Shown here: positions 1 through 64,000 of the stretch, in pieces | Layout of the letters: the number at the start of each line of letters is the position of its first letter | Position numbering within the stretch: the stretch's first letter is position 1 | From: Bacteroidota bacterium | GTDB lineage: Bacteria > Bacteroidota > Bacteroidia > Chitinophagales > Chitinophagaceae | Direction of reading: 5' to 3' | Assembly (NCBI GenBank): GCA_018268015.1 | Contig: JAFDXJ010000036.1 | Coordinates: forward strand, 62,001 to 126,000 | Length of the DNA: 64,000 bases | Translations under genes and position numbers: made by a program | Notes under the pieces: generated by a model | Databases searched by the model: none | What the model was told of the DNA's origin: nothing | Seen by the model: only the letters and a program-made list of their open reading frames with translations

Positions 1-406
1 ATAAGTTATTTCTATGAGCCTGGTTATACTGAAAATTGGGTTGTGATTTTCGTAATGATTCCAGGTCTTCAGCTGTGTCAAATGCATAATATGCATATCC
101 TTCATCTATTAATTTTTGGGCATAACCGGCATAAATATTTTTTCTTTCCGATTGACGATAAGGGCCAAATTCACCGGGGTTCCAGGGGCTTTCATCCGGC
201 TCAATGCCGCACCATGCTAAGGTATCAGCGATGTATTGTTCTGCGCCTTCCACATAACGTCCCTGATCTGTGTCTTCAATGCGTAATACAAAACTGCCTC
301 CATGCTGTTTTGCAAATAAATAATTATACAAAGCAGTACGTACACCACCCAGGTGCAAACCTCCTGTTGGGGATGGAGCAAAACGAACACGAATATTATC
401 TTTCAT
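1..406 (-). CDS. gltX: Glutamyl-tRNA synthetase, N-terminal part (cut by window edge)
   Basis: Cytoplasmic class I aminoacyl-tRNA synthetase that charges tRNA-Glu. The reading frame is open from the ATG at 404-406 (minus strand) through base 1, so only about 135 N-terminal residues are present. They begin [20 protein letters not shown], the class I signature region with an HLGG form of the HIGH motif, followed by the Rossmann-fold stretch [14 protein letters not shown] and the SERKNIY element typical of GltX. The gene is divergent from the fucosidase that starts at 484, leaving 77 bp for both promoters. The discriminating form (GluRS versus GlnRS) cannot be judged from this fragment alone, though the motif wording fits bacterial GltX. 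Confidence 0.93.
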
Positions 407-483
407 AGTTCGCAAATTTAATTGTTTCATTGAGATTAACATATGAATGTAATCGTTGTTAACTTTACAGGTAAAGTATTGAT

Positions 484-1821
484 ATGCATTATAAGACTAT
501 TTTATTTAGCCTGCTTTTTTATCCTTCTATCTTATTTTCTCAGGCAAATTATATCCCGTCACAGGGAAATCTTGAAGCGAGGGAGTGGTTTGCAAATGCA
601 AAGTTTGGATTGTTTATTCATTGGGGGCCATTCAGTATATTAGGAGATGGAGAATGGGTCATGAATAACCGGAATATCTCGGTAAAAAATTATACGCATT
701 TAATGGATTTCTTTAATCCCATAAACTTTGATGCGCATGCATGGGTGAGTCTGGCTAAGCAGAGTGGCATGAAATATATCACACTCATTACAAGGCACCA
801 TGACGGGTTTAGCATGTGGGATACAAAGTATTCAGATTTTAATATTATGAATACTCCATACCATAAAGATATTGTAAAAATGATAGCAGATGAATGTCAC
901 AAACAGGGTATAAAATTATTTCTATATTATTCTATTCTCGACTGGAGGCGGGATGATTATTCATGGACAACAGGACGAACCGGGCAAGGTACGGGTAGAA
1001 CAGTGCAGGGTGCATGGGATAACTATATTCAATTTATGGAAAATCAACTCACAGAATTACTCACGCATTACGGTGACATTGCTGGTATCTGGTTTGATGG
1101 ATATTGGGATCAAACCGCACCGGAAGGAGCAGTTGACAGGCAACCACGCATTGATTGGCATTTATCAGAAATTTATGCACTGATTCACCGTATTCAGCCA
1201 AATTGCCTGATTGGAAATAACCATCACCTGGATCCTATACCAGGCGAAGACTTCCAGATGTTTGAAAAAGATTTACCCGGGCAAAACAATTCCGGTTTGA
1301 GTTTTCAAAAACCATCTGAAAAATTGCCTTTAGAAACATGTGAAACCATTAATAATTCCTGGGGTTATAATATCACGGATACAACTTATAAAAGTACTAC
1401 ACAATTGATACAACTTTTGGTACATGCCGCTTCATTGGGCGCTAACTTATTACTTAATATCGGGCCTATGCCAAATGGAGAAATTCAACCGGAATTCCAG
1501 GATCGTCTGCATGCCATAGGTGATTGGCTGCATGTAAATGCGAATAGTATTTATCAAACACAAGCCGGTTATTTAAAACCACAGGATTGGGGATGTATCA
1601 CCCAAACAAAAGATAAAATATACTTGCATATTTTTAATTCAAATACTACAAAAATATCGTTGAAGGATTTTCCATTTCAACACATCAATAAAGTTTATTT
1701 CTTAGCAAATAATGAGTCTATATCTTATACATTGAATAAACAACAGTTTGAAATAAATAACCTTTCCATCAAACCCGGTAACCCGGATGTAGTAATCGTA
1801 GTGGAATCTTCCGTAAAATAA
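484..1821 (+). CDS. Secreted alpha-L-fucosidase, glycoside hydrolase family 29
   Basis: Predicted retaining alpha-L-fucosidase that removes fucose from glycans outside the cytoplasm. The 445-residue protein starts with a signal peptide (residues 1-19, ending SILFSQ), then a GH29 barrel: [11 protein letters not shown] (about 42-52), [12 protein letters not shown] (about 103-114), and IWFDGYWD with Asp205 as the likely nucleophile. Its length fits a single-domain GH29; there is no obvious carbohydrate-binding module. The acid/base residue varies in this family and I cannot place it. A deacetylase gene begins 6 bp downstream, so the two probably share a transcript. A second, dissimilar GH29 lies at 58349-59752. 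Confidence 0.9.
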
Positions 1822-1826
1822 TATTT

Positions 1827-2486
1827 TTGAAAATGTATTTTGTAAAAACACCCTGGTGGCTCAAAAAATTATATCCGCATTACATTTGGGAAATTCCTGT
1901 AACGGAAAAAATATTGTACGTCACTTTCGACGATGGCCCACATGAAACAGCCACTTTGTTCGCTTTAGATCAGCTCAGGAAATACCATGCTCAGGCTACT
2001 TTTTTTTGTGTAGGAAAAAATGTTAGAGAGCATCCGGAAATTTATAAACAGATAATTGAAGAAGGCCATACAGTTGGCAATCATACTTATAACCACCTGA
2101 ATGGCTGGAAAACGACCAATAAAAAATATGTGGCAGATATTTTAGAAGCAGCGAATTATATTGATAGTCATTTATTCAGGCCTCCTTATGGAAGAATATC
2201 CCGTTTCCAGGCAAATATTCTGATGAAGGATAACAGGCGGCATCCACTTATTTCAAAAGGATTTAAAATCATCATGTGGTCTGTACTGAGCGGTGATTTT
2301 GATCTTTCAAAAAAAGCAACTGAGTGTAGGGATCATGTGTTACTACATGCCAGGCCCGGGTCCATTGTTGTTTTTCATGATAGCAAAAAAGCCTGGGATA
2401 GAATGCAAGGCGCTTTGCCAGAAGTATTGAAATATTTTTCGGAGCAAGGATTTCAATTTAAATCCCTTCCTTATGAAATGGAATGA
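1827..2486 (+). CDS. Polysaccharide deacetylase family protein (NodB/CE4 fold)
   Basis: Predicted metal-dependent N- or O-deacetylase acting on a sugar polymer or glycolipid. The 219 residues carry the CE4 motifs in order: TFDDGP (33-38, base and metal Asp35/36), HTYNH (86-90, metal His86 and His90), RPPYG (118-122) and IVVFHDS near residue 190. No signal peptide is visible: the protein starts with a short lead and enters the NodB domain at about residue 28, so it may be cytoplasmic or use another export route. It follows the fucosidase by 6 bp and is closed by a terminator at 2517. Substrate unknown. Confidence 0.88.
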   Translation: MKMYFVKTPWWLKKLYPHYIWEIPVTEKILYVTFDDGPHETATLFALDQLRKYHAQATFFCVGKNVREHPEIYKQIIEEGHTVGNHTYNHLNGWKTTNKKYVADILEAANYIDSHLFRPPYGRISRFQANILMKDNRRHPLISKGFKIIMWSVLSGDFDLSKKATECRDHVLLHARPGSIVVFHDSKKAWDRMQGALPEVLKYFSEQGFQFKSLPYEME

Positions 2487-2516
2487 TTAAGACGATTCAA
2501 TGGCTTGAAAAATAAA

Positions 2517-2546
2517 GGCCGGAGTAAAAACTCCAGCCCGTTTTTT
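2517..2546 (+). terminator. Intrinsic terminator after the deacetylase gene
   Basis: GGCcGGAGT and ACTCCaGCC form a stem with one internal mismatch around an AAAA loop (2517-2538), followed by a six-T run at 2541-2546. It lies 30 bp after the deacetylase stop codon and separates the fucosidase-deacetylase pair from tatD. Confidence 0.8.
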
Positions 2547-2621
2547 AATCCGTACCCTATGAAAACTCATCAAATGTAAGAGGAAACTTTGAATTAAATA
2601 AATTACTTAAATTTTTTTAAT

Positions 2622-3386
2622 ATGCTGATTGACACACATTGTCATCTATACCTGTCGGATTTTAAAGAGGATCTACATGAGATGCTGCTCAGGGCAGAAA
2701 ATGCAGGTATCAAAAAATTCTGCTTTCCGGCAATTGACAGCTCCGAACATACATCGCTATTGGATTTGGAAAATAAATATCCACAAAAATGCTTTGCCAT
2801 GATGGGATTACATCCCTGTTCTGTAAAAGAAAATTATTTGGATGAACTTAAACAAGTAAGAGATTTTCTGGATCAAAGAACTTTCATTGCCATTGGAGAA
2901 ATCGGTTTGGATTTTTATTGGGATAAAACATATATTGATTTTCAATACCGGTCATTTGAAATGCAAATGGAGTGGGCTTTAGAGAAAAAACGACCAATCG
3001 TAATCCATACCCGGAATGCCATGCAGGAAACGATTGATACAGTCAAACCGTTTGCCCGTAAAGGTTTAAAAGGAATATTCCACTGCTTTGGAGGATCATT
3101 GAAAGACGCTGAGGATATCATAGATATGGGCTTTTTATTAGGGATTGGCGGTATTGTCACTTATAAAAATGCCGGTCTTGCGGAAGTGCTCTCTCAGGTT
3201 GACCTGAAACATATTGTTCTGGAAACGGATGCGCCTTATCTTTCACCTGTACCTTACCGGGGCAAACGCAATGAGAGCGCCTTTTTAAGATTGATTGCTG
3301 AAAAGGTAGCCACCATCAAAGAAATGGAGCCAAGCCAGGTAGCACATATCACCACACAAAATGCCGAAAAAATATTTCATTTCTAA
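2622..3386 (+). CDS. tatD: TatD family metal-dependent deoxyribonuclease
   Basis: Cytoplasmic TIM-barrel hydrolase of the amidohydrolase superfamily; TatD proteins are divalent-metal 3'-5' exonucleases linked to DNA repair and turnover. The 254-residue length is standard. Metal ligands are all visible: His6 and His8 in IDTHCHLY, Glu93 in AIGEIGLDFYW, His129 in VIHTRNA, His154 in FHCFGG and Asp203 in ETDAPYLSP. It lies between the terminator at 2517 and tRNA-Ser, apparently as a single-gene unit. No Shine-Dalgarno sequence precedes the ATG, which is common in this phylum. Confidence 0.93.
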   Translation: MLIDTHCHLYLSDFKEDLHEMLLRAENAGIKKFCFPAIDSSEHTSLLDLENKYPQKCFAMMGLHPCSVKENYLDELKQVRDFLDQRTFIAIGEIGLDFYWDKTYIDFQYRSFEMQMEWALEKKRPIVIHTRNAMQETIDTVKPFARKGLKGIFHCFGGSLKDAEDIIDMGFLLGIGGIVTYKNAGLAEVLSQVDLKHIVLETDAPYLSPVPYRGKRNESAFLRLIAEKVATIKEMEPSQVAHITTQNAEKIFHF

Positions 3387-3397
3387 AATCGATTTTC

Positions 3398-3405
3398 TAT
3401 TTTTG
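3398..3405 (+). promoter_or_regulatory. Bacteroidota-type -7 promoter element for tRNA-Ser
   Basis: TATTTTTG matches the TAnnTTTG -7 consensus of Bacteroidota sigma-A promoters. It ends 16 bp before the mature tRNA 5' end, a suitable distance. No clear TTTG -33 element was seen. Confidence 0.6.
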
Positions 3406-3421
3406 CACCCCTGTTATAATA

Positions 3422-3508
3422 GGAGAGTTGTCCGAGTGGTTGAAGGAGCACGCCTGGAAAGTGTGTATATGGGAAACTGTATCGAGGGTTCGAATCCCTC
3501 ACTCTCCG
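3422..3508 (+). tRNA. tRNA-Ser (anticodon GGA)
   Basis: Class II tRNA of 87 nt. The acceptor arms GGAGAGT (3422-3428) and ACTCTCC (3501-3507) pair fully, with discriminator G3508. The anticodon stem CACGC/GTGTG encloses loop CTGGAAA with anticodon GGA at 3456-3458, reading UCU and UCC codons. A long variable arm precedes the T arm with GGTTCGAATCC. CCA is not encoded. A truncated oxidoreductase gene ends against its 3' side. Confidence 0.97.
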
Positions 3509-3517
3509 CTGAGTTTT

Positions 3518-3738
3518 TTATCCTATATTGATACCCATCTTTTCTGCGACATCATAGCCCGTCCCATAAATTCAATTGCGTAACCGCCTTCTCTCAATTT
3601 ATGGGAAGTCTCAATAATAGTTGGAATGAATCCAAATTTTTTCAGCCAGAATACAAGCGAAGTACCTGCTATGCCTACGCCTGAAATTAAAATGCAGTTG
3701 TTGTCCATCGTATGGTTCTTTTTTGCATTAGACATCAT
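3518..3738 (-). pseudogene. Remnant of a FAD-dependent monooxygenase/oxidoreductase gene
   Basis: Only about 70 codons of the 5' end remain. The open frame (stop at 3523) contains ILISGVGIAGTSLVFWLKKF, a Rossmann FAD-binding GxGxxG-type motif, then ETSHKLREGGYAIEFMG, as in PheA/TfdB-like FAD monooxygenases. After FMGR the frame shifts: reading one frame over restores GYDVAEKMGI, the expected continuation in this family, before a stop at 3518-3520. The gene is therefore both frameshifted and cut off about 10 bp from the 3' end of tRNA-Ser. Start could be ATG 3738 or 3708. Family assignment rests on motif recognition; a functional product is very unlikely. Confidence 0.75.
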
Positions 3739-3818
3739 AATTTCTTACGTATTTCCAAAAAATAAAAAACAGAATCATGCACTTGAATATCCGAGCATTT
3801 TCATTTTATCTGTATTAC

Positions 3819-4679
3819 TTATTTTTTTAAAGCATTCATCATTCTTATACATCCCCGCATATCTTTTTTCAAAATGATCTCACCAAAACCTTTCTCTTCC
3901 AAGAGAGCCTTCAAATCAGGAGCCTGTTCAGGATTTATTTCAAAAAATATTTGCCCCTCCTTTTTTAAATGTTTTTCCGAAAAATCCACGATATTTTTAT
4001 AAAAAATTAAAGGGTCTTCATTGGGCACAAATAAGGCCTCATGAGGTTCATTTCCCCAGACTCTTTTTTCCATAGCATTCATCTCATTTTTTAAAACATA
4101 AGGTGGATTACTTACAAGTATGTCATAAACCGGAAGAGATTGCAGATTTTTTACATTCAAAATATTTTTCTGCATAAAGTGGATCTGTGTCTGGCATCTA
4201 TCAGCATTCATTTTTGCAAGCTCAATTATTTCAGCCTGATAATCGAGCGCACTTACCGGAATGTCGGGTAATTTATTTTTTAAAGCGATGGCAATACACC
4301 CACTTCCTGTACCAATGTCCAGAATACCTGCATTATCAAAAGTCCCGTTTTTATTTTTTCCAATGATCCATTCAACTAATTCTTCAGTTTCAGGCCGGGG
4401 AATTAATACGGATTCATTGACCAATAATTTCAAACCGCAGAACCATGCTTCCCCTAAGACATATTGAATGGGTCGGTCATTTAATAACTGAAGCATGAAA
4501 TGATTGAGTTGCCTTGTACTTTCTCCATTAAGTACATCATTTTTATAAATAAGCCTTTCCGTATTTGAAAAACCGGTCAGGCGCTCAATCAACATTTGTG
4601 AAATATTTTTTGCTTCTCTTATTTCATACTTTGTTTTCAAAGAATCTATAATGTGCTGATATACTTCACCTACCTTCAT
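3819..4679 (-). CDS. prmC: Peptide chain release factor N5-glutamine methyltransferase
   Basis: SAM-dependent enzyme that methylates the Gln of the GGQ motif in release factors RF1 and RF2. The 286-residue protein has the N-terminal helical release-factor-binding region (1-85), IPRPETE (93-99), SAM-binding DIGTGSG (121-127) and the hallmark NPPY (191-194). I chose the ATG at 4679 because it begins MKVGEVYQ like other PrmC proteins; the frame stays open 15 codons further up to 4724, but that would overlap the divergent ribD start. The C-terminus ends in a short basic tail. Divergently arranged with ribD. Confidence 0.93.
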   Translation of the reverse strand: MKVGEVYQHIIDSLKTKYEIREAKNISQMLIERLTGFSNTERLIYKNDVLNGESTRQLNHFMLQLLNDRPIQYVLGEAWFCGLKLLVNESVLIPRPETEELVEWIIGKNKNGTFDNAGILDIGTGSGCIAIALKNKLPDIPVSALDYQAEIIELAKMNADRCQTQIHFMQKNILNVKNLQSLPVYDILVSNPPYVLKNEMNAMEKRVWGNEPHEALFVPNEDPLIFYKNIVDFSEKHLKKEGQIFFEINPEQAPDLKALLEEKGFGEIILKKDMRGCIRMMNALKK

Positions 4680-4705
4680 GTATACAATATTAAGGTAAAA
4701 GAAAT

Positions 4706-4713
4706 TACATTTG
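4706..4713 (+). promoter_or_regulatory. -7 promoter element in front of ribD
   Basis: TACATTTG fits TAnnTTTG. It ends 10 bp before the first ribD ATG (4724) and 16 bp before the second (4730), implying a very short leader. No convincing -33 element. Confidence 0.5.
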
Positions 4714-4723
4714 TAAATACACA

Positions 4724-5770
4724 ATGATTATGCATGAGCCCTATATGCAACGGTGCATTCAACTCGCCGCATTGGGCGCAGGAAAAGTATCACCAAATCC
4801 GCTGGTAGGCGCCGTATTGGTTTATGATCAAACTATTATAGGCGAAGGGTATCACATTTCTTATGGAGGGCCTCACGCTGAAATCCATTGTATTCAATCT
4901 GTTTCGGATGCAAATAAACATTTAATCCCATTATCTGTTTTATATGTTTCGCTGGAACCCTGTGCACATTATGGTAAGACGCCTCCTTGCACAAAAAGAA
5001 TCATTGAAGAAAAAATCCCTCAGGTCGTTATTGGCAGTATGGACCCTTATCCTAAAGTGAATGGCCGTGGTATGTCTCAATTAATAGATGCGGGAATTGA
5101 GGTTTATCCGGGCTTTCTAAAGAAAAAATGTGATGAAATCAATAAACGCTTTTTTTGTGTACAGGAAAAAAAGAGGCCTTATATTATTTTAAAATGGGCA
5201 TGCACTGCGAATCATAAAATGGCCTCTGCTGGAAAGGAAAGATTAATGATCTCCAATACCATAGCACAAAGAATGGTACACAAATGGCGCGTTGAAGAAG
5301 ATGCCATTATGGTGGGAACAAGAACCGCTTTACTGGATAACCCAAAATTGAATAACCGGTTTTTTCCCGGGAAAGCTCCTATACGCCTTATTCCAGACAG
5401 GACTTTATCACTCCCATCGCAATTGCATATTTTTGACAAACAACAACGCACCATCATTTTAAATGAAAAGAAAAATTTGACGGATGATTTGCTTGAGTAT
5501 AAACAAATAAAAAAAGAGCCTCATTTATTTTTACAGGATCTATTTACCAAATGCCTCGAAGAAAATATTCAAAGCATTTTAGTTGAGGGAGGTGCAACTT
5601 TAATCAATCATTTTATTAAAGAAAATGCCTGGGATGAGATGAGGGTTATTACCAATGAAAAAATGATTGTACAGGAAGGCATAGAAGCACCGGGAATCAA
5701 AGGAGTGTTATATAATACTGAATATATTCAGTCTGACCGGATCGAATATTACAGGAATAATCCTTCTTAA
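4724..5770 (+). CDS. ribD: Bifunctional riboflavin biosynthesis deaminase/reductase
   Basis: Catalyses two successive cytoplasmic steps of riboflavin synthesis: deamination of the GTP-derived pyrimidine and reduction of its ribose. The deaminase domain (about 1-145) has the zinc site HAE (51-53) and PCAHYGKTPPC (79-89), plus SPNPLVGAV near residue 23. The reductase domain fills 150-348, with KWACTANHKMA and LVEGGATLINHF visible. Total length 348 residues matches the family. The start is ATG 4724 or 4730; the promoter element at 4706 leaves almost no leader. The IMPACT-family gene begins 16 bp downstream and may be cotranscribed. Confidence 0.94.
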   Translation: MIMHEPYMQRCIQLAALGAGKVSPNPLVGAVLVYDQTIIGEGYHISYGGPHAEIHCIQSVSDANKHLIPLSVLYVSLEPCAHYGKTPPCTKRIIEEKIPQVVIGSMDPYPKVNGRGMSQLIDAGIEVYPGFLKKKCDEINKRFFCVQEKKRPYIILKWACTANHKMASAGKERLMISNTIAQRMVHKWRVEEDAIMVGTRTALLDNPKLNNRFFPGKAPIRLIPDRTLSLPSQLHIFDKQQRTIILNEKKNLTDDLLEYKQIKKEPHLFLQDLFTKCLEENIQSILVEGGATLINHFIKENAWDEMRVITNEKMIVQEGIEAPGIKGVLYNTEYIQSDRIEYYRNNPS

Positions 5771-5785
5771 CATACCTTTCGGTAT

Positions 5786-6412
5786 ATGAATAAATCTTTT
5801 CAATTTTATACAATAAATCAAAGCGCTTCGGCAGAATATAAAGAGCGTAATAGTAAATTTATAGCCTATGCATACCCTTTTCAGAATAAGAATGAATTAA
5901 AAAACCATATTGATGGGTTAAAAAAAATTCATACTAAAGCAACTCATTTTTGTTTCGCATACCGGATAGGAAATGATGGCAGTCAGTTCAGATCATCAGA
6001 TAATGGTGAGCCATCCGGTACTGCCGGGAAACCCATTCTGGGTCAAATAGATAAATATCAACTAAGTGATATCCTGATCATAGTGGTCCGTTATTTTGGC
6101 GGCACATTACTCGGGACAGCCGGTCTTACAAATGCTTATAAAACCAGTGCAGCGCTTGTGTTACAAATGTTGCCCGTCATCACAAAAAATATTGAAATAC
6201 ATTATCATTTACATTTTCCATATGAAAGGATCAATGAAATAATGCAGGTACTCAAAGAGAGCAATGCCAGAATTCTACAACAGGAACTCATGTTATTTTG
6301 CAAGTTGGATATTTTCATTCCCTTAAATAATGTACAACCATTTCTAAGCAAAACACAGTTCATTCAGGGGCTAGAACTGTTAGAAATGAAGGAAGCAGAG
6401 GAAAAAAGATAA
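5786..6412 (+). CDS. YigZ/IMPACT family protein
   Basis: Conserved small cytoplasmic protein of the UPF0029/IMPACT family; bacterial members are thought to act in translation-linked stress but their biochemical role is not settled. The 208 residues contain the signature core: KATHFCFAYRIG (about 51-62), DNGEPSGTAGKPILG (about 72-86), IIVVRYFGGTLLGTAGL (about 98-114) and AYKTSAALV. The C-terminal DUF1949-like half is more divergent. It follows ribD by 16 bp on the same strand. Confidence 0.9.
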   Translation: MNKSFQFYTINQSASAEYKERNSKFIAYAYPFQNKNELKNHIDGLKKIHTKATHFCFAYRIGNDGSQFRSSDNGEPSGTAGKPILGQIDKYQLSDILIIVVRYFGGTLLGTAGLTNAYKTSAALVLQMLPVITKNIEIHYHLHFPYERINEIMQVLKESNARILQQELMLFCKLDIFIPLNNVQPFLSKTQFIQGLELLEMKEAEEKR

Positions 6413-6615
6413 AAATATATCGTGCTTTCATCCGTAACAAACGAAGTTAACAGAGTATACATCAAAGCATTCCCGTCAGATTTTTTTCTTTTTAATCTTA
6501 CTCAGAAATAGGGCATTCAAGTGATCATATCAAAGGTCTGTTGAATGAGCAGGCAAACATTTTTATTCAAATTTTATATCAATAAATCAATATATTTACA
6601 AAAAGAATATCCTTC

Positions 6616-7239
6616 ATGAAAAAAATATTTTTTATTTCATTCGCCCTTATTTTTTTCCATGTTGTTTTATTTGCTCAAACAGTTATTGGTGAATGCACTT
6701 TAGAATATTCAGTTACATCCCTGAATGGTAACAAAAATTTTTCCGGGACCACAAAAACTTTTTATTTAAAAGGTAAACTGACCCGTACAGATATTCGTAG
6801 TGCCAACTTTTCACAAACCATTATTTTTAATAATGCCACGGGTAATGCGACGATTATGAAAGAAATCGGGAGTGATAAATACATCACCCCTTTAACTCCA
6901 AATCAATGGAAAAAAGAAAATGCTCAGTATGAAGGCATGACTTTTAAAGAAACAGCCGAATCAAAAGTAATACTTGGATATAATTGTATTAAAGCGCTGG
7001 TTACCCTGAAAGACGGAAGTAGTTTCTCCTATTATTTTACCAAAGACATTATTCCACTGGCCAGTGAAAATTCTTATCAATTCAAGGATGCTGGAGGATT
7101 TGTTTTAGCCTATGAAGCCAAAGGCCCCGGTGGAAGTAAAATCATTTTTACGGCTACAAAAATCAATTTTGATCCTGTACCGGCAAGTACTTTTGATATC
7201 CCAAGTACAGGATACAGATTGTTGCCTTATAATCAATAA
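6616..7239 (+). CDS. Secreted hypothetical protein, possibly DUF4412-like
   Basis: Function unknown. The 207 residues start with a clear signal peptide (residues 1-20, MKKIFFISF...LFAQ), then a mostly beta-strand region: ECTLEYSVTS, FYLKGKLTRTDIR, FSQTIIFNNATGNATIMKEIGSDKY, and ILGYNCIKALVTLKDGSSFSYYFTKDI. This sequence of motifs (a modified substrate-like strand, 'GYNCIKA' and a C-terminal 'FDIPS') resembles periplasmic DUF4412/GLPGLI-like proteins of Bacteroidota, but that is a weak, motif-level guess. It stands alone after a 203-bp spacer in which I see no other feature and is convergent with the next gene. Confidence 0.72.
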   Translation: MKKIFFISFALIFFHVVLFAQTVIGECTLEYSVTSLNGNKNFSGTTKTFYLKGKLTRTDIRSANFSQTIIFNNATGNATIMKEIGSDKYITPLTPNQWKKENAQYEGMTFKETAESKVILGYNCIKALVTLKDGSSFSYYFTKDIIPLASENSYQFKDAGGFVLAYEAKGPGGSKIIFTATKINFDPVPASTFDIPSTGYRLLPYNQ

Positions 7240-7247
7240 TTGATAAA

Positions 7248-7637
7248 TTAACGGAAAGGAAGCGGTGAAGGTGTTTTGAATTTGGGCGCTTGCACTTTAT
7301 ATTTATAAGGATAAACATAAGTAGTATTTCCTTTTTGCAAACGAATCATACTTTCAAATTGGGCCCCATTACCATTAAATTTTGCAGATATTTCTTCTGA
7401 ACCTTTAAAAGAAAACTGTTTTAGGCTGGAAGACATGAATAAGCCTCCATAATAATTCTTGGGGGAGTAATGGCCAAGATCTTTTAAATTGAATTTGCTG
7501 CCATCATCACCTATTTTTCCCGAAAACGCACCAAAGGCCGCACAAGCAAAAACAATTAGAAAACCACTGAAAATAAACCGATATGTACTTCTTTTTTTCA
7601 CTGCTACAAAGATAATGTTTTCCTTCTTTCTTAACAA
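7248..7637 (-). CDS. Small membrane-anchored hypothetical protein
   Basis: Unrecognised 129-residue protein. It has a basic N-terminus (KKRSTYR), one hydrophobic segment at about residues 20-38 (FIFSGFLIVFACAAFGAFSG) that could be an uncleaved anchor or signal peptide, and a polar C-terminal part with aromatic-rich stretches such as NYYGGLFMSS and TTYVYPYKYKV. It ends with a Pro-rich tail. Convergent with the preceding secreted protein with an 8-bp gap, so the two genes probably share terminator sequence. The TPR gene lies divergently upstream. Only one in-frame ATG is available as start; coding is plausible but not proven. Confidence 0.6.
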   Translation of the reverse strand: MLRKKENIIFVAVKKRSTYRFIFSGFLIVFACAAFGAFSGKIGDDGSKFNLKDLGHYSPKNYYGGLFMSSSLKQFSFKGSEEISAKFNGNGAQFESMIRLQKGNTTYVYPYKYKVQAPKFKTPSPLPFR

Positions 7638-7734
7638 AACTTTATTGATAAACGGTTAAATGTGAGAAATGTTACAAAAAATTGAAATATTAATAAAAAA
7701 AGTAATAGCTTTCCACAACTGTTGAGGGATAATT

Positions 7735-9168
7735 ATGTACGAACATTCATCCAGGAAAGAAAACCAGGAGCTTACAGAATTATTAAAGCAATATGAATTA
7801 TTGCTTTCAGGACGACAGCCCGCCTTTCTTGAAGAAGAATCATTTGAAAAGATTATTAATTATTTTGATGAAAATGATGAATTCCCAAGAGCTTTAGAAG
7901 CCGCAGAAAATGGTTTACTTTATTTTCCCTACTCAATTCTATTACTTCTAAAAAAAGCGGATTTACTCATCGCCATGAACCAGTATCATGAGGCTTTGGA
8001 TGTCTTAAACCACCAGGCTCTATTTAGCTCCTACAATATCAATGTTTATATTTTAAAGACAGATGCCCTACTGGCTCTGGATGAGCAGGAAACAGCCATC
8101 GATTTATTGCTTGAAGCAATTCATGTTTTTGAGGGGGAAGAAAAAATAGAATTGCTTTTTGAACTTTCTGATGTGTATGATGATTACGAATTATTTGACA
8201 AAGTGTTTGATTGTCTTCAACTAGTTCTGGAACAAGAGCCTTCCAATGAAGAAGCATTATATAAAATCTGTTTCTGGACAGATTTCACCGGGAGGAATGA
8301 AGAAAGTATTCGTATTCATCGGGATATTATTGAAGATCAACCATACAATGAACTGGCCTGGTTCAATTTGGGTACCGCTTACCAGGGTTTGAAATTATAT
8401 GAAAAAGCTATAGACGCTTATTTATATGCCATAGCTATAGATGAAAAATTTGACAGTGCCTACCGCAATTTGGGCGACGCTTATATGCGTATCCGGAATT
8501 TCCGGGAAGCCATTCAGTCTTTGGAAAAAATGCTGGAATTATCACGGCCTGAAGAAGTGATATATGAAGCCATCGGCCATTGCTATCATAAACTAAAAAA
8601 CTTTGCCCAGGCCAGATTTAATTACAGGAAAGCATCACACATCAATCCTGAAAATCATAAGTTATTTTATAAAATAGCACTCACCTATATTCATGAAAAA
8701 AACTGGCAACAAGCCATGAAACCGCTAGAAACGGCTTTGCGTATGTTTCCATCTTCCATGGTCTATCATATGGCTCTCGGAGAGTGCTTTCTGGCTATGG
8801 GTAAAAATAAGGATGCCATTCATTATTTCAGTATCGTAGTACATAAAAGCCCTAGAAAGGTATCTGGTTGGGAATCTCTGATACATTGCCTCTATCAATC
8901 CGGCTTTTTAGATGAGGCTAAGGACCAATGCCTGGTTGCCTTAGCTGCTACAGGCCAAAAAGCCTCTATTTATTATTTATATAGCGCCGTATTATTTGCA
9001 TCCGGGAAACCCAAAATGGCACTGCAGCAACTGGAAACGGCCATTATACTTTCACCAAAGGGTCTGCGAAAATTTATTGACTTGAATCCTGTCATTCTTC
9101 AAAATGCTCAGGTTGTGGCTTTATTGGCTCAAATGAAGAAACACAAAAAGAAGTCCACCCGAAAATAA
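7735..9168 (+). CDS. Tetratricopeptide repeat (TPR) protein
   Basis: A 477-residue protein built almost entirely of TPR helical hairpins from about residue 45 to 450; recognisable repeats include AWFNLGTAYQGLKLYEKAIDAYLYAIAID, SAYRNLGDAYMRIRNFREAI and VYHMALGECFLAMGKNKDAI. TPR proteins act as protein-binding scaffolds. There is no signal peptide or membrane segment, so it is probably cytoplasmic. The C-terminus is basic (KKHKKKSTRK). It is followed by comA and aroE on the same strand, but comA has its own promoter-like element, so cotranscription is uncertain. Partner and role unknown. Confidence 0.88.
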   Translation: MYEHSSRKENQELTELLKQYELLLSGRQPAFLEEESFEKIINYFDENDEFPRALEAAENGLLYFPYSILLLLKKADLLIAMNQYHEALDVLNHQALFSSYNINVYILKTDALLALDEQETAIDLLLEAIHVFEGEEKIELLFELSDVYDDYELFDKVFDCLQLVLEQEPSNEEALYKICFWTDFTGRNEESIRIHRDIIEDQPYNELAWFNLGTAYQGLKLYEKAIDAYLYAIAIDEKFDSAYRNLGDAYMRIRNFREAIQSLEKMLELSRPEEVIYEAIGHCYHKLKNFAQARFNYRKASHINPENHKLFYKIALTYIHEKNWQQAMKPLETALRMFPSSMVYHMALGECFLAMGKNKDAIHYFSIVVHKSPRKVSGWESLIHCLYQSGFLDEAKDQCLVALAATGQKASIYYLYSAVLFASGKPKMALQQLETAIILSPKGLRKFIDLNPVILQNAQVVALLAQMKKHKKKSTRK

Positions 9169-9177
9169 CTTACTTCC

Positions 9178-9204
9178 TTGTTTCCTACGATTCTTTTAAT
9201 TTTG
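9178..9204 (+). promoter_or_regulatory. Predicted promoter for comA-aroE
   Basis: TTG at 9178-9180 and TAATTTTG at 9197-9204 (exact TAnnTTTG), 16 bp apart, slightly short of the usual 17-23. The comA ATG lies 18 bp further on and is preceded by a purine-rich AAAGAAAG. Confidence 0.55.
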
Positions 9205-9222
9205 CAAACACAAAAAAGAAAG

Positions 9223-9996
9223 ATGAATAATTTTAATTTAGCTCAACTGCCCCCCAGAAGCGAAAAGCCAAGGAAGAATGGTTTGACCATGGTCATGGAT
9301 AAAGGTCTGAGTGTAGGAGAAGTAAAGAATTTTTTAAGTGCTGCTCATCCTTATGTGGACATGGTAAAACTTGGATTTGGTACTTCGATTGTTACACCTA
9401 ACCTACGTGAAAAAATTGAAGCATACCAGTCTTATGACATTCCCGTTTATTTTGGAGGTACTTTATTTGAGGCATTTCTCATCCGCAACCAGTTTGAAGA
9501 TTATATAAAAATGTGTAAAGAATATAACATTCACTATATGGAAGTAAGTGATGGTTCTATTACCATTCCCCATGCAGAGAAATGCGGCTATATTGAAAAA
9601 CTTACTAAAATAGGAACTGTTTTAAGTGAGGTGGGTAGTAAAGATGCTACACATATCATACCGCCCTATATTTGGATTAAACTCATGAAAGCGGAACTGG
9701 AAGCAGGATCTACATTTGTAATTGCGGAAGCACGAGAGGCCGGAAATGTAGGTATTTACAGAGGTACCGGAGAAGTGCGCGAAGGTTTGGTTCAGGAAAT
9801 TTTAACGGAAATACCCGGAGATCGTATCATTTGGGAAGCTCCTAAAAAAGAACAGCAACTTTATTTTTTACAATTATTAGGATGCAATGCCAATTTCGGG
9901 AATATTGCCTCCAATGAATTAATCGCATTAGAAACAATGAGAATTGGCCTTAGAGGCGATACATTTCATTTGTATTTAAATAAAGAAATGAAATGA
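9223..9996 (+). CDS. Phosphosulfolactate synthase family protein (ComA-like)
   Basis: ComA condenses phosphoenolpyruvate with sulfite to give (2R)-phosphosulfolactate, the first step of coenzyme M synthesis in methanogens and of sulfolactate formation in some bacteria. The 257 residues show the family run of TIM-barrel motifs: GLTMVMDKGLSV, DMVKLGFGTS, YFGGTLFE, YMEVSDGSI, FVIAEAREAGNVGIY, IIWEAPKK and GCNANFGNIAS. I chose ATG 9223, after AAAGAAAG and downstream of the promoter element, over the upstream in-frame ATG at 9178. It overlaps aroE by 4 bp. Which product this organism needs is unknown: no comB or comC gene is nearby. Confidence 0.85.
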   Translation: MNNFNLAQLPPRSEKPRKNGLTMVMDKGLSVGEVKNFLSAAHPYVDMVKLGFGTSIVTPNLREKIEAYQSYDIPVYFGGTLFEAFLIRNQFEDYIKMCKEYNIHYMEVSDGSITIPHAEKCGYIEKLTKIGTVLSEVGSKDATHIIPPYIWIKLMKAELEAGSTFVIAEAREAGNVGIYRGTGEVREGLVQEILTEIPGDRIIWEAPKKEQQLYFLQLLGCNANFGNIASNELIALETMRIGLRGDTFHLYLNKEMK

Positions 9997-10721
9997 AAAC
10001 TTATGGGCTGATTGGATTTCCTTTGGCACATTCTTTCTCTGAAAAATTTTTTACTGATTTTTTTAAAACACATGAAATTCCTGCAGTTTTCAAAAATTTT
10101 CCTTTGGAAAATGCAGCAGAATTTCCCCTTTTGATTGAATCAAACCCTGAAATCAACGGACTGGCTGTGACCATTCCATTGAAAAAAAGCATACTACCAT
10201 TTATAGAAAAAAAATCTTCTGAAGTGCAGCAATCCGGGGCCTGCAATTGCATCAAAATAAAGGATGGAAAAACGATTGGCTATAATACGGATATTGTAGG
10301 TTTTGAACAATCTTTTATGCCCCACATTTTGCCTCATGATAAACATGTATTGATATTGGGTACCGGTGGCGCCGCTGCAGCAGCAGCTTATGTTTGTAAA
10401 AAGAATAATATTGATTTTCTATATGTATCCAGAAGAAAAAAAGAAAATGCCATAACTTATGAAGAAATTGATGAAAATTGTATGAAGAAATTTTCAGTTA
10501 TCATTAATGCCACACCCATTGGACAGTTCCCGGATGTACAGGATTTTCCTTCCATTCCTTATCATTTGATTCATCAAAAACATTATTGTTTTGATATGAT
10601 TTATAATCCTGCCCACACACAATTTTTAATAAAAAGTGCAGCTCATGGAGCCAGGATACAAAATGGCCGGCAAATGCTGGAAATTCAAGCAAAAGAAAAT
10701 TGGAAAATCTGGAGTCATTAA
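9993..10721 (+). CDS. aroE: Shikimate dehydrogenase
   Basis: NADPH-dependent reduction of 3-dehydroshikimate to shikimate in aromatic amino acid synthesis. The 242-residue protein has GLIGFPLAHSFS at the N-terminus (shikimate-binding Ser pair), the catalytic Lys in VTIPLKKSI (about 64-72), GACNCIKI, GYNTDIVGF with the catalytic Asp, and the nucleotide-binding LGTGGAAAAAAYV (about 121-133). It is somewhat shorter than the 270-290 residues of E. coli-type AroE. Its ATG overlaps the comA stop (ATGA), which indicates translational coupling. Confidence 0.93.
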   Translation: MKTYGLIGFPLAHSFSEKFFTDFFKTHEIPAVFKNFPLENAAEFPLLIESNPEINGLAVTIPLKKSILPFIEKKSSEVQQSGACNCIKIKDGKTIGYNTDIVGFEQSFMPHILPHDKHVLILGTGGAAAAAAYVCKKNNIDFLYVSRRKKENAITYEEIDENCMKKFSVIINATPIGQFPDVQDFPSIPYHLIHQKHYCFDMIYNPAHTQFLIKSAAHGARIQNGRQMLEIQAKENWKIWSH

Positions 10722-10722
10722 C

Positions 10723-11160
10723 TCAGGCATTACCCGATAACTTTTCCTTAACCCCGGCCGGCAAAAGCGCCAGTTTCTTTTCATGATAATTATAACAGAG
10801 CATGCCGGTTTTAATTTTTGCCACTACCAATTTTTCACTATTGACCTGCTTTTCAAAAAGGTAGAATAAATCAAAACCATATTTATCGAAACCATCAGCC
10901 ACAACCGAAAGGATTACTTTATCTCCATGAAATAATTCTTTCTTAAATTCAATTGCTGCATCTGCCATGATTAGGGATACCTCTTCCATGGAAAGTTCTG
11001 TATATCCAAATGAAGCTAAAAACCGTGTCCTGGCTTCATGTGCGAGTGCTAGAAAAGCATCATTACCAACATGCCCTCCATAATTGATGTCCGTAATACG
11101 TATATCGATTTCTGTAGAAAATTGAAAATGTTCAGGCAACTTTATTTTAACTCTTTCCAT
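10723..11160 (-). CDS. Hotdog-fold acyl-CoA thioesterase (4HBT family)
   Basis: Predicted thioester hydrolase of the 4-hydroxybenzoyl-CoA thioesterase/YbgC type. The 145 residues fit a single hotdog domain: ITDINYGGHVGNDAFLALAHEARTRFL (about 22-48) replaces the usual DxDxxGHVNNxxYl motif, keeping the Asp and the GHV turn, then FKKELFHGDKVILSV and a strand pattern to the C-terminus. Convergent with aroE, with the stop codons one base apart. It is the last gene of a probable minus-strand unit with rdgB (52-bp gap) and the unknown gene upstream. Substrate cannot be told from sequence. Confidence 0.85.
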   Translation of the reverse strand: MERVKIKLPEHFQFSTEIDIRITDINYGGHVGNDAFLALAHEARTRFLASFGYTELSMEEVSLIMADAAIEFKKELFHGDKVILSVVADGFDKYGFDLFYLFEKQVNSEKLVVAKIKTGMLCYNYHEKKLALLPAGVKEKLSGNA

Positions 11161-11212
11161 AAAAAATTAATATGTGCTTCATCAGACTTCAACAGCAATG
11201 ATTTATTGGTGC

Positions 11213-11812
11213 TTAAGATAGATTTTCTTTTGGGGTGATTCTTGTTAAAAAATCAATAAGCAAATCCAAGGCTTTCCTGCGATGACTGAATTCATTTTTT
11301 TCATCAATATCCATTTCACCAAAAGTTTTCTCGCTTCCCTCAGGCTTGAAGACTGGATCATATCCAAAACCCATTTTCCCATTTGCAATTTCTACAATAT
11401 TCCCCTTACAATGGCCTTCGAAAAAATATTCTTTCCCATCCATAATCAAAGAAATGATTGTAGAAAAATGCGCTTTCCTGTTTTCCTTACCATACATTTT
11501 ATGAACGAGTTTCTCCAGGTTCGCAGTATCCCGCGCTTGCTCACCGGCATACCGGGCACTGTGTACGCCTGGTTCTCCATGTAAGGCTTCAACAAAGAGC
11601 CCAGTATCTTCACTAAAGCAATTTTGATGCAGCTTGTTATAAATATATTGCGATTTAGCAGATGCATTTTCTTTCAATGTATCATATGGCTCCGGAATGG
11701 TTTCATTTATCCCGACTTCTTTCAATGAAATAACCTGGAAGATACTCCCAATGCGGTATTGAGCTTCCTGAATTTTATGAGCATTATTTGTTGCAAATAG
11801 GATCTTTCGCAT
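11213..11812 (-). CDS. rdgB: Non-canonical purine NTP pyrophosphatase (RdgB/HAM1)
   Basis: Hydrolyses dITP, XTP and related deaminated purine nucleotides to monophosphates, keeping them out of DNA and RNA. The 199-residue protein has all family motifs: FATNNAHKIQEA (5-16), the Mg site FSEDTGLFVEAL (about 66-77), HSARYAG, GFGYDPVF (about 149-156) and FSHRRKALD near the C-terminus. It follows the unknown gene at 11821-12369 by 8 bp, so they are probably cotranscribed. Confidence 0.95.
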   Translation of the reverse strand: MRKILFATNNAHKIQEAQYRIGSIFQVISLKEVGINETIPEPYDTLKENASAKSQYIYNKLHQNCFSEDTGLFVEALHGEPGVHSARYAGEQARDTANLEKLVHKMYGKENRKAHFSTIISLIMDGKEYFFEGHCKGNIVEIANGKMGFGYDPVFKPEGSEKTFGEMDIDEKNEFSHRRKALDLLIDFLTRITPKENLS

Positions 11813-11820
11813 GGCGGCTA

Positions 11821-12369
11821 TTATGTTTCAAAAAATATTTTTTTCAGTGCAGACCATAACTTCAATTTCTCAGCTTTGATGTTTTCATCCCCTTCATCTT
11901 TATCTAATAAGATACCCGGTGCACTCAAAAAAATACAATGATCAAAATGTTGCACCTGGTAATGTGGAATGATAAAAGGAAGGCCAATATCTTTGGTGCT
12001 GATATCAAAAAGTAATACTTTTTCCGGGATGAAAGAAAGTTTAATTTCTTCAAATGAGGTTATCTTTTTGCTCATATTCATGATAGCAACATCATCAATC
12101 ACCAGGTTGCATGCTGCAAGAATTTTCAATAAGACACTTTTTCGCTCACCCCGGATTATTTCTTCACTATTTTCTTTAACAATTATTAGAATATTTTTAA
12201 GGTTTTTTCCCAGTATTTGAATATCTTTATCGGGCTTTTTTGAATCTACAGGAGAGGCCGGTTTTTCTGTTCTAGAAGGATGGGTTTCATGGCTTTTCCC
12301 GGGAAAAATGAAAACATTTTTATAAAGATCTGCAAGGATAAAATCGGGTAATTGTTCGTTATAGGGCAT
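11821..12369 (-). CDS. Conserved-looking hypothetical protein, perhaps HolD-like
   Basis: Not firmly recognised. The 182 residues have a polar, Pro/Lys-rich stretch at 25-50 and a folded part at 55-180 that alternates strands and helices: NILIIVKE, RKSVLLKILAACNLVIDDVAIMNM, EKVLLFDISTKDIGLP, and a C-terminal LKLWSALKKIF. This order (L-A-leaf ... LLxF ... LW..L) reminds me of the DNA polymerase III psi subunit HolD, which links the clamp loader to SSB, but this is pattern memory only. No signal peptide or membrane helix. First gene of the rdgB unit; divergent from ilvE with 69 bp between start codons. Confidence 0.7.
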   Translation of the reverse strand: MPYNEQLPDFILADLYKNVFIFPGKSHETHPSRTEKPASPVDSKKPDKDIQILGKNLKNILIIVKENSEEIIRGERKSVLLKILAACNLVIDDVAIMNMSKKITSFEEIKLSFIPEKVLLFDISTKDIGLPFIIPHYQVQHFDHCIFLSAPGILLDKDEGDENIKAEKLKLWSALKKIFFET

Positions 12370-12438
12370 GCGGTAAATATATTAACAACTGTTAGTTTTC
12401 CTTATTTTTTTCATTTCTTTGCAACAAATTTACAATTT

Positions 12439-13503
12439 ATGATAGAAGCAGCAGACATTCAAATTACGAAAGTAGAAACGAGTAAACTTAAAGATCTTGA
12501 ATTAAATAATGTCCCTTTTGGCAAATATTTTACAGATCATATGCTTGAAGCCGATTTTGAAAACGGAGAATGGAAAAATGTTGAAATTAAACCATATCAA
12601 CCGCTGCTTTTTCAACCCTCATTAGCTGTTTTTCATTACGGCCAGGCAATTTTTGAAGGTATCAAAGCTTATCGGGGAAAAAATAACAAAGTGGCTATTT
12701 TCAGGCCTTTTGATAATTATCGTCGTTTTAATCTTTCTGCCTTAAGAATGAATATGCCTGAAATACCTGAAGAAATTTTCATCCAGGGCATTAAACAATT
12801 GGTAAAACTTGACGAGAAATGGGTGCCGGATGGAAAAGACCATGCTTTATATATCAGGCCATTCATGATTTCTACAGATCCTGTATTAGGTGTAAAGCCT
12901 TCTTCTACCTATAAATTTCTGATTATACTTAGTCCTTCCGGGCCATACTATTCCCGCCCAATGAAAATAGCTGTAGAAGAAAAATATACCCGTGCAGCAC
13001 CTGGTGGTGTTGGTTATTCAAAAAATGCGGGCAATTATGGTGGCAGCATGCTCGCAGCAACCAAAGCCAAAGAAGAAGGATATGACCAGGTTTTATGGAC
13101 AGACCCCTTTGAACATAAATGGTTACAAGAAGTGGGCATGATGAATGTTTTCTTTATTATAGATGGAAAAGCCATTACACCTTCTCTGGACCAGGGTACA
13201 ATTTTGGCCGGTATAACCAGGGATAGTGTCATTGATTTATTACAAGAAATGAATATTCCTGTAGAAGAAAGACACATCAATATAGATGAGATTATTCAGG
13301 CGCATGATAAAGGAACTTTACAGGAGGTATTTGGCACAGGTACAGCTGCAACCATTGCGCTAGTGAGTGATCTTAAATACAGGGATATCAATATGCACTT
13401 TGATATAAATAATTTGAAAATTGCCCCTTCTCTGAAAAAACAACTCATTGAAATAAAAGAAGGCCGTTCAGAAGATAAATTTGGATGGATGGAATATGTC
13501 TAA
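12439..13503 (+). CDS. ilvE: Branched-chain amino acid aminotransferase
   Basis: Class IV PLP enzyme that interconverts leucine, isoleucine and valine with their 2-oxo acids. The 354-residue protein shows HYGQAIFEGIKAYRG (about 64-78), RPFDNYRRFNLSALRM, the PLP lysine Lys195 in GYSKNAGNYGGSM, QVLWTD and the FGTGTAATIALV loop. Length and motifs fit the eukaryote-like BCAT branch (about 350 residues) rather than the shorter E. coli IlvE. ATG 12439 was chosen since homologues start near here; the frame stays open to an ATG at 12352 that would overlap the divergent gene. Confidence 0.93.
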   Translation: MIEAADIQITKVETSKLKDLELNNVPFGKYFTDHMLEADFENGEWKNVEIKPYQPLLFQPSLAVFHYGQAIFEGIKAYRGKNNKVAIFRPFDNYRRFNLSALRMNMPEIPEEIFIQGIKQLVKLDEKWVPDGKDHALYIRPFMISTDPVLGVKPSSTYKFLIILSPSGPYYSRPMKIAVEEKYTRAAPGGVGYSKNAGNYGGSMLAATKAKEEGYDQVLWTDPFEHKWLQEVGMMNVFFIIDGKAITPSLDQGTILAGITRDSVIDLLQEMNIPVEERHINIDEIIQAHDKGTLQEVFGTGTAATIALVSDLKYRDINMHFDINNLKIAPSLKKQLIEIKEGRSEDKFGWMEYV

Positions 13504-13557
13504 ATTTTACCGGAATTTTTTTAGGCTTATATTTGGTAAATTATTGATCTCATTATA

Positions 13558-14355
13558 ATGTTTGCCAAAACTAAAAAAAAGGTTTACTTATTACTTGACC
13601 CGGACAAAGATGCTTCTGCGGCTCATCATTTAATCAACGACTTCATTATTGCACTCATCCTGCTGAGTACCCTCTCTGTTGTGCTGGAAACGGTTGAGAA
13701 AATCTATGAGCCTTACAAGACCGTCTTTAAGCTGGTAGAAGTATTCTCTATTATTATTTTTAGTATTGAATATTTATGTCGCGTTTGGTCCTGCACTTGT
13801 AATGAGAAATATGCACATCCTTTTTGGGGAAGGTTAAAATTTATTTTTTCCCTAGGCGGCCTTATAGATCTTTTAGCCATCATGCCTTTTTACATTCCAC
13901 TTTTTGGCAATTTTGATTTTAGATTTATCAGGTTATTAAGGTTGTTACGCTTGACCCGGTTCTTTAAATTAGGTAAATACATGCATGCAAAAGGAGTGAT
14001 TTTTAATGCAGTAAGGTCAAAAAAGGAGGAACTTGTATTTAGTTTTATAATTACCATTTCATTGATTTTTGTTGCCTCTTGTCTCATGTATTTCATAGAA
14101 CATCAGGCACAACCCGGGAAATTTTCGAGTATCCCCGAAACCATGTCAATTATTGTAACCTTTATCACTGTGGGATACGGAGATACCTATCCTTTAACAG
14201 TTATGGGAAAAATTTTGATGGATTGTATTTCTTTATTAGGTATTGCACTGTTTGCCTTACCGGCCGGCATTCTTGCTTCCGGATTTATTGCCGAATTTAA
14301 AAAGTTTAAAAATCAAAAAAATATTTGTCCGCATTGTGGGCAAGAAATTGAGTAA
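13558..14355 (+). CDS. Voltage-gated-type potassium channel
   Basis: Predicted tetrameric cytoplasmic-membrane K+ channel with six transmembrane segments. Visible in 265 residues: S1 (about 27-45), S2 (57-75), S3 (94-113), an S4 with Arg at every third position (Arg122, 125, 128, 131, 134), S5 (about 158-180), pore helix and selectivity filter TVGYGD (204-209), and S6 (about 217-243). A short cytosolic tail ends in CPHCGQEIE, a half zinc-ribbon motif that could join across subunits. There is no TrkA-type RCK domain. Starts 54 bp after ilvE on the same strand; functional link to it unlikely. Confidence 0.92.
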   Translation: MFAKTKKKVYLLLDPDKDASAAHHLINDFIIALILLSTLSVVLETVEKIYEPYKTVFKLVEVFSIIIFSIEYLCRVWSCTCNEKYAHPFWGRLKFIFSLGGLIDLLAIMPFYIPLFGNFDFRFIRLLRLLRLTRFFKLGKYMHAKGVIFNAVRSKKEELVFSFIITISLIFVASCLMYFIEHQAQPGKFSSIPETMSIIVTFITVGYGDTYPLTVMGKILMDCISLLGIALFALPAGILASGFIAEFKKFKNQKNICPHCGQEIE

Positions 14356-14500
14356 ACTGCGTCTTTTATGTTCTCTTAATTTCTCAAGAGGCCAAAAACA
14401 TCAAGATCTTCACAAAAAGATAGCTCAGACAGGAATTCAAATATTGATTTTATCTATCCAGGAATGAACACACAAATAATTCCGTTCACTTAAAATGTAT

Positions 14501-14527
14501 TTCCAATTATTTCCTAAGAAATTGGAA
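14501..14527. repeat. Inverted repeat upstream of the atpD promoter
   Basis: TTCCAATT (14501-14508) and AATTGGAA (14520-14527) are perfect complements around an 11-nt loop. Not followed by a T run, so it is more like an operator than a terminator. It sits about 23 bp upstream of the atpD TTTG element. Confidence 0.45.
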
Positions 14528-14549
14528 CAAATTCTTTGCAGGAATGCAC

Positions 14550-14576
14550 TTTGAAAGATCAATTCCCTTACCTTTG
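14550..14576 (+). promoter_or_regulatory. Predicted atpD promoter
   Basis: TTTG at 14550-14553 and TACCTTTG at 14569-14576 with a 15-bp spacer; the -7 element matches TAnnTTTG exactly. Start codon lies 83 bp downstream, leaving a leader of about 75-80 nt. Confidence 0.55.
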
Positions 14577-14594
14577 CCGCCTATTAAGAAAAGT

Positions 14595-14630
14595 TGGCTG
14601 AAAGCTTACCATAGTGGGTGATTTCAGCCA
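14595..14630 (+). repeat. Hairpin in the atpD mRNA leader
   Basis: TGGCTGAAA (14595-14603) and TTTCAGCCA (14622-14630) form a perfect 9-bp stem with an 18-nt loop that contains ACC...GGT and could pair further. It lies wholly within the predicted leader, ending 29 nt before the ATG. Confidence 0.5.
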
Positions 14631-14656
14631 TTTTAAACCAGACAAATTAATATTAA

Positions 14657-16162
<1,506 letters not shown>

Positions 16163-16195
16163 TGGTTCCTTTATTTTATCGGAAAAACAATTACA

Positions 16196-16447
16196 ATGAT
16201 TTTAGAAATTCTCACACCGGCTAATAAGATTTTCAGCAATGAAGTGTATGGCATTCAATTACCCGGCATTCACGGGCAATTTGAGGTACTCAATAATCAC
16301 GCACCTCTGGTAAGTGCATTAGGAAAAGGGGTATTAAAAATATTGGTTGATAAAAATAACCAGGAAAAATACGTCATATCTGGAGGTTTTGTAGAAGTAC
16401 TTCAAAATAAAGTAATGGTATTAGTGGAGCAAGCAAAAAAATGCTGA
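16196..16447 (+). CDS. atpC: ATP synthase F1 epsilon subunit, short form
   Basis: Epsilon couples the rotor to F1. The protein is only 83 residues: the N-terminal beta-barrel domain is complete (EILTPANKIFSNEVYGIQLPGIHGQFEVLNNHAPLVSALGKG... then FVEVLQNKVMVLVEQA), but the C-terminal two-helix domain that inhibits ATP hydrolysis in many bacteria is missing. The stop follows directly after EQAKKC. It follows atpD by 33 bp and is certainly cotranscribed. Short epsilon subunits are known in this phylum, so this is probably not a recent truncation. Confidence 0.92.
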   Translation: MILEILTPANKIFSNEVYGIQLPGIHGQFEVLNNHAPLVSALGKGVLKILVDKNNQEKYVISGGFVEVLQNKVMVLVEQAKKC

Positions 16448-16516
16448 TTTTTATAATTTTGTATTCAAATTTGATTTAATTTTAATTTTAAATTACTAAC
16501 TCATAAATCTTCAATC

Positions 16517-17092
16517 ATGAAAAAGAGAAATTTTCTAATGGCTATTGCCCTGTTTATTGGTATGTCTTCATTTGCTCAAACTCAAAAAGGCTATTACATA
16601 ATCGGTGCTCAACTGGCCTCTATGGATCTTAATTTCCAAAGCGGAAACACAAGTTTTGGCCTAGATCTTCATCCTCAAGTGGCCTGGTTTGTAAAAGATA
16701 ATTTGGCTATTGGTGGGCAAGTTGAACTGGGTGTTCAAACAAGTAAAGGCTATACTGCATTTAATTATGGTATCGGTGCTTTAGGCCGTTATTATGTTGC
16801 GGATAAGGCCACCCAAATTACCAGCAAATCACGCTTTTTCCTGGAAGCAAATGCAGGTATAACAGGTCAAAATTATAAAAGTGGTGGTATTTCCACCAAT
16901 ACAAATGGCCTGGGTATCGGCTTTGGGCCGGGCTTAGCTTATTTCATTAACCAAAATATTGCCTTAGAAGGATTAGTGAAATATAATTTAGGTGTTGGCT
17001 TCGGTAATTCCACTACTACAAATAATATCCATTTCAACTTAGGATTTTCTATTCATTTACCGGGCTCAAAATTGAAAGAATTAAAAAAATAA
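16517..17092 (+). CDS. Outer-membrane beta-barrel protein
   Basis: A 191-residue protein with a signal peptide (1-20, ending SSFAQ) and an alternating Gly/aromatic pattern of amphipathic strands: KGYYIIGAQLAS, FGLDLHPQVAWFVKDNLAIGGQVELGVQ, LGRYYVA, RFFLEANAGITGQNY, and FNLGFSIHLPG near the end. This is typical of small 8-stranded OmpW/OmpA-like porin folds. It is followed by a strong terminator at 17111. Separated from atpC by 69 bp and likely a separate unit. Function unknown. Confidence 0.82.
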   Translation: MKKRNFLMAIALFIGMSSFAQTQKGYYIIGAQLASMDLNFQSGNTSFGLDLHPQVAWFVKDNLAIGGQVELGVQTSKGYTAFNYGIGALGRYYVADKATQITSKSRFFLEANAGITGQNYKSGGISTNTNGLGIGFGPGLAYFINQNIALEGLVKYNLGVGFGNSTTTNNIHFNLGFSIHLPGSKLKELKK

Positions 17093-17110
17093 ATTGTAAA
17101 ATTTCAAGAT

Positions 17111-17142
17111 AAAATCCCGGCACTGAGTCGGGATTTTTTTTT
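17111..17142 (+). terminator. Strong intrinsic terminator
   Basis: AAAATCCCG (17111-17119) and CGGGATTTT (17129-17137) form a perfect 9-bp stem with a 9-nt loop; the T run extends to 17142. It lies 19 bp after the preceding stop codon. Confidence 0.88.
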
Positions 17143-17262
17143 GATTTCTTTTACAATTCGGCAACTCTACTCATAATCTTTTCCTAAAGCATCTGTTTCC
17201 ATTCAACCCGGCAATCATATTTTATTCTTATATAGGTTATGATTATATAAAATTTAATCTAT

Positions 17263-17898
17263 ATGAAAAATAAATTTTGGTTCGTTCCTGGTCTTTTCAG
17301 TTCCCTTCTTTTTGTAACAGGCTGTTCAAAAGACCCCTTACAGAACCTCACACCTGAAGAATCCCGCATTTATACAACCAGTTACGATTCTTCTGCAAAT
17401 TTCCAGGATTATAAAACCTTCTCTATTGCTGACTCGGTAGCCGTGATTGATAATGGTGTAGTAGTGAAACAACACTCTGCATCTGATGAAGCCTATCTGA
17501 ATGCTATGCAGAATATGATGGAGCAACGAGGTTATTTACTGGTAGATAAAAATCAATCCCCGGATATTGCGATAGCCGTTAACCGTGTATATAATACAAC
17601 TACGGGATTTTTCGACTATGGAGATTATTGGGATTATTATGGCGGTTATTGGGATCCTTACTATTGGGGATATGGCGGATATGGGTATAATGTTCCTTTT
17701 GTATTTGGAGTTTATCAAATTACGGAAGGCCTATACTCTATTGACATGTTTGACCTGAAAAATGCAACAACCAATCAGGAAATTAATTTACTCTGGAATG
17801 GTCTTGTAAGGGGTGAGGGTGTTTTCAATGTCAGTACGGCTACTGAAGCGGTGAATGCACTTTTTGCACAATCTCCTTATTTGAATACGACGCATTAA
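17263..17898 (+). CDS. DUF4136 family lipoprotein
   Basis: Predicted lipoprotein of unknown function. The 211 residues start with a lipoprotein signal peptide whose lipobox is FVTGC (lipidated Cys about residue 21). The mature part has the DUF4136 pattern: YDSSANFQDYKTFSIADSV, AYLNAMQNMMEQRGYLLVDKNQSPDIAIAVN, and LWNGLVRGEGVF close to the end. A Tyr/Trp/Gly-rich low-complexity stretch (about 110-143, GDYWDYYGGYWDPYYWGYGG) is typical of the family. The next gene, an outer-membrane barrel, starts 22 bp downstream, so the pair is likely an operon. Confidence 0.85.
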   Translation: MKNKFWFVPGLFSSLLFVTGCSKDPLQNLTPEESRIYTTSYDSSANFQDYKTFSIADSVAVIDNGVVVKQHSASDEAYLNAMQNMMEQRGYLLVDKNQSPDIAIAVNRVYNTTTGFFDYGDYWDYYGGYWDPYYWGYGGYGYNVPFVFGVYQITEGLYSIDMFDLKNATTNQEINLLWNGLVRGEGVFNVSTATEAVNALFAQSPYLNTTH

Positions 17899-17919
17899 AC
17901 CAGTTAAAAAATAAATATT

Positions 17920-18561
17920 ATGACACGGTATATAAAAATAAGTTTCACTCTAATCATCATGTTGTTAATTTCCAATTTGGTGAAAGCACAAACTACATCA
18001 AAAGAGGGTGAATTAAAATTACATCTCAATTATCAATATGGAATACCCTTGGGTGATTTTAAAAATGATATGATCAGCAATGGATCTGCAAGAGGTTATT
18101 CAGGCTCTTTAATGTATCAGATAAGCCCGAAATGGGCCGCAGGGATTTCTGCAGGTTACCAAAGTTTTTTACAAAAGTATCCAAGAGCCGTTTATGAAAC
18201 TGGCGACCATGAAGCGACTTCCGCAGTGCTCACAAATTCTGTAGAAATAACCCCCTTAATGGCTACTGGACTATTTACCCCATTAGCAGAAAATGGCAAA
18301 ATATTACAACCCTATATCTCTGCCGGGTTTGGCGTAAATATGCTTAGTTTCAGGCAATATTTAGGAGAATTTGGAGGTGCAGACAATAAGGCTACACTTA
18401 TTGCTCAGGGAGGTGCGGGTCTTCAAATAACTTTTGGAAAAGCAAAAGAAAGTGGATTTAGTATTGGGGCAAATTACCAATATGTACCCTATCAAAGAAA
18501 TGGTTATGGAAACATGAATAACCTGGGATTACAGGCCGGCCTATATTTTCCATTAAAATAA
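17920..18561 (+). CDS. Outer-membrane beta-barrel protein
   Basis: A 213-residue protein with a signal peptide (about 1-23, ending LVKAQ) and a strand pattern of a small beta-barrel: LKLHLNYQYGIPLGDF, SGSLMYQISPKWAAGISAGYQSF, LQPYISAGFGVNMLSFRQY, and a C-terminal strand LGLQAGLYFPLK that ends in an aromatic-rich beta-signal. It is cotranscribed with the DUF4136 lipoprotein (22-bp gap). The two may form a lipoprotein-porin pair in the envelope, but nothing in the sequence fixes a role. Convergent with yqgE over a 175-bp AT-rich spacer with only weak hairpins. Confidence 0.82.
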   Translation: MTRYIKISFTLIIMLLISNLVKAQTTSKEGELKLHLNYQYGIPLGDFKNDMISNGSARGYSGSLMYQISPKWAAGISAGYQSFLQKYPRAVYETGDHEATSAVLTNSVEITPLMATGLFTPLAENGKILQPYISAGFGVNMLSFRQYLGEFGGADNKATLIAQGGAGLQITFGKAKESGFSIGANYQYVPYQRNGYGNMNNLGLQAGLYFPLK

Positions 18562-18736
18562 TTCTCTTAATAAACGCCATATATGTTGAATTATTTAAAA
18601 AAGGATTTTCTACTTATCATGAAAAAAAAATAGAAATAAATAATGCAAGATATTTCTAGAGAAAATTCCGGTAACCTTTTCCTTATCTATAGAGAAAAAA
18701 GGAAAGCAAAAGTAATCAGTATCGTTTTTCAACCCA

Positions 18737-19291
18737 TTAATTGAGTATCGGATCAATAGGGTAATGAATCAGCTGAGTATAGTCTCCTCCTTTTTCTTTT
18801 AATGCATCGCTCCAGGTATTTTCTGCCTTTGAATTAAAGAGGATTGAGGCCGTTGCATCTACAGTAATCCAGCTTTTCAGTTCCATTTCCTGTTCCAATT
18901 GTCCTACACTCCAACCACTGTAACCTAAAAAAAATTTAATACGATTTTCCTTCAATAAACCACATTTTATTTTTTCAAATGCTTCATTTAAATCCCCTCC
19001 CCAAAATACTCCCGGAAAAATTTCTTTACCACCAATAGAAGCCTCTTTGCATTGATGCACAAAAAATAAAAGATCCTTTTGTACAGGACCTCCAATAAAG
19101 ACAGGGAAGTCATACCCAATCATAGCGCTCATTAATTCTCCGAGAGTCAGCTCGCAGGGCATATTCAATACAAATCCCATTGAACCAAGAGAACTGGAAT
19201 ATTCACTGAGTAATACCACTGTTCGTTGGAAATTAGGATCGCTAAGAAAAGGGTCTGCAATAAGGAATTGACCAGAATGTAAATCCGTCAT
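18737..19291 (-). CDS. YqgE/AlgH family protein
   Basis: Widespread cytoplasmic protein family (UPF0301) of unsettled function. The 184 residues have the expected motifs: GQFLIADPFLSDPNFQRTVVLL (7-28), GSMGFVLNMP (36-45), PVFIGGPVQKDLLFFVHQ (about 62-79) and FLGYSGWSVGQLEQEM (about 119-134). Length is normal. It is transcribed away from the sensor kinase gene at 19486 and ends toward the barrel gene. No operon partner is evident. Confidence 0.92.
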   Translation of the reverse strand: MTDLHSGQFLIADPFLSDPNFQRTVVLLSEYSSSLGSMGFVLNMPCELTLGELMSAMIGYDFPVFIGGPVQKDLLFFVHQCKEASIGGKEIFPGVFWGGDLNEAFEKIKCGLLKENRIKFFLGYSGWSVGQLEQEMELKSWITVDATASILFNSKAENTWSDALKEKGGDYTQLIHYPIDPILN

Positions 19292-19485
19292 TGAAATTCT
19301 TTTGACCTAAAATTAAATAAAACCAATTGGAAATCTCGTTAATTTGCTGATAAAGGATAACGAATCTTCATGACTTTCAAATCAACTATTTATTTTGCAT
19401 CATTGAAATGCTTTTTATTTTATCCATTTATCAGCCGGTTGATTACCTGACGGGAATAAGAAGGGCCTGTTGAAACTGAAAAAAA

Positions 19486-20856
19486 ATGAAAAAAAATTTT
19501 ATTGCTATTATTATTTTAATACTGCTTTCTCTTTTCGGCATTATATTAATCCAGGTACAATGGCTTTCAAACTTATTACTCGTTCAGGAAGAAAGTATCT
19601 ACAATAAAATTGAAAGAGCCTCTTATGTTGTCACCAGTGATTTAAGTAAGCAGGTTTCAACTATGCCATCATTGCACCTAAAAGGCCAGTCCAACTTACC
19701 GGTTATGCCTGATCATTTTTCCTTTGTAATTCCGCAGGATAAAATGATTGCCGATTATTATACTTCTGCAGAAATTCACAATAAAATCCGTAAGGCATTT
19801 AATAAAGAAAAACTGGATAACCTGGAATTTGAATTTGCGATTGCAAACAGGTACGACCAGTTTGGTACCATCGAGATGCAATCACAGAATTTTCTAAAAA
19901 AATTATTCGATTCTACGCATTCCCGCAGAATTGAAATGCCTATCCTACCGGATAACTCGGAAAGTATGGAAGGTTTATCGGCTTATGAACATTTGATCCT
20001 GGTCATTCCGGATTTTAAAACACAGGTCTGGAAAGCGCTGGCCTGGATGATTATTGGCGCCATTTTGTTTACTCTAGTCGTATTAACAGCCTTTTATCTA
20101 ACTGTAAGAACGCTCATACAACAAAGAAAACTGAGCGCCATTAAAAGTGATTTTATCAATAATATGACGCATGAATTAAAAACGCCTCTGGCAACCATTT
20201 CTCTCGCTGTGGATGCATTACGTAATGAAAAAGTGATGGGGAATGCGGAAAAATCTACCTACTTCAGCGGCATTATTAAGGAGGAAAATAAACGGATGAA
20301 TAAACATGTTGAAACGATTCTTCAAGCCGGATTGATGGACAGACAGGATATCCGAATGAGTATGGAATTGAAATCAGCACATCAATTGATTCGTGATGTA
20401 TTATCAAACTATGAATTGCAATTAACAGGACGTAATGCCACAGTTGATGTTTTCCTCAATGCTAAAAATGACCGGATTAATGCGGATGAAGTTCATTTCT
20501 CAAACCTCGTATCCAACCTGGTGGATAATGCAATCAAATATTCAAAAGATAATATACCCTTACATTTAAAGATTACCACACATTCCACAACAAAAAATTT
20601 AGTCATCCAGTTTGAAGATAATGGTATTGGTATGTCAAAAGAAACTTCCAAAAGGATTTTTGAAAAATTCTTTCGTGCTACTACCGGTAATGTTCATAAT
20701 GTCAAAGGTTTTGGATTGGGAATGAGTTATGTAAAAACCATTATAGATGCCCATAAAGGTCGCATCAAAGTTGATAGTGTCTTAGGAAAAGGAAGTACAT
20801 TCATTATAGATTTGCCATTGGGAAATGTAAATCAAAACAAAGATGAATCCTGGTAA
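19486..20856 (+). CDS. Membrane sensor histidine kinase
   Basis: A 456-residue two-component kinase. Topology: transmembrane helix at about 5-25, a periplasmic sensing part of about 155 residues with no recognised fold, a second helix at about 183-205, then the dimerisation/phosphotransfer domain with MTHELKTPLATIS (His229 phosphorylated) and an ATPase domain with N, G1 and G2 boxes (NLVDNAIKYS, FEDNGIGMS, GFGLGMSYVKTI). No response regulator gene adjoins it, so its partner is elsewhere. Its stop codon is directly followed by that of the convergent queA gene (20856/20857). Confidence 0.92.
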   Translation: MKKNFIAIIILILLSLFGIILIQVQWLSNLLLVQEESIYNKIERASYVVTSDLSKQVSTMPSLHLKGQSNLPVMPDHFSFVIPQDKMIADYYTSAEIHNKIRKAFNKEKLDNLEFEFAIANRYDQFGTIEMQSQNFLKKLFDSTHSRRIEMPILPDNSESMEGLSAYEHLILVIPDFKTQVWKALAWMIIGAILFTLVVLTAFYLTVRTLIQQRKLSAIKSDFINNMTHELKTPLATISLAVDALRNEKVMGNAEKSTYFSGIIKEENKRMNKHVETILQAGLMDRQDIRMSMELKSAHQLIRDVLSNYELQLTGRNATVDVFLNAKNDRINADEVHFSNLVSNLVDNAIKYSKDNIPLHLKITTHSTTKNLVIQFEDNGIGMSKETSKRIFEKFFRATTGNVHNVKGFGLGMSYVKTIIDAHKGRIKVDSVLGKGSTFIIDLPLGNVNQNKDESW

Positions 20857-22098
20857 TTATTCATCTTTATATGTATTACTATATAACAAACAACTATCTC
20901 CATAACTGAGAAACCTAAAATCATTTTTTAATGCATAATCGTACACCATTCTCCATTTTTCTCCAATAAAAGCAGCTACCAGTAACAAGAGTGTGGATCC
21001 CGGTTGATGAAAATTTGTGATCAATGCATTCACCACTCTAAATGAATAACCTGGTGCAATGATGATTTTAGTACTCCCATACAAAGTATCCATTTTATTT
21101 GCCTGCATCCAGTTTTTCAAAGCATTCAATGAGGCATTTGTATTCATTTCCTCTCCCTGTTTTTCATAAGGTTCCCACTGTCCAGTTGCAAGATCAGAAA
21201 CAGATATCGAAGGGTTAGCCTTGACTTTCAATCCCATCCAGTATAGACTTTCAAGTACTCTTAAAGTAGTTGTGCCTACTGCAATCACTTTTCCTTCTAG
21301 CTGCATCAAGGTATCCAGAACAGCAATTTTAACTTCAAAAACTTCTGAGTGCATATCATGATCCTGCATGGTCTCCGTTTTCACCGGCAGAAAAGTTCCT
21401 GCACCAACATGTAAAGTGAGAAATGATTTTTCAATATTTTTAATCGTTAAACGATCAAATACATTTTGCGTAAAATGAAGCCCGGCTGTTGGTGCTGCTA
21501 CTGAACCTTTTATTGCAGCATAAGTCGTTTGATATCTTTCTTCATCCGATTTGCTCAATGCTCTTTTAATGTAAGGAGGTAAAGGAATCTCTCCAAATAT
21601 TTTAAGCATTTCATCAAAACTATATTGATCATTTTCCCAACTAAATTGAATGACTACATGATCTTCTTTTTTTTCAATTTTTTCAGCAGTCAGGGAAATG
21701 GGATAACCCTCGAAGAAGATCGTTTTTTTAAGAGGTTCATGCTTCCATTTTTTTGCACCTCCAATAAGACATTTCCACTTCACTTTATTTTTTTGATGAA
21801 AGGCCAACTCCATATGATTTTCAAATTGCCTTAGTGGGCCAAGGCAAAATATTTCTATTTCCTTTCCTCCTGGAATTTCAAAATGTAAGCGGGCAGGAAC
21901 TACACTGGTATTATTAAAAAATAACCTGCTTCCTCCTTGAATAAAATCAGGAATATTTTTAAAGATATTCTGTTGAATAAGATGCTGCCTGAAAATAAGC
22001 AGCTTACTTTCATCTCTTTGTGCCGAAGGAAAAAGGGCTATTTTCTCTTCAGGTAGATGATATGTAAAGTTTTTTATAGAAAGTTTACCGGGATGCAT
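20857..22098 (-). CDS. queA: tRNA queuosine S-adenosylmethionine ribosyltransferase-isomerase
   Basis: Transfers and isomerises the ribosyl group of SAM onto preQ1 in tRNA, making epoxyqueuosine at wobble position 34. The 413-residue protein carries FTYHLPEEKIALFP at the N-terminus, RLFFNNTSVVPARL, IPLPPYIKR, QTTYAAIKGSVAAPTAGLHFT, LTLHVGAGTFLPVK and the C-terminal ITNFHQPGSTLLLLVAAF. The ATG at 22098 was chosen because homologous sequence begins right there; the open frame extends 38 codons further through unrelated sequence that includes an inverted repeat. About 60 residues longer than the E. coli enzyme. Confidence 0.94.
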   Translation of the reverse strand: MHPGKLSIKNFTYHLPEEKIALFPSAQRDESKLLIFRQHLIQQNIFKNIPDFIQGGSRLFFNNTSVVPARLHFEIPGGKEIEIFCLGPLRQFENHMELAFHQKNKVKWKCLIGGAKKWKHEPLKKTIFFEGYPISLTAEKIEKKEDHVVIQFSWENDQYSFDEMLKIFGEIPLPPYIKRALSKSDEERYQTTYAAIKGSVAAPTAGLHFTQNVFDRLTIKNIEKSFLTLHVGAGTFLPVKTETMQDHDMHSEVFEVKIAVLDTLMQLEGKVIAVGTTTLRVLESLYWMGLKVKANPSISVSDLATGQWEPYEKQGEEMNTNASLNALKNWMQANKMDTLYGSTKIIIAPGYSFRVVNALITNFHQPGSTLLLLVAAFIGEKWRMVYDYALKNDFRFLSYGDSCLLYSNTYKDE

Positions 22099-22140
22099 AA
22101 AATCAAACGTACATGAAAATTTTAATCTGCAAAGTGAAGA

Positions 22141-22165
22141 TCTTTTCAAGAAATTTTTGAAAAGA
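22141..22165. repeat. Perfect inverted repeat upstream of queA
   Basis: TCTTTTCAA (22141-22149) and TTGAAAAGA (22157-22165) are perfect complements with a 7-nt loop, 43-67 bp upstream of the queA start. Could be an operator or a leader hairpin. Confidence 0.45.
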
Positions 22166-22242
22166 ATCTTTGGGAATGAATCCATTTTATTTTGGATGTT
22201 ATATCCTTTCAAAAAAATATTCCTTTTTCAATATAATCGGGT

Positions 22243-22352
22243 TTATCCACGCTTTTTGCACAGATATTCACAGGTTATACAGCAAATAAATCAAGAAAGT
22301 TTACAGGAGTCAATACAGGATTGAATTACAAAGGATTTTCCGCTGTGGAAAA
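22243..22352. other. Cluster of DnaA-box-like 9-mers
   Basis: Compared with TTATNCACA: TTATCCACG (22243-22251, 8/9), ATATTCACA (22264-22272, 8/9), TTATACAGC (22275-22283, 7/9) and, on the minus strand, TTTTCCACA (22344-22352, 8/9). They sit beside an AT-rich stretch (about 22201-22240) in the 346-bp intergenic region between divergent queA and mraZ. Confidence 0.4.
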
Positions 22353-22377
22353 ATAGAAAAAGAAAATTTTGCTATTT

Positions 22378-22405
22378 AAGTGGGAAAAAGTGTTAATTTG
22401 TGTCA
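22378..22405 (+). promoter_or_regulatory. Likely MraZ operator (10-bp-phased GTG repeats)
   Basis: GTG recurs at 22380, 22390 and 22400 in contexts AAGTGGGAA, AAGTGTTAA and TTGTGTCAT, an exact 10-bp spacing. Known MraZ sites upstream of mraZ are phased short direct repeats (TGGGN in E. coli, AAAGTG-type in mycoplasmas). They lie 43-65 bp before the mraZ ATG. Confidence 0.7.
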
Positions 22406-22444
22406 TTATTTGTAAAATGTTTATTTTTATCACAAAATGAACCT

Positions 22445-22906
22445 ATGTTTTTAGGCGAATACGAGGCTACTATTGATTCAAAAAGCAGGTTTTTGCTTCC
22501 GGCAGGATTAAAGAAACAACTTCCTGAAGGAGACAATACGTTTGTCATAAGCCGCGGTTTTGAAAAATGCCTCAACATATATCCGCAAAAAACATGGTTA
22601 GTCATTATGGATCGCATTAGCAAATTAAATGATTTCGATCCAAAAGTGAGGCAATTTAAATTATTGTTTCTGGGGGGCGCTACAGAAGTTGAGTTAGATA
22701 GTGCAGGCCGTATGTTGTTACCTCCATCACTCAAAGAATTTGCAGGCCTGGATAAATCCATCATCCTGGCTTCTGATGTAGATAAAATAAATATTTGGGA
22801 TGCAGATAAATACAAACAGTTCTTTGAAGACTTTTCACCTGAGGATTTTAGTAAGCTGGCTTCCGAAGTGATGGCAGAGCCCGTAAAAGAGTTGGAAAAA
22901 AAATGA
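22445..22906 (+). CDS. mraZ: Transcriptional regulator MraZ
   Basis: DNA-binding regulator of the dcw cluster and its first gene. The 153 residues comprise two SpoVT/AbrB-like repeats: FLGEYEATIDSKSRFLLPAGLKKQL (about 2-26) and GATEVELDSAGRMLLPPSLKEFAGL (about 76-100), each with the DxKGR-like loop (DSKSR, DSAGR). The ATG at 22445 starts exactly at the conserved MFLGEYE; the frame is open upstream to 22400 but that would run into the operator repeats. rsmH follows after 23 bp. It most likely represses its own operon through the GTG repeats. Confidence 0.95.
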   Translation: MFLGEYEATIDSKSRFLLPAGLKKQLPEGDNTFVISRGFEKCLNIYPQKTWLVIMDRISKLNDFDPKVRQFKLLFLGGATEVELDSAGRMLLPPSLKEFAGLDKSIILASDVDKINIWDADKYKQFFEDFSPEDFSKLASEVMAEPVKELEKK

Positions 22907-22929
22907 TGTGAAACTTTTAAATAAGCGGT

Positions 22930-23850
22930 ATGGCGGCACATTTATCTGGTTCTTCTTTCCATACACCGGTTTTATACAAAGAATCACTCCATTTTTTAAA
23001 TATCCGGCCCAATGGAATATATGTGGATTGCACCTATGGCGGCGGTGGGCATAGCCATGGAATACTAACTGAATTAGGAAACCAAGGAAAGCTGATCGCT
23101 TTTGACCAGGATAAAGATGTTCAAAAAAACCTGCCACTGGACCCACGCTTTAAATTTATTCCGGAAAATTTCAGGCATATACAGCGTTTCCTACGGCTAC
23201 ATGATGTTATTCCGGTAGATGGAATCCTCGCCGATCTGGGTGTAAGCAGTCACCAGTTCGATACGGGTGAAAGAGGATTTTCTACCAGGTTTAACGGGCC
23301 TTTGGATATGCGTATGAATATTTCTCAATCAAAGACAGCCGCTGATATTTTATTGGACTTTGATAAAAAAGAATTGCAGCAAATGTTTGAGAAATATGGT
23401 GAAGTTTCCAATGCAAAAACTTTAGCTGAGCATATTGTCAAAAACAGACAGGCTTCCCGCTTAAAAACAATTGATGCATTTAAAGCGCTATTGCAGCCCA
23501 TCGTATTGGGTAATCCCAATAAATACCTGGCACAGGTCTTCCAGGCATTGCGGATAGAAGTCAATGATGAATTGGGCGCATTGAAAGTTATGCTGGAACA
23601 ATTACCCGGCATCATGAAAAAGGGCGCTCGTTGTGTGATCATCAGTTTTCACTCAATGGAAGACAGGTTGGTAAAAGATTTTTTTAAAAATGCCGGGAAA
23701 GATATAGAAAAGGAAAATCCATTTTCCAGGGAAAAGCAAGAAACAGTTTTTGAACTGATAACAAAAAAGCCGGTGATGGCATCCGGAGAAGAAATAAAAA
23801 TGAATCCGCGCAGCCGAAGTGCAAAACTCCGTGTTGCAGAAAAAAATTAA
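22930..23850 (+). CDS. rsmH: 16S rRNA (cytosine1402-N4)-methyltransferase
   Basis: SAM-dependent methylation of C1402 in the ribosomal P site. The 306-residue protein has HTPVLYKESLHFL, the SAM motif YVDCTYGGGGHSHGIL (about 31-46), AFDQDKD, GILADLGVSSHQFDTGERGFSTR (about 97-119), and near the C-terminus RCVIISFHSMEDRLVKDFFK and NPRSRSAKLRVAEK, all diagnostic. It is the second gene of the dcw cluster, with ftsL 12 bp downstream. Confidence 0.96.
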   Translation: MAAHLSGSSFHTPVLYKESLHFLNIRPNGIYVDCTYGGGGHSHGILTELGNQGKLIAFDQDKDVQKNLPLDPRFKFIPENFRHIQRFLRLHDVIPVDGILADLGVSSHQFDTGERGFSTRFNGPLDMRMNISQSKTAADILLDFDKKELQQMFEKYGEVSNAKTLAEHIVKNRQASRLKTIDAFKALLQPIVLGNPNKYLAQVFQALRIEVNDELGALKVMLEQLPGIMKKGARCVIISFHSMEDRLVKDFFKNAGKDIEKENPFSREKQETVFELITKKPVMASGEEIKMNPRSRSAKLRVAEKN

Positions 23851-23862
23851 TTGTCATAAAAA

Positions 23863-24228
23863 ATGGCTATACAGAATACAAAGGAAATCAAAGGCAAAAC
23901 AAAAGACATGAAACAAAATCCGCTGAAAAGCTTGATTAGTTATACATGGATTCTGAAAAATATGCCTTTCTTTCTATTCCTCACATTATTGGCCGTCTTA
24001 TATATAGCTAATGGCCATGCAGCAGACAATACCATCCGGGATATTAATAAAACAGCAGAAGATTTAAAGGAATTACAATATGAATATAAAAGCTTAAAGA
24101 GTCGGGAAATTTTTCAAAGCAGGGAAGATCAGTTAGTTCAATCAGCTCTGCCACTGGGTCTTAAAATATCTGATGAAGCACCGATGCATATTAAAATGAT
24201 AAAACAAGATGATGTAAAAAACAGATAG
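23863..24228 (+). CDS. ftsL: FtsL-like cell division protein
   Basis: A 121-residue bitopic inner-membrane protein placed between rsmH and ftsI, the usual position of ftsL. It has a basic cytoplasmic N-terminus (1-30), one transmembrane helix (about 35-52, MPFFLFLTLLAVLYIANG), and a periplasmic coiled-coil segment (about 56-85, INKTAEDLKELQYEYKSLKSREI) followed by a short polar tail. FtsL proteins scaffold the FtsQ-FtsL-FtsB complex that activates FtsWI. FtsL is poorly conserved in sequence, so the name rests mainly on topology and position. Confidence 0.85.
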   Translation: MAIQNTKEIKGKTKDMKQNPLKSLISYTWILKNMPFFLFLTLLAVLYIANGHAADNTIRDINKTAEDLKELQYEYKSLKSREIFQSREDQLVQSALPLGLKISDEAPMHIKMIKQDDVKNR

Positions 24229-24265
24229 GAAAACCGGGATATATTAACTTATGAAAATCCACTTT

Positions 24266-24294
24266 AAAGGTTGCTAACCTTTTTAAAATTTTTT
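24266..24294 (+). terminator. Hairpin with T-rich tail between ftsL and ftsI
   Basis: AAAGGTT (24266-24272) and AACCTTT (24276-24282) form a perfect 7-bp stem with a 3-nt loop, followed by TTAAAATTTTTT. It ends about 13 bp before the TTG start of ftsI and could be an attenuator or a partial terminator inside the operon. Confidence 0.45.
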
Positions 24295-24306
24295 AATCCA
24301 TAGAAA

Positions 24307-26421
24307 TTGGACGTAAAGAAAGACATATTATGGCGCGTTTATGTATCATTTATTGTATTGATAGGCATAGGTATCGCTATTTTCTCTAAAGCATTTACCA
24401 TACAACAGGTAGAAGGTAGTCATTGGAGAAGTATGAGTGATAGTCTCCACGAAAAAATTCAATCTATTGAAGCTGATCGTGGCACCATCTATAGCGCTGA
24501 TGGGCAAATGCTCAGTACCAGTGTGCCCCAGTTTAATATTTATGTTGACTTTGGAGCAGAAGGCCTGAGAGAGGATGATGGTAAAAGGTTTAAAGAGAAC
24601 CTGGATTCATTAAGTTATGGCTTGTCAAATTTATTCAAAGACAAAAGCCAGGAAGAATACAAACGCATTTTACAAAAGGGATATCAATCAAAAAAAAGAT
24701 ATTTTTTACTTGAACAAAAAGTAAGTTTTGAAGATTACAAGGAGTTAAAACAATTACCCCTGGTACGCCTGGGAAGAAATAAGAGTGGTTTTATTGCGGA
24801 GACAAAAAATATTCGCCTGAACCCTTATCAGTTATTGGCTTTTAGAACCATTGGCCTGGAACGTCAAAATGCACAAAAGATTGGCCTGGAAAAAGCGTAT
24901 GACAGTATTCTTCAAGGTACGCAGGGCAGGCGCCTGGTACGCTATATTGCAGGCGGAGTAGCCATTCCGGTAGATGAAGATTTTCAGATAGAACCTGAAA
25001 ACGGGAAAGACATTACTACAACTATTGATACACATATCCAGGAAATTGCAGAAGATGCCTTAATGAAAATGATGGTATCCAGTGAATCAGTGAATGGTTG
25101 TGCTATTGTTATGGATGTTAAAACGGGCGCTATTAAAGCAATTGCCAATTTGGGCAGGCGACCGGATGGAAGTTATTGGGAGGATTATAATTATGCCATG
25201 CGTACAACAGAACCCGGATCTACCATTAAGCTGGCTACTTTACTGGCCGTACTAAGCGAAGGCAAAACAACACTGAAAGACCCGGTAGAAATAGGTTCTA
25301 CTGGTAGCGCTTTTGTAGGGGTACGTTTGGTTAATGATGCAGAGCGGGCTCCCAAGCCGATACTCACCGTAGAAGAATGTTTTGCGCACAGCTCAAATAT
25401 TGGCATGAGCAAAATTGCTTATAAAACATTTGCAACACAACCTCATAAATTCCTGGATTATCTACACAAATTTCATTTAGACACCATCACCGGAATTGAT
25501 TTACCCGGAGAGGAAATGCCCCTTTTGCCAAAAATGTCCAAATCCAATGAAGGCCTTCATGCAATGGTTACCATGAGTTTTGGCTATGCCATACAAGTTA
25601 GCCCCTTGCAAACGCTGACCCTGTACAATGCCGTTGCAAATAATGGCAAAATGATGCAGCCTTATCTTGTAGATGCAATTACTAATGATGGTTTACCGGT
25701 GAGAAAGTTTTTGCCCGTTACGATTGCTGAAAATATTGCCAATCCCACTGTCATCAAAGCCGCCCAGGAGTCAATGCATGATGTAACTATTGAAGGCACA
25801 GCAAAAAATGTCTTTAAAAATACCACTTATCCCGTAGCAGGGAAAACCGGTACGGCTCATGTTGCTGATGGTAAATATGGCTATAATGATGGTGTTTACC
25901 AGGCTTCCTTTGTTGGCTATTTCCCTTATGATAATCCTCAATACTCTTGCATAGTTGTTATCAAAACCAAACCTTATGCACCATTGCATTATGGAGGTCA
26001 ATTAGCTGCTCCTGTTTTCAAAGAAATTTCCGACAGGCTTTATACCATGAAAATAAGACAAGGAAGCAATTATGCATTTACCCATATCAATGATAGTAAT
26101 AACTATCAATATGCAGGGCAAAAAAATGACCTAAAAATAATTATGCAACAGTTACGCATTCCATATAAAGATTCTACCCATTCATTCGGTTCCTGGAGTG
26201 TCATGCAGAAATCCATGAATGGTCCGATCTTATATGCGGGTAAAGCATCCAATACCATGATGCCGGATCTAAAAGGTCTGGGATTAAAGGATGCCCTTTT
26301 CTTGTGTGAAAACGCCGGCTTAAAAGTAAATATAAAGGGACGTGGGAAAGTGGTTGCACAATCTTTGGCATCAGGAAATCAAATTATTAAAGGACAAATT
26401 ATAGATATTTTTTTGAATTAA
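24307..26421 (+). CDS. ftsI: Septal peptidoglycan transpeptidase FtsI (PBP3-like)
   Basis: Cross-links septal peptidoglycan with FtsW. The 704-residue protein has one N-terminal transmembrane helix (about 11-30), a dimerisation/pedestal region beginning DRGTIYSADGQMLS, then the transpeptidase with STIK (Ser305 nucleophile, Lys308), SSN (362-364) and KTG (513-515). A single PASTA domain closes the protein (about 640-704, MPDLKGLGLKDAL...). The start codon is TTG at 24307: a stop lies two codons upstream and no ATG is found before the membrane helix. The hairpin just upstream may affect its translation. Confidence 0.94.
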   Translation: MDVKKDILWRVYVSFIVLIGIGIAIFSKAFTIQQVEGSHWRSMSDSLHEKIQSIEADRGTIYSADGQMLSTSVPQFNIYVDFGAEGLREDDGKRFKENLDSLSYGLSNLFKDKSQEEYKRILQKGYQSKKRYFLLEQKVSFEDYKELKQLPLVRLGRNKSGFIAETKNIRLNPYQLLAFRTIGLERQNAQKIGLEKAYDSILQGTQGRRLVRYIAGGVAIPVDEDFQIEPENGKDITTTIDTHIQEIAEDALMKMMVSSESVNGCAIVMDVKTGAIKAIANLGRRPDGSYWEDYNYAMRTTEPGSTIKLATLLAVLSEGKTTLKDPVEIGSTGSAFVGVRLVNDAERAPKPILTVEECFAHSSNIGMSKIAYKTFATQPHKFLDYLHKFHLDTITGIDLPGEEMPLLPKMSKSNEGLHAMVTMSFGYAIQVSPLQTLTLYNAVANNGKMMQPYLVDAITNDGLPVRKFLPVTIAENIANPTVIKAAQESMHDVTIEGTAKNVFKNTTYPVAGKTGTAHVADGKYGYNDGVYQASFVGYFPYDNPQYSCIVVIKTKPYAPLHYGGQLAAPVFKEISDRLYTMKIRQGSNYAFTHINDSNNYQYAGQKNDLKIIMQQLRIPYKDSTHSFGSWSVMQKSMNGPILYAGKASNTMMPDLKGLGLKDALFLCENAGLKVNIKGRGKVVAQSLASGNQIIKGQIIDIFLN

Positions 26422-26427
26422 AAGAGC

Positions 26428-27888
26428 ATGATTTTACAGGATTTATTATATAAAGTAGCGCTTCAAAGTATTCATGGAGATACCACAATAGAGGTAAACC
26501 AGATTACATCTGATTCCCGGGAAGTAAAACCGGGTGGAGCTTTCATTGCTATTCATGGTCACTTATCTGATGGTCATATTTATATAGGTAAAGCCCTTAT
26601 CAGTGGTGCAAAAATTATTGTATATAGTAATCCAATAGAAGACTTTAAAGAGGATGTTACTTACATCAGGGTAAAAGATACGAGTATTGCATTTGCCCAA
26701 ATGGCTTGTACATTTTATCACCATCCTTCCGAAAAATTAAAATTGGTTGGCGTAACAGGTACAAATGGAAAAACAACCATTGCCACCATGTTGTTTCACT
26801 TATTTACTCATTTAGGGTATACATGCGGGCTTATCAGTACTATACAAAATCAAATCGGTACACAAGTTATTCCAAGTACACATACCACGCCGGATGCTTT
26901 ACATTTAAATGCACTACTGGCAAAAATGGCTGATGCCAAATGCAGTCATGTTTTTATGGAATGTAGCAGTCATGCTATTCATCAGCATCGCATCTATGGG
27001 CTAAATTTCACGGGGGCTATTTTTTCAAATATCACTCATGATCATTTAGATTATCATAAAACTTTCCATGAATATATTAAAGTGAAGAAAAGTTTCTTCG
27101 ATAATCTGCCCCCTTCTGCTTTTGCCATTACGAACAAAGATGATAAGCATGGTTTAGAGATGTTGCAAAATACAAAAGCAAAAAAATACACGTATAGTTT
27201 AAAAACACTCGCTGATTTTAAAGGAAAAATTTTAGAAAATAATTTTGCCGGCCTTCAGATGTTGATCAATCAGCATGAGGTTCATTTTATGCTGATGGGT
27301 ACTTTCAATGCCTATAACCTGCTGGCCATCTATGGTGCAGCCATTTGCTTGGGCGAAGAAAGTACCCAGGTACTACTGCTTTTGAGTAAATTAAAAGGGG
27401 CCACCGGCCGGTTTGACTATATTATCAGCAAATCAAAAATATTAGGCGTAGTAGATTATGCTCATACGCCTGATGCACTAAAAAATATACTGGAAGCAAT
27501 TCACAAGATCAATGAGGGCAAAGGTCAAATTATTACTGTGGTAGGTTGTGGTGGAAACAGGGATAAAACCAAAAGGCCCGAAATGGCCAGGCTGGCTAAT
27601 GATTACAGCACGAAAGTAATTCTAACAAGTGACAACCCGCGTGATGAAGATCCTCTGCAGATACTCGCAGACATGCAGGAAGGTCTGAATACTTCAGCAA
27701 AACGTAAAACAATCACTATAGCAGATAGAAAAGAAGCAATCAAGGTGGCAGTTCAGCTGGCAAAGCCTGCAGATATTATTCTGATTGCGGGTAAAGGACA
27801 TGAAACATACCAGGAAATTCATGGTCAAAGATCCCATTTCAATGATAAAGAAGTATTAAATGAAATGTTTGACTTGATGCATGTTTGA
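26428..27888 (+). CDS. murE: UDP-N-acetylmuramoyl-tripeptide synthetase MurE, diaminopimelate type
   Basis: Adds the third stem-peptide residue to UDP-MurNAc-L-Ala-D-Glu. The 486 residues have SDSREVKPGGAFIAI, the ATP loop GVTGTNGKTT (108-117), STHTTPDALHL, NITHDHLDYH and the C-terminal DNPR (402-405), the motif that marks meso-diaminopimelate-adding enzymes rather than lysine-adding ones. Length is normal. Starts 6 bp after ftsI, so the genes are tightly coupled. MurF, the next enzyme of the pathway, is not in this cluster. Confidence 0.96.
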   Translation: MILQDLLYKVALQSIHGDTTIEVNQITSDSREVKPGGAFIAIHGHLSDGHIYIGKALISGAKIIVYSNPIEDFKEDVTYIRVKDTSIAFAQMACTFYHHPSEKLKLVGVTGTNGKTTIATMLFHLFTHLGYTCGLISTIQNQIGTQVIPSTHTTPDALHLNALLAKMADAKCSHVFMECSSHAIHQHRIYGLNFTGAIFSNITHDHLDYHKTFHEYIKVKKSFFDNLPPSAFAITNKDDKHGLEMLQNTKAKKYTYSLKTLADFKGKILENNFAGLQMLINQHEVHFMLMGTFNAYNLLAIYGAAICLGEESTQVLLLLSKLKGATGRFDYIISKSKILGVVDYAHTPDALKNILEAIHKINEGKGQIITVVGCGGNRDKTKRPEMARLANDYSTKVILTSDNPRDEDPLQILADMQEGLNTSAKRKTITIADRKEAIKVAVQLAKPADIILIAGKGHETYQEIHGQRSHFNDKEVLNEMFDLMHV

Positions 27889-27917
27889 GTATAAAATGGA
27901 TAAAAGAAATTTAAACA

Positions 27918-29228
27918 ATGTTGTACTACCTGTTTAATTGGCTAAAAGAAAACTTCAACCTGAGTGGGGCTGGGCTGTTTCAGTTTACCACCTTTCGGGT
28001 TGCCATGGCTATTCTATTATCCCTTTTCATTGCCACGGTATATGGGAAAAGAATCATCAATATTTTAAGCAGAAAACAAATAGGGGAAGATGTGAGGGAA
28101 TTGGGCCTCGCCGGTGAAAAAGAGAAAAAAGGCACTCCAACCATGGGCGGGATTATCATTTTAATGGCCATACTTATACCAACAATTTTATTTGCAGATC
28201 TTGAAAAAGTTTATATCCGGCTCATGATTCTTTGTACCGTATGGCTGGGCATTATTGGCTTCCTGGATGATTCCTTGAAAATAAGAGCAAAAAAACAAGC
28301 CCTGGCAAAAGGGGACAGCTATAAAAAACAAAATAAAGATGGATTAGCCGGAACGATGAAGATCATTGGACAGATTGGCTTAGGCATTATCATTGGCGCT
28401 ACACTCTATTTCAATAATAATGTAACGGTTGAGAGAGAAATCATTGGCAATGCACAAACAAAAAATATTGACCAGAAAAATATTACGGATACAAATATTA
28501 TAATTACAAGGGAAAGTGACGGCGTTGTGCACCGTTTTGTAAAAGTAAAAACACCTATTACTACCATCCCCTTTGTGAAGAATCATGAATTTAATTATAC
28601 CAAACTCATTAGTTGGATAGGCCCTGGTGCAGAAAAATATACCTGGGTAATTTATATACTGATTGTTACTTTCATTGTGACAGCTGTATCAAACGGAGCC
28701 AATATTACGGATGGCCTGGATGGTCTTGCTGCCGGTGTGAGTGCCTGTATTGGTGCAGGGATTGGAATATTTGCGTATGTGAGTGGCAATTACAAATTTG
28801 CCGAATATCTGAATATCATGTATATCCCCAACCTGAGTGAACTATCCATTTTCATTGGGGCTTTTGTAGGCGCTTGCATTGGATTCTTGTGGTACAATGC
28901 TTACCCCGCCCAGGTATTTATGGGAGATACTGGAAGTCTTGCCTTAGGTGGTATTATTGCTTCACTTGCTATAATTGTCCGTAAGGAATTACTCATACCT
29001 ATTTTTTGTATTGTTTTCCTCGTAGAAAACCTGAGTGTAATAATACAAGTTGGCTATTTTAAATATACGAAAAGAAAATATGGGGAAGGCAGGCGTGTTT
29101 TTTTAATGAGTCCCTTGCACCATCATTTTCAAAAACAAGGTTATCATGAAAGCAAAATAGCAGTCCGTTTTTGGATTATAACCATTTTATCCGTTGTCCT
29201 TTCCATCATCACATTAAAAATAAGATAG
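27918..29228 (+). CDS. mraY: Phospho-N-acetylmuramoyl-pentapeptide transferase
   Basis: Polytopic inner-membrane enzyme that transfers phospho-MurNAc-pentapeptide to undecaprenyl phosphate, forming lipid I. Of 436 residues, hallmark pieces are [13 protein letters not shown] (70-82), FLDDSLKIR (115-123), the catalytic [12 protein letters not shown] (262-273), [12 protein letters not shown] and the His loop [13 protein letters not shown]. It is about 75 residues longer than E. coli MraY: an insert at roughly 165-240 (after ATLYFNNN) sits between two membrane helices. Such inserts occur in this phylum. murD begins 18 bp later. Confidence 0.96.
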
Positions 29229-29246
29229 CATAGATACATTAACCAA

Positions 29247-30587
29247 ATGAAGAAAAAAATTGTCATATTAGGATCCGGAGAAAGTGGGGTTGGCGCTGCC
29301 ATCCTCGCGATGAGGCAAGGCTTTGAAGTATTTGTGAGCGATAACAATTTGATTCATGAAAATTATAAAAATGAATTAGCTCAATATGCTATTCCTTTTG
29401 AAGAAGGAGGCCATGATGAAGCACGTATCCTTTCTGCCGATGAATTAATTAAAAGCCCCGGCATACCCGATAAAATACCCTTATTACAAAAAGTAAAAGC
29501 CAAGAATATCCCTGTCATCAGCGAAATTGAATGGGCCTTCAGGTATAAAAATAATAGCCAAATTATTGCTATTACCGGGAGTAATGGTAAAACAACTACC
29601 ACATCCCTGATCTTCCATATTTGTATTAAAGCAGGACTGGATGCTGCTTTGGTTGGCAATATTGGTAAATCCTTTGCACGGCAGGTGGCATTAGATCCTA
29701 AACCTTATTACATAGTTGAAATCAGCTCATTCCAGTTGGATGGCATAAAAAACTTTAAAGCAGATACTGCTGTTTTAATGAATATAACGGAAGACCATTT
29801 AGACAGGTATGATTACAAATTTGAAAACTATATCAACAGTAAATTCAAAATCCTTCAAAATCAGGATGCAACCAACTATTTTGTTTTCAATGCTGATGAT
29901 GAAGTCATTCAAAAAAAATTAGAAAAAATTAGCCCATTATCAAACCCATTACCATTTTCTATGAAACACGAAATTAAAAAAGGCGCCTATATCAGCCAGG
30001 ACCAGATGTTACTGAATGTGCGTGAAGAAAGATTCAATATGAGTATATACGATTTTGCATTAAAAGGAAAACATAATCAATATAATACTATGGCAGCCGG
30101 GATAGCCGCAGCAACAATCGGTATTCGCAAAGAAAAGATAAGAGAAGCAATCAAAGATTTCCAAAGTCTGGAACATAGAATGGAATATGTAGCTACCATT
30201 CGTGGAATCGAATTCATCAATGATAGTAAAGCAACCAATGTAAACAGTACCTGGTATGCACTGGAAAGTATGCAAAAGCCTGTTGTGCTTATTCTTGGTG
30301 GTGTGGATAAAGGCAATGACTATCAATTAATCAAAGATCTTGTCCGGGAAAAAGTCATAGGGATTGTTTGCCTGGGCAAAGACAATAAAAAAATTCATGA
30401 GTCTTTTGAGGCTATTGTACCCGTTATGATTGATACTGACAATACACCGGATGCGGTGAAAATCGCCTACCAGATAGCATCAAAAGACAGTATTGTATTG
30501 CTTAGCCCTGCCTGTGCAAGTTTTGATTTATTTAAAAATTATGAAGATCGTGGAAATCAATTCCGGGAGGCTGTTAAAAATCTATAA
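29247..30587 (+). CDS. murD: UDP-N-acetylmuramoyl-L-alanine-D-glutamate ligase
   Basis: Cytoplasmic ligase adding D-glutamate to UDP-MurNAc-L-Ala. The 446-residue protein has the N-terminal Rossmann motif VILGSGESGVGAAILA, IKSPGIPDKIP, the ATP loop ITGSNGKTTTT (about 110-120), YIVEISSFQLDGI, NITEDHLDRY, and the C-terminal FINDSKATNVNSTWYAL and LSPACASFDLFKNYEDRG typical of MurD. Starts 18 bp after mraY; ftsW follows after 22 bp. Confidence 0.96.
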   Translation: MKKKIVILGSGESGVGAAILAMRQGFEVFVSDNNLIHENYKNELAQYAIPFEEGGHDEARILSADELIKSPGIPDKIPLLQKVKAKNIPVISEIEWAFRYKNNSQIIAITGSNGKTTTTSLIFHICIKAGLDAALVGNIGKSFARQVALDPKPYYIVEISSFQLDGIKNFKADTAVLMNITEDHLDRYDYKFENYINSKFKILQNQDATNYFVFNADDEVIQKKLEKISPLSNPLPFSMKHEIKKGAYISQDQMLLNVREERFNMSIYDFALKGKHNQYNTMAAGIAAATIGIRKEKIREAIKDFQSLEHRMEYVATIRGIEFINDSKATNVNSTWYALESMQKPVVLILGGVDKGNDYQLIKDLVREKVIGIVCLGKDNKKIHESFEAIVPVMIDTDNTPDAVKIAYQIASKDSIVLLSPACASFDLFKNYEDRGNQFREAVKNL

Positions 30588-30609
30588 TAAAAATTGATAC
30601 CAAATTTGA

Positions 30610-31923
30610 ATGATTAATGATTTTATAGATATCGAAAAACCGTTTAAGGGGTTACATGAAAAAATCCATGGCGACCGCTATATATGGGGTATCGTTGTAT
30701 TGCTGGCACTTGTTTCATTACTGGTTGTGTATAGCGCAACCGGCTCACTGGCTTATAAAATGAATAATGGCAATACGGAAATTTATCTCTTTAAACAACT
30801 CGCCTGTATCCTGCTTGGGTTAATGCTCATTTATTTTTTACACCGGATCAATTACACAATATTCTCCAGAATATCTTTGATCATTTACTTAATCTCCATT
30901 CCTTTATTAATATATACTTTATTTTTTGGTGCGGAAATAAATGATGGAAGCAGGTGGATTAAATTACCCATTATCAATATTACTTTTCAAACCAGTGATT
31001 TTGCAAAACTTGCTTTATTCATGTACTTATGCAGGCAATTAAGCCGTAAGCAAAATGTAATAAAAGATTTTAAAAAAGGTTTTTTACCACTCATCATTCC
31101 AATAGCCCTTACGTGTGGGTTGATCATGCCTGCCAACTTATCAAATGCACTGCTCACAGGCATTACGGCTTTACTCCTATTGTTTATAGGGCGTGTAAGT
31201 GTTAAGCATATATTCATGGCCATTGGCGTTGCTTTAATCCCCGTAATCATATTGATCATGATTGCAAAAGCAACCTATTCTCCAAAGCAGGAATCCACAA
31301 TAGATCATAAAACAAGTATTGCGCATTCACTTCAATCGTATGGCCGTGTGGGCACATGGGTGAGTCGGGTTCAGGATTTTATGTATGGAGGGGATGATGA
31401 TGGTGATTATCAAATCAACCAGGCAAAAATAGCCATTGCGAATGGAAGCATTTTTTTTGGTTTGGGCCCCGGGAATAGTTTGCAAAGAAATTATTTACCT
31501 CAAGCGTATAATGATTTTATCTTCTCCATTATTGTAGAAGAGTACGGGTTACTGGGTGCCGCATTTATCATATTTCTATATATCATTTTTTTATACAGGT
31601 GTATCCGCATTTTCCGGCGCTGCCCATATGCGTTTGGAGCCTTATTGGCATTGGCCTTAAGTTTTACAATGGTCATCCAGGCGCTTGCAAATATGGCGGT
31701 CAATGTAAATCTGGTACCTGTTACCGGAGTCACACTGCCCTTAGTAAGCATGGGTGGCAGTTCTTTTATTTTCACTTGTGCATCTATCGGGATTGTATTA
31801 AGTGTAGCTCGAAATGTAGAAATATTAGAAGGAAAAAAATCTTTTATTGAAGCAAATAAAAATGAAAGTGAGAACGAAGAAGAAGAAGTTGATGAACCTA
31901 TAAAAGAAAAAGTTGAGCAATAA
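30610..31923 (+). CDS. ftsW: Lipid II glycosyltransferase FtsW (SEDS family)
   Basis: Septal peptidoglycan polymerase working with FtsI in the inner membrane. The 437-residue protein begins with a cytosolic lead of about 30 residues and has about ten transmembrane helices: VVLLALVSLLVVYSATGSLAY, GADINDGSRWIKLP-like loop (GAEINDGSRWIKLP, about 107-120), SDFAKLALFMYL, FGLGPGNSLQRNYLPQAYNDFIFSIIVEEYG with the conserved periplasmic loop, and a C-terminal VTGVTLPLVSMGGSSF. The acidic tail (ENEEEEVDEP) is cytosolic. Its 3' end overlaps murG by 11 bp. Confidence 0.95.
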   Translation: MINDFIDIEKPFKGLHEKIHGDRYIWGIVVLLALVSLLVVYSATGSLAYKMNNGNTEIYLFKQLACILLGLMLIYFLHRINYTIFSRISLIIYLISIPLLIYTLFFGAEINDGSRWIKLPIINITFQTSDFAKLALFMYLCRQLSRKQNVIKDFKKGFLPLIIPIALTCGLIMPANLSNALLTGITALLLLFIGRVSVKHIFMAIGVALIPVIILIMIAKATYSPKQESTIDHKTSIAHSLQSYGRVGTWVSRVQDFMYGGDDDGDYQINQAKIAIANGSIFFGLGPGNSLQRNYLPQAYNDFIFSIIVEEYGLLGAAFIIFLYIIFLYRCIRIFRRCPYAFGALLALALSFTMVIQALANMAVNVNLVPVTGVTLPLVSMGGSSFIFTCASIGIVLSVARNVEILEGKKSFIEANKNESENEEEEVDEPIKEKVEQ

Positions 31924-33028
31924 AATTATCATAGCAGGTGGAGGTACAGGGGGTCATATTTTCCCGGCCATTGCTATTGCCAATGCGCTAAAGGCGCAAA
32001 GCAATAACGTGGAATTACTATTTGTGGGCGCTCGTGGTAAAATGGAAATGGAAAAAGTGCCCATGCATGGCTTCCATATCAAGGGAATTGATATCGCAGG
32101 ATTTCAAAGAGGATCTTTCTTTAAAAACATAAGCCTTCCATATAAACTTCTGAAAAGTTTTTTCCAGGTAAGGTCTATCATCAATAAATTCAAACCCGAT
32201 GCGGTAATAGGTGTGGGTGGTTATTCCAGCTATCCTGTATTGCGTTTAGCACAACAAAAAAATATTCCCTCTTTTATTCATGAAAGCAATTCCTTCGCAG
32301 GTAAAAGCAATATTCTCTTAGGGAAAAGAGCGGTAAAAATATTTGTAGCTTCTGAAGGCATGGAGAAATTTTTTCCCGCAGAAAAAATAATCCTTACAGG
32401 CAATCCGGTGAGAAAAACCATATCGGCATCTGCTATGACCAGAAGTGAAGCCATTCCTTATTTTAAACTCAATCCCAATAAAAAAATAATATTGGTTGTA
32501 GGAGGAAGTCTTGGCGCACAAAGTATTAATGAAGTCATCGCAAAACATGTTATAGAGTTGGATTCACTTGGCTTACAATTGATATGGCAAACCGGTAATA
32601 CAAATGCATCTTTTTATGCATCCCGGGCACATCTCTCCAACGGTACATGGGTCGGTTCGTTTATTGAAGAAATGGATAAAGCTTATGCCTGTGCAGATGT
32701 AGTAGTATCAAGGGCTGGAGCTATGTCAGTAGCGGAATTATGTGTGTGCAAAAAGCCCGTGATTTTTGTGCCTTATCCTTATGCTGCAGAAAATCATCAA
32801 TATGAAAATGCGAAATACCTGGTTCATAAAAATGCAGCCCTACTCGTAAAAAATGAAGATGCAAAATCTCAGCTTTTTAAAGAAATAACCATGCTTGCCA
32901 AAGATGAAACATTACAGGCAACCCTAAGTGAAAATATTGGCAAACTGGCCGTTTATAATGCGGATGAAAGAATTGCTGAAGAGATCCTTCAATACCTGGC
33001 ACAGAAAGAAAATAAAGTGAATACATGA
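31913..33028 (+). CDS. murG: Lipid I GlcNAc transferase MurG
   Basis: Peripheral membrane GT-B enzyme that adds GlcNAc to lipid I, making lipid II. The 371 residues have the N-terminal GGGTGGHIFPAIAIANAL (8-25), GVGGYSSYPVLRLAQ, HESNSFAGKSN, the linker VVGGSLGAQSINE (about 185-197) and ADVVVSRAGAMSVAELC with FVPYPYAAENHQYENAK. The start codon is TTG at 31913, inside the ftsW 3' end, giving MSNKIIIAGGG; no ATG fits the conserved N-terminus. It overlaps murC by 4 bp. Confidence 0.95.
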   Translation: MSNKIIIAGGGTGGHIFPAIAIANALKAQSNNVELLFVGARGKMEMEKVPMHGFHIKGIDIAGFQRGSFFKNISLPYKLLKSFFQVRSIINKFKPDAVIGVGGYSSYPVLRLAQQKNIPSFIHESNSFAGKSNILLGKRAVKIFVASEGMEKFFPAEKIILTGNPVRKTISASAMTRSEAIPYFKLNPNKKIILVVGGSLGAQSINEVIAKHVIELDSLGLQLIWQTGNTNASFYASRAHLSNGTWVGSFIEEMDKAYACADVVVSRAGAMSVAELCVCKKPVIFVPYPYAAENHQYENAKYLVHKNAALLVKNEDAKSQLFKEITMLAKDETLQATLSENIGKLAVYNADERIAEEILQYLAQKENKVNT

Positions 33029-34416
33029 AAGAGATTCATGAAATATTAAACAATAAAGATTTGCAGGTGATTTATTTCATTGGCATTGGGGGTATTGGTA
33101 TGAGTGCTCTGGCCAGGTATTTTAAATCACAGGGAAAGATTGTTGCAGGCTATGATCGGGCAGAGACGCCTCTTACAAAAACACTCCAGGATGAAGGAAT
33201 GCATATTCACTATCAACAAGATGAAATAAAAAATATTCAACATATAGGTCTTGTCATTTATACTCCAGCCGTTCCTGCTGATTCACCGATTTTCACTTAT
33301 TGCTTATCCAACAGCTTGCCATTGTTTAAAAGAAGCGATGTGCTACAAGGCATTACCAAAAACGGTTTCAATATTTGTATAGCAGGTACACATGGCAAAA
33401 CCACGATCAGTACGCTTACAGCGCATATTTTGAGGGATTCCGGATATGGCTGCAATGCTTTCCTGGGTGGTATCTCAGTAAATTACCAGACAAATTTCTG
33501 GCATAATGAAAATCATGTTTTTGTCATTGAAGCGGATGAATATGATCGAAGCTTTTTAAAACTGTCTCCGGATATGGCAGTAATTACAGCAATGGATGCA
33601 GACCACCTGGATATCTATGGCACAGCAAATGAAGTAGAGAACGCCTTCATTGCTTTCTCAGGAAAAATAAAATTGAATGGCAGTCTTGTATTTCCGAATC
33701 ATTTAAAAAGGCAAAATGACTTGCATGCATCAAATAAATTTACCTACGGTATTCAAAGCGCCTCTTCAGATACAAGCGCTGAAAACATACGGGTAGGAGA
33801 ACATGCTTTTCATTTTGATGTTCACTTCAGGAGTGAATGGCTAAAGGACCTTCAACTGAATATGGGTGGAAGGCATAATATTGAAAATACACTTGCGGCT
33901 ATCACTATTGCCAAACAACTCTGTATTGACAATGAAAAAATCAAATCCGCCATCCAATCATTTAAAGGGGTCAAAAGAAGGTTTGAATTTATTCTGAACT
34001 CACAGGATCATATTTTCATAGATGATTATGCCCATCATCCAGAAGAATTACGTGCATTGATTAGTGGAGTAAAAGAATTATATCCAACTAAAAAATGTCT
34101 CATCATTTTCCAGCCACATTTATACAGCAGGACAAAAGACCTTGCAATGGATTTTGCAAAAGCCCTGGACCAAGCAGATGAGGTGATCTTATTACCCTTA
34201 TACCCTGCCCGTGAAAAACCTATTGAAGGTGTTAGCAGCGAGCTGATACTCACTAAAATGAATTTAACCTTCAAATCCCTTATGGATAAAAAACAGTTGC
34301 TGGAATATGTTGAAAATAAATCGCCCGAATTACTCGTAACAGCCGGAGCCGGTGATATAGATATGATGTTGCCATCTATTAAACAGGCTTTGATACAAAA
34401 AAGGAAGCTTAGATAA
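33025..34416 (+). CDS. murC: UDP-N-acetylmuramate-L-alanine ligase
   Basis: Cytoplasmic first ligase of the stem peptide, adding L-Ala to UDP-MurNAc. The 463-residue protein has FIGIGGIGMSALARY (about 18-32), the ATP loop IAGTHGKTTISTL (about 117-129), EADEYDRSFLKL (about 170-181), NIENTLAAI, DDYAHHPEELRA (about 333-344) and IFQPHLYSRTKDL. Length is normal. Its ATG overlaps the murG stop (ATGA) and its stop overlaps ftsQ by one base (TAATG), so translation is coupled across three genes. Confidence 0.96.
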   Translation: MKEIHEILNNKDLQVIYFIGIGGIGMSALARYFKSQGKIVAGYDRAETPLTKTLQDEGMHIHYQQDEIKNIQHIGLVIYTPAVPADSPIFTYCLSNSLPLFKRSDVLQGITKNGFNICIAGTHGKTTISTLTAHILRDSGYGCNAFLGGISVNYQTNFWHNENHVFVIEADEYDRSFLKLSPDMAVITAMDADHLDIYGTANEVENAFIAFSGKIKLNGSLVFPNHLKRQNDLHASNKFTYGIQSASSDTSAENIRVGEHAFHFDVHFRSEWLKDLQLNMGGRHNIENTLAAITIAKQLCIDNEKIKSAIQSFKGVKRRFEFILNSQDHIFIDDYAHHPEELRALISGVKELYPTKKCLIIFQPHLYSRTKDLAMDFAKALDQADEVILLPLYPAREKPIEGVSSELILTKMNLTFKSLMDKKQLLEYVENKSPELLVTAGAGDIDMMLPSIKQALIQKRKLR

Positions 34417-35429
34417 TGAAGAAGTTGGTTAGAAATATTGTTTGGGTCCTCTTGTCAGTGGCAACAGTAAGTTTACTCATTGCAGCCATGCGTTCAAAGA
34501 GTGAACTCTCTGCGAAGGGAATTAATATCCATATACAACCAGAGGGAAGTGCATCATTCATAAAAGAATCGGATGTTAAAAACATACTTGAAAAAAATGG
34601 CCTTAAAGAAGGCGTTGCCTTAAATAGCGTGAACTTAAACAATATAGAATGGCAACTTCAACGTAATCCCTGGATAAAAAAAGCAGAAGTTTTTATAGAT
34701 AATAAACAATTTGTGCATACGGAAATTTCATTGCGGCTTCCTCTGGCAAGAGTATTTACATTATCCGGTAAATCTTTTTATTTCGACTCCTCTTGCGTAA
34801 AGATGCCCGCCACTGTTCCTTCCCCATCACGTTGTATTGTTTTTACATCATTCCCATCGGATAAGGATAAACTATCCATACCGGATAGTCTGCTCATGAT
34901 ACAAATGAAAAAAATAGCTACTTATATTACTGCAGATAGTTTCTGGATGGCACAAACAGCGCAAATTGATATTTCCGGCTCCGGAAAATTTATCTTAATT
35001 CCTGTTGTAGGCGATCAACAAATAATACTTGGCAATGCGGATAATCTTGATGATAAGTTCAGCGCTTTGATGGCATTTTATCAGCAAGCATGGAAATCAC
35101 TGGGGTTTGAAAAATATGCCATAATCAATGTTGAATTTTCCGGGCAAGTAGTCGCTACAAAACGAGGCGCCTATAATACAATCGCTGATACTTCACTCGC
35201 ATTGAAATTATTTGCAAATAGTGACAATAAGTTGAAACATGTTTTGGCAGATACCGTTTTTGCAGCGCCGATAAAATCTTTAGATTCTGTAAAAGTGAAT
35301 AATGCCACTGAAGAGAAAAAGAAAAAAACAATACCCGTAAAGCCAGGTAAACAACCCGGGAAAGCAACCATTAAAAAGACAGATAAAAAAATGCCCAAAG
35401 CCATTTTAAAAAAACCGACAAATGAATAA
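34416..35429 (+). CDS. ftsQ: Cell division protein FtsQ/DivIB
   Basis: Bitopic inner-membrane protein that scaffolds the septal complex. The 337-residue protein has a short cytoplasmic start, a transmembrane helix at about 8-25 (IVWVLLSVATVSLLIAAM), a POTRA-like stretch (about 35-110; INIHIQPEGSASFIKESDVKNIL ... LNNIEWQLQRNPWIKKAEVFID), a beta domain to about 270, and a long basic Lys/Pro-rich tail (about 290-337) unlike the core. Position between murC and ftsA supports the call. The start ATG overlaps the murC stop. Confidence 0.9.
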   Translation: MKKLVRNIVWVLLSVATVSLLIAAMRSKSELSAKGINIHIQPEGSASFIKESDVKNILEKNGLKEGVALNSVNLNNIEWQLQRNPWIKKAEVFIDNKQFVHTEISLRLPLARVFTLSGKSFYFDSSCVKMPATVPSPSRCIVFTSFPSDKDKLSIPDSLLMIQMKKIATYITADSFWMAQTAQIDISGSGKFILIPVVGDQQIILGNADNLDDKFSALMAFYQQAWKSLGFEKYAIINVEFSGQVVATKRGAYNTIADTSLALKLFANSDNKLKHVLADTVFAAPIKSLDSVKVNNATEEKKKKTIPVKPGKQPGKATIKKTDKKMPKAILKKPTNE

Positions 35430-35467
35430 TCAAAATTTTTCACATACACACACAAAACCCATTAATT

Positions 35468-36841
35468 ATGCATGAAAATGAAGCACCCATCATTGTAGGC
35501 CTTGATATAGGCACTACAAAAATTGCCGCCATAGCCGGCAGGAAAAATGAATATGGCAAGCTTGAAATTCTTGGCTTTGGCCGTGCGAACAGCATTGGCG
35601 TACAACATGGCCAGGTATTAAATATTGATCAAACGATCAAAGCCATAAAACAAGCTCTACAAAATTGTATGGAAAGCAATAGTGAATTGGATATCAGTGA
35701 AGTTTATGTTGGCGTGGCAGGCCATCATATTAAAAGCCTGCAAACTCGCGGTGATATTGTAAGGCAGAATTCTGACCTGGAAATTCAGCGTTGGGAACTG
35801 GATATCCTCATCGAGAACCAACGAAAAACTTTTATCCCTGCCGGGGATCAAATCATTGATGTGATTCCACAAGATTTCCATGTGGACAATTATCAAAACA
35901 TCAAAGATCCCGTTGGTTATAATGGCGTAAAAGTTGGTGCCAATTTTCACATCATTACAGGTGACCGGAATGCTATCCGAAATATAAACCGTGCAGTCGA
36001 AAGGAGTGGACTGAAAACGAAAGACCTGGTATTGCAACCGCTCGCTTCATCTTCTGCCGTGATGAGCAGTATAGATATGGAAGCCGGTGTAGCCATTCTT
36101 GATATCGGTGGCGGCACCAGTGACCTGGCTGTTTTTTATGAAGGCATATTAAAACATACTGCAGTCATTCCTTTTGGTGGGGAAAATATCACCTCAGATA
36201 TTCGTCATGGTCTTGGAGTATTGAAAAGCCAGGCTGAAGCGATGAAAGTACAATTTGGCAGTGCGCTGGAGGACGAAGCAAAAGCAAATGCATTTATCAC
36301 CATCCCCGGTTTAAAAGGAATGCCCGCTAAAGAAATCAGTGTAAAAAATCTGGCTGCCATCATCCAGGCCCGCATGAGCGAAATCCTGGAATTTGTTACT
36401 TATCATCTCAAACAGGTTGGGCTGGATAACCGTGCTTTAAATGGTGGTATTATTTTAACTGGCGGTGGTTCTCAATTAAAACATTTATTACAACTCACCG
36501 AATATATCACCGGCCTCAATGCACGCATTGGTTTGCCCAATGAGCACCTTGCAGCAAATCATATTGATGAGTTGAAAAAGCCTATGTATGCCACTTGTAT
36601 AGGGTTAATCTTAAAAGGCTTTGATGATTTTGAAAATAAAAGGAAGGAGTTTAAAAATAAGAGCAAAGATATTCATGTACCGGATTCACTCTTAAAAGAA
36701 GAAATGCAAACAAACATTCATGCTCAGGAAAAAGAAGTGGTGGATATGAAAAAAAGAAAAAGCATTTCTACATTCTGGGAAAAATTCAAAGTCAGCCTGA
36801 TTGATTTATTTAAGGAAGATGGAGATATTGAAATTAAATAA
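35468..36841 (+). CDS. ftsA: Cell division actin homologue FtsA
   Basis: Actin-fold ATPase that anchors FtsZ to the membrane and recruits late division proteins. The 457 residues show VGLDIGTTKIAAIAG (phosphate 1, about 11-25), the 1C insertion domain with GVAGHHIKSLQTRG, VLQPLASSSAVMS, AILDIGGGTSDLAVF (phosphate 2), PFGGENITSDI, and ILTGGGSQLKHLLQL (adenosine motif). A long charged linker (about 385-440) leads to the C-terminal amphipathic membrane-targeting helix STFWEKFKVSLIDLFKE. ftsZ starts 59 bp later. Confidence 0.95.
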   Translation: MHENEAPIIVGLDIGTTKIAAIAGRKNEYGKLEILGFGRANSIGVQHGQVLNIDQTIKAIKQALQNCMESNSELDISEVYVGVAGHHIKSLQTRGDIVRQNSDLEIQRWELDILIENQRKTFIPAGDQIIDVIPQDFHVDNYQNIKDPVGYNGVKVGANFHIITGDRNAIRNINRAVERSGLKTKDLVLQPLASSSAVMSSIDMEAGVAILDIGGGTSDLAVFYEGILKHTAVIPFGGENITSDIRHGLGVLKSQAEAMKVQFGSALEDEAKANAFITIPGLKGMPAKEISVKNLAAIIQARMSEILEFVTYHLKQVGLDNRALNGGIILTGGGSQLKHLLQLTEYITGLNARIGLPNEHLAANHIDELKKPMYATCIGLILKGFDDFENKRKEFKNKSKDIHVPDSLLKEEMQTNIHAQEKEVVDMKKRKSISTFWEKFKVSLIDLFKEDGDIEIK

Positions 36842-36900
36842 ACCCTATATCTATTAAAACAAATTAAAAAACTTACTTACCCACTTTAAATTTTAAAACT

Positions 36901-38706
36901 ATGATTCACTTTGATATCCCTAAGCAAAAATCATCCATCATCAAAGTTCTTGGTGTGGGTGGCGGAGGAAGCAATGCCGTAAATTATATGTTTGCAGAAG
37001 ACATAGAAGGTGTTGATTTTATAATCTGCAATACCGACTCAAAGGCGCTTGACCAAAGTAAAGTACCCAATAAAATTCAACTTGGCCCACATCTTACACA
37101 GGGACTTGGAGCCGGCGCTAATCCGGAAGTTGGCAAACAAGCTACGGAAGAATCTCTGGAAGAAATTAAATGCATCCTGGAAGTGAATACCAAGATGGCT
37201 TTCATTTGTGCCGGAATGGGTGGAGGTACCGGAACCGGTGGAGCACCCATTATTGCAAAAATCTGCAGAGAACTTGGTATTCTTACCGTAGCCATCGTTA
37301 CCACACCATTTGGTTTTGAAGGCCCCCGCAGAATGGCGCAGGCAGAAGCCGGTATCAAAGATTTAGAACCTTATGTAGATACGCTTCTTGTGATCAGCAA
37401 TGATAAACTACGTATTCAATATGGCAACCTGAAAATGAAGGATGCCTTTGGAAAAGCAGATAATGTACTGGCTACTGCAGCTAAATGCATTACAGATATT
37501 ATCAATAGCCGGGGCCATATCATCGTTGACTTTGCAGATGTTTGCACAGTAATGAAAAATGGTGGCGTGGCCATTCTCGGAAGCGCAGCAGTAGAAGGTG
37601 AAGACAGAGCACAACGCGCCATTGAAGAAGCCCTCAATTCGCCATTACTGAATGACAGTGATATCCGAGGTGCAAAATGGATTCTTATAAATATAAATAG
37701 CGCAGAAGGTGAGCATGAATGCACCATGGATGAAGTGGAAATCATTAATAATCACTTAAGGTTACAAGCCGGAGAAAATACGGATGTAATTGTAGGTATG
37801 GGCTATGACGCTGCACTGGAAGCAAAGGTAGGCATAACCCTTGTGGCTACCGGGTTTGAGCATAAAGATCCGTTTTCTAAAGTACCCAATATTGAAGTCA
37901 TTGAAAAACCTGTAGAGAAGATCGTGATGACCTTAGGTGTTGAAAATGAAGAGAAAAAAATTTATGACCTTCATGTAAAAAAGGATGAAGCCATCATAGA
38001 TCAGGATATTTATGCACCCAGCATCTCTGAAAATGAAATAAAAGAACCCATTGAGAAATTACATAAAGTTGAAAAAACGGTACAGCCTGTTTTATTTGAA
38101 TTATTACATGATGATGAAGAGAAAGAAATAAATCATGTAGAGCAGGTTTCTGAATCTGTTCCGGTAGAACGCAAGCCAATCAAGGATGAGCCGGTTACAA
38201 TCCCTTTAAATATTTTCTCCAGGCCAAAACACATTTATGCGAATATGCCTGAAGAAAAAAAAGGGAAAACAATTGATGAAAACCAGGAAATAAAACCTGA
38301 ACAGGAAGCCAAAGTATCAGCTCCCGAAGACCCGGAAGAAGAATTGCAAATGGAATTAATCATTAAAGAAGAAGTGGTAGAGCAATCGGGGCCTGTATTG
38401 GAAAAAGAAAATATACCTGTTGCTGAAAATGAAAACCTGCCCGTAAATGAAGAGGAAGATCAGAAAAAAAGAGCAGCTGAAAGAATCCATAAACTGCGCA
38501 ATCTTTCATTTAATATGAACTCAAAAGAAGCTTCCGGAGATTTTGAAACCGTACCGGCTTATGTTCGCAGAAATATGGAATTGTTTGGGAATACACTCAC
38601 TTCAGTAGAACAATTTTACAGTAAATATACTGTAAAAAAAGATGAAAAAGATGAAGTGCATATTTCCAGTATCAATACATTTCTTGACGGGAAAAAGCCT
38701 GATTAA
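36901..38706 (+). CDS. ftsZ: Cell division protein FtsZ
   Basis: Tubulin-like GTPase that forms the cytokinetic ring. The GTPase domain (about 1-325) has VLGVGGGGSNAVNYM, the tubulin signature GGGTGTG (107-113), TPFGFEGPRRM and NVDFADVCTVMKNGG-like sequence. Then comes an unusually long, acidic, Glu/Lys-rich linker (about 325-545). The C-terminal region has VPAYVRRN (551-558), probably the binding peptide seen in this phylum, followed by a further 43 residues. Total 601 residues against about 380 in E. coli. Last gene of the cluster; terminator 25 bp downstream. Confidence 0.96.
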   Translation: MIHFDIPKQKSSIIKVLGVGGGGSNAVNYMFAEDIEGVDFIICNTDSKALDQSKVPNKIQLGPHLTQGLGAGANPEVGKQATEESLEEIKCILEVNTKMAFICAGMGGGTGTGGAPIIAKICRELGILTVAIVTTPFGFEGPRRMAQAEAGIKDLEPYVDTLLVISNDKLRIQYGNLKMKDAFGKADNVLATAAKCITDIINSRGHIIVDFADVCTVMKNGGVAILGSAAVEGEDRAQRAIEEALNSPLLNDSDIRGAKWILININSAEGEHECTMDEVEIINNHLRLQAGENTDVIVGMGYDAALEAKVGITLVATGFEHKDPFSKVPNIEVIEKPVEKIVMTLGVENEEKKIYDLHVKKDEAIIDQDIYAPSISENEIKEPIEKLHKVEKTVQPVLFELLHDDEEKEINHVEQVSESVPVERKPIKDEPVTIPLNIFSRPKHIYANMPEEKKGKTIDENQEIKPEQEAKVSAPEDPEEELQMELIIKEEVVEQSGPVLEKENIPVAENENLPVNEEEDQKKRAAERIHKLRNLSFNMNSKEASGDFETVPAYVRRNMELFGNTLTSVEQFYSKYTVKKDEKDEVHISSINTFLDGKKPD

Positions 38707-38731
38707 TTTTACCCGGATTTTGTTGTGTGTG

Positions 38732-38761
38732 TCCCTCCTTCATAAAGGAGGGATTTTTTTT
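38732..38761. terminator. Strong terminator after ftsZ, likely bidirectional
   Basis: TCCCTCCTT (38732-38740) and AAGGAGGGA (38745-38753) form a perfect 9-bp stem with a CATA loop and an eight-T run. Its right edge adjoins the 3' end of the convergent TSUP gene (38763), so it may also serve that gene, although the opposite-strand T tract is poor. Confidence 0.85.
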
Positions 38762-38762
38762 A

Positions 38763-39554
38763 TCATAAAAATATCTCCCGGATGATAATGTAGATAGCCA
38801 TAGCTAATACAAACCAGCCAAAGCTTTTCTTAAGAGATGCTGCGGATACTTTATCCGAAAATGCAATACCTACTAATACACCTACAATGGCTATACCTGT
38901 AATCGTCAGCAATAACTGCCAATTCACTTCAATGGAATGGAGGCTGAAAATAAATCCGGAAAGAGAATTAATAGCAATAATCACCAATGAAGTACCAACG
39001 GCTTTTTTCATGGGAATCTTCATCAATAAAACTAATGCAGGAATAATTAGAAATCCTCCACCTGCGCCCAACAAACCGGTAACAATACCTACAAAAAAAC
39101 CCTGCATGATCAGCCGAAATAAATAATTGGTTTTTTTTTCGCCTGCGATTTCTTCTATTTTATTTTGATGAATCATACGTGCCGCTGATACGATCATAAG
39201 CAATGCAAAAACGAGCATCAGAAATGTTCCCTTTTGTAATTCAAAACTTCCTATAGTGAAAAGAGTGTCCGGGATGATGGGCAATAAATATTTACGAGTC
39301 AATAAAACAGTGATAATAGATGGTATGCCAAACATCCATACGGCCTGGAAGTCAATTAATTTTTTAGGATAAAAACGAAGCCCGCCAGCAAGGCTGGTAC
39401 TCCCAACAATAAACAAAGAATATGCAGTGGATAAAACCGGATCAAGATGAAACAGGTAAACTAATACCGGAACAGTAAGTATAGAACCACCACCACCTAT
39501 CAGGCCCAGTGAAAAGCCAATCAGGATAGAAGCTATATAACCAATTGCAATCAT
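38763..39554 (-). CDS. TSUP (TauE/SafE) family membrane transporter
   Basis: Inner-membrane protein of the sulfite/organosulfur exporter family. The 263 residues form two repeats of about four transmembrane helices; each half has the family pattern: ILIGFSLGLIGGGGSILTVPVLVYL (about 9-33) and FVGIVTGLLGAGGGFLIIPALVLLMKIPMKKAVGTSLVIIAINSLSGF (about 153-200). Length is standard. Substrate is unknown: members move sulfite, sulfoacetate, taurine products or other anions. The gene stands alone between ftsZ and the two-component genes. Confidence 0.9.
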   Translation of the reverse strand: MIAIGYIASILIGFSLGLIGGGGSILTVPVLVYLFHLDPVLSTAYSLFIVGSTSLAGGLRFYPKKLIDFQAVWMFGIPSIITVLLTRKYLLPIIPDTLFTIGSFELQKGTFLMLVFALLMIVSAARMIHQNKIEEIAGEKKTNYLFRLIMQGFFVGIVTGLLGAGGGFLIIPALVLLMKIPMKKAVGTSLVIIAINSLSGFIFSLHSIEVNWQLLLTITGIAIVGVLVGIAFSDKVSAASLKKSFGWFVLAMAIYIIIREIFL

Positions 39555-39620
39555 TGAACGATTTCTCGCAAAGATGATATTTATTTCTATTCCATGAGGA
39601 ATTAATAACCCGCTAAAAAT

Positions 39621-39986
39621 CTATGAATCAATTTGGAATGCCTGCTTCAACTGTTCAATACATTCGTTTAATACACTTTCAATATTCTTCAGTTGTGCAA
39701 TAACCTTTCCTTCATCTACTTCCCCGGAACTTGCTTCTTCTAAATAATCTATAGCCGGGCCCAGGCCGGGTATTCCGAAGAGTTTAATATTGGATTTCAT
39801 TTTATGAATAATAAAAGAAATTCCCGGCCAATTTTTTATTTGTATATCCTGATTAATCTTTGCTAAGTTCTCACTCGTTTGTTTGATAAATAATACAACG
39901 ATGCTGTGCAAAAACACTTCATCGTTTCCTGTTTGTTGCCTAAGACATTCCAGATCATATAAGGCATTTTGCTTGGACACAATCAA
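39621..39986 (-). CDS. HPt (histidine phosphotransfer) domain protein
   Basis: A 121-residue protein made of one four-helix HPt domain. The phosphorylated residue is predicted as His61 in IIHKMKSNIKLFG, matching the HxxKG[SA]xxxxG pattern with Ser in place of Gly-Ser. It begins 2 bp after the stop of the sigma-54-type regulator gene on the same strand, so the two form an operon. HPt proteins relay phosphate between a hybrid kinase and a response regulator; no hybrid kinase is in this window. Confidence 0.85.
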   Translation of the reverse strand: MIVSKQNALYDLECLRQQTGNDEVFLHSIVVLFIKQTSENLAKINQDIQIKNWPGISFIIHKMKSNIKLFGIPGLGPAIDYLEEASSGEVDEGKVIAQLKNIESVLNECIEQLKQAFQIDS

Positions 39987-39988
39987 AA

Positions 39989-41353
39989 TTATTTTGATAA
40001 AATTTCTTTTCGTTTCCGTTGAATGATCCGGTAAACCGTTGTTTTGCCAATACCAAGCTTATGAGCAACCGTCATAACATCATGGTCATAGACCTGCAGG
40101 TAGTGTTCTACCAGTTTTTCATTATATTCTTTTAACGTGTAATGGCCTAACCCGGTATATACGGAATGAGCATCTTCTTGTAATTGTATAAAAGCGGGTT
40201 CTATTTCATCCTTTTCTGTAAGCACACAAGCCAGTTCGATAATAGATTTCAACTCACGGATATTTCCGGGGAAATGATATTTCAATAATTTCTTTTTGGC
40301 TTCTACACCCAGGTGTTTTTTATGAATTCCATTTTCTTTACAAAAAGTTTCTATAAAGAAATTGGCCAGCAAAATAATATCACTGCTACGTTCACGCAAT
40401 GGAGGCAAATAAATATTTAATCCCAATAGCCTGTAGTATAAATCTTCCCGGAATTTTCCTTTTTTTACTTCCATCAATAAATTGCGATGTGTGGCAACGA
40501 TGATCCGTACATTGATTTTGATCACCTCATTTCCTCCTACCCGGGTTAGTTCTTTTTCCTGTAATGCACGCAATAATTTTGCCTGCATATTTAAATTCAT
40601 GTCTCCAATTTCATCCAAGAATAAAGTGCCGTTTTGCGCTTCTTCCATTTTACCTAAACGCCTGGATGCGGCACCGGTGAATGCACCCTTTTCATGCCCA
40701 AACAACTCACTTTCCAAAAGATCATGTGGAATAGCTGCAACGTTAATAGCTATAAATGGATGATCTTTCTGAGCTGATAAATTATGCAAAGATTTTGCAA
40801 CAAGATCTTTACCTGTACCTGTTTCACCGGTAATAGAAGTGGTAATGTTTACCTGCGCCGCTTTCTGCATTAAATCCAGCACTTTTTTTAACCCTTCACT
40901 TTGTCCAATAAGTGTGTGTTGCAGATTCAATTTCTTTTCTACTTCATTTTTCAAAGAGGCCACCTCTTTTTTCAACAAGATATTTTCTTTTAAATTCTGG
41001 ATGGATACCCATAATCGTTGTTGCACATCCTCATCTTTGATAATATAGTCATGGACTCCTTTTTTAAACAAATTGATGGCCGTTTTAATATCTTCTTTAA
41101 CAGAAATAAAGATCACTTTCGATTGCGGGCTTACTTGCAAAATTTTATCCAGAACAAGCTCACCTGTAGCATCCGGTAAATTATAGTCCAGTGTTATAAT
41201 TTCCGGCTGCTCAGTTAAATCTTTGTAAAATGATGCTGCATTCTCATAAGACTTCACCTGGTAATCAGGATTTAAAGAGAGAAAATGTACCAATAATGAT
41301 CGGTATATGGGATCATCTTCTACTACAAAAATCTTGATGGGAATCTTTTTCAT
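39989..41353 (-). CDS. Sigma-54-dependent response regulator (NtrC/AtoC type)
   Basis: A 454-residue transcription activator: receiver domain (1-125) with VVEDDP and phosphoacceptor Asp56 in TLDYNLPD; a coiled linker (about 130-150); AAA+ domain (about 155-390) with Walker A GETGTGKDL, GAFTGA loop (HEKGAFTGAASRRLG) that contacts sigma-54, and LFLDEIGDM Walker B; and a C-terminal Fis-type helix-turn-helix (about 415-450, VAHKLGIGKTTVYRIIQRKRKE). ATG 41353 was chosen: it begins MKKIPIKIFVVEDDP, and the frame extends 15 codons further without homology. HPt gene follows 2 bp downstream. Confidence 0.94.
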   Translation of the reverse strand: MKKIPIKIFVVEDDPIYRSLLVHFLSLNPDYQVKSYENAASFYKDLTEQPEIITLDYNLPDATGELVLDKILQVSPQSKVIFISVKEDIKTAINLFKKGVHDYIIKDEDVQQRLWVSIQNLKENILLKKEVASLKNEVEKKLNLQHTLIGQSEGLKKVLDLMQKAAQVNITTSITGETGTGKDLVAKSLHNLSAQKDHPFIAINVAAIPHDLLESELFGHEKGAFTGAASRRLGKMEEAQNGTLFLDEIGDMNLNMQAKLLRALQEKELTRVGGNEVIKINVRIIVATHRNLLMEVKKGKFREDLYYRLLGLNIYLPPLRERSSDIILLANFFIETFCKENGIHKKHLGVEAKKKLLKYHFPGNIRELKSIIELACVLTEKDEIEPAFIQLQEDAHSVYTGLGHYTLKEYNEKLVEHYLQVYDHDVMTVAHKLGIGKTTVYRIIQRKRKEILSK

Positions 41354-41463
41354 TACTTCGTAAATAACAAATTTTGTTTCAAATGGACAAACATTCAACG
41401 TTTAATTTAAAAATAAATCAGGCACGATCACCACGAAAATGAACCGTTGCTACTTTTTTATCT

Positions 41464-41492
41464 TTTGAATCTGGCACATTGTTTTACTTTTG
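41464..41492 (+). promoter_or_regulatory. Consensus promoter for gatC
   Basis: TTTG at 41464-41467, 17-bp spacer, TACTTTTG at 41485-41492: a full match to the Bacteroidota TTTG/TAnnTTTG pattern. The -7 box ends only 5 bp before the gatC ATG at 41498, so transcription should start at or within a few bases of the start codon. Confidence 0.78.
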
Positions 41493-41497
41493 CAATC

Positions 41498-41803
41498 ATG
41501 GAAGTAAATGAGGCTTTAGTGGAAAAATTATCCAGATTATCCGCATTGAGTTTTACAAAAGAAGAAAAAATGCATATTCAGGATGATTTACAAAAGATGA
41601 TCCTTTTCGTGGAAAAGTTAAACGAATTAAATACCGATGGCGTTGAGCCACAGCTCCATATCACGGATGCCGAAAATGTATTCAGGGATGATATCGCCGG
41701 CAAAATGATTTCTAATGAAGCCGCCCTGGAAAATGCACCGAATCCTATGCCCCCTTATTTCACAGCTACAAAAGCTATACAAAAACCTGTACCTGAAAAT
41801 TGA
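41498..41803 (+). CDS. gatC: Asp-tRNA(Asn)/Glu-tRNA(Gln) amidotransferase subunit C
   Basis: Small subunit of the GatCAB complex that converts Glu-tRNA(Gln) or Asp-tRNA(Asn) to the amidated forms. The 101 residues show [37 protein letters not shown] (helical first half), [20 protein letters not shown] and the C-terminal [18 protein letters not shown] (the loop that wraps GatA). ATG 41498 fits the conserved start; the frame extends 17 codons further but through the promoter. gatA and gatB are not in this window. The downstream ATPase gene lies 8 bp away. Confidence 0.93.
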
Positions 41804-41811
41804 TCAATACT

Positions 41812-42513
41812 ATGGAGCCTATCATACAACTTAAAAATATTATCAAGAAATATCATATGGGGGATAATTCCCTAACCGTATTAAAATCCATTTCACTGGA
41901 TATCATGAAAAATGAATATGTGGCACTTATGGGCCCAAGCGGAAGTGGCAAAAGCACACTCATGAATATCCTGGGCTGCCTTGACACACCCACTTCCGGA
42001 GAATATTTTCTCAACCAACAGGATGTAAGTAAGATGTCTGATGATGACCTTGCCGATGTGCGAAACCTGGAAATAGGTTTTGTATTCCAGCAATTTAATT
42101 TACTGCCACGATTAACCGCCGCGGAGAATGTAGCATTACCTCTGATTTATGCGGGTATTTCCAAAAAAGAAAGGACAGACCGTGCTATGGAAGCGCTCAA
42201 AAAAGTAGGCCTTTCCGAAAGAAGCCATCACAAACCTAATGAAATGAGTGGCGGTCAAATCCAGCGTGTAGCCATAGCCCGGGCATTAATCAATAACCCT
42301 TCCATCTTATTAGCGGATGAACCTACCGGAAACCTGGATAGTAAAACCGGCGACGAAGTGATGGAAATTTTTGGAAAAATTCAAAGTAGTGGCAACACGG
42401 TTGTCCTGGTAACGCATGAAGAAGAAATTGCAGCTTTTGCAAAACGTATTGTTCGCCTGCGGGATGGGGTTATTGAATCAGACACTTTCAAAGAAGGAGC
42501 CGTGATGGTGTAA
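41812..42513 (+). CDS. ABC transporter ATPase, LolD/MacB type
   Basis: A 233-residue nucleotide-binding subunit of the MacB/LolD/FtsE type, serving FtsX-like permeases that act mechanically across the periplasm. Motifs are intact: Walker [11 protein letters not shown]-loop [14 protein letters not shown], signature [15 protein letters not shown], Walker [17 protein letters not shown] and H-loop VTHEEEIA. Start: the ATG at 41812 ([10 protein letters not shown]); a TTG at 41800 overlapping the gatC stop is also possible. The gene is in an operon with gatC; no permease gene adjoins it, so its partner must be encoded elsewhere. Confidence 0.9.
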
Positions 42514-42595
42514 TAGACCTCGACACTTTTTATATCAAACACCGGCAGCCTCTATTCAGGTATTTTGTTTAATTTCAATTATTTCAAAATCTTTC

Positions 42596-43195
42596 ATGCG
42601 GGGCTATTTCATTTTCCTGGCATCTCTCTTTACCTTTTATAGTTGTTCATCTTATCAACACACATTGATGGATACTAAGGATCAGCCATTAATAGCTGCA
42701 GGATTTATTAAATATTCCATCCCTGCCGGAAAGCAAAAACCCATTCCCAATCCATTTGTATTTTTTGATAAAAGTAAATTGAAATTCATCGTCCATTTCG
42801 ACAGTAGTGCAATCTATCAAAACCAGGTTAAAAGAGATCGCCGGGATATCAATAAATTAATGGGGTTCTCAGATCATTTTTCGCTGCATCACAGGTATAG
42901 TGCACGTTTTGGCTGGCGATGGCTCAATGATAGTTTACAATTAACCGCCTATTGTTATAATAAAGGTATTCGTTCATTCAAAGAAATTTGCAACATTCCT
43001 CTATATAGCTTTGATACCTGTGAAATTAAAATATCGGGAAACCAATATATTTTTTCCGTAAATGATCAATCCATTTCTATGCCACGTACAGCTGGTGGTA
43101 AGAATGCCGTTGGGTATAAACTATTTCCTTTTTTTGGCGGTAATGAATCAGCGCCTCATGATATACATATTTATATTAAAGAGCTCAAAGATTAA
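42596..43195 (+). CDS. Hypothetical lipoprotein
   Basis: Unrecognised 199-residue protein with a lipoprotein signal peptide: MRGYFIFLASLFTFYSC, lipidation expected at the Cys in YSC (about residue 17). The mature part is polar with aromatic stretches (FVFFDKSKLKFIVHFDSSAIY, GWRWLNDSLQLTAYCYNKGIR) and ends DIHIYIKELKD, suggesting a beta-rich periplasmic or surface fold. No known domain is evident. It sits between the ABC ATPase and a GH3 enzyme on the same strand with 82 bp and 116 bp spacers, so an operon is uncertain. Confidence 0.75.
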   Translation: MRGYFIFLASLFTFYSCSSYQHTLMDTKDQPLIAAGFIKYSIPAGKQKPIPNPFVFFDKSKLKFIVHFDSSAIYQNQVKRDRRDINKLMGFSDHFSLHHRYSARFGWRWLNDSLQLTAYCYNKGIRSFKEICNIPLYSFDTCEIKISGNQYIFSVNDQSISMPRTAGGKNAVGYKLFPFFGGNESAPHDIHIYIKELKD

Positions 43196-43311
43196 TCTAT
43201 AAAACAGGTCATACACAGAATTATTCCTTTTGAAACCATCTTTTCTCCATTCCATGCGATCAGCAAGAGCCGTTTATTTTTAAAATATTTACATTGCAGA
43301 AAAATAATCCT

Positions 43312-45015
43312 ATGCACCGCATATTGTGCTTATTCCTTTTTACAAGCCTTCTCTTTTCTTGCAGTGAAATTTCACAAACTCAAAACCCTTCACCGGCAAA
43401 TGTCTGGGCAGATAGCGTTTACCAATCCCTGACACCGGCCCAACGTGTGGCCCAATTATTTGTTTTAAGGTTATCAGAGAAAAAAGGCGATAGCATTATT
43501 TTCCATACTGAAGAGGTGAAACGATTTATTCAGCAGTATAATATTGGCGCCGTATGCCTTTTCCAGGGAGGCCCGGAACAACAGGCTTCCCTCATCAATG
43601 AATTCCAGGCCATGGCCAAAACGCCCATCCTGTTTTGTATTGATGCAGAGACAGGAGTTGGCATGAGAATGCCGGATAGCATCATGAAATTCCCGGATCA
43701 ACTCACCCTTGGCGCTATTGATGATACCTCACTCATTTACAAAATCGGGAATGCCATTGGAGCACAATGTAAGAGAATGGGTATACAGGTAAATTATGCT
43801 CCGGTCGTAGATATCAATAATAATCCTGCGAACCCGGTTATCAATGTGCGTTCATTTGGTGAGGACAAAAAGAAAGTAGCGCTCTATGGCGTGTATATGA
43901 TGAAAGGCATGCAGGATGAGGGCATACTTGCTTGTGCCAAACATTTCCCCGGCCATGGTGATGTATCTGTTGATTCACATAAAGATCTGCCAGTCATTGA
44001 GAAATCTATGGCTCAGCTTGATTCTCTGGAACTATACCCTTTTAAAGAAATGATCAAAGCGGGTGTGGGCAGTGTAATGGTGGCGCATTTAAGTATCCCT
44101 GCAATAGATACGACCACTCATTTGCCTACTTCATTATCCTTTAATAATGTTACGGATTTGCTGCGTCATCAATTGGGATTTAAAGGCATAACCTTTACCG
44201 ATGCACTCGATATGCAAGGTGTTGCAAAATATTTTCCAGGAGCTGAAGGTGCAGTAAAATCTATACTTGCCGGGAATGATATGCTTTGCCTTCCTCAGGA
44301 TGTGCCGGAAAGTATTGATGGCATCCTGGCCGCCATGAAAAAGGGACAAATCGATGAAAAAGATCTTGCATCTCGTGTAAAAAAAGTATTAGCGGCAAAG
44401 TATCAATTAGGTCTTGCAAGTTGGCAGCCTGTTCCTTTGCACAACTTATCCATTGATCTAAATAAAAATGTAGCAGAATTGCGAAAAGCCGCTGCAGAAA
44501 AATCACTGACCGTTTTAAGATGGGAAAACCGGAAAATATTTCCACTAAACCATTCATTAAAAATCGCCTATATCGCATTAGGCGATTCTGTAGAAAATAC
44601 TTTAGGTCACCTACTGAAAGATAGTTTACATGCAAGAACTTTTTATTTTAATTATACAAAGGATAGTATTCAAGCTCTGAAACTTATTCAAACAATAAAA
44701 GGAAATTACGATTTGGTGATTATGGGTTTTCATGGCTATGCAAAATATCCTGCAAACAATTTTGGCATTTCCAAACCTGCTTTAATGATTGCAAAAGCGC
44801 TTCAAGAGCAGGTTTCCATACCATCGCTGACCATGTTTTTTGGAAATCCTTATGCCATCAGCCAATTGTGCCAGGCAAAAAACCTGGTTGCCTGTTATGA
44901 AGACGATGCGCTCTTCCAGTCTGCGGCTTATTCCTGGCTTACAGGAAAATTTATGGCTACAGGAAAATTACCCGTAACGGTTTGCCCGGAATTTCATTTT
45001 GGCTTTGGATTATAA
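43312..45015 (+). CDS. Beta-N-acetylhexosaminidase, glycoside hydrolase family 3
   Basis: Predicted exo-enzyme releasing N-acetylhexosamine, possibly in peptidoglycan turnover. The 567-residue lipoprotein (lipobox LLFSC, Cys about 17) has a NagZ-like GH3 barrel: QLFVLRL, CLFQGGPE, PILFCIDAETGVGMRMPDS, the family hallmark KHFPGHGDVSVDSHKDLP with the Asp-His catalytic pair, and GITFTDALDMQGVAKYF containing the nucleophile Asp. A further C-terminal domain (about 385-567) resembles the second domain of larger GH3 enzymes. ATG 43312 was preferred to the in-frame ATG 18 bp upstream because it gives a clean signal peptide. Extracytoplasmic location differs from E. coli NagZ. Confidence 0.88.
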   Translation: MHRILCLFLFTSLLFSCSEISQTQNPSPANVWADSVYQSLTPAQRVAQLFVLRLSEKKGDSIIFHTEEVKRFIQQYNIGAVCLFQGGPEQQASLINEFQAMAKTPILFCIDAETGVGMRMPDSIMKFPDQLTLGAIDDTSLIYKIGNAIGAQCKRMGIQVNYAPVVDINNNPANPVINVRSFGEDKKKVALYGVYMMKGMQDEGILACAKHFPGHGDVSVDSHKDLPVIEKSMAQLDSLELYPFKEMIKAGVGSVMVAHLSIPAIDTTTHLPTSLSFNNVTDLLRHQLGFKGITFTDALDMQGVAKYFPGAEGAVKSILAGNDMLCLPQDVPESIDGILAAMKKGQIDEKDLASRVKKVLAAKYQLGLASWQPVPLHNLSIDLNKNVAELRKAAAEKSLTVLRWENRKIFPLNHSLKIAYIALGDSVENTLGHLLKDSLHARTFYFNYTKDSIQALKLIQTIKGNYDLVIMGFHGYAKYPANNFGISKPALMIAKALQEQVSIPSLTMFFGNPYAISQLCQAKNLVACYEDDALFQSAAYSWLTGKFMATGKLPVTVCPEFHFGFGL

Positions 45016-45290
45016 ATGTTCAAAATTTTGAAAAAATATTATTTTCCCATTTTCTCATAAATCCATTTTGTTTCAAAAGAATGGATATAGTTGAATCTTA
45101 TCCCGGGAAAATATGGCCTGCAAAGTGCATCCGTATATTCAAAGCAGAAAGTTCCTCTGACTATAGTTATGAGGCTAAAATGATTTTTATTAGAATCCGG
45201 CAATAAAAATTAGTGTTAAAGAGCCCCCGGTTAATGTTCCAATCTTCATATTTCTCCCCTATTTTTACAACTTCATAAAAAAAATGAATT

Positions 45291-46976
45291 ATGTCAAAGC
45301 GTTTATTTCATAGTATCCTTTTTGCATGTATTGCAGTCATCATCGTATCCTGTACTTCATCTGTGCCAAAACAAGCCGCCTTTATTCCTAAAGATGCTTT
45401 CCTTGTTGCCGATTTCAATACAGCGAAGCTGGCCGAAAAATGTAAGAAAGGAAATATTAATTGGGATTCACTTTTCACCAATATGCTCAAGAATGCCGAT
45501 CCTGGGAAATCTGAAGAGATGAAAAAACAATTAGCCAAAATGTCTGAAGCCGGCATTGATTTTACGGATCATTTTTTTGTGTATGTAAAAATGAGCGGAT
45601 CCATGATGACCGGGCAGAGTACTACAACCGGTATTGTGGCAGGGATGAAAGATGCTTCAAAATTTGAAACATATATCAAATCTCAACAGGAAGTTTCACC
45701 TGTACAACAAAAAGATAATTATTCTTATACCATTTTGAATCATGAATTGGCCATAGGATGGAATAAGGAAGTAGCCATTCTGGTTTATGCTACTCCGCCT
45801 GAAGCTCGTGATGCATCCAAGGTGGCTCCAAATGATGGTCAGTCTTCAGTAGCTGCGCTTGATCAAATGATGCACCTGAAAAAAGAAGAAAGCGTGGTAT
45901 CTATTAATGATTTTACATCCCTCCTGAAAGAAAAAGCAGATATTTTATATTGGACAAATTCTGAAGGTGTGGTGAGTTCCATTCCTTTGGTAGGTATGAC
46001 CAAATTAGGTGATCTGTTTAAAGGTACACATACTGCTGGTGCCATCAATTTTGAAGATGGCAAAGCCGTAGCCACTGTCAAAGCTTACATGGGTAAGGAC
46101 CTCGCGGATATCCTTCAAAAATATCCATCCACAAAGGCAGACATGAACATGGTTACTCAATTCCCTTCCATGATTAATGGATATTTGTGTTTCTCATTCA
46201 ATCCAAAAGTTTTACAGGATATTATTAAATATGCAGGAATAGAATCTACCGCCAACCAATTTCTTGAACAGTCCGGAATTACACTGGAGGATATTACAAA
46301 AACATTCACCGGAGATATGGCTTTTATACTTTCGGATTATAGTATGAAAGAAAAAACCATTGATTTTGATGGTGAAAAAATTTCATATACTGCACCTGAA
46401 TTACATTACATTTTTAATGCAAAGATTGCAGATGCTGCATCCTATAACAAAATTGCAGCCGCCCTCACCACGAAAGGGTTTATGGAACAAGTGAATGGGC
46501 AATACTTACCAAAAGATTTACGCGGAAGCGGTTGGCTGATGAATGGAAAAAACCTGATAACAGGTAATAGTGATTCTATGGTGCAACAATATATTGCCGG
46601 CAAAGGAAATACATCCCTGCCGAAAGATTTTTTGAATGATGCGGATGGAAAACCTTTCTCTATGTTCATCAACATCAACCAATTTATTCAACAGGCTAAA
46701 ACCGATTCTTCTAATAGGGAAATGCTTTCCCTGGCAAAATCAACATTCAAAGATTTTCGCGCGACTACAGACAAGATGGAAGGAAATTCCATTACCAGCC
46801 ACATGGAATTATACACCATGAATGATAAGGAAAACAGCCTCGTTAGTTTGATTCATTATATGGCGGCCGCTGCGGTTGAGATGAAACATAAGATGGACGC
46901 CCTGGAAAGTGGTGGAATGGTGAGTATGGATTCCATGCAAGCGCCTATTGAGGATAGCATGATGAAGACGCCATAA
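45291..46976 (+). CDS. DUF4836 family lipoprotein
   Basis: Large Bacteroidota-specific lipoprotein of unknown function. The 561 residues start with a signal peptide and lipobox (IIVSC, Cys about 21), then the family's opening FIPKDAFLVADFNTAKLAEKCKKGNINWDSLF, a tandem-like alpha/beta layout, and repeated hydrophobic-polar blocks such as MTKLGDLFKGTHTAGAINFEDGKAVATVKAYMGKDL. It ends with a polar tail rich in Met and Ser. It is followed by an ABC ATPase and an FtsX-like permease in the same direction (47 bp and 15 bp gaps), a likely operon. The 275-bp stretch before it holds no gene that I can support. Confidence 0.82.
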   Translation: MSKRLFHSILFACIAVIIVSCTSSVPKQAAFIPKDAFLVADFNTAKLAEKCKKGNINWDSLFTNMLKNADPGKSEEMKKQLAKMSEAGIDFTDHFFVYVKMSGSMMTGQSTTTGIVAGMKDASKFETYIKSQQEVSPVQQKDNYSYTILNHELAIGWNKEVAILVYATPPEARDASKVAPNDGQSSVAALDQMMHLKKEESVVSINDFTSLLKEKADILYWTNSEGVVSSIPLVGMTKLGDLFKGTHTAGAINFEDGKAVATVKAYMGKDLADILQKYPSTKADMNMVTQFPSMINGYLCFSFNPKVLQDIIKYAGIESTANQFLEQSGITLEDITKTFTGDMAFILSDYSMKEKTIDFDGEKISYTAPELHYIFNAKIADAASYNKIAAALTTKGFMEQVNGQYLPKDLRGSGWLMNGKNLITGNSDSMVQQYIAGKGNTSLPKDFLNDADGKPFSMFININQFIQQAKTDSSNREMLSLAKSTFKDFRATTDKMEGNSITSHMELYTMNDKENSLVSLIHYMAAAAVEMKHKMDALESGGMVSMDSMQAPIEDSMMKTP

Positions 46977-47023
46977 AATATTTCCCAAAAAATACTTTCT
47001 TCTTTATCCGGGAGGAGCCGCGT

Positions 47024-47671
47024 ATGCAGATTGAATTAAAGAATTTATTGCCCATTCCTTTAAAAGAACAATTCTTACAAAGGCATTCTGATGTTTGGGG
47101 AAAAGACTTAAAATTATCAACCGGTGATTACATTAAATGCAAAGCGCCCAGTGGATCAGGCAAATCCACACTCGTACATATATTATATAAATTGCGCAAG
47201 GATTATGAAGGGGATGTTTTTTGGGATCATGAAAATGTAAAAAATATTGACGCACAGAAACTGGCCGGTTTTCGACAACAAACCTTTAGCATTGTTTTCC
47301 AGGATCTCCGGCTTTTCCCACACCTAAGCGCTTTCGAAAACATTCAACTCAACCGGGTTCTTCAAAAACCTTTTTATGAAGAAAGCAACATTTATGAAAT
47401 GGCTGACCGGCTTGGTGTTCGTTCCATTCTTTCACAAGCGGCGGGCATCTGTAGTTATGGAGAACAGCAACGTATAGCCATCATCCGTGCGCTCATTCAA
47501 CCTTTTTCATGGTTAATAATGGATGAGCCTTTCAGTCATTTAGATCAACAAAATATTAGTAAAGCGTCATCCTTGATCCGGGAAGAATGTATAAAAAGAT
47601 CTGCCGGCTTTATTTTAACGGATCTGGAAGATGATCAACATTTTAATTATTCAAAAAAACTGGACTTATAA
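47024..47671 (+). CDS. Divergent ABC transporter ATPase
   Basis: A 215-residue nucleotide-binding subunit, probably paired with the FtsX-like permease 15 bp downstream. Walker A is intact (PSGSGKST, 42-49), as are the Q-loop (SIVFQDLRLFPHL) and Walker B with catalytic Glu (WLIMDEPF, 163-170). But the signature reads CSYGEQQR (143-150) instead of LSGGQ-QR, and where the H-loop histidine is expected the sequence is ILTDLEDD (Asp200). It may hydrolyse ATP poorly. The rest matches LolD-type subunits in length. The DUF4836 gene lies 47 bp upstream. Confidence 0.85.
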   Translation: MQIELKNLLPIPLKEQFLQRHSDVWGKDLKLSTGDYIKCKAPSGSGKSTLVHILYKLRKDYEGDVFWDHENVKNIDAQKLAGFRQQTFSIVFQDLRLFPHLSAFENIQLNRVLQKPFYEESNIYEMADRLGVRSILSQAAGICSYGEQQRIAIIRALIQPFSWLIMDEPFSHLDQQNISKASSLIREECIKRSAGFILTDLEDDQHFNYSKKLDL

Positions 47672-47686
47672 GCAGGAAAATGTGGT

Positions 47687-48874
47687 ATGCTAAATGATCT
47701 TTTAAAAAAATTAATTAAAACAGGTACCGGCCGTTTTCGTTTTATCATGGCCACAGCAGGCATGTCTGTTGCCATGCTGTTGATCTTATTATCCATGCAG
47801 TTACAAAGTAATTATCAAGAACTTCTATATGGAAAAACAAATCAGGATAGTATTGCTAATTTTTTGCTGATCAATAAAGTTGTTACAAATGAAACCATAG
47901 GAGCAACAAGTCTTAGTGAAGATGAAATCAGTGACTTAAAAAAACAACCCTTTGTGGAAGCAATAGGTGTACTTACGCCCAGTCGTTTTAAGATTTCAGC
48001 ACAAAGCGTCAGCAATCAAATCCCTTTTTATACGGATCTTTTTTTTGAAAGTGTTCCTGATGCATTTTTAGATATTCAAACCAAAGATTGGAACTGGAAT
48101 GAACAATCCAATTTTATTCCAATGATCATCCCCAATAGTTTTTTGGATATGTATAATTTCGGCTTTGCCACTTCCCGCAGTTTGCCACAACTGAGCCAGG
48201 ACCTGGTAAAAAATTTACCTATTCAAATTAATATCAGGTCTGCCGACGGCCGGGTTGATTACTATGGAAAAGTAGTTGGCTTTAGCGACAGAATTTCCTC
48301 CATATTGGTTCCGCAATCCTTTATGGATTGGGCTAATGCAAAATATGGTGAAGGTAGTACGGGCCTTCCATCCCGGGTAGTTATTAAAACCAATGATCCC
48401 GGGAATCCCCGGTTAACGGATTATTTACAAGCACATGGGCTTACCACAGATAAGGATAAGACAAGGTTTAGCAAATACCGGGAAGTCATTTCAGTGGTTG
48501 TAAATATTTCCTGGATAACGGGCGCAATTCTATTTTTATTTGCCTTATTGGTATTCACATTATTCATCCAATTAACCATTGCATCCTGTAAAGATGAAAT
48601 TCATTTACTTCTTACTTTAGGTGCATCGCCTAAACAATTACGGCAATTTTTAATGCGACATTTTTTCCCTGTAAATTTTATCATTATCGCGCTGGCATTA
48701 ATTCTCTTATCCTTGATACAATATTTTGCAGCCAATGCCATCAGCGTTCAACATATTTATATCAGCCATTTTATTTCAATTTATACTATTCTGGCTGCGC
48801 TACTTTTATTAATAATACTCTGGTTTGTAAATAGCCAACAAATTAATCAACATTTAAGGTCAGGAATGGGATGA
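47687..48874 (+). CDS. FtsX-like ABC permease
   Basis: A 395-residue inner-membrane protein with the MacB/LolC layout: transmembrane helix near the N-terminus (about 17-38, GRFRFIMATAGMSVAMLLILL), a large periplasmic domain (about 40-270), and three helices at the end (about 271-297, 320-342, 355-383) with GASPKQLRQFLMRHF, the typical FtsX coupling segment. Cotranscribed with the divergent ATPase. Its substrate is unknown; the DUF4836 lipoprotein upstream is the only candidate partner in view. Confidence 0.85.
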   Translation: MLNDLLKKLIKTGTGRFRFIMATAGMSVAMLLILLSMQLQSNYQELLYGKTNQDSIANFLLINKVVTNETIGATSLSEDEISDLKKQPFVEAIGVLTPSRFKISAQSVSNQIPFYTDLFFESVPDAFLDIQTKDWNWNEQSNFIPMIIPNSFLDMYNFGFATSRSLPQLSQDLVKNLPIQINIRSADGRVDYYGKVVGFSDRISSILVPQSFMDWANAKYGEGSTGLPSRVVIKTNDPGNPRLTDYLQAHGLTTDKDKTRFSKYREVISVVVNISWITGAILFLFALLVFTLFIQLTIASCKDEIHLLLTLGASPKQLRQFLMRHFFPVNFIIIALALILLSLIQYFAANAISVQHIYISHFISIYTILAALLLLIILWFVNSQQINQHLRSGMG

Positions 48875-48925
48875 TAAAATGGAGTCTTAGAAGAAGTTTC
48901 TTCAATAAATTGTGTTCTTTGATTT

Positions 48926-50086
48926 TTAATCTCTTTCCATGGCTCTTAACCATCTTTCAGGAATTTCATTTTGAGTTGATAAAAGGTAATCATGATGGCT
49001 ACAGGCTATGAATCTGCCATTGGGCATTTTCATCCACCATCTGCCGGTTCGTTTGCTTTGAATAAAAAGGCTTTCCATCTCTGAAAATGCAATTTTATAT
49101 TCATTAAATTCTGTGAAATTTCCTAAGGCAGATTCTTGTTTACTTTTTTCAATACCATCAATATAATACCAAAGCATCTGGCTTATTTGCTTTGCTGTAA
49201 GGCCATGTAAATCCTCATCAGCGTTAAACCCATATATACCCAGAGTGGTCAGTTCGGGACTCATACCGGCATACTGCATCAACATACAGGCTTCTTCTCC
49301 ATTAAATCCATTTGGTGAAAACCGGTTCGCCGGCGCATAGCTATAAGCTAATGCGGATATATCAAAACTGAGCATCGCGGCATTGCGAATTACAGGTTCC
49401 ATTTCTTCAATATTCTCTTTCACCTTTCCGAGGCGATAGCAATCAAAGCGTAATTTATCAATGGTTTCCAGCATACCCGGATGAACATAATAACTTTGAA
49501 AACCAATATGATTATAATGCCTCACAAAATTGGGCTCCGAGGTAAGCACCTTCATTAAAAAATTTTCTGCCGGGGCCGGATGCTCCATATCAATATTGAT
49601 CTTTGCATCAACATTAACCATTTCAATAATTTTTTCTTCCCTGGCATAAACCTCGTATTGCGGGATCGTGAGATCATGAGAGCCTCCCAGGATGACAACC
49701 CTTTTGCCATGTTTTAATAATTCTGAAATGACTGTTTGCAAGGCCACATAGGTATCCTGTATGGTTGCTCCCTTTTTGATATTCCCCACATCAGCCATTT
49801 GTACTTCTTCATGCCATTGGTATAAAGGATAGAATGCTTTGCGAACAGCATTCGGTGCATCATTGCTGAAAGTTCCGCCTACATCTCCCCGTGATTCACC
49901 ACAACCAAGGAAAATAATATCCACCTGCTCAATATCAGGAAAAGAATCGCTATAAATCTGAACCGAATTTCCCCATTGATTTTTCCTCAACCCATCATCC
50001 TCCCTATTTTGCAACAGGAATACAGGATCTAAAAAATCAATAATCGTATCAAGGGAATGAAAAGGCATAAAATCTATTTTGAGCAA
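48926..50086 (-). CDS. Arginase/formimidoylglutamase-fold protein with altered metal site
   Basis: Ureohydrolase-superfamily fold of 386 residues, usually annotated as formimidoylglutamase or arginase in Bacteroidota. The GGSHD motif is intact (134-138), giving one metal His. But the second motif, DAHxD in true arginases, reads DAKIN (160-164), losing the His and second Asp, and the third, SFDIDxxDP, reads SFDISALA (240-247), keeping Asp242 but not the next Asp. The binuclear Mn centre is therefore unlikely to form as in known enzymes. Monocistronic; its start faces the divergent batD-like gene. Fold certain, activity doubtful. Confidence 0.83.
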   Translation of the reverse strand: MLKIDFMPFHSLDTIIDFLDPVFLLQNREDDGLRKNQWGNSVQIYSDSFPDIEQVDIIFLGCGESRGDVGGTFSNDAPNAVRKAFYPLYQWHEEVQMADVGNIKKGATIQDTYVALQTVISELLKHGKRVVILGGSHDLTIPQYEVYAREEKIIEMVNVDAKINIDMEHPAPAENFLMKVLTSEPNFVRHYNHIGFQSYYVHPGMLETIDKLRFDCYRLGKVKENIEEMEPVIRNAAMLSFDISALAYSYAPANRFSPNGFNGEEACMLMQYAGMSPELTTLGIYGFNADEDLHGLTAKQISQMLWYYIDGIEKSKQESALGNFTEFNEYKIAFSEMESLFIQSKRTGRWWMKMPNGRFIACSHHDYLLSTQNEIPERWLRAMERD

Positions 50087-50206
50087 ACTTAGGTTTATTT
50101 GATAAAATGAAATGCATTTAAAATAAACCCTTTTGGCCTCATGAAAAAAATATTCTTTTAACCCATCCTTAACCGGTTATGGGAGACATTTTTTTCTGAA
50201 TGCAAT

Positions 50207-50214
50207 TATATTTG
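50207..50214 (+). promoter_or_regulatory. -7 promoter element for the BatD-like gene
   Basis: TATATTTG fits TAnnTTTG exactly and ends 6 bp before the ATG at 50221. No clear -33 element. Implies a leaderless or nearly leaderless mRNA. Confidence 0.5.
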
Positions 50215-50220
50215 TGGTAC

Positions 50221-51630
50221 ATGCGTTCCTTTCAAAAAAACTTTTTTTTATTTCTTATTTGTCTGTTTCATGCCCTTTATATTGATGCACAAGTAACGCT
50301 GGATGATCCCTTATTAAAGATCCCACAACTACAACCAAATGAAAAGCCGGGAGACCTCATTGCCAGGAATATTTTTATCCAGGTACAAAGCAGCAGCAAT
50401 TCGGTATTTACTGGAGAACCGGTGCTGGTGACTTATAAATTATTCACTGCTTTAAATAGTCAAAGTCGTGTAACTCAACAGCCTTCATTTTCCGGTTGCA
50501 GTGTACTGGAATTACCTATAGATAAGGAGCCGGATGAAGAGGTGATACAAGGGAAAAAATACCATGTATTTACTATTCGAAAAGTATTGTTGATACCTTT
50601 GCAGGCTGGCGAATTAATTTTGGGAAAAGCGGAGGTAGATAACATTGTTGCAATCACCAAAACAGAGAACTTAATGGATGCACAGAATTATCATACCAGC
50701 ACTTCCAATAATTTACAAACCCTATTGGTAAAAGCATTGCCGGCAGATGGCAAGCCTACCAATTTTCAAATGCTGGTCGGTAATTATTCGATGAGTGCTT
50801 CTGTGCAAAAAGATACTTTTCAGGTTGGCGAAAATGCCACTTTAAAAATAACCATTTCAGGGCAGGGAAATATTCGGGGAATACCAAGCCCCTTTATTCA
50901 GTGGCCTGAAAATACGGAACATTTTGATGGCTCGGATACACAACAGGCAGACCTCTATTCTTTCCCCATTAAAGGCTTTAAACAATTTGAAATTCCTTTT
51001 ATCGGGAAAAAAATAGGGCAAACATTCATTCCGCCTATACAACTTTATTTTTTTGACCCGGTAACGGTTTCTTACAAAAAAGTTCAAACAGATAGTATCC
51101 CGATCATCTTTACAAAAGCCATTTCTCCGCTAACTCCCTCCAATGAAAAGGATAAAACATCTTTAAGCAATATCCCTTATTTAGTACTTATTCCCATAAT
51201 CCTATTGATTATTTTCCTTGTCATCCTGATTCCGGTTTGGATGCAGAAAAAAAAGTTGCAAAATGACAGGGCCATCGTTAATGAAAAAAAGCCGGTGGAG
51301 GCTCTTCCGGAAAACTTATATGTGCGCTTGAATAAATTGGCAGGAATAGAAAAAGACAAGGATTATTTTCTTGCCATAAAATCCTTGCTGGTAGTAGCTT
51401 TACAGGCCATGACCGGAATGGAAAGCACTTTGGAATATTCTCTGATTAGCGCCCTGGAAAAAATTCCGGGAGAAATGGAAAATGCAATTAAAAGCAAGAT
51501 GATCTTTGATACCTGTAATCGTCAGCTATTTGCACAGGAGGAAAATAATCATTTGCGAGAAGAGGTTTATTTTGAAATGGCCTCTTTATTAAAAAGCTTT
51601 GATTTGAAAAAGGCCACATTCACTCAATGA
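50221..51630 (+). CDS. BatD-like protein
   Basis: Bacteroides aerotolerance (Bat) operons include BatD, a periplasmic-exposed, membrane-anchored beta-rich protein. This 469-residue protein has a signal peptide (about 1-23, ending LYIDAQ), several Ig-like beta domains (FIQVQSSSNSVFTGEPVLVTYKLFTALNSQSRVTQQPSFSGCSVLEL; GNYSMSASVQKDTFQVGENATLKITISGQGNI), a transmembrane helix at about 323-343, and a C-terminal cytosolic helical part to 469. ATG 50221 rather than an in-frame ATG 21 bp earlier, because the promoter element lies between them. No BatA, B, C or E genes are adjacent. Overlaps the convergent response regulator by 11 bp. Confidence 0.82.
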   Translation: MRSFQKNFFLFLICLFHALYIDAQVTLDDPLLKIPQLQPNEKPGDLIARNIFIQVQSSSNSVFTGEPVLVTYKLFTALNSQSRVTQQPSFSGCSVLELPIDKEPDEEVIQGKKYHVFTIRKVLLIPLQAGELILGKAEVDNIVAITKTENLMDAQNYHTSTSNNLQTLLVKALPADGKPTNFQMLVGNYSMSASVQKDTFQVGENATLKITISGQGNIRGIPSPFIQWPENTEHFDGSDTQQADLYSFPIKGFKQFEIPFIGKKIGQTFIPPIQLYFFDPVTVSYKKVQTDSIPIIFTKAISPLTPSNEKDKTSLSNIPYLVLIPIILLIIFLVILIPVWMQKKKLQNDRAIVNEKKPVEALPENLYVRLNKLAGIEKDKDYFLAIKSLLVVALQAMTGMESTLEYSLISALEKIPGEMENAIKSKMIFDTCNRQLFAQEENNHLREEVYFEMASLLKSFDLKKATFTQ

Positions 51631-52327
51631 ATTTGTAACCCATTCCACGTATGGAGAGAAAATGTTTTGGATTCCGTGAATCCTTTTCAAAATATTTCCT
51701 GAAGTTTAAAATGAAATTATCAATTGTTCGAGTATGCGGATAAACCTGGTAACCCCATACCATTTGCAATATTTTTTCCCGCGTAACTACTTCTCCTTTA
51801 TTTTCAACAAACAATTTCAATAACATGGTTTCTTTCTTACTCAATTCAATTTCCTTTCCTTCCTCAATGGTTGCAAGTTGTGCTTTGAAATCAATTCGAT
51901 ACTCGTCAAACTCATAAATATCACCGGTAAATTCTTTTTCCCGGATTCGTTTATTTTTTTGGATTAGTTTTTCGACACGCAGTAAAAGTTCATCCAGGTT
52001 AAACGGTTTTACCAAATAATCATCTGCACCTTTACGCAGGCCAAGTACACGGTCTTTACTTTCATTTTTAGCGCTTACAATTAAAATGGGTACTTCATTT
52101 TGTTTAAGCCGAATATTCTCTGTAACACTGATTCCATCCAGTTCCGGCAACATGATATCCAAAACAATCAGGTCAAAATATTCTTCCTGTACAGCTTTCA
52201 ACGCTTCATTACCGGTAAAGGCAGAAGTAACGGAATAGCCATTAAACTCTAAGTTTAATTTAAGTGTAGCATGAAGGTTTTCTTCATCTTCTACCAATAA
52301 TATATTTCCATTTGTTTGTTGTTCCAT
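51620..52327 (-). CDS. OmpR-family response regulator
   Basis: A 235-residue transcription regulator: receiver domain (about 8-122) with ILLVEDEE, phosphoacceptor Asp57 in LIVLDIMLPELDG and VKPFNLDELL; then a winged helix-turn-helix DNA-binding domain (about 130-235) with LSKKETMLLKLFVENKGEVVTREKILQMVWG and VRGMGYKF-like end (SIRGMGYKF). It is encoded with the kinase at 52327-53325 (overlap of 1 bp) and is its cognate partner by context. Its 3' end overlaps the BatD-like gene. Resembles the RprY family of Bacteroides. Confidence 0.93.
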   Translation of the reverse strand: MEQQTNGNILLVEDEENLHATLKLNLEFNGYSVTSAFTGNEALKAVQEEYFDLIVLDIMLPELDGISVTENIRLKQNEVPILIVSAKNESKDRVLGLRKGADDYLVKPFNLDELLLRVEKLIQKNKRIREKEFTGDIYEFDEYRIDFKAQLATIEEGKEIELSKKETMLLKLFVENKGEVVTREKILQMVWGYQVYPHTRTIDNFILNFRKYFEKDSRNPKHFLSIRGMGYKFIE

Positions 52328-53325
52328 TATTTAAGCAAAGGCAAAATTATAGTAAAAATGGTGCCATTGGCCTTATGATCCTGTACCATTATTTTTCCAT
52401 TAAATCCTTGAATAATTTTTTTACACAAATATAAACCCAGCCCGGTACCTTTTGTATTTCTAGTAGCCTCATTGCCAATGCGGTAAAATTTTTCAAAAAT
52501 TAATTTTTTTTCTATATCAGGTATGCCAATCCCTTCATCTTTAACAGAAAGTTGGGCATTGCCCTGAATGTTTGTCAATTCAATTTCTATCGGGCTATTC
52601 TGTGGTGAATATTTGATCGCATTACTCAACAAGTTATTTAAGACTAACTTCAATAAAACAGGTTCTGCTAAGACAAAAATATTTTCATCCAGGTGTTGTA
52701 TAAATGATCTCTTGCCGCCACCCAATTCATTCAAACGAGAGATGTATTCCTGCAAAGTATCCTGCACCAGTTGGGTAAGATGGATTTCTTCTCTTGATTT
52801 TTTAAAACTTCCCGATTCAAGCCGGGATGCTGCCAGGATATTATCTGTGAGTTCATTTAATCTCTGATTCTCACGTAAAGACATGGCCAATATATTTTTT
52901 TTACACTGATCATCCAGGTCATATTTCTGCATCGTCTCCAGGTTAAGCTGCAAAATGGCAATAGGCGTTTTGAGTTCATGAGTCACGGCCATCATAAAAT
53001 TATTCTGTAATTCTGATAGTCGAAATTGCCTTCGGACTGCACGAAATACGAATATGGCACCCAGCACAATCACCAGCAGGAAGGTAATGCCTTCCCCCAG
53101 GTATTGGGTATTTTTGATATCAAATTCTTTTTGAAAACGAAGTTGATTTTGCTGAAAGCCCGGTTGGGCAGCGTCCATTTGCGCAAGCTTATATCCATAC
53201 ATTTCCGTGTTCTGATTGCGTAATTCTATATACCACCAGGTAAGGGCTGCAACCATGTATAGGAACATCAACCAGAAGACTACTGAAATAAAAATAAATC
53301 CTGGTTTTTTGTTAGGCCTCTTCAT
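52327..53325 (-). CDS. Membrane sensor histidine kinase
   Basis: A 332-residue kinase with two transmembrane helices (about 9-31 and 77-95) around a short periplasmic segment of about 45 residues, then HisKA with VTHELKTPIAILQL (His116) and an ATPase domain with LLSNAIKYSP, VKDEGIGIP and TGLGLYLCKKII (N, G1, G2 boxes). The small sensor loop suggests intramembrane or accessory-protein sensing. It lies 22 bp after gldH and overlaps the response regulator by one base, so yicC, gldH, kinase and regulator look like one operon. Confidence 0.92.
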   Translation of the reverse strand: MKRPNKKPGFIFISVVFWLMFLYMVAALTWWYIELRNQNTEMYGYKLAQMDAAQPGFQQNQLRFQKEFDIKNTQYLGEGITFLLVIVLGAIFVFRAVRRQFRLSELQNNFMMAVTHELKTPIAILQLNLETMQKYDLDDQCKKNILAMSLRENQRLNELTDNILAASRLESGSFKKSREEIHLTQLVQDTLQEYISRLNELGGGKRSFIQHLDENIFVLAEPVLLKLVLNNLLSNAIKYSPQNSPIEIELTNIQGNAQLSVKDEGIGIPDIEKKLIFEKFYRIGNEATRNTKGTGLGLYLCKKIIQGFNGKIMVQDHKANGTIFTIILPLLK

Positions 53326-53347
53326 GATGCTTAAGAATCAGTAATGA

Positions 53348-53830
53348 TTATTGAATATTCTTTTCTATCCTTATGCCCGCATTCATCATTTCCTGTAAGG
53401 GGTCTTCCCGCATAATCTGTTGTAGCGTAAATGTATATTCACCTTCTTTAAGTTTAACAGGGAAAGGATTTATTTGTATTCTATGTTCAATAATATCATC
53501 GAAATAAGTTCCCAGCCAGCCTTGTGAATTATTCGCGAGCTTTAAGTTGAGTTGTTGAGATGTCGTAGTATCAGCAGGCGCTTTAGTAGAAATATTCACC
53601 CATATATTATTGAAATGATATGCTCCGGTATGACGGATTACCGCAAAAATATTATAAAATGCAGCAGTATCTGTATTGATAAAATGAGCCGTCACTTTTT
53701 CAGAAGTAGGCCAGTTGTGTTTTGGAAAGGGTGTTGTATATTCATAAGCATTGAAAGAATGGCATCCGGTAAAAACGATTAGGGAGAAATAGATGACACA
53801 GATTTTCAAAGAGGAATAAAGTAGTCTCAT
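53348..53830 (-). CDS. gldH: Gliding motility lipoprotein GldH
   Basis: GldH is a lipoprotein needed for gliding motility and linked to the type IX secretion system in Bacteroidota. The 160 residues have a lipoprotein signal peptide with lipobox FTGC (Cys about 23), then SFNAYEYTTPFPKHNWPTSEKVTAHFINTDTAAFYNIFAVIRHTGAYHFNNIWVNI, the recognisable GldH pattern, and end EMMNAGIRIEKNIQ. It overlaps yicC by 4 bp. Many gldH-carrying species are not visibly motile, so motility is not implied by this gene alone. Confidence 0.88.
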   Translation of the reverse strand: MRLLYSSLKICVIYFSLIVFTGCHSFNAYEYTTPFPKHNWPTSEKVTAHFINTDTAAFYNIFAVIRHTGAYHFNNIWVNISTKAPADTTTSQQLNLKLANNSQGWLGTYFDDIIEHRIQINPFPVKLKEGEYTFTLQQIMREDPLQEMMNAGIRIEKNIQ

Positions 53831-54702
53831 AAGATATTCAAAATTTGTTCTTTGGCTTTTTCCAATTCATCTTTCATCAACACCACACATTTTTGTATAG
53901 ATGAATCATAGGCTTTGGAACCCGTTGTATTTATTTCGCGCCCGATTTCCTGAAGGATAAAAGATAATTTCCTTCCTTTAGAAATTTCTGAATCAGCTAA
54001 TACTTCCCGGAAATAATCGCAATGATTTTTTAAACGTACTTGTTCTTCGCTGATATCTATTTTTTCGATATAATAGATGAGCTCCTGTTCCAGCCGATTT
54101 TTGTCATAATTATTTTTACCAATATTTTCATCCAGCGCCTTCATCATACTTTCCCTGATCTTTTCTCTTCTTACCGGTTCCAGTGATGCCAATTCACATT
54201 GCAGTTTTTCAATATTCTGAATACGCAAGAGCAAGTCATCTTCAATGGATTTGCCTTCATCTTTCCGGTAATTATTCAATAAATCAATGGCTTCTTCTAA
54301 TGCTTTTTTACAAATAGCCCATTCGGCTTCTGAAAGAGAATCAGTGATAGGTGAAAAGATTTCCGGGAAGCGCAACAAAGTGCTAAAAATGCCGTCCATA
54401 TTGGCATGTAGCTCATCTGCTGTTTGCATAATGGAGGTATAATAAGATTTTAGAAGATCGTGATTGATACCGATTTGTTTTAAGGATCCATTCAGTTTAG
54501 AAGAAATCGTGCATTCCACACTTCCACGCAATAGGCCACTATTGAGGATACTCCTTATCTCAAATTCATTCGGTTTTAAAAAAGGAGGGATGGAAAGCCT
54601 AAGGTCATATTGCTTGCCATTTAATGAGCGGATCTCCACAATAAAATTCTTTTGCTGAATATTTGCTTCGGCTCTACCAAAACCGGTCATAGAGTATATC
54701 AT
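53827..54702 (-). CDS. yicC: YicC/YloC family endoribonuclease
   Basis: YicC proteins are endoribonucleases involved in RNA turnover, with links to stress and stationary phase. The 291 residues show the family N-terminus MIYSMTGFGRAEA, IEIRSLNGKQYDLRLSIP-like sequence (VEIRSLNGKQYDLRLSIPPFL), a central helical region, and the C-terminal GRKLSFILQEIGREINTTGSKA, all expected. It is the first gene of the yicC-gldH-kinase-regulator operon, with 105 bp to the divergent ligA. Confidence 0.92.
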   Translation of the reverse strand: MIYSMTGFGRAEANIQQKNFIVEIRSLNGKQYDLRLSIPPFLKPNEFEIRSILNSGLLRGSVECTISSKLNGSLKQIGINHDLLKSYYTSIMQTADELHANMDGIFSTLLRFPEIFSPITDSLSEAEWAICKKALEEAIDLLNNYRKDEGKSIEDDLLLRIQNIEKLQCELASLEPVRREKIRESMMKALDENIGKNNYDKNRLEQELIYYIEKIDISEEQVRLKNHCDYFREVLADSEISKGRKLSFILQEIGREINTTGSKAYDSSIQKCVVLMKDELEKAKEQILNIL

Positions 54703-54759
54703 ACGGATGCATATTTTAATTTAATCACGATCTGCCGAATCATATAAACACGAATGTAA

Positions 54760-56907
<2,148 letters not shown>

Positions 56908-57379
56908 GTTTTTTTGACCAAATCTCCTTTTCATAAAATTGGGTTTTTCAAATTTGAACTTTGCCGAATTCTTTTGAAGTTTTCTAATCATCAATAAAAT
57001 TGAACTTCTGAAAAATTCAAACTTTTATTAGAATTCAATATCTCTAATGCCTATCGAATACTCTGTCGAAATGATTTTACTAAAACGAATCCAACTCTAA
57101 ATTCTTTTTGAGAACAAAACACTTCTTCAAGTTACTGTAGCTTTTACATTGAATATTAACAGCTAGATGCAATGCGCAACATCATGCAATTATTAAAATA
57201 GGGTCAATGAAATGGAGATAGTTTTAATAAAATGTCTTTCATTAAGCAATCAATGTTTGATCGTTTTGTTAGTCTCCTGATGAACTGGAGAAGGGCTTTT
57301 AATTTTGACTGGTCCTCTATTACTTTCAACTCAGTTTTCATAGAATCTCAAATGTGTTTATTGTGATAACCCTTATTAA
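56908..57379. other. Gene-poor AT-rich stretch between ligA and a gene remnant
   Basis: No supportable gene. It contains scattered partial repeats of CAAATTTGAAC-type sequence and a 44-codon open frame (57232-57366) starting ATG with no known motifs or ribosome site, which I consider chance. Together with the remnant downstream, this 720-bp gap looks like decayed coding sequence. Confidence 0.5.
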
Positions 57380-57487
57380 ATTGATATTGAATGTCAATGT
57401 GGCGAACCTAATCCCGGTGTATATTCATTACAGGTATATACTGCGGATGGTTCTATGATTTCGCAAAAGATGATTATTTCCAGATAA
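57380..57487 (+). pseudogene. C-terminal remnant of a secreted protein (T9SS-tail-like)
   Basis: A 35-codon open frame bounded by an upstream in-frame stop at 57377 and ending at TAA 57485-57487. Its last part reads NPGVYSLQVYTADGSMISQK, then MIISR and stop, closely matching the closing strand pattern of type IX secretion sorting domains (GVY-phi-x-phi...K-phi-x). No start codon or signal peptide precedes it, and a terminator follows directly. Most likely the 3' end of a decayed cargo protein gene. Confidence 0.5.
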
Positions 57488-57513
57488 AAGATCATCCTCT
57501 ATATCCTTCTAAC

Positions 57514-57549
57514 AAAAATCCCGTTGTGTGAGTAGCGGGAATTTTTTTT
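57514..57549 (+). terminator. Intrinsic terminator after the gene remnant
   Basis: TCCCG (57519-57523) and CGGGA (57536-57540) pair around a 12-nt loop; outer A and T tracts extend the stem after one mismatch, and a T run follows (57542-57549). A terminator with no intact gene before it supports a lost gene. Confidence 0.65.
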
Positions 57550-57627
57550 AATTTACTTCCATAAATAGGTGTCCATCGGGAGTATGAAAAATCCGTAATT
57601 CGCCATATCATAAAGACTTTTATCAGG

Positions 57628-58317
57628 CTATCTTGAACCACCTAAATTCGCTATCACATTGATGGTAAGGGCTACCACCACCATATTGTATCCAAAAGAA
57701 AGCAACCCATGAATTAAAGCCAGCCGGCGAATCCTGGGGGAAGTGATTTGAACATCTGATACCTGGAATGTCATTCCAAGGACAAAAGAAAAATAAGCAA
57801 AATCAAGAAAATCCGGTTTGAAATTGTCTGCATTTTTGGGGAAATCAATTCCTCCATAAGCATGATCCTTTCTTGCATATTGATTTCCATAAAATATATG
57901 CGCATAACGAACTGTAAAGATTGTATGTAATAAAAACCAGGAAAGTACCATCCCCAGGAATGCCACCGGTATATCCCACTTTTTTTCTGTTAAATGATCC
58001 GTTTTTGTCGTAATCAACAGGACCACAGAAACCAGACTTGCCAGAACCGTAAACAGGATAATAGTAAATATAACCATCCTGCTGGCATCCTCAATACTTG
58101 CATATTTCTGAATATCTGAAACGGATGTCGTAAAAAAACTTAACCAGTAAAATGCCAATAAGAGAAAACTAAATACATCCCATGAAATAAGAAACTGTGT
58201 AACCCAATTAAAATGTGAGGTTAAGAGGCTTAAAAAAAAGACAAGTGCAATTGCAAGGCAAAATAATAATTTATAAATCGTATGTACTTTATTTAAGAAA
58301 GAACCCATCATTTTCAT
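57628..58317 (-). CDS. DUF1345 family membrane protein
   Basis: Predicted inner-membrane protein of unknown function. The 229 residues have about five hydrophobic helices (about 14-33, 39-60, 80-103, 118-140, 190-220) and the DUF1345 pattern, including FWLSFFTTSVSDIQKYASIEDASR-like sequence after helix 2, TVRYAHIFYGNQ, and the C-terminal FAYFSFVLGMTFQVSDVQI. Family members occur widely; no substrate or activity is established. It is in the same direction as the GH29 gene upstream (31-bp gap), perhaps cotranscribed. Confidence 0.83.
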   Translation of the reverse strand: MKMMGSFLNKVHTIYKLLFCLAIALVFFLSLLTSHFNWVTQFLISWDVFSFLLLAFYWLSFFTTSVSDIQKYASIEDASRMVIFTIILFTVLASLVSVVLLITTKTDHLTEKKWDIPVAFLGMVLSWFLLHTIFTVRYAHIFYGNQYARKDHAYGGIDFPKNADNFKPDFLDFAYFSFVLGMTFQVSDVQITSPRIRRLALIHGLLSFGYNMVVVALTINVIANLGGSR

Positions 58318-58348
58318 AAATGAAAATTTTTATAAAGTTACCACTTCA

Positions 58349-59752
58349 TTAATCATTCAATAAAAAAGCCTTTACCGTACTGATAAGCGGATCATTTTTG
58401 GATGAATGAATCACCAAATCAAAGGAAGTGATTTCCTGCCGTGGAAAGCTGATCAATCTTTTATGGCCAATCGTTGTGCCTTTGATTTCGATAATGGTAT
58501 GATCCTTCAAATGGAGCATTAAGGAGAAAGTCATCACCCGTTGGCCAAATGCTATAGGTTCCTGTAATTCAATACAGTTCAGCATTATAGGTTGTTTGAA
58601 TTGAAAAGTAACGCCCCCCTTTTCTCCAATCCCTGTTTTAATAAAAGTGGATTCATCGTCATCTGCCAATAATGAATTCTTATACTGAATGCCATTTTGA
58701 TTGAAAGAAAATAAAGCATCCTGCAACAAATTATGGCGAAAATTCTCATCCCTCAATTTTTTAAAACCCATTAAAGAAGCGCTATCTTTTTCATTGATTA
58801 ATCCGCGTGTATCAGGTGGTACATTTAAGAGTAAATTAGCACCCCGGCCTACAGATTTCATATATAATTCAAACAATGTTTGAGGTGATTTTACCAGGCT
58901 GTCTTCCGCGGTATGATAGAACCATCCCGGCCTGATACTAACATCACATTCTGCCGGAATCCAGTTTTTCCCAAATACATTTCCTTGCTGCAATGTATCC
59001 TGAGGAGGTGCACCTTCACCTCTTTTGAAACCTGCTGTATCCAATAAATTCCAATTCGTTTCCCCTGCATAACCCTTTTCATTTCCCGCCCATCGTGCAT
59101 CCGGCCCGATATCACTAAAGATAATGGTATGTGGAGCAATAGTCCGCAAAGTTTGTTCATACGTACGCCAGTCATAATTTTGTTTCTTGCCATCTGGGCC
59201 TTCTCCATTTGCGCCATCCCACCAGAATTCAAAAAATGGTCCATAGTTTTTTACTACTTCGCGCATCATATTTTCAAAAATAGAATTATACGCCACCGTT
59301 CCATAAGCGGGATGATTTCGATCCCAGGGAGATAAATAAACGCCCATCTTCAAACCATATTCTTTACAGGCTTCTGATAAATTTTTCAATACATCTCCCC
59401 GGCCGTTTTCCCATGGGCTGTATGCTACAGTATGTGTAGAATAAGCGCTTGGCCAAAGACAAAATCCATCATGATGCTTGGCGGTAATGATGATACCTTT
59501 TGCGCCCGCCGCTTTGGCGATTCGGCACCATTGCCTGCAATCAAGTGCGGAAGGGTTAAATGAGGATGCCAATTCATTTCCACTACCCCACTCCTTACCA
59601 CTAAATGTGTTAGGGCCAAAGTGAATAAAAAGGTAAATTTCCATATCACTCCATGCCAACTGATCTGCGGAAGGCAATGGTGGCACCGTTTTTTGGGCCA
59701 TTGTTGATACACAAATACCACAACAAAAAATAAATATCTTAAGCTTCATCAT
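58349..59752 (-). CDS. Secreted alpha-L-fucosidase, glycoside hydrolase family 29
   Basis: Predicted fucosidase outside the cytoplasm. The 467 residues have a signal peptide (about 1-19, ending STMAQ), and a GH29 barrel with YLFIHFGPNTFSGKEWGSG (40-58), ITAKHHDGFCLWPS (89-102), and FEFWWDGANGEG with likely nucleophile Asp179. A C-terminal beta domain (about 335-467) resembles a carbohydrate-binding or F5/8-type module. The WWDG nucleophile context and domain layout fit the branch acting on alpha-1,3/4-linked fucose, unlike the simpler enzyme at 484. Starts at the second Met are also possible. Confidence 0.9.
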   Translation of the reverse strand: MMKLKIFIFCCGICVSTMAQKTVPPLPSADQLAWSDMEIYLFIHFGPNTFSGKEWGSGNELASSFNPSALDCRQWCRIAKAAGAKGIIITAKHHDGFCLWPSAYSTHTVAYSPWENGRGDVLKNLSEACKEYGLKMGVYLSPWDRNHPAYGTVAYNSIFENMMREVVKNYGPFFEFWWDGANGEGPDGKKQNYDWRTYEQTLRTIAPHTIIFSDIGPDARWAGNEKGYAGETNWNLLDTAGFKRGEGAPPQDTLQQGNVFGKNWIPAECDVSIRPGWFYHTAEDSLVKSPQTLFELYMKSVGRGANLLLNVPPDTRGLINEKDSASLMGFKKLRDENFRHNLLQDALFSFNQNGIQYKNSLLADDDESTFIKTGIGEKGGVTFQFKQPIMLNCIELQEPIAFGQRVMTFSLMLHLKDHTIIEIKGTTIGHKRLISFPRQEITSFDLVIHSSKNDPLISTVKAFLLND

Positions 59753-59900
59753 GCTATAAAAATAGTCTATTTATCCATCCATTTCCTTTGAAAAATCCGG
59801 TTCCTAAGAATTTTCTTTACAAAAATCAACTATATTAAGTTCTTTAAATAAAAGGTTGATGAAGTAAGAAAACACAATTGCAATGTATAGATAAAAGACA

Positions 59901-59909
59901 GTTGTACGT
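59901..59909 (+). repeat. Left arm of an inverted repeat around the Fic gene
   Basis: GTTGTACGT, whose exact complement occurs at 61268-61276. It lies 21 bp past the Fic stop codon. Adjacent sequence also contains ACAGTT in both arms. Confidence 0.4.
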
Positions 59910-59929
59910 CATGCAGTGACAGCTCACGA

Positions 59930-61093
59930 TTACGCATCATCTCTAACAGGCAAAAAACCCTTTTCTCCTAATGCCTTTATGACGCCTCTTAATAAATAAT
60001 TGTTGTCAAAACGTAAAATGTATTTTCTCGTACCTTCATTTTCAGGCACAAGCATTTTTTTATCAATTAGCTTTCTTATTTGTCTGGACACTTCTGCATT
60101 AAGTTTTCCAACAAAAAACTCTTTTAAATCACCAGCTTGTACGACTTGATTATCTATGACTTTTCTTAAAATTTTTGCCTCGACATCAGTAATGTATTTC
60201 CTTTCTAAAGAATGTGAAATTGCAGGCAACAATATTTCTTTCCTTAAAAAACTATAGGTGGTTAGCTTATCAATTTTTTCGATTTCTTCTTTTAGTCCTT
60301 TTAAAACATATTCTGCCCATTCCATTACACCTTCATCTGTTCCTTTATCGGCTTTAGACAGATTGGTGTAATAATCATTTCTATTACTGCAAAAAACAGC
60401 CGTTGGATTGATAATTCTACCTACGTTAACGTTAAAACCTGTTTTGACAAGCATTGCATAAGTAAACAGGCGAACTGTTCTACCGTTACCATTTCCAAAT
60501 GGGTGGATCCAGACAAATCTATGATGTGCAATGGCTGCTTTTAATAAATCATATTTCTGACCATCATTTTTATTGACAAAATCAAGCAATTCTGACATAT
60601 AACCTTCCACCTTTAAAAACTCTGGTGGCTTATGGCTTGACTTATTAATTTTTAAATTGCTTTTTCGATATTCACCTGGCGTATGGTCGCCTTCGCCATC
60701 AGGTGGAGGAAGTAATCCATCAACAATCATTTTGTGCATTTCACTCACAAAAGCCCTGTTAATCGGATGCTCCTTTACATTATCCTCAATAAAAGCCATT
60801 GCCTTTTCAATATTCTGAATTTCTTTAATTCCCGGAGGTACTTTCTTTGTTTCTGTAAGTTTCGTTTCAATGTATTCGGCAATTGTGGTATTATTTCCTT
60901 CAATTCTTGCTGAGCCAATACTTTCTAATGTGTGAAAAAGATGCTTCAACTGAAAGAATACTTTGGGGTGTGTTGTACCACCAAGAGGTTTTCTTCTTAG
61001 ATAATCCAATTCAATTATCAAATCAGTTAATCCTGAGCCAAAGGATGGTTCAAGTAACTTTAAACCATAGTGCAAAAATTTGGCTTCTGACAT
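59930..61093 (-). CDS. Fic family protein (putative AMP transferase)
   Basis: Fic proteins transfer AMP (or other groups) from nucleotides to target proteins. The 387 residues contain an N-terminal Fic_N-like region with the inhibitory motif SARIEGN (61-67, S-x-x-x-E-G), which normally blocks ATP binding, and the active-site loop HPFGNGNGRTVR (197-208) with catalytic His197. A C-terminal winged helix-turn-helix (about 295-370, DVEAKILRKVIDNQVVQAGDLKEFF...SRQIRKLIDKKMLV) suggests DNA binding and autoregulation. No antitoxin gene adjoins. Flanked by short inverted repeats and AT-rich DNA, so it may be an acquired cassette. Confidence 0.92.
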   Translation of the reverse strand: MSEAKFLHYGLKLLEPSFGSGLTDLIIELDYLRRKPLGGTTHPKVFFQLKHLFHTLESIGSARIEGNNTTIAEYIETKLTETKKVPPGIKEIQNIEKAMAFIEDNVKEHPINRAFVSEMHKMIVDGLLPPPDGEGDHTPGEYRKSNLKINKSSHKPPEFLKVEGYMSELLDFVNKNDGQKYDLLKAAIAHHRFVWIHPFGNGNGRTVRLFTYAMLVKTGFNVNVGRIINPTAVFCSNRNDYYTNLSKADKGTDEGVMEWAEYVLKGLKEEIEKIDKLTTYSFLRKEILLPAISHSLERKYITDVEAKILRKVIDNQVVQAGDLKEFFVGKLNAEVSRQIRKLIDKKMLVPENEGTRKYILRFDNNYLLRGVIKALGEKGFLPVRDDA

Positions 61094-61134
61094 TTAAAAA
61101 AATATTTTTTTGAATTAACACATACCAAAATCAA

Positions 61135-61153
61135 AACTTAACAAAATTAAGTT
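61135..61153. repeat. Inverted repeat upstream of the Fic gene
   Basis: AACTTAA (61135-61141) and TTAAGTT (61147-61153) are perfect complements with a 5-nt spacer, 42-60 bp upstream of the Fic start. Candidate operator for the Fic protein's own winged helix-turn-helix. Confidence 0.4.
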
Positions 61154-61267
61154 AAAAACACTTAAATATCAATACTTTGATAAACTTAATAATTTTACGA
61201 CAATTAACATATTGTATATACAGATTTGCGTTTTACCGTAAATTTCAATTAACAGTTAGAAGCACGC

Positions 61268-61276
61268 ACGTACAAC
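61268..61276 (-). repeat. Right arm of an inverted repeat around the Fic gene
   Basis: ACGTACAAC, exact complement of 59901-59909. Lies between the Fic promoter region and murA; the surrounding ACAGTT/AACTGT pair (61252-61257 and 61280-61285) could form a hairpin with this sequence in the loop. Confidence 0.4.
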
Positions 61277-61353
61277 ATGAACTGTGTAAAAAACCAAATA
61301 AAAAATCAATTTTTTTACGGTTTTGCAGAACAGTAATTGGGTTACTACAGACC

Positions 61354-62661
61354 TTATGAAATTCTTCTTATCTCTGCTCCTAAAGCGTTTAACCTTTGAT
61401 CTATATATTGATATCCGCGGTCAATCTGGTCAATATTTTGAATGATGCTTTTCCCTTCAGCGCTTAGGGCTGCAATTAATAAAGCCACACCCGCACGAAT
61501 ATCCGGGCTACTCATGACGATACCGCGTAGTTTCTGATTACGGCCCAGGCCTATTACGGTTGCCCGATGCGGATCACACAAGATAATTTTTGCGCCCATA
61601 TCAATCAGTTTATCTACAAAGAACAAACGGCTTTCAAACATCTTTTGGTGGATGAGTACACTGCCAACCGCCTGTGTGGCGACCACAAGAATTATACTCA
61701 ACAAATCGGGTGTCAGACCCGGCCATGGGTGATCGGCTATCGTAAGGATTCCCCCGTCCAGATAAGTTGATACGGTATATTTTTCCCGGGCAGGTATCAA
61801 AATATCATCTCCATGAAATTCCAAGTCTATACCGAGTAACCTGAACTTTTCCGGGATAATACCCAGGTTTTCAATACCGGCATTTTTGATGACTAATTCA
61901 CTCTGTGTCATAGCTGCCAGGCCAATGAAACTACCCACCTCAATCATATCAGGTAACAGAGTATGTGAAGTGCCATTCAACTTTTCCACACCTTCTATCA
62001 CCAACAAATTACTTCCAATACCAGATATTTTTGCACCCATTCTACAAAGCATTTTGCACAGTTGCTGCAGATAAGGTTCACATGCTGCGTTGTAGAGTGT
62101 GGTTGTTCCGTTTGCCAGCACGGCTGCCATAACGAGGTTGGCTGTACCTGTTAAGGAAGGTTCATCCAGTAAAATATATTTTCCATTCAGTGCATCTGCC
62201 TGCATGACAAAAATGCCATGCGATTGATCATATTGAAATGAAGCGCCCATTTTTTCAAACCCGATAATATGTGTGTCGAGGCGACGGCGCCCTATTTTAT
62301 CTCCGCCGGGTTTGGGGATATACGCTTTTTTAAATCTTGCTAACATAGGACCGGCGATCAATACCGAGCCTCTTAAATGCCCGCTTTTTTCCATAAAATC
62401 AGGGGACCCCAGTAGATTGATATCTACCTCATCTGCGCAAAAAATACAGGTATGCCTGTCCACTCTCTCTACTTTAACACCCAGACATTCCAATAATTCA
62501 ATGAGCAGGTTAACGTCTGTAATATCCGGAATATTGGAAATTTTGATGCTTCCCGAGGTCAATAAAACGGCTGAGATCACCTGGAGGGCTTCATTCTTTG
62601 CACCTTGAGGAGTAATTTCTCCTTGTAACTTTTTACCGCCAATTACTTCAAATGCTGCCAT
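61354..62661 (-). CDS. murA: UDP-N-acetylglucosamine 1-carboxyvinyltransferase, Asp-type
   Basis: First committed enzyme of peptidoglycan synthesis, transferring enolpyruvate from PEP to UDP-GlcNAc in the cytoplasm. The 435 residues have GGKKLQGEITPQGAKNEALQ (8-27), the catalytic loop KPGGDKIGRRRLD (about 117-129), LLDEPSLTGTANLVMAAV, and the C-terminal DIRAGVALLIAALSAEGKS. The residue aligned to the fosfomycin-target Cys115 of E. coli is Asp121, as in naturally fosfomycin-resistant enzymes. Divergent from uvrB; same direction as the Fic gene downstream. Confidence 0.96.
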   Translation of the reverse strand: MAAFEVIGGKKLQGEITPQGAKNEALQVISAVLLTSGSIKISNIPDITDVNLLIELLECLGVKVERVDRHTCIFCADEVDINLLGSPDFMEKSGHLRGSVLIAGPMLARFKKAYIPKPGGDKIGRRRLDTHIIGFEKMGASFQYDQSHGIFVMQADALNGKYILLDEPSLTGTANLVMAAVLANGTTTLYNAACEPYLQQLCKMLCRMGAKISGIGSNLLVIEGVEKLNGTSHTLLPDMIEVGSFIGLAAMTQSELVIKNAGIENLGIIPEKFRLLGIDLEFHGDDILIPAREKYTVSTYLDGGILTIADHPWPGLTPDLLSIILVVATQAVGSVLIHQKMFESRLFFVDKLIDMGAKIILCDPHRATVIGLGRNQKLRGIVMSSPDIRAGVALLIAALSAEGKSIIQNIDQIDRGYQYIDQRLNALGAEIRRIS

Positions 62662-62806
62662 ACAAATATTTAAAAAACGAAATTAAAGATGTCATACTGA
62701 ATTCCATACTATTTTATCCGGCCAATTGGTGAATTTACAAATAATTACATAAGCAGTTTTTTACAACCCTGATCATGTTGTACTTTGCAGAAAGCAAAAA
62801 AAGGTT

Positions 62807-64000
62807 ATGGGTTTTGAAATGCATACTTCCTATTCTCCAAGTGGCGACCAGCCGTCAGCCATAGCAGAATTGACCAAAGAACTGAATGCTGGGGAAAGAT
62901 ACCAGGTGCTTTTAGGGGTTACAGGAAGTGGAAAAACTTTTACCATAGCAAATGTGATACAACAAGTACAAAGGCCTGTATTAATTCTCACGCATAATAA
63001 AACTCTGGTAGCGCAATTGTATGGTGAATTTAAACAGTTCTTCCCCAATAATGCAGTAGGCTATTTTGTGAGCTACTATGATTATTATCAACCGGAAGCA
63101 TATATTTCTTCCAGTGATACCTATATAGAAAAAGACCTGAGTATTAATGAAGAACTGGATAAACTAAGGCTGCATACCACTGCTGAATTATTAACCGGCA
63201 GAAGAGATATTATTGTAGTCGCCAGTGTAAGTTGCATCTATGGTATCGGGAATCCCACAGACTTTGAAAACGGTATTATCCGGGTTCATACAGGGCAAGT
63301 ATTTTCCAGACAGGGATTTTTACATGCCCTGGTGAATAGCTTATATAATCGTACGCAAATTGAATTTAAAAGAGGAACATTTCGCGTAAAAGGCGATACG
63401 GTTGATATCAATCTGCCTTATGTTGATTATGGTTATCGTATTACTTTTTTTGGAGATGAAATTGAAAGCATTGAAAGCCTGGATGTGCTAACCAATAAAA
63501 GGATTGCCCTTTTGGAGAATGCGGCCATTTTTCCTGCAAACCTTTATGTAGCGCCCAAAAACATGCTGAACCAAATCATTTATGAGATCCAGGATGAGAT
63601 GCAAATGCAAATAGAATTTTTTAAAAATAACGGGAAGTTGATTGAGGCACAACGTATCAAAGAACGGGTGGAATATGATATTGAAATGATCCGGGAATTG
63701 GGCTATTGTAATGGTATAGAAAATTATTCCAGGTTTTTTGATCGGCGAAAACCGGGCACAAGACCTTTTTGCCTTTTGGATTATTTTCCCAAAGATTTTA
63801 TTACCATTATTGATGAGAGTCATCAGACCATTCCACAAATCGCAGGAATGTATGGAGGTGACAGAAGCAGGAAATTGGTGTTGGTTGATTATGGCTTCAG
63901 GCTTCCCAGCGCACTGGACAACCGCCCATTAAATTTTAATGAATTTGAAAATATTACCGGGCAGACTATTTTTATGAGTGCAACACCCGGAGATTTCGAA
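62807..64000 (+). CDS. uvrB: UvrABC excision nuclease subunit B, N-terminal part (cut by window edge)
   Basis: Damage-verifying helicase-like subunit of nucleotide excision repair. The first 398 codons are present and in frame to base 64000. They include YSPSGDQPSAIAELT, the P-loop GVTGSGKTFTIANV (about 41-54), LTHNKTLVAQLYGEFKQFFPNNAVGYFVSYYDYYQPEAY with the beta-hairpin sequence, STELLTGRRDIIVVASVSCIYGIG-like text (TAELLTGRRDIIVVASVSCIYGIG), and DESHQTIPQIAGMYGGDRSRK. ATG 62807 fits the conserved start. Divergent from murA with 145 bp between start codons. Confidence 0.96.
   Translation, partial: MGFEMHTSYSPSGDQPSAIAELTKELNAGERYQVLLGVTGSGKTFTIANVIQQVQRPVLILTHNKTLVAQLYGEFKQFFPNNAVGYFVSYYDYYQPEAYISSSDTYIEKDLSINEELDKLRLHTTAELLTGRRDIIVVASVSCIYGIGNPTDFENGIIRVHTGQVFSRQGFLHALVNSLYNRTQIEFKRGTFRVKGDTVDINLPYVDYGYRITFFGDEIESIESLDVLTNKRIALLENAAIFPANLYVAPKNMLNQIIYEIQDEMQMQIEFFKNNGKLIEAQRIKERVEYDIEMIRELGYCNGIENYSRFFDRRKPGTRPFCLLDYFPKDFITIIDESHQTIPQIAGMYGGDRSRKLVLVDYGFRLPSALDNRPLNFNEFENITGQTIFMSATPGDFE

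Follow-up and report, generated by a model that had tools for sequence, protein, structure and literature searches.

The stretch of DNA analysed here, 64,000 nucleotides in length and referred to as the window, carries a gene of the phosphosulfolactate (PSL) synthase family, comA, which lies between a gene coding for a TPR protein and the shikimate dehydrogenase gene aroE:

7735..9168, + strand, TPR protein (TPR families) upstream of comA and syntenic with it
9223..9996, + strand, comA, phosphosulfolactate synthase family (PF02679), 257 aa, ATG start 9223, TGA stop 9996
9993..10721, + strand, aroE, shikimate dehydrogenase (PF08501, TIGR00507), 242 aa, ATG 9993, TAA 10721

The 4-bp overlap between comA and aroE described in an earlier note on this DNA was borne out, the stop codon of the former and the start codon of the latter sharing the ATGA at 9993-9996. 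AroE matches PF08501 with an E value of 4e-14, and its best NCBIfam model is TIGR00507 (E 6e-48), with a score of 163 bits that is below the 200-bit cut-off.

The ComA protein matches PF02679 over positions 2-243 of the 243 of the profile (E 5e-87, 291.8 bits, for a cut-off of 25.2), and scores 191 and 153 bits, respectively, against the solved PSL synthases of B. subtilis (1U83) and M. jannaschii (1QWG). In a quick tree with long branches, it falls within a single group of Bacteroidota proteins, close to YitD of B. subtilis. Since the window ComA thereby belongs to the bacterial branch, its score of 258.4 bits with the archaeal ComA equivalog TIGR03849, under the 280-bit cut-off, may be expected. 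The AlphaFold2 model (pLDDT 91.9, pTM 0.90) has the TIM-barrel fold of PSL synthase, with TM scores of 0.88/0.90 to 1QWG and 0.84/0.95 to 1U83, and the three highest-ranking PDB hits of Foldseek (TM 0.82-0.95) comprise both natural PSL synthases together with a designed nanoparticle very close in sequence to the archaeal enzyme. In the same line, Lys140 of the window protein corresponds to M. jannaschii Lys137, the proposed general acid of PSL synthase, and is present in 82 of the 82 orthologs aligned. Most of the polar residues common to the window protein, 1QWG and 1U83 are invariant or nearly so across these orthologs, and nearly all the invariant ones are kept in the window ComA. The loss of key ligands, named in the earlier note as a sign against such an enzyme, was not found, both the conserved residues and the predicted fold being intact. 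Judged by all the sequence tests at hand, the ComA of the window is an ordinary PSL synthase.

Besides, second copies of ComA occur in the families f13, f23 and f35 (L220, L221, L222, L227) and are divergent, being 23-27% identical to the window ComA. Unlike the window protein, they have Gln at the Lys137 equivalent and also miss other residues, as does the copy found in f30; the second copies perhaps have a non-PSL role. A further relative of ComA is Hsa32, a plant protein of heat stress.

The source genome (G000; 2.89 Mb, 99.9% complete) contains a single copy of ComA. The absence of comB and comC nearby, pointed out in the earlier note, holds for the neighbouring genes (4.7-16.2 kb) but not genome-wide, as ComB and a PF02615 protein are encoded elsewhere, in addition to a cysteate fatty acyltransferase:

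G000:C48:237850-238515, ComB, one copy (PF04029)
G000:C48:135018-136103, ComC-family dehydrogenase, the sole PF02615 protein (400.6 bits)
G000:C61:2837-4129, cysteate fatty acyltransferase CFAT/SulA, found among the PLP enzymes of the genome

The four genes are dispersed in the genome, without forming a single operon, and the neighbourhoods of ComB and of the dehydrogenase, which were examined for more pathway genes, gave nothing informative. Candidate aspartate-type aminotransferases are present among the PLP enzymes, and proteins of the PAPS-reductase family, a possible source of sulfite, are also encoded. The best-scoring NCBIfam model of the PF02615 dehydrogenase is the NCBI L-sulfolactate dehydrogenase NF040650, even though the score of 254.9 bits stays under the 500-bit cut-off. 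The closest solved relative of this protein is a malate dehydrogenase, and it could instead have that function.

CFAT/SulA is the first committed enzyme of sulfonolipid synthesis. The G000 protein scores 578 bits to A. finegoldii SulA (7U7H) and to the CFAT structure 28EH, and 238 to serine palmitoyltransferase (SPT). SulA was reported to use cysteate and not serine as substrate, and to possess a unique Lys281 (PMC9304779). This lysine is found in the G000 CFAT and in 50 of the 50 CFATs that we aligned, SPT having Ala at that position. A divergent CFAT was considered for families f13 and f35 and rejected, their enzymes being nearer to SPT. In three other loci (L244 1146-4577 in f44, L245 3071-6397 in f41 and L246 972-4352 in f39), CFAT forms the C-terminal portion of a larger protein (about 1100 aa) whose N-terminal portion is of the fatty-acyl-AMP-ligase type (L246 scanned), and the ORF that follows, of some 350 aa, is alike in all three.

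Because the next enzymes of the pathway and the sulfonolipid-making enzyme are encoded in the genome as well, ComA most likely serves the supply of cysteate for lipids. More precisely, ComA would convert PEP and sulfite into (R)-phosphosulfolactate, which ComB, encoded elsewhere in the genome, would dephosphorylate to (R)-sulfolactate; the ComC-family PF02615 dehydrogenase would then oxidise sulfolactate to sulfopyruvate, and an aspartate-type aminotransferase would turn the latter into L-cysteate. Finally, CFAT/SulA would combine cysteate with an acyl chain into a 3-ketocapnine-type product, leading to a sulfonolipid of the capnine/sulfobacin type. Such a route would stand in for CapA, the enzyme producing cysteate from O-phosphoserine and sulfite in other CFAT-bearing Bacteroidota. 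Sulfite is the sulfur donor of the CapA reaction. We consider it probable that the window encodes a genuine PSL synthase feeding this ComB/ComC-like/transaminase cysteate route to sulfonolipid in replacement of CapA, on the basis of the genes present, the families they belong to, their diagnostic residues, and the pattern of co-occurrence and exclusion described below. For this organism, we infer from sequence each of the enzymatic steps, which aminotransferase takes part, what the dehydrogenase acts on, and that sulfonolipid is produced.

In a sample of 296 Bacteroidota genomes, CFAT is present in 108 and ComA exceeds its cut-off in 75; CFAT accompanies ComA in 66 of these 75, and ComB does so in all of them. 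CapA-range matches (6e-133 or better) were found in 36 genomes, all with CFAT and none with ComA, the 108 CFAT genomes being distributed as 66 with ComA only, 36 with CapA only, 6 with neither and 0 with both. Among the genomes devoid of CapA, 66 have ComA and CFAT, 9 ComA only, 6 CFAT only, and 179 neither. The same holds for the 40 CFAT-bearing genera sampled in the window's class: 23 have ComA, 14 CapA, three neither, and none both. As for G000 itself, its best match to CapA (E 2e-112) is inside the cystathionine-synthase-like range, and CapA appears absent from this genome, as judged by the score of the best PALP protein alone. In families f4 and f5, CFAT adjoins, or shares the genome with, a gene matching the CapA model, the two being adjacent in many loci; the L114 gene reaches 652.6 bits with the CapA cysteate synthase model NF053679 of NCBIfam, for a cut-off of 600, and a likely CapA adjoins CFAT in G037 (f2) with 509 bits, under this cut-off.

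The ComC-family protein of G000 was used as query to search for dehydrogenase orthologs, so that its tracking of ComA was a prediction open to failure. In the window's class, orthologs were detected in 27 of the 29 ComA genomes and in 0 of the 44 others. Moreover, neither ComA nor the dehydrogenase is found in G261, whereas two other genomes of the same genus have both, and ComA, ComB, CFAT and the dehydrogenase are jointly lost in G002. The proposal of the earlier note that ComA may feed a sulfonolipid pathway is hence supported by the presence of CFAT/SulA, ComB and the ComC-like dehydrogenase in the genome, and by the complementarity of ComA and CapA among CFAT genomes.

Six CFAT genomes, namely G064, G158, G162, G178 (f2), G261 (f3) and G254 (f44), have no ComA and no CapA-range gene, and they may rely on a third source of cysteate or on its uptake. 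CFAT lies beside a short-chain-dehydrogenase-like ORF in G064 and G158. The archaeal-type cysteate synthase TIGR03844 was discarded as another source, as it is over the cut-off only in f29, which is not a CFAT family. The ComB family, for its part, was also found in 87 genomes where ComA does not reach its cut-off; therefore, ComB probably has further substrates or roles.

A ComA-ComB fusion of 490 aa (PF02679 + PF04029) is encoded in Thiomicrorhabdus sp. Milos-T2 (L036 5983-7455), amid apparent nonulosonic-acid/glycan genes, a context that suggests a sulfolactate-decorated surface sugar. In Brevibacillus, comA overlaps comB, as read by eye. Both the fusion and this overlap support the idea of ComA and ComB cooperating in bacteria related to that of the window.

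Sulfolactate is an end product in B. subtilis spores. A first alternative, which we regard as rather unlikely, is that (R)-sulfolactate is likewise the final product of ComA and ComB in the window's organism, be it an osmolyte, a storage compound or an excreted sulfonate, the cysteate used by CFAT coming from another, unrecognised source. This would fit with YitD of B. subtilis being the nearest relative of ComA with a characterised structure, and with the eight ComA+ComB genomes of f13 and f35, which have no CFAT but only SPT-type enzymes; the ComA and ComB pair can therefore serve other ends. It would also fit with the dehydrogenase orthologs missing in f23, f6 and f7, although ComA, ComB and CFAT are present there, so that these families would need a substitute dehydrogenase on the route to cysteate. 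However, CFAT accompanies ComA in 66 of 75 genomes, none of which has CapA, and the tracking of ComA by the ComC-like dehydrogenase within the class (27/29 vs 0/44) likewise argues against sulfolactate as the final product.

A still less probable alternative is that the genes for ComA, ComB, the dehydrogenase and CFAT date far back and were retained by the same lineages without taking part in a common pathway, ComA having another substrate. ComA undergoes no more than three changes on the CFAT tree; the dehydrogenase goes the same way in 2-3 of these, and CapA the opposite way in 0-1. With only three independent ComA changes, genome-level p-values overstate the case, and a phylogeny-corrected pair test gave no significance, the independent changes being too few. 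This scarcity of changes and the dispersion of the genes in the genome are both compatible with inheritance only. Nevertheless, such an explanation does not account well for the exact complementarity with CapA, which is the maker of the very metabolite predicted, nor for the joint loss of ComA and the dehydrogenase in G261 and of all the genes in G002. The existence of the ComA-ComB fusion, and the conservation of nearly all the conserved ComA residues, also speak against it.

The CFAT tree groups the CapA-type CFATs with those of f2 in a supported clade, apart from the CFATs of the ComA families, even though f2 falls in the order of the window's organism. With regard to the PEP route to cysteate via ComA, ComB and the ComC-like dehydrogenase, we lean slightly towards it being ancestral in Bacteroidota and the commoner way of obtaining cysteate for sulfonolipids there, with CapA as a later replacement mainly in two sampled families.

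Coenzyme M as product, although the genome has ComA and ComB as well as a ComC-family protein, was rejected as highly improbable because no ComDE (sulfopyruvate decarboxylase) is over the cut-off, the ComDE beta model reaching just 35 and 29 bits for 221.5.

The comA-aroE pair is more than a chance arrangement. In checking its conservation, it appeared that almost all relatives of the window at family level have the order TPR-comA-aroE, with a spacing of -4 to +10 bp between comA and aroE in most of them, but that the 4-bp overlap itself is not general. The TPR protein keeps its position in these relatives with 49-64% identity, compared to 20-29% in other families, and the TPR-comA pair is found class-wide, aroE being often further along. 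Outside the family, the gap between comA and aroE is of about 0.1-1.3 kb and may accommodate a transporter gene, the genes seen there being of the PF04018 (undecaprenyl-phosphate translocase-like), VTT/DedA and small multidrug export types. Depending on the family, the slot holds differing membrane transporter genes (L042 2370-3305, L041 821-1462, L034 6746-7222). As spacing and intervening genes vary, the linkage to aroE and the shikimate pathway is treated as synteny, and our reading of the coupling is that of an old family-level gene order whose gap was closed locally. The tight order within the family might be taken to reflect a function shared by ComA and shikimate dehydrogenase, in terms of PEP or aromatic amino acids, but this is hardly credible in the light of the gaps of hundreds of bp to 1.3 kb with other genes inside, of the f23 loci, where aroE was not found near comA, and of the divergence of aroE down to 40-51% identity in family-level loci where comA is still 71-81% identical. 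The link via PEP to the shikimate pathway evoked in the earlier note was accordingly not found, the adjacency of aroE being part of a gene order seen throughout the class, into which various transporter genes were inserted.

The proposed cysteate route has its closest counterparts in the following known systems. The first is the archaeal coenzyme M pathway (ComA-ComB-ComC in M. jannaschii), with the same first three steps and homologous families (PF02679, PF04029, PF02615). It differs in that, here, ComDE is missing over cut-off, ComA and the dehydrogenase score under the archaeal equivalog cut-offs, and sulfopyruvate would be transaminated to cysteate for lipid. The second is the YitD/YitC pair of B. 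subtilis, linked to sulfolactate, in which ComA, whose structure 1U83 is the closest solved relative, and ComB also occur in one genome, whereas here the two genes lie apart and co-occur with CFAT and the dehydrogenase. The third is the CapA-CapB (Cys-CFAT) pathway of Capnocytophaga, Chryseobacterium and Alistipes, which shares the cysteate-using acyltransferase CFAT/SulA. In this known sulfonolipid route, cysteate is made by CapA/Cys from phosphoserine (PMC11211663), while in the window's genome, where the CapA-range gene is absent, it would come from PEP via sulfolactate. A comparable pair of interchangeable routes exists in methanogens, as the ComABC steps serve coenzyme M synthesis in several orders and others use cysteate synthase and an aminotransferase (PMC5695019). 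In methanogens both routes lead to sulfopyruvate, whereas in Bacteroidota they would converge on cysteate for lipid; besides, the Bacteroidota CapA is cysteine-synthase-like and not threonine-synthase-like. As far as the open-access literature shows, the route by ComABC-type steps has so far been described only from coenzyme M synthesis. In this literature, sulfonolipid and phosphosulfolactate are not named together, although papers on capnine synthesis that are not open access may do so, and the co-mention of sulfonolipid and sulfopyruvate concerns sulfoquinovose.

Sulfonolipids are outer-membrane lipids that are linked to gliding and made by gut bacteria. They also trigger colony development in a choanoflagellate (PMC3463246). 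In the literature that we found, the precursor of their headgroup is traced only to CapA/Cys. If the proposed route is true, most of the CFAT-bearing genera sampled in the window's class (23/40) would use a different, PEP-based route to cysteate, and genome surveys requiring a cysteate synthase gene (as in PMC11211663) would miss such producers. Finally, genes annotated as methanogen cofactor genes would then have a role in lipid synthesis.
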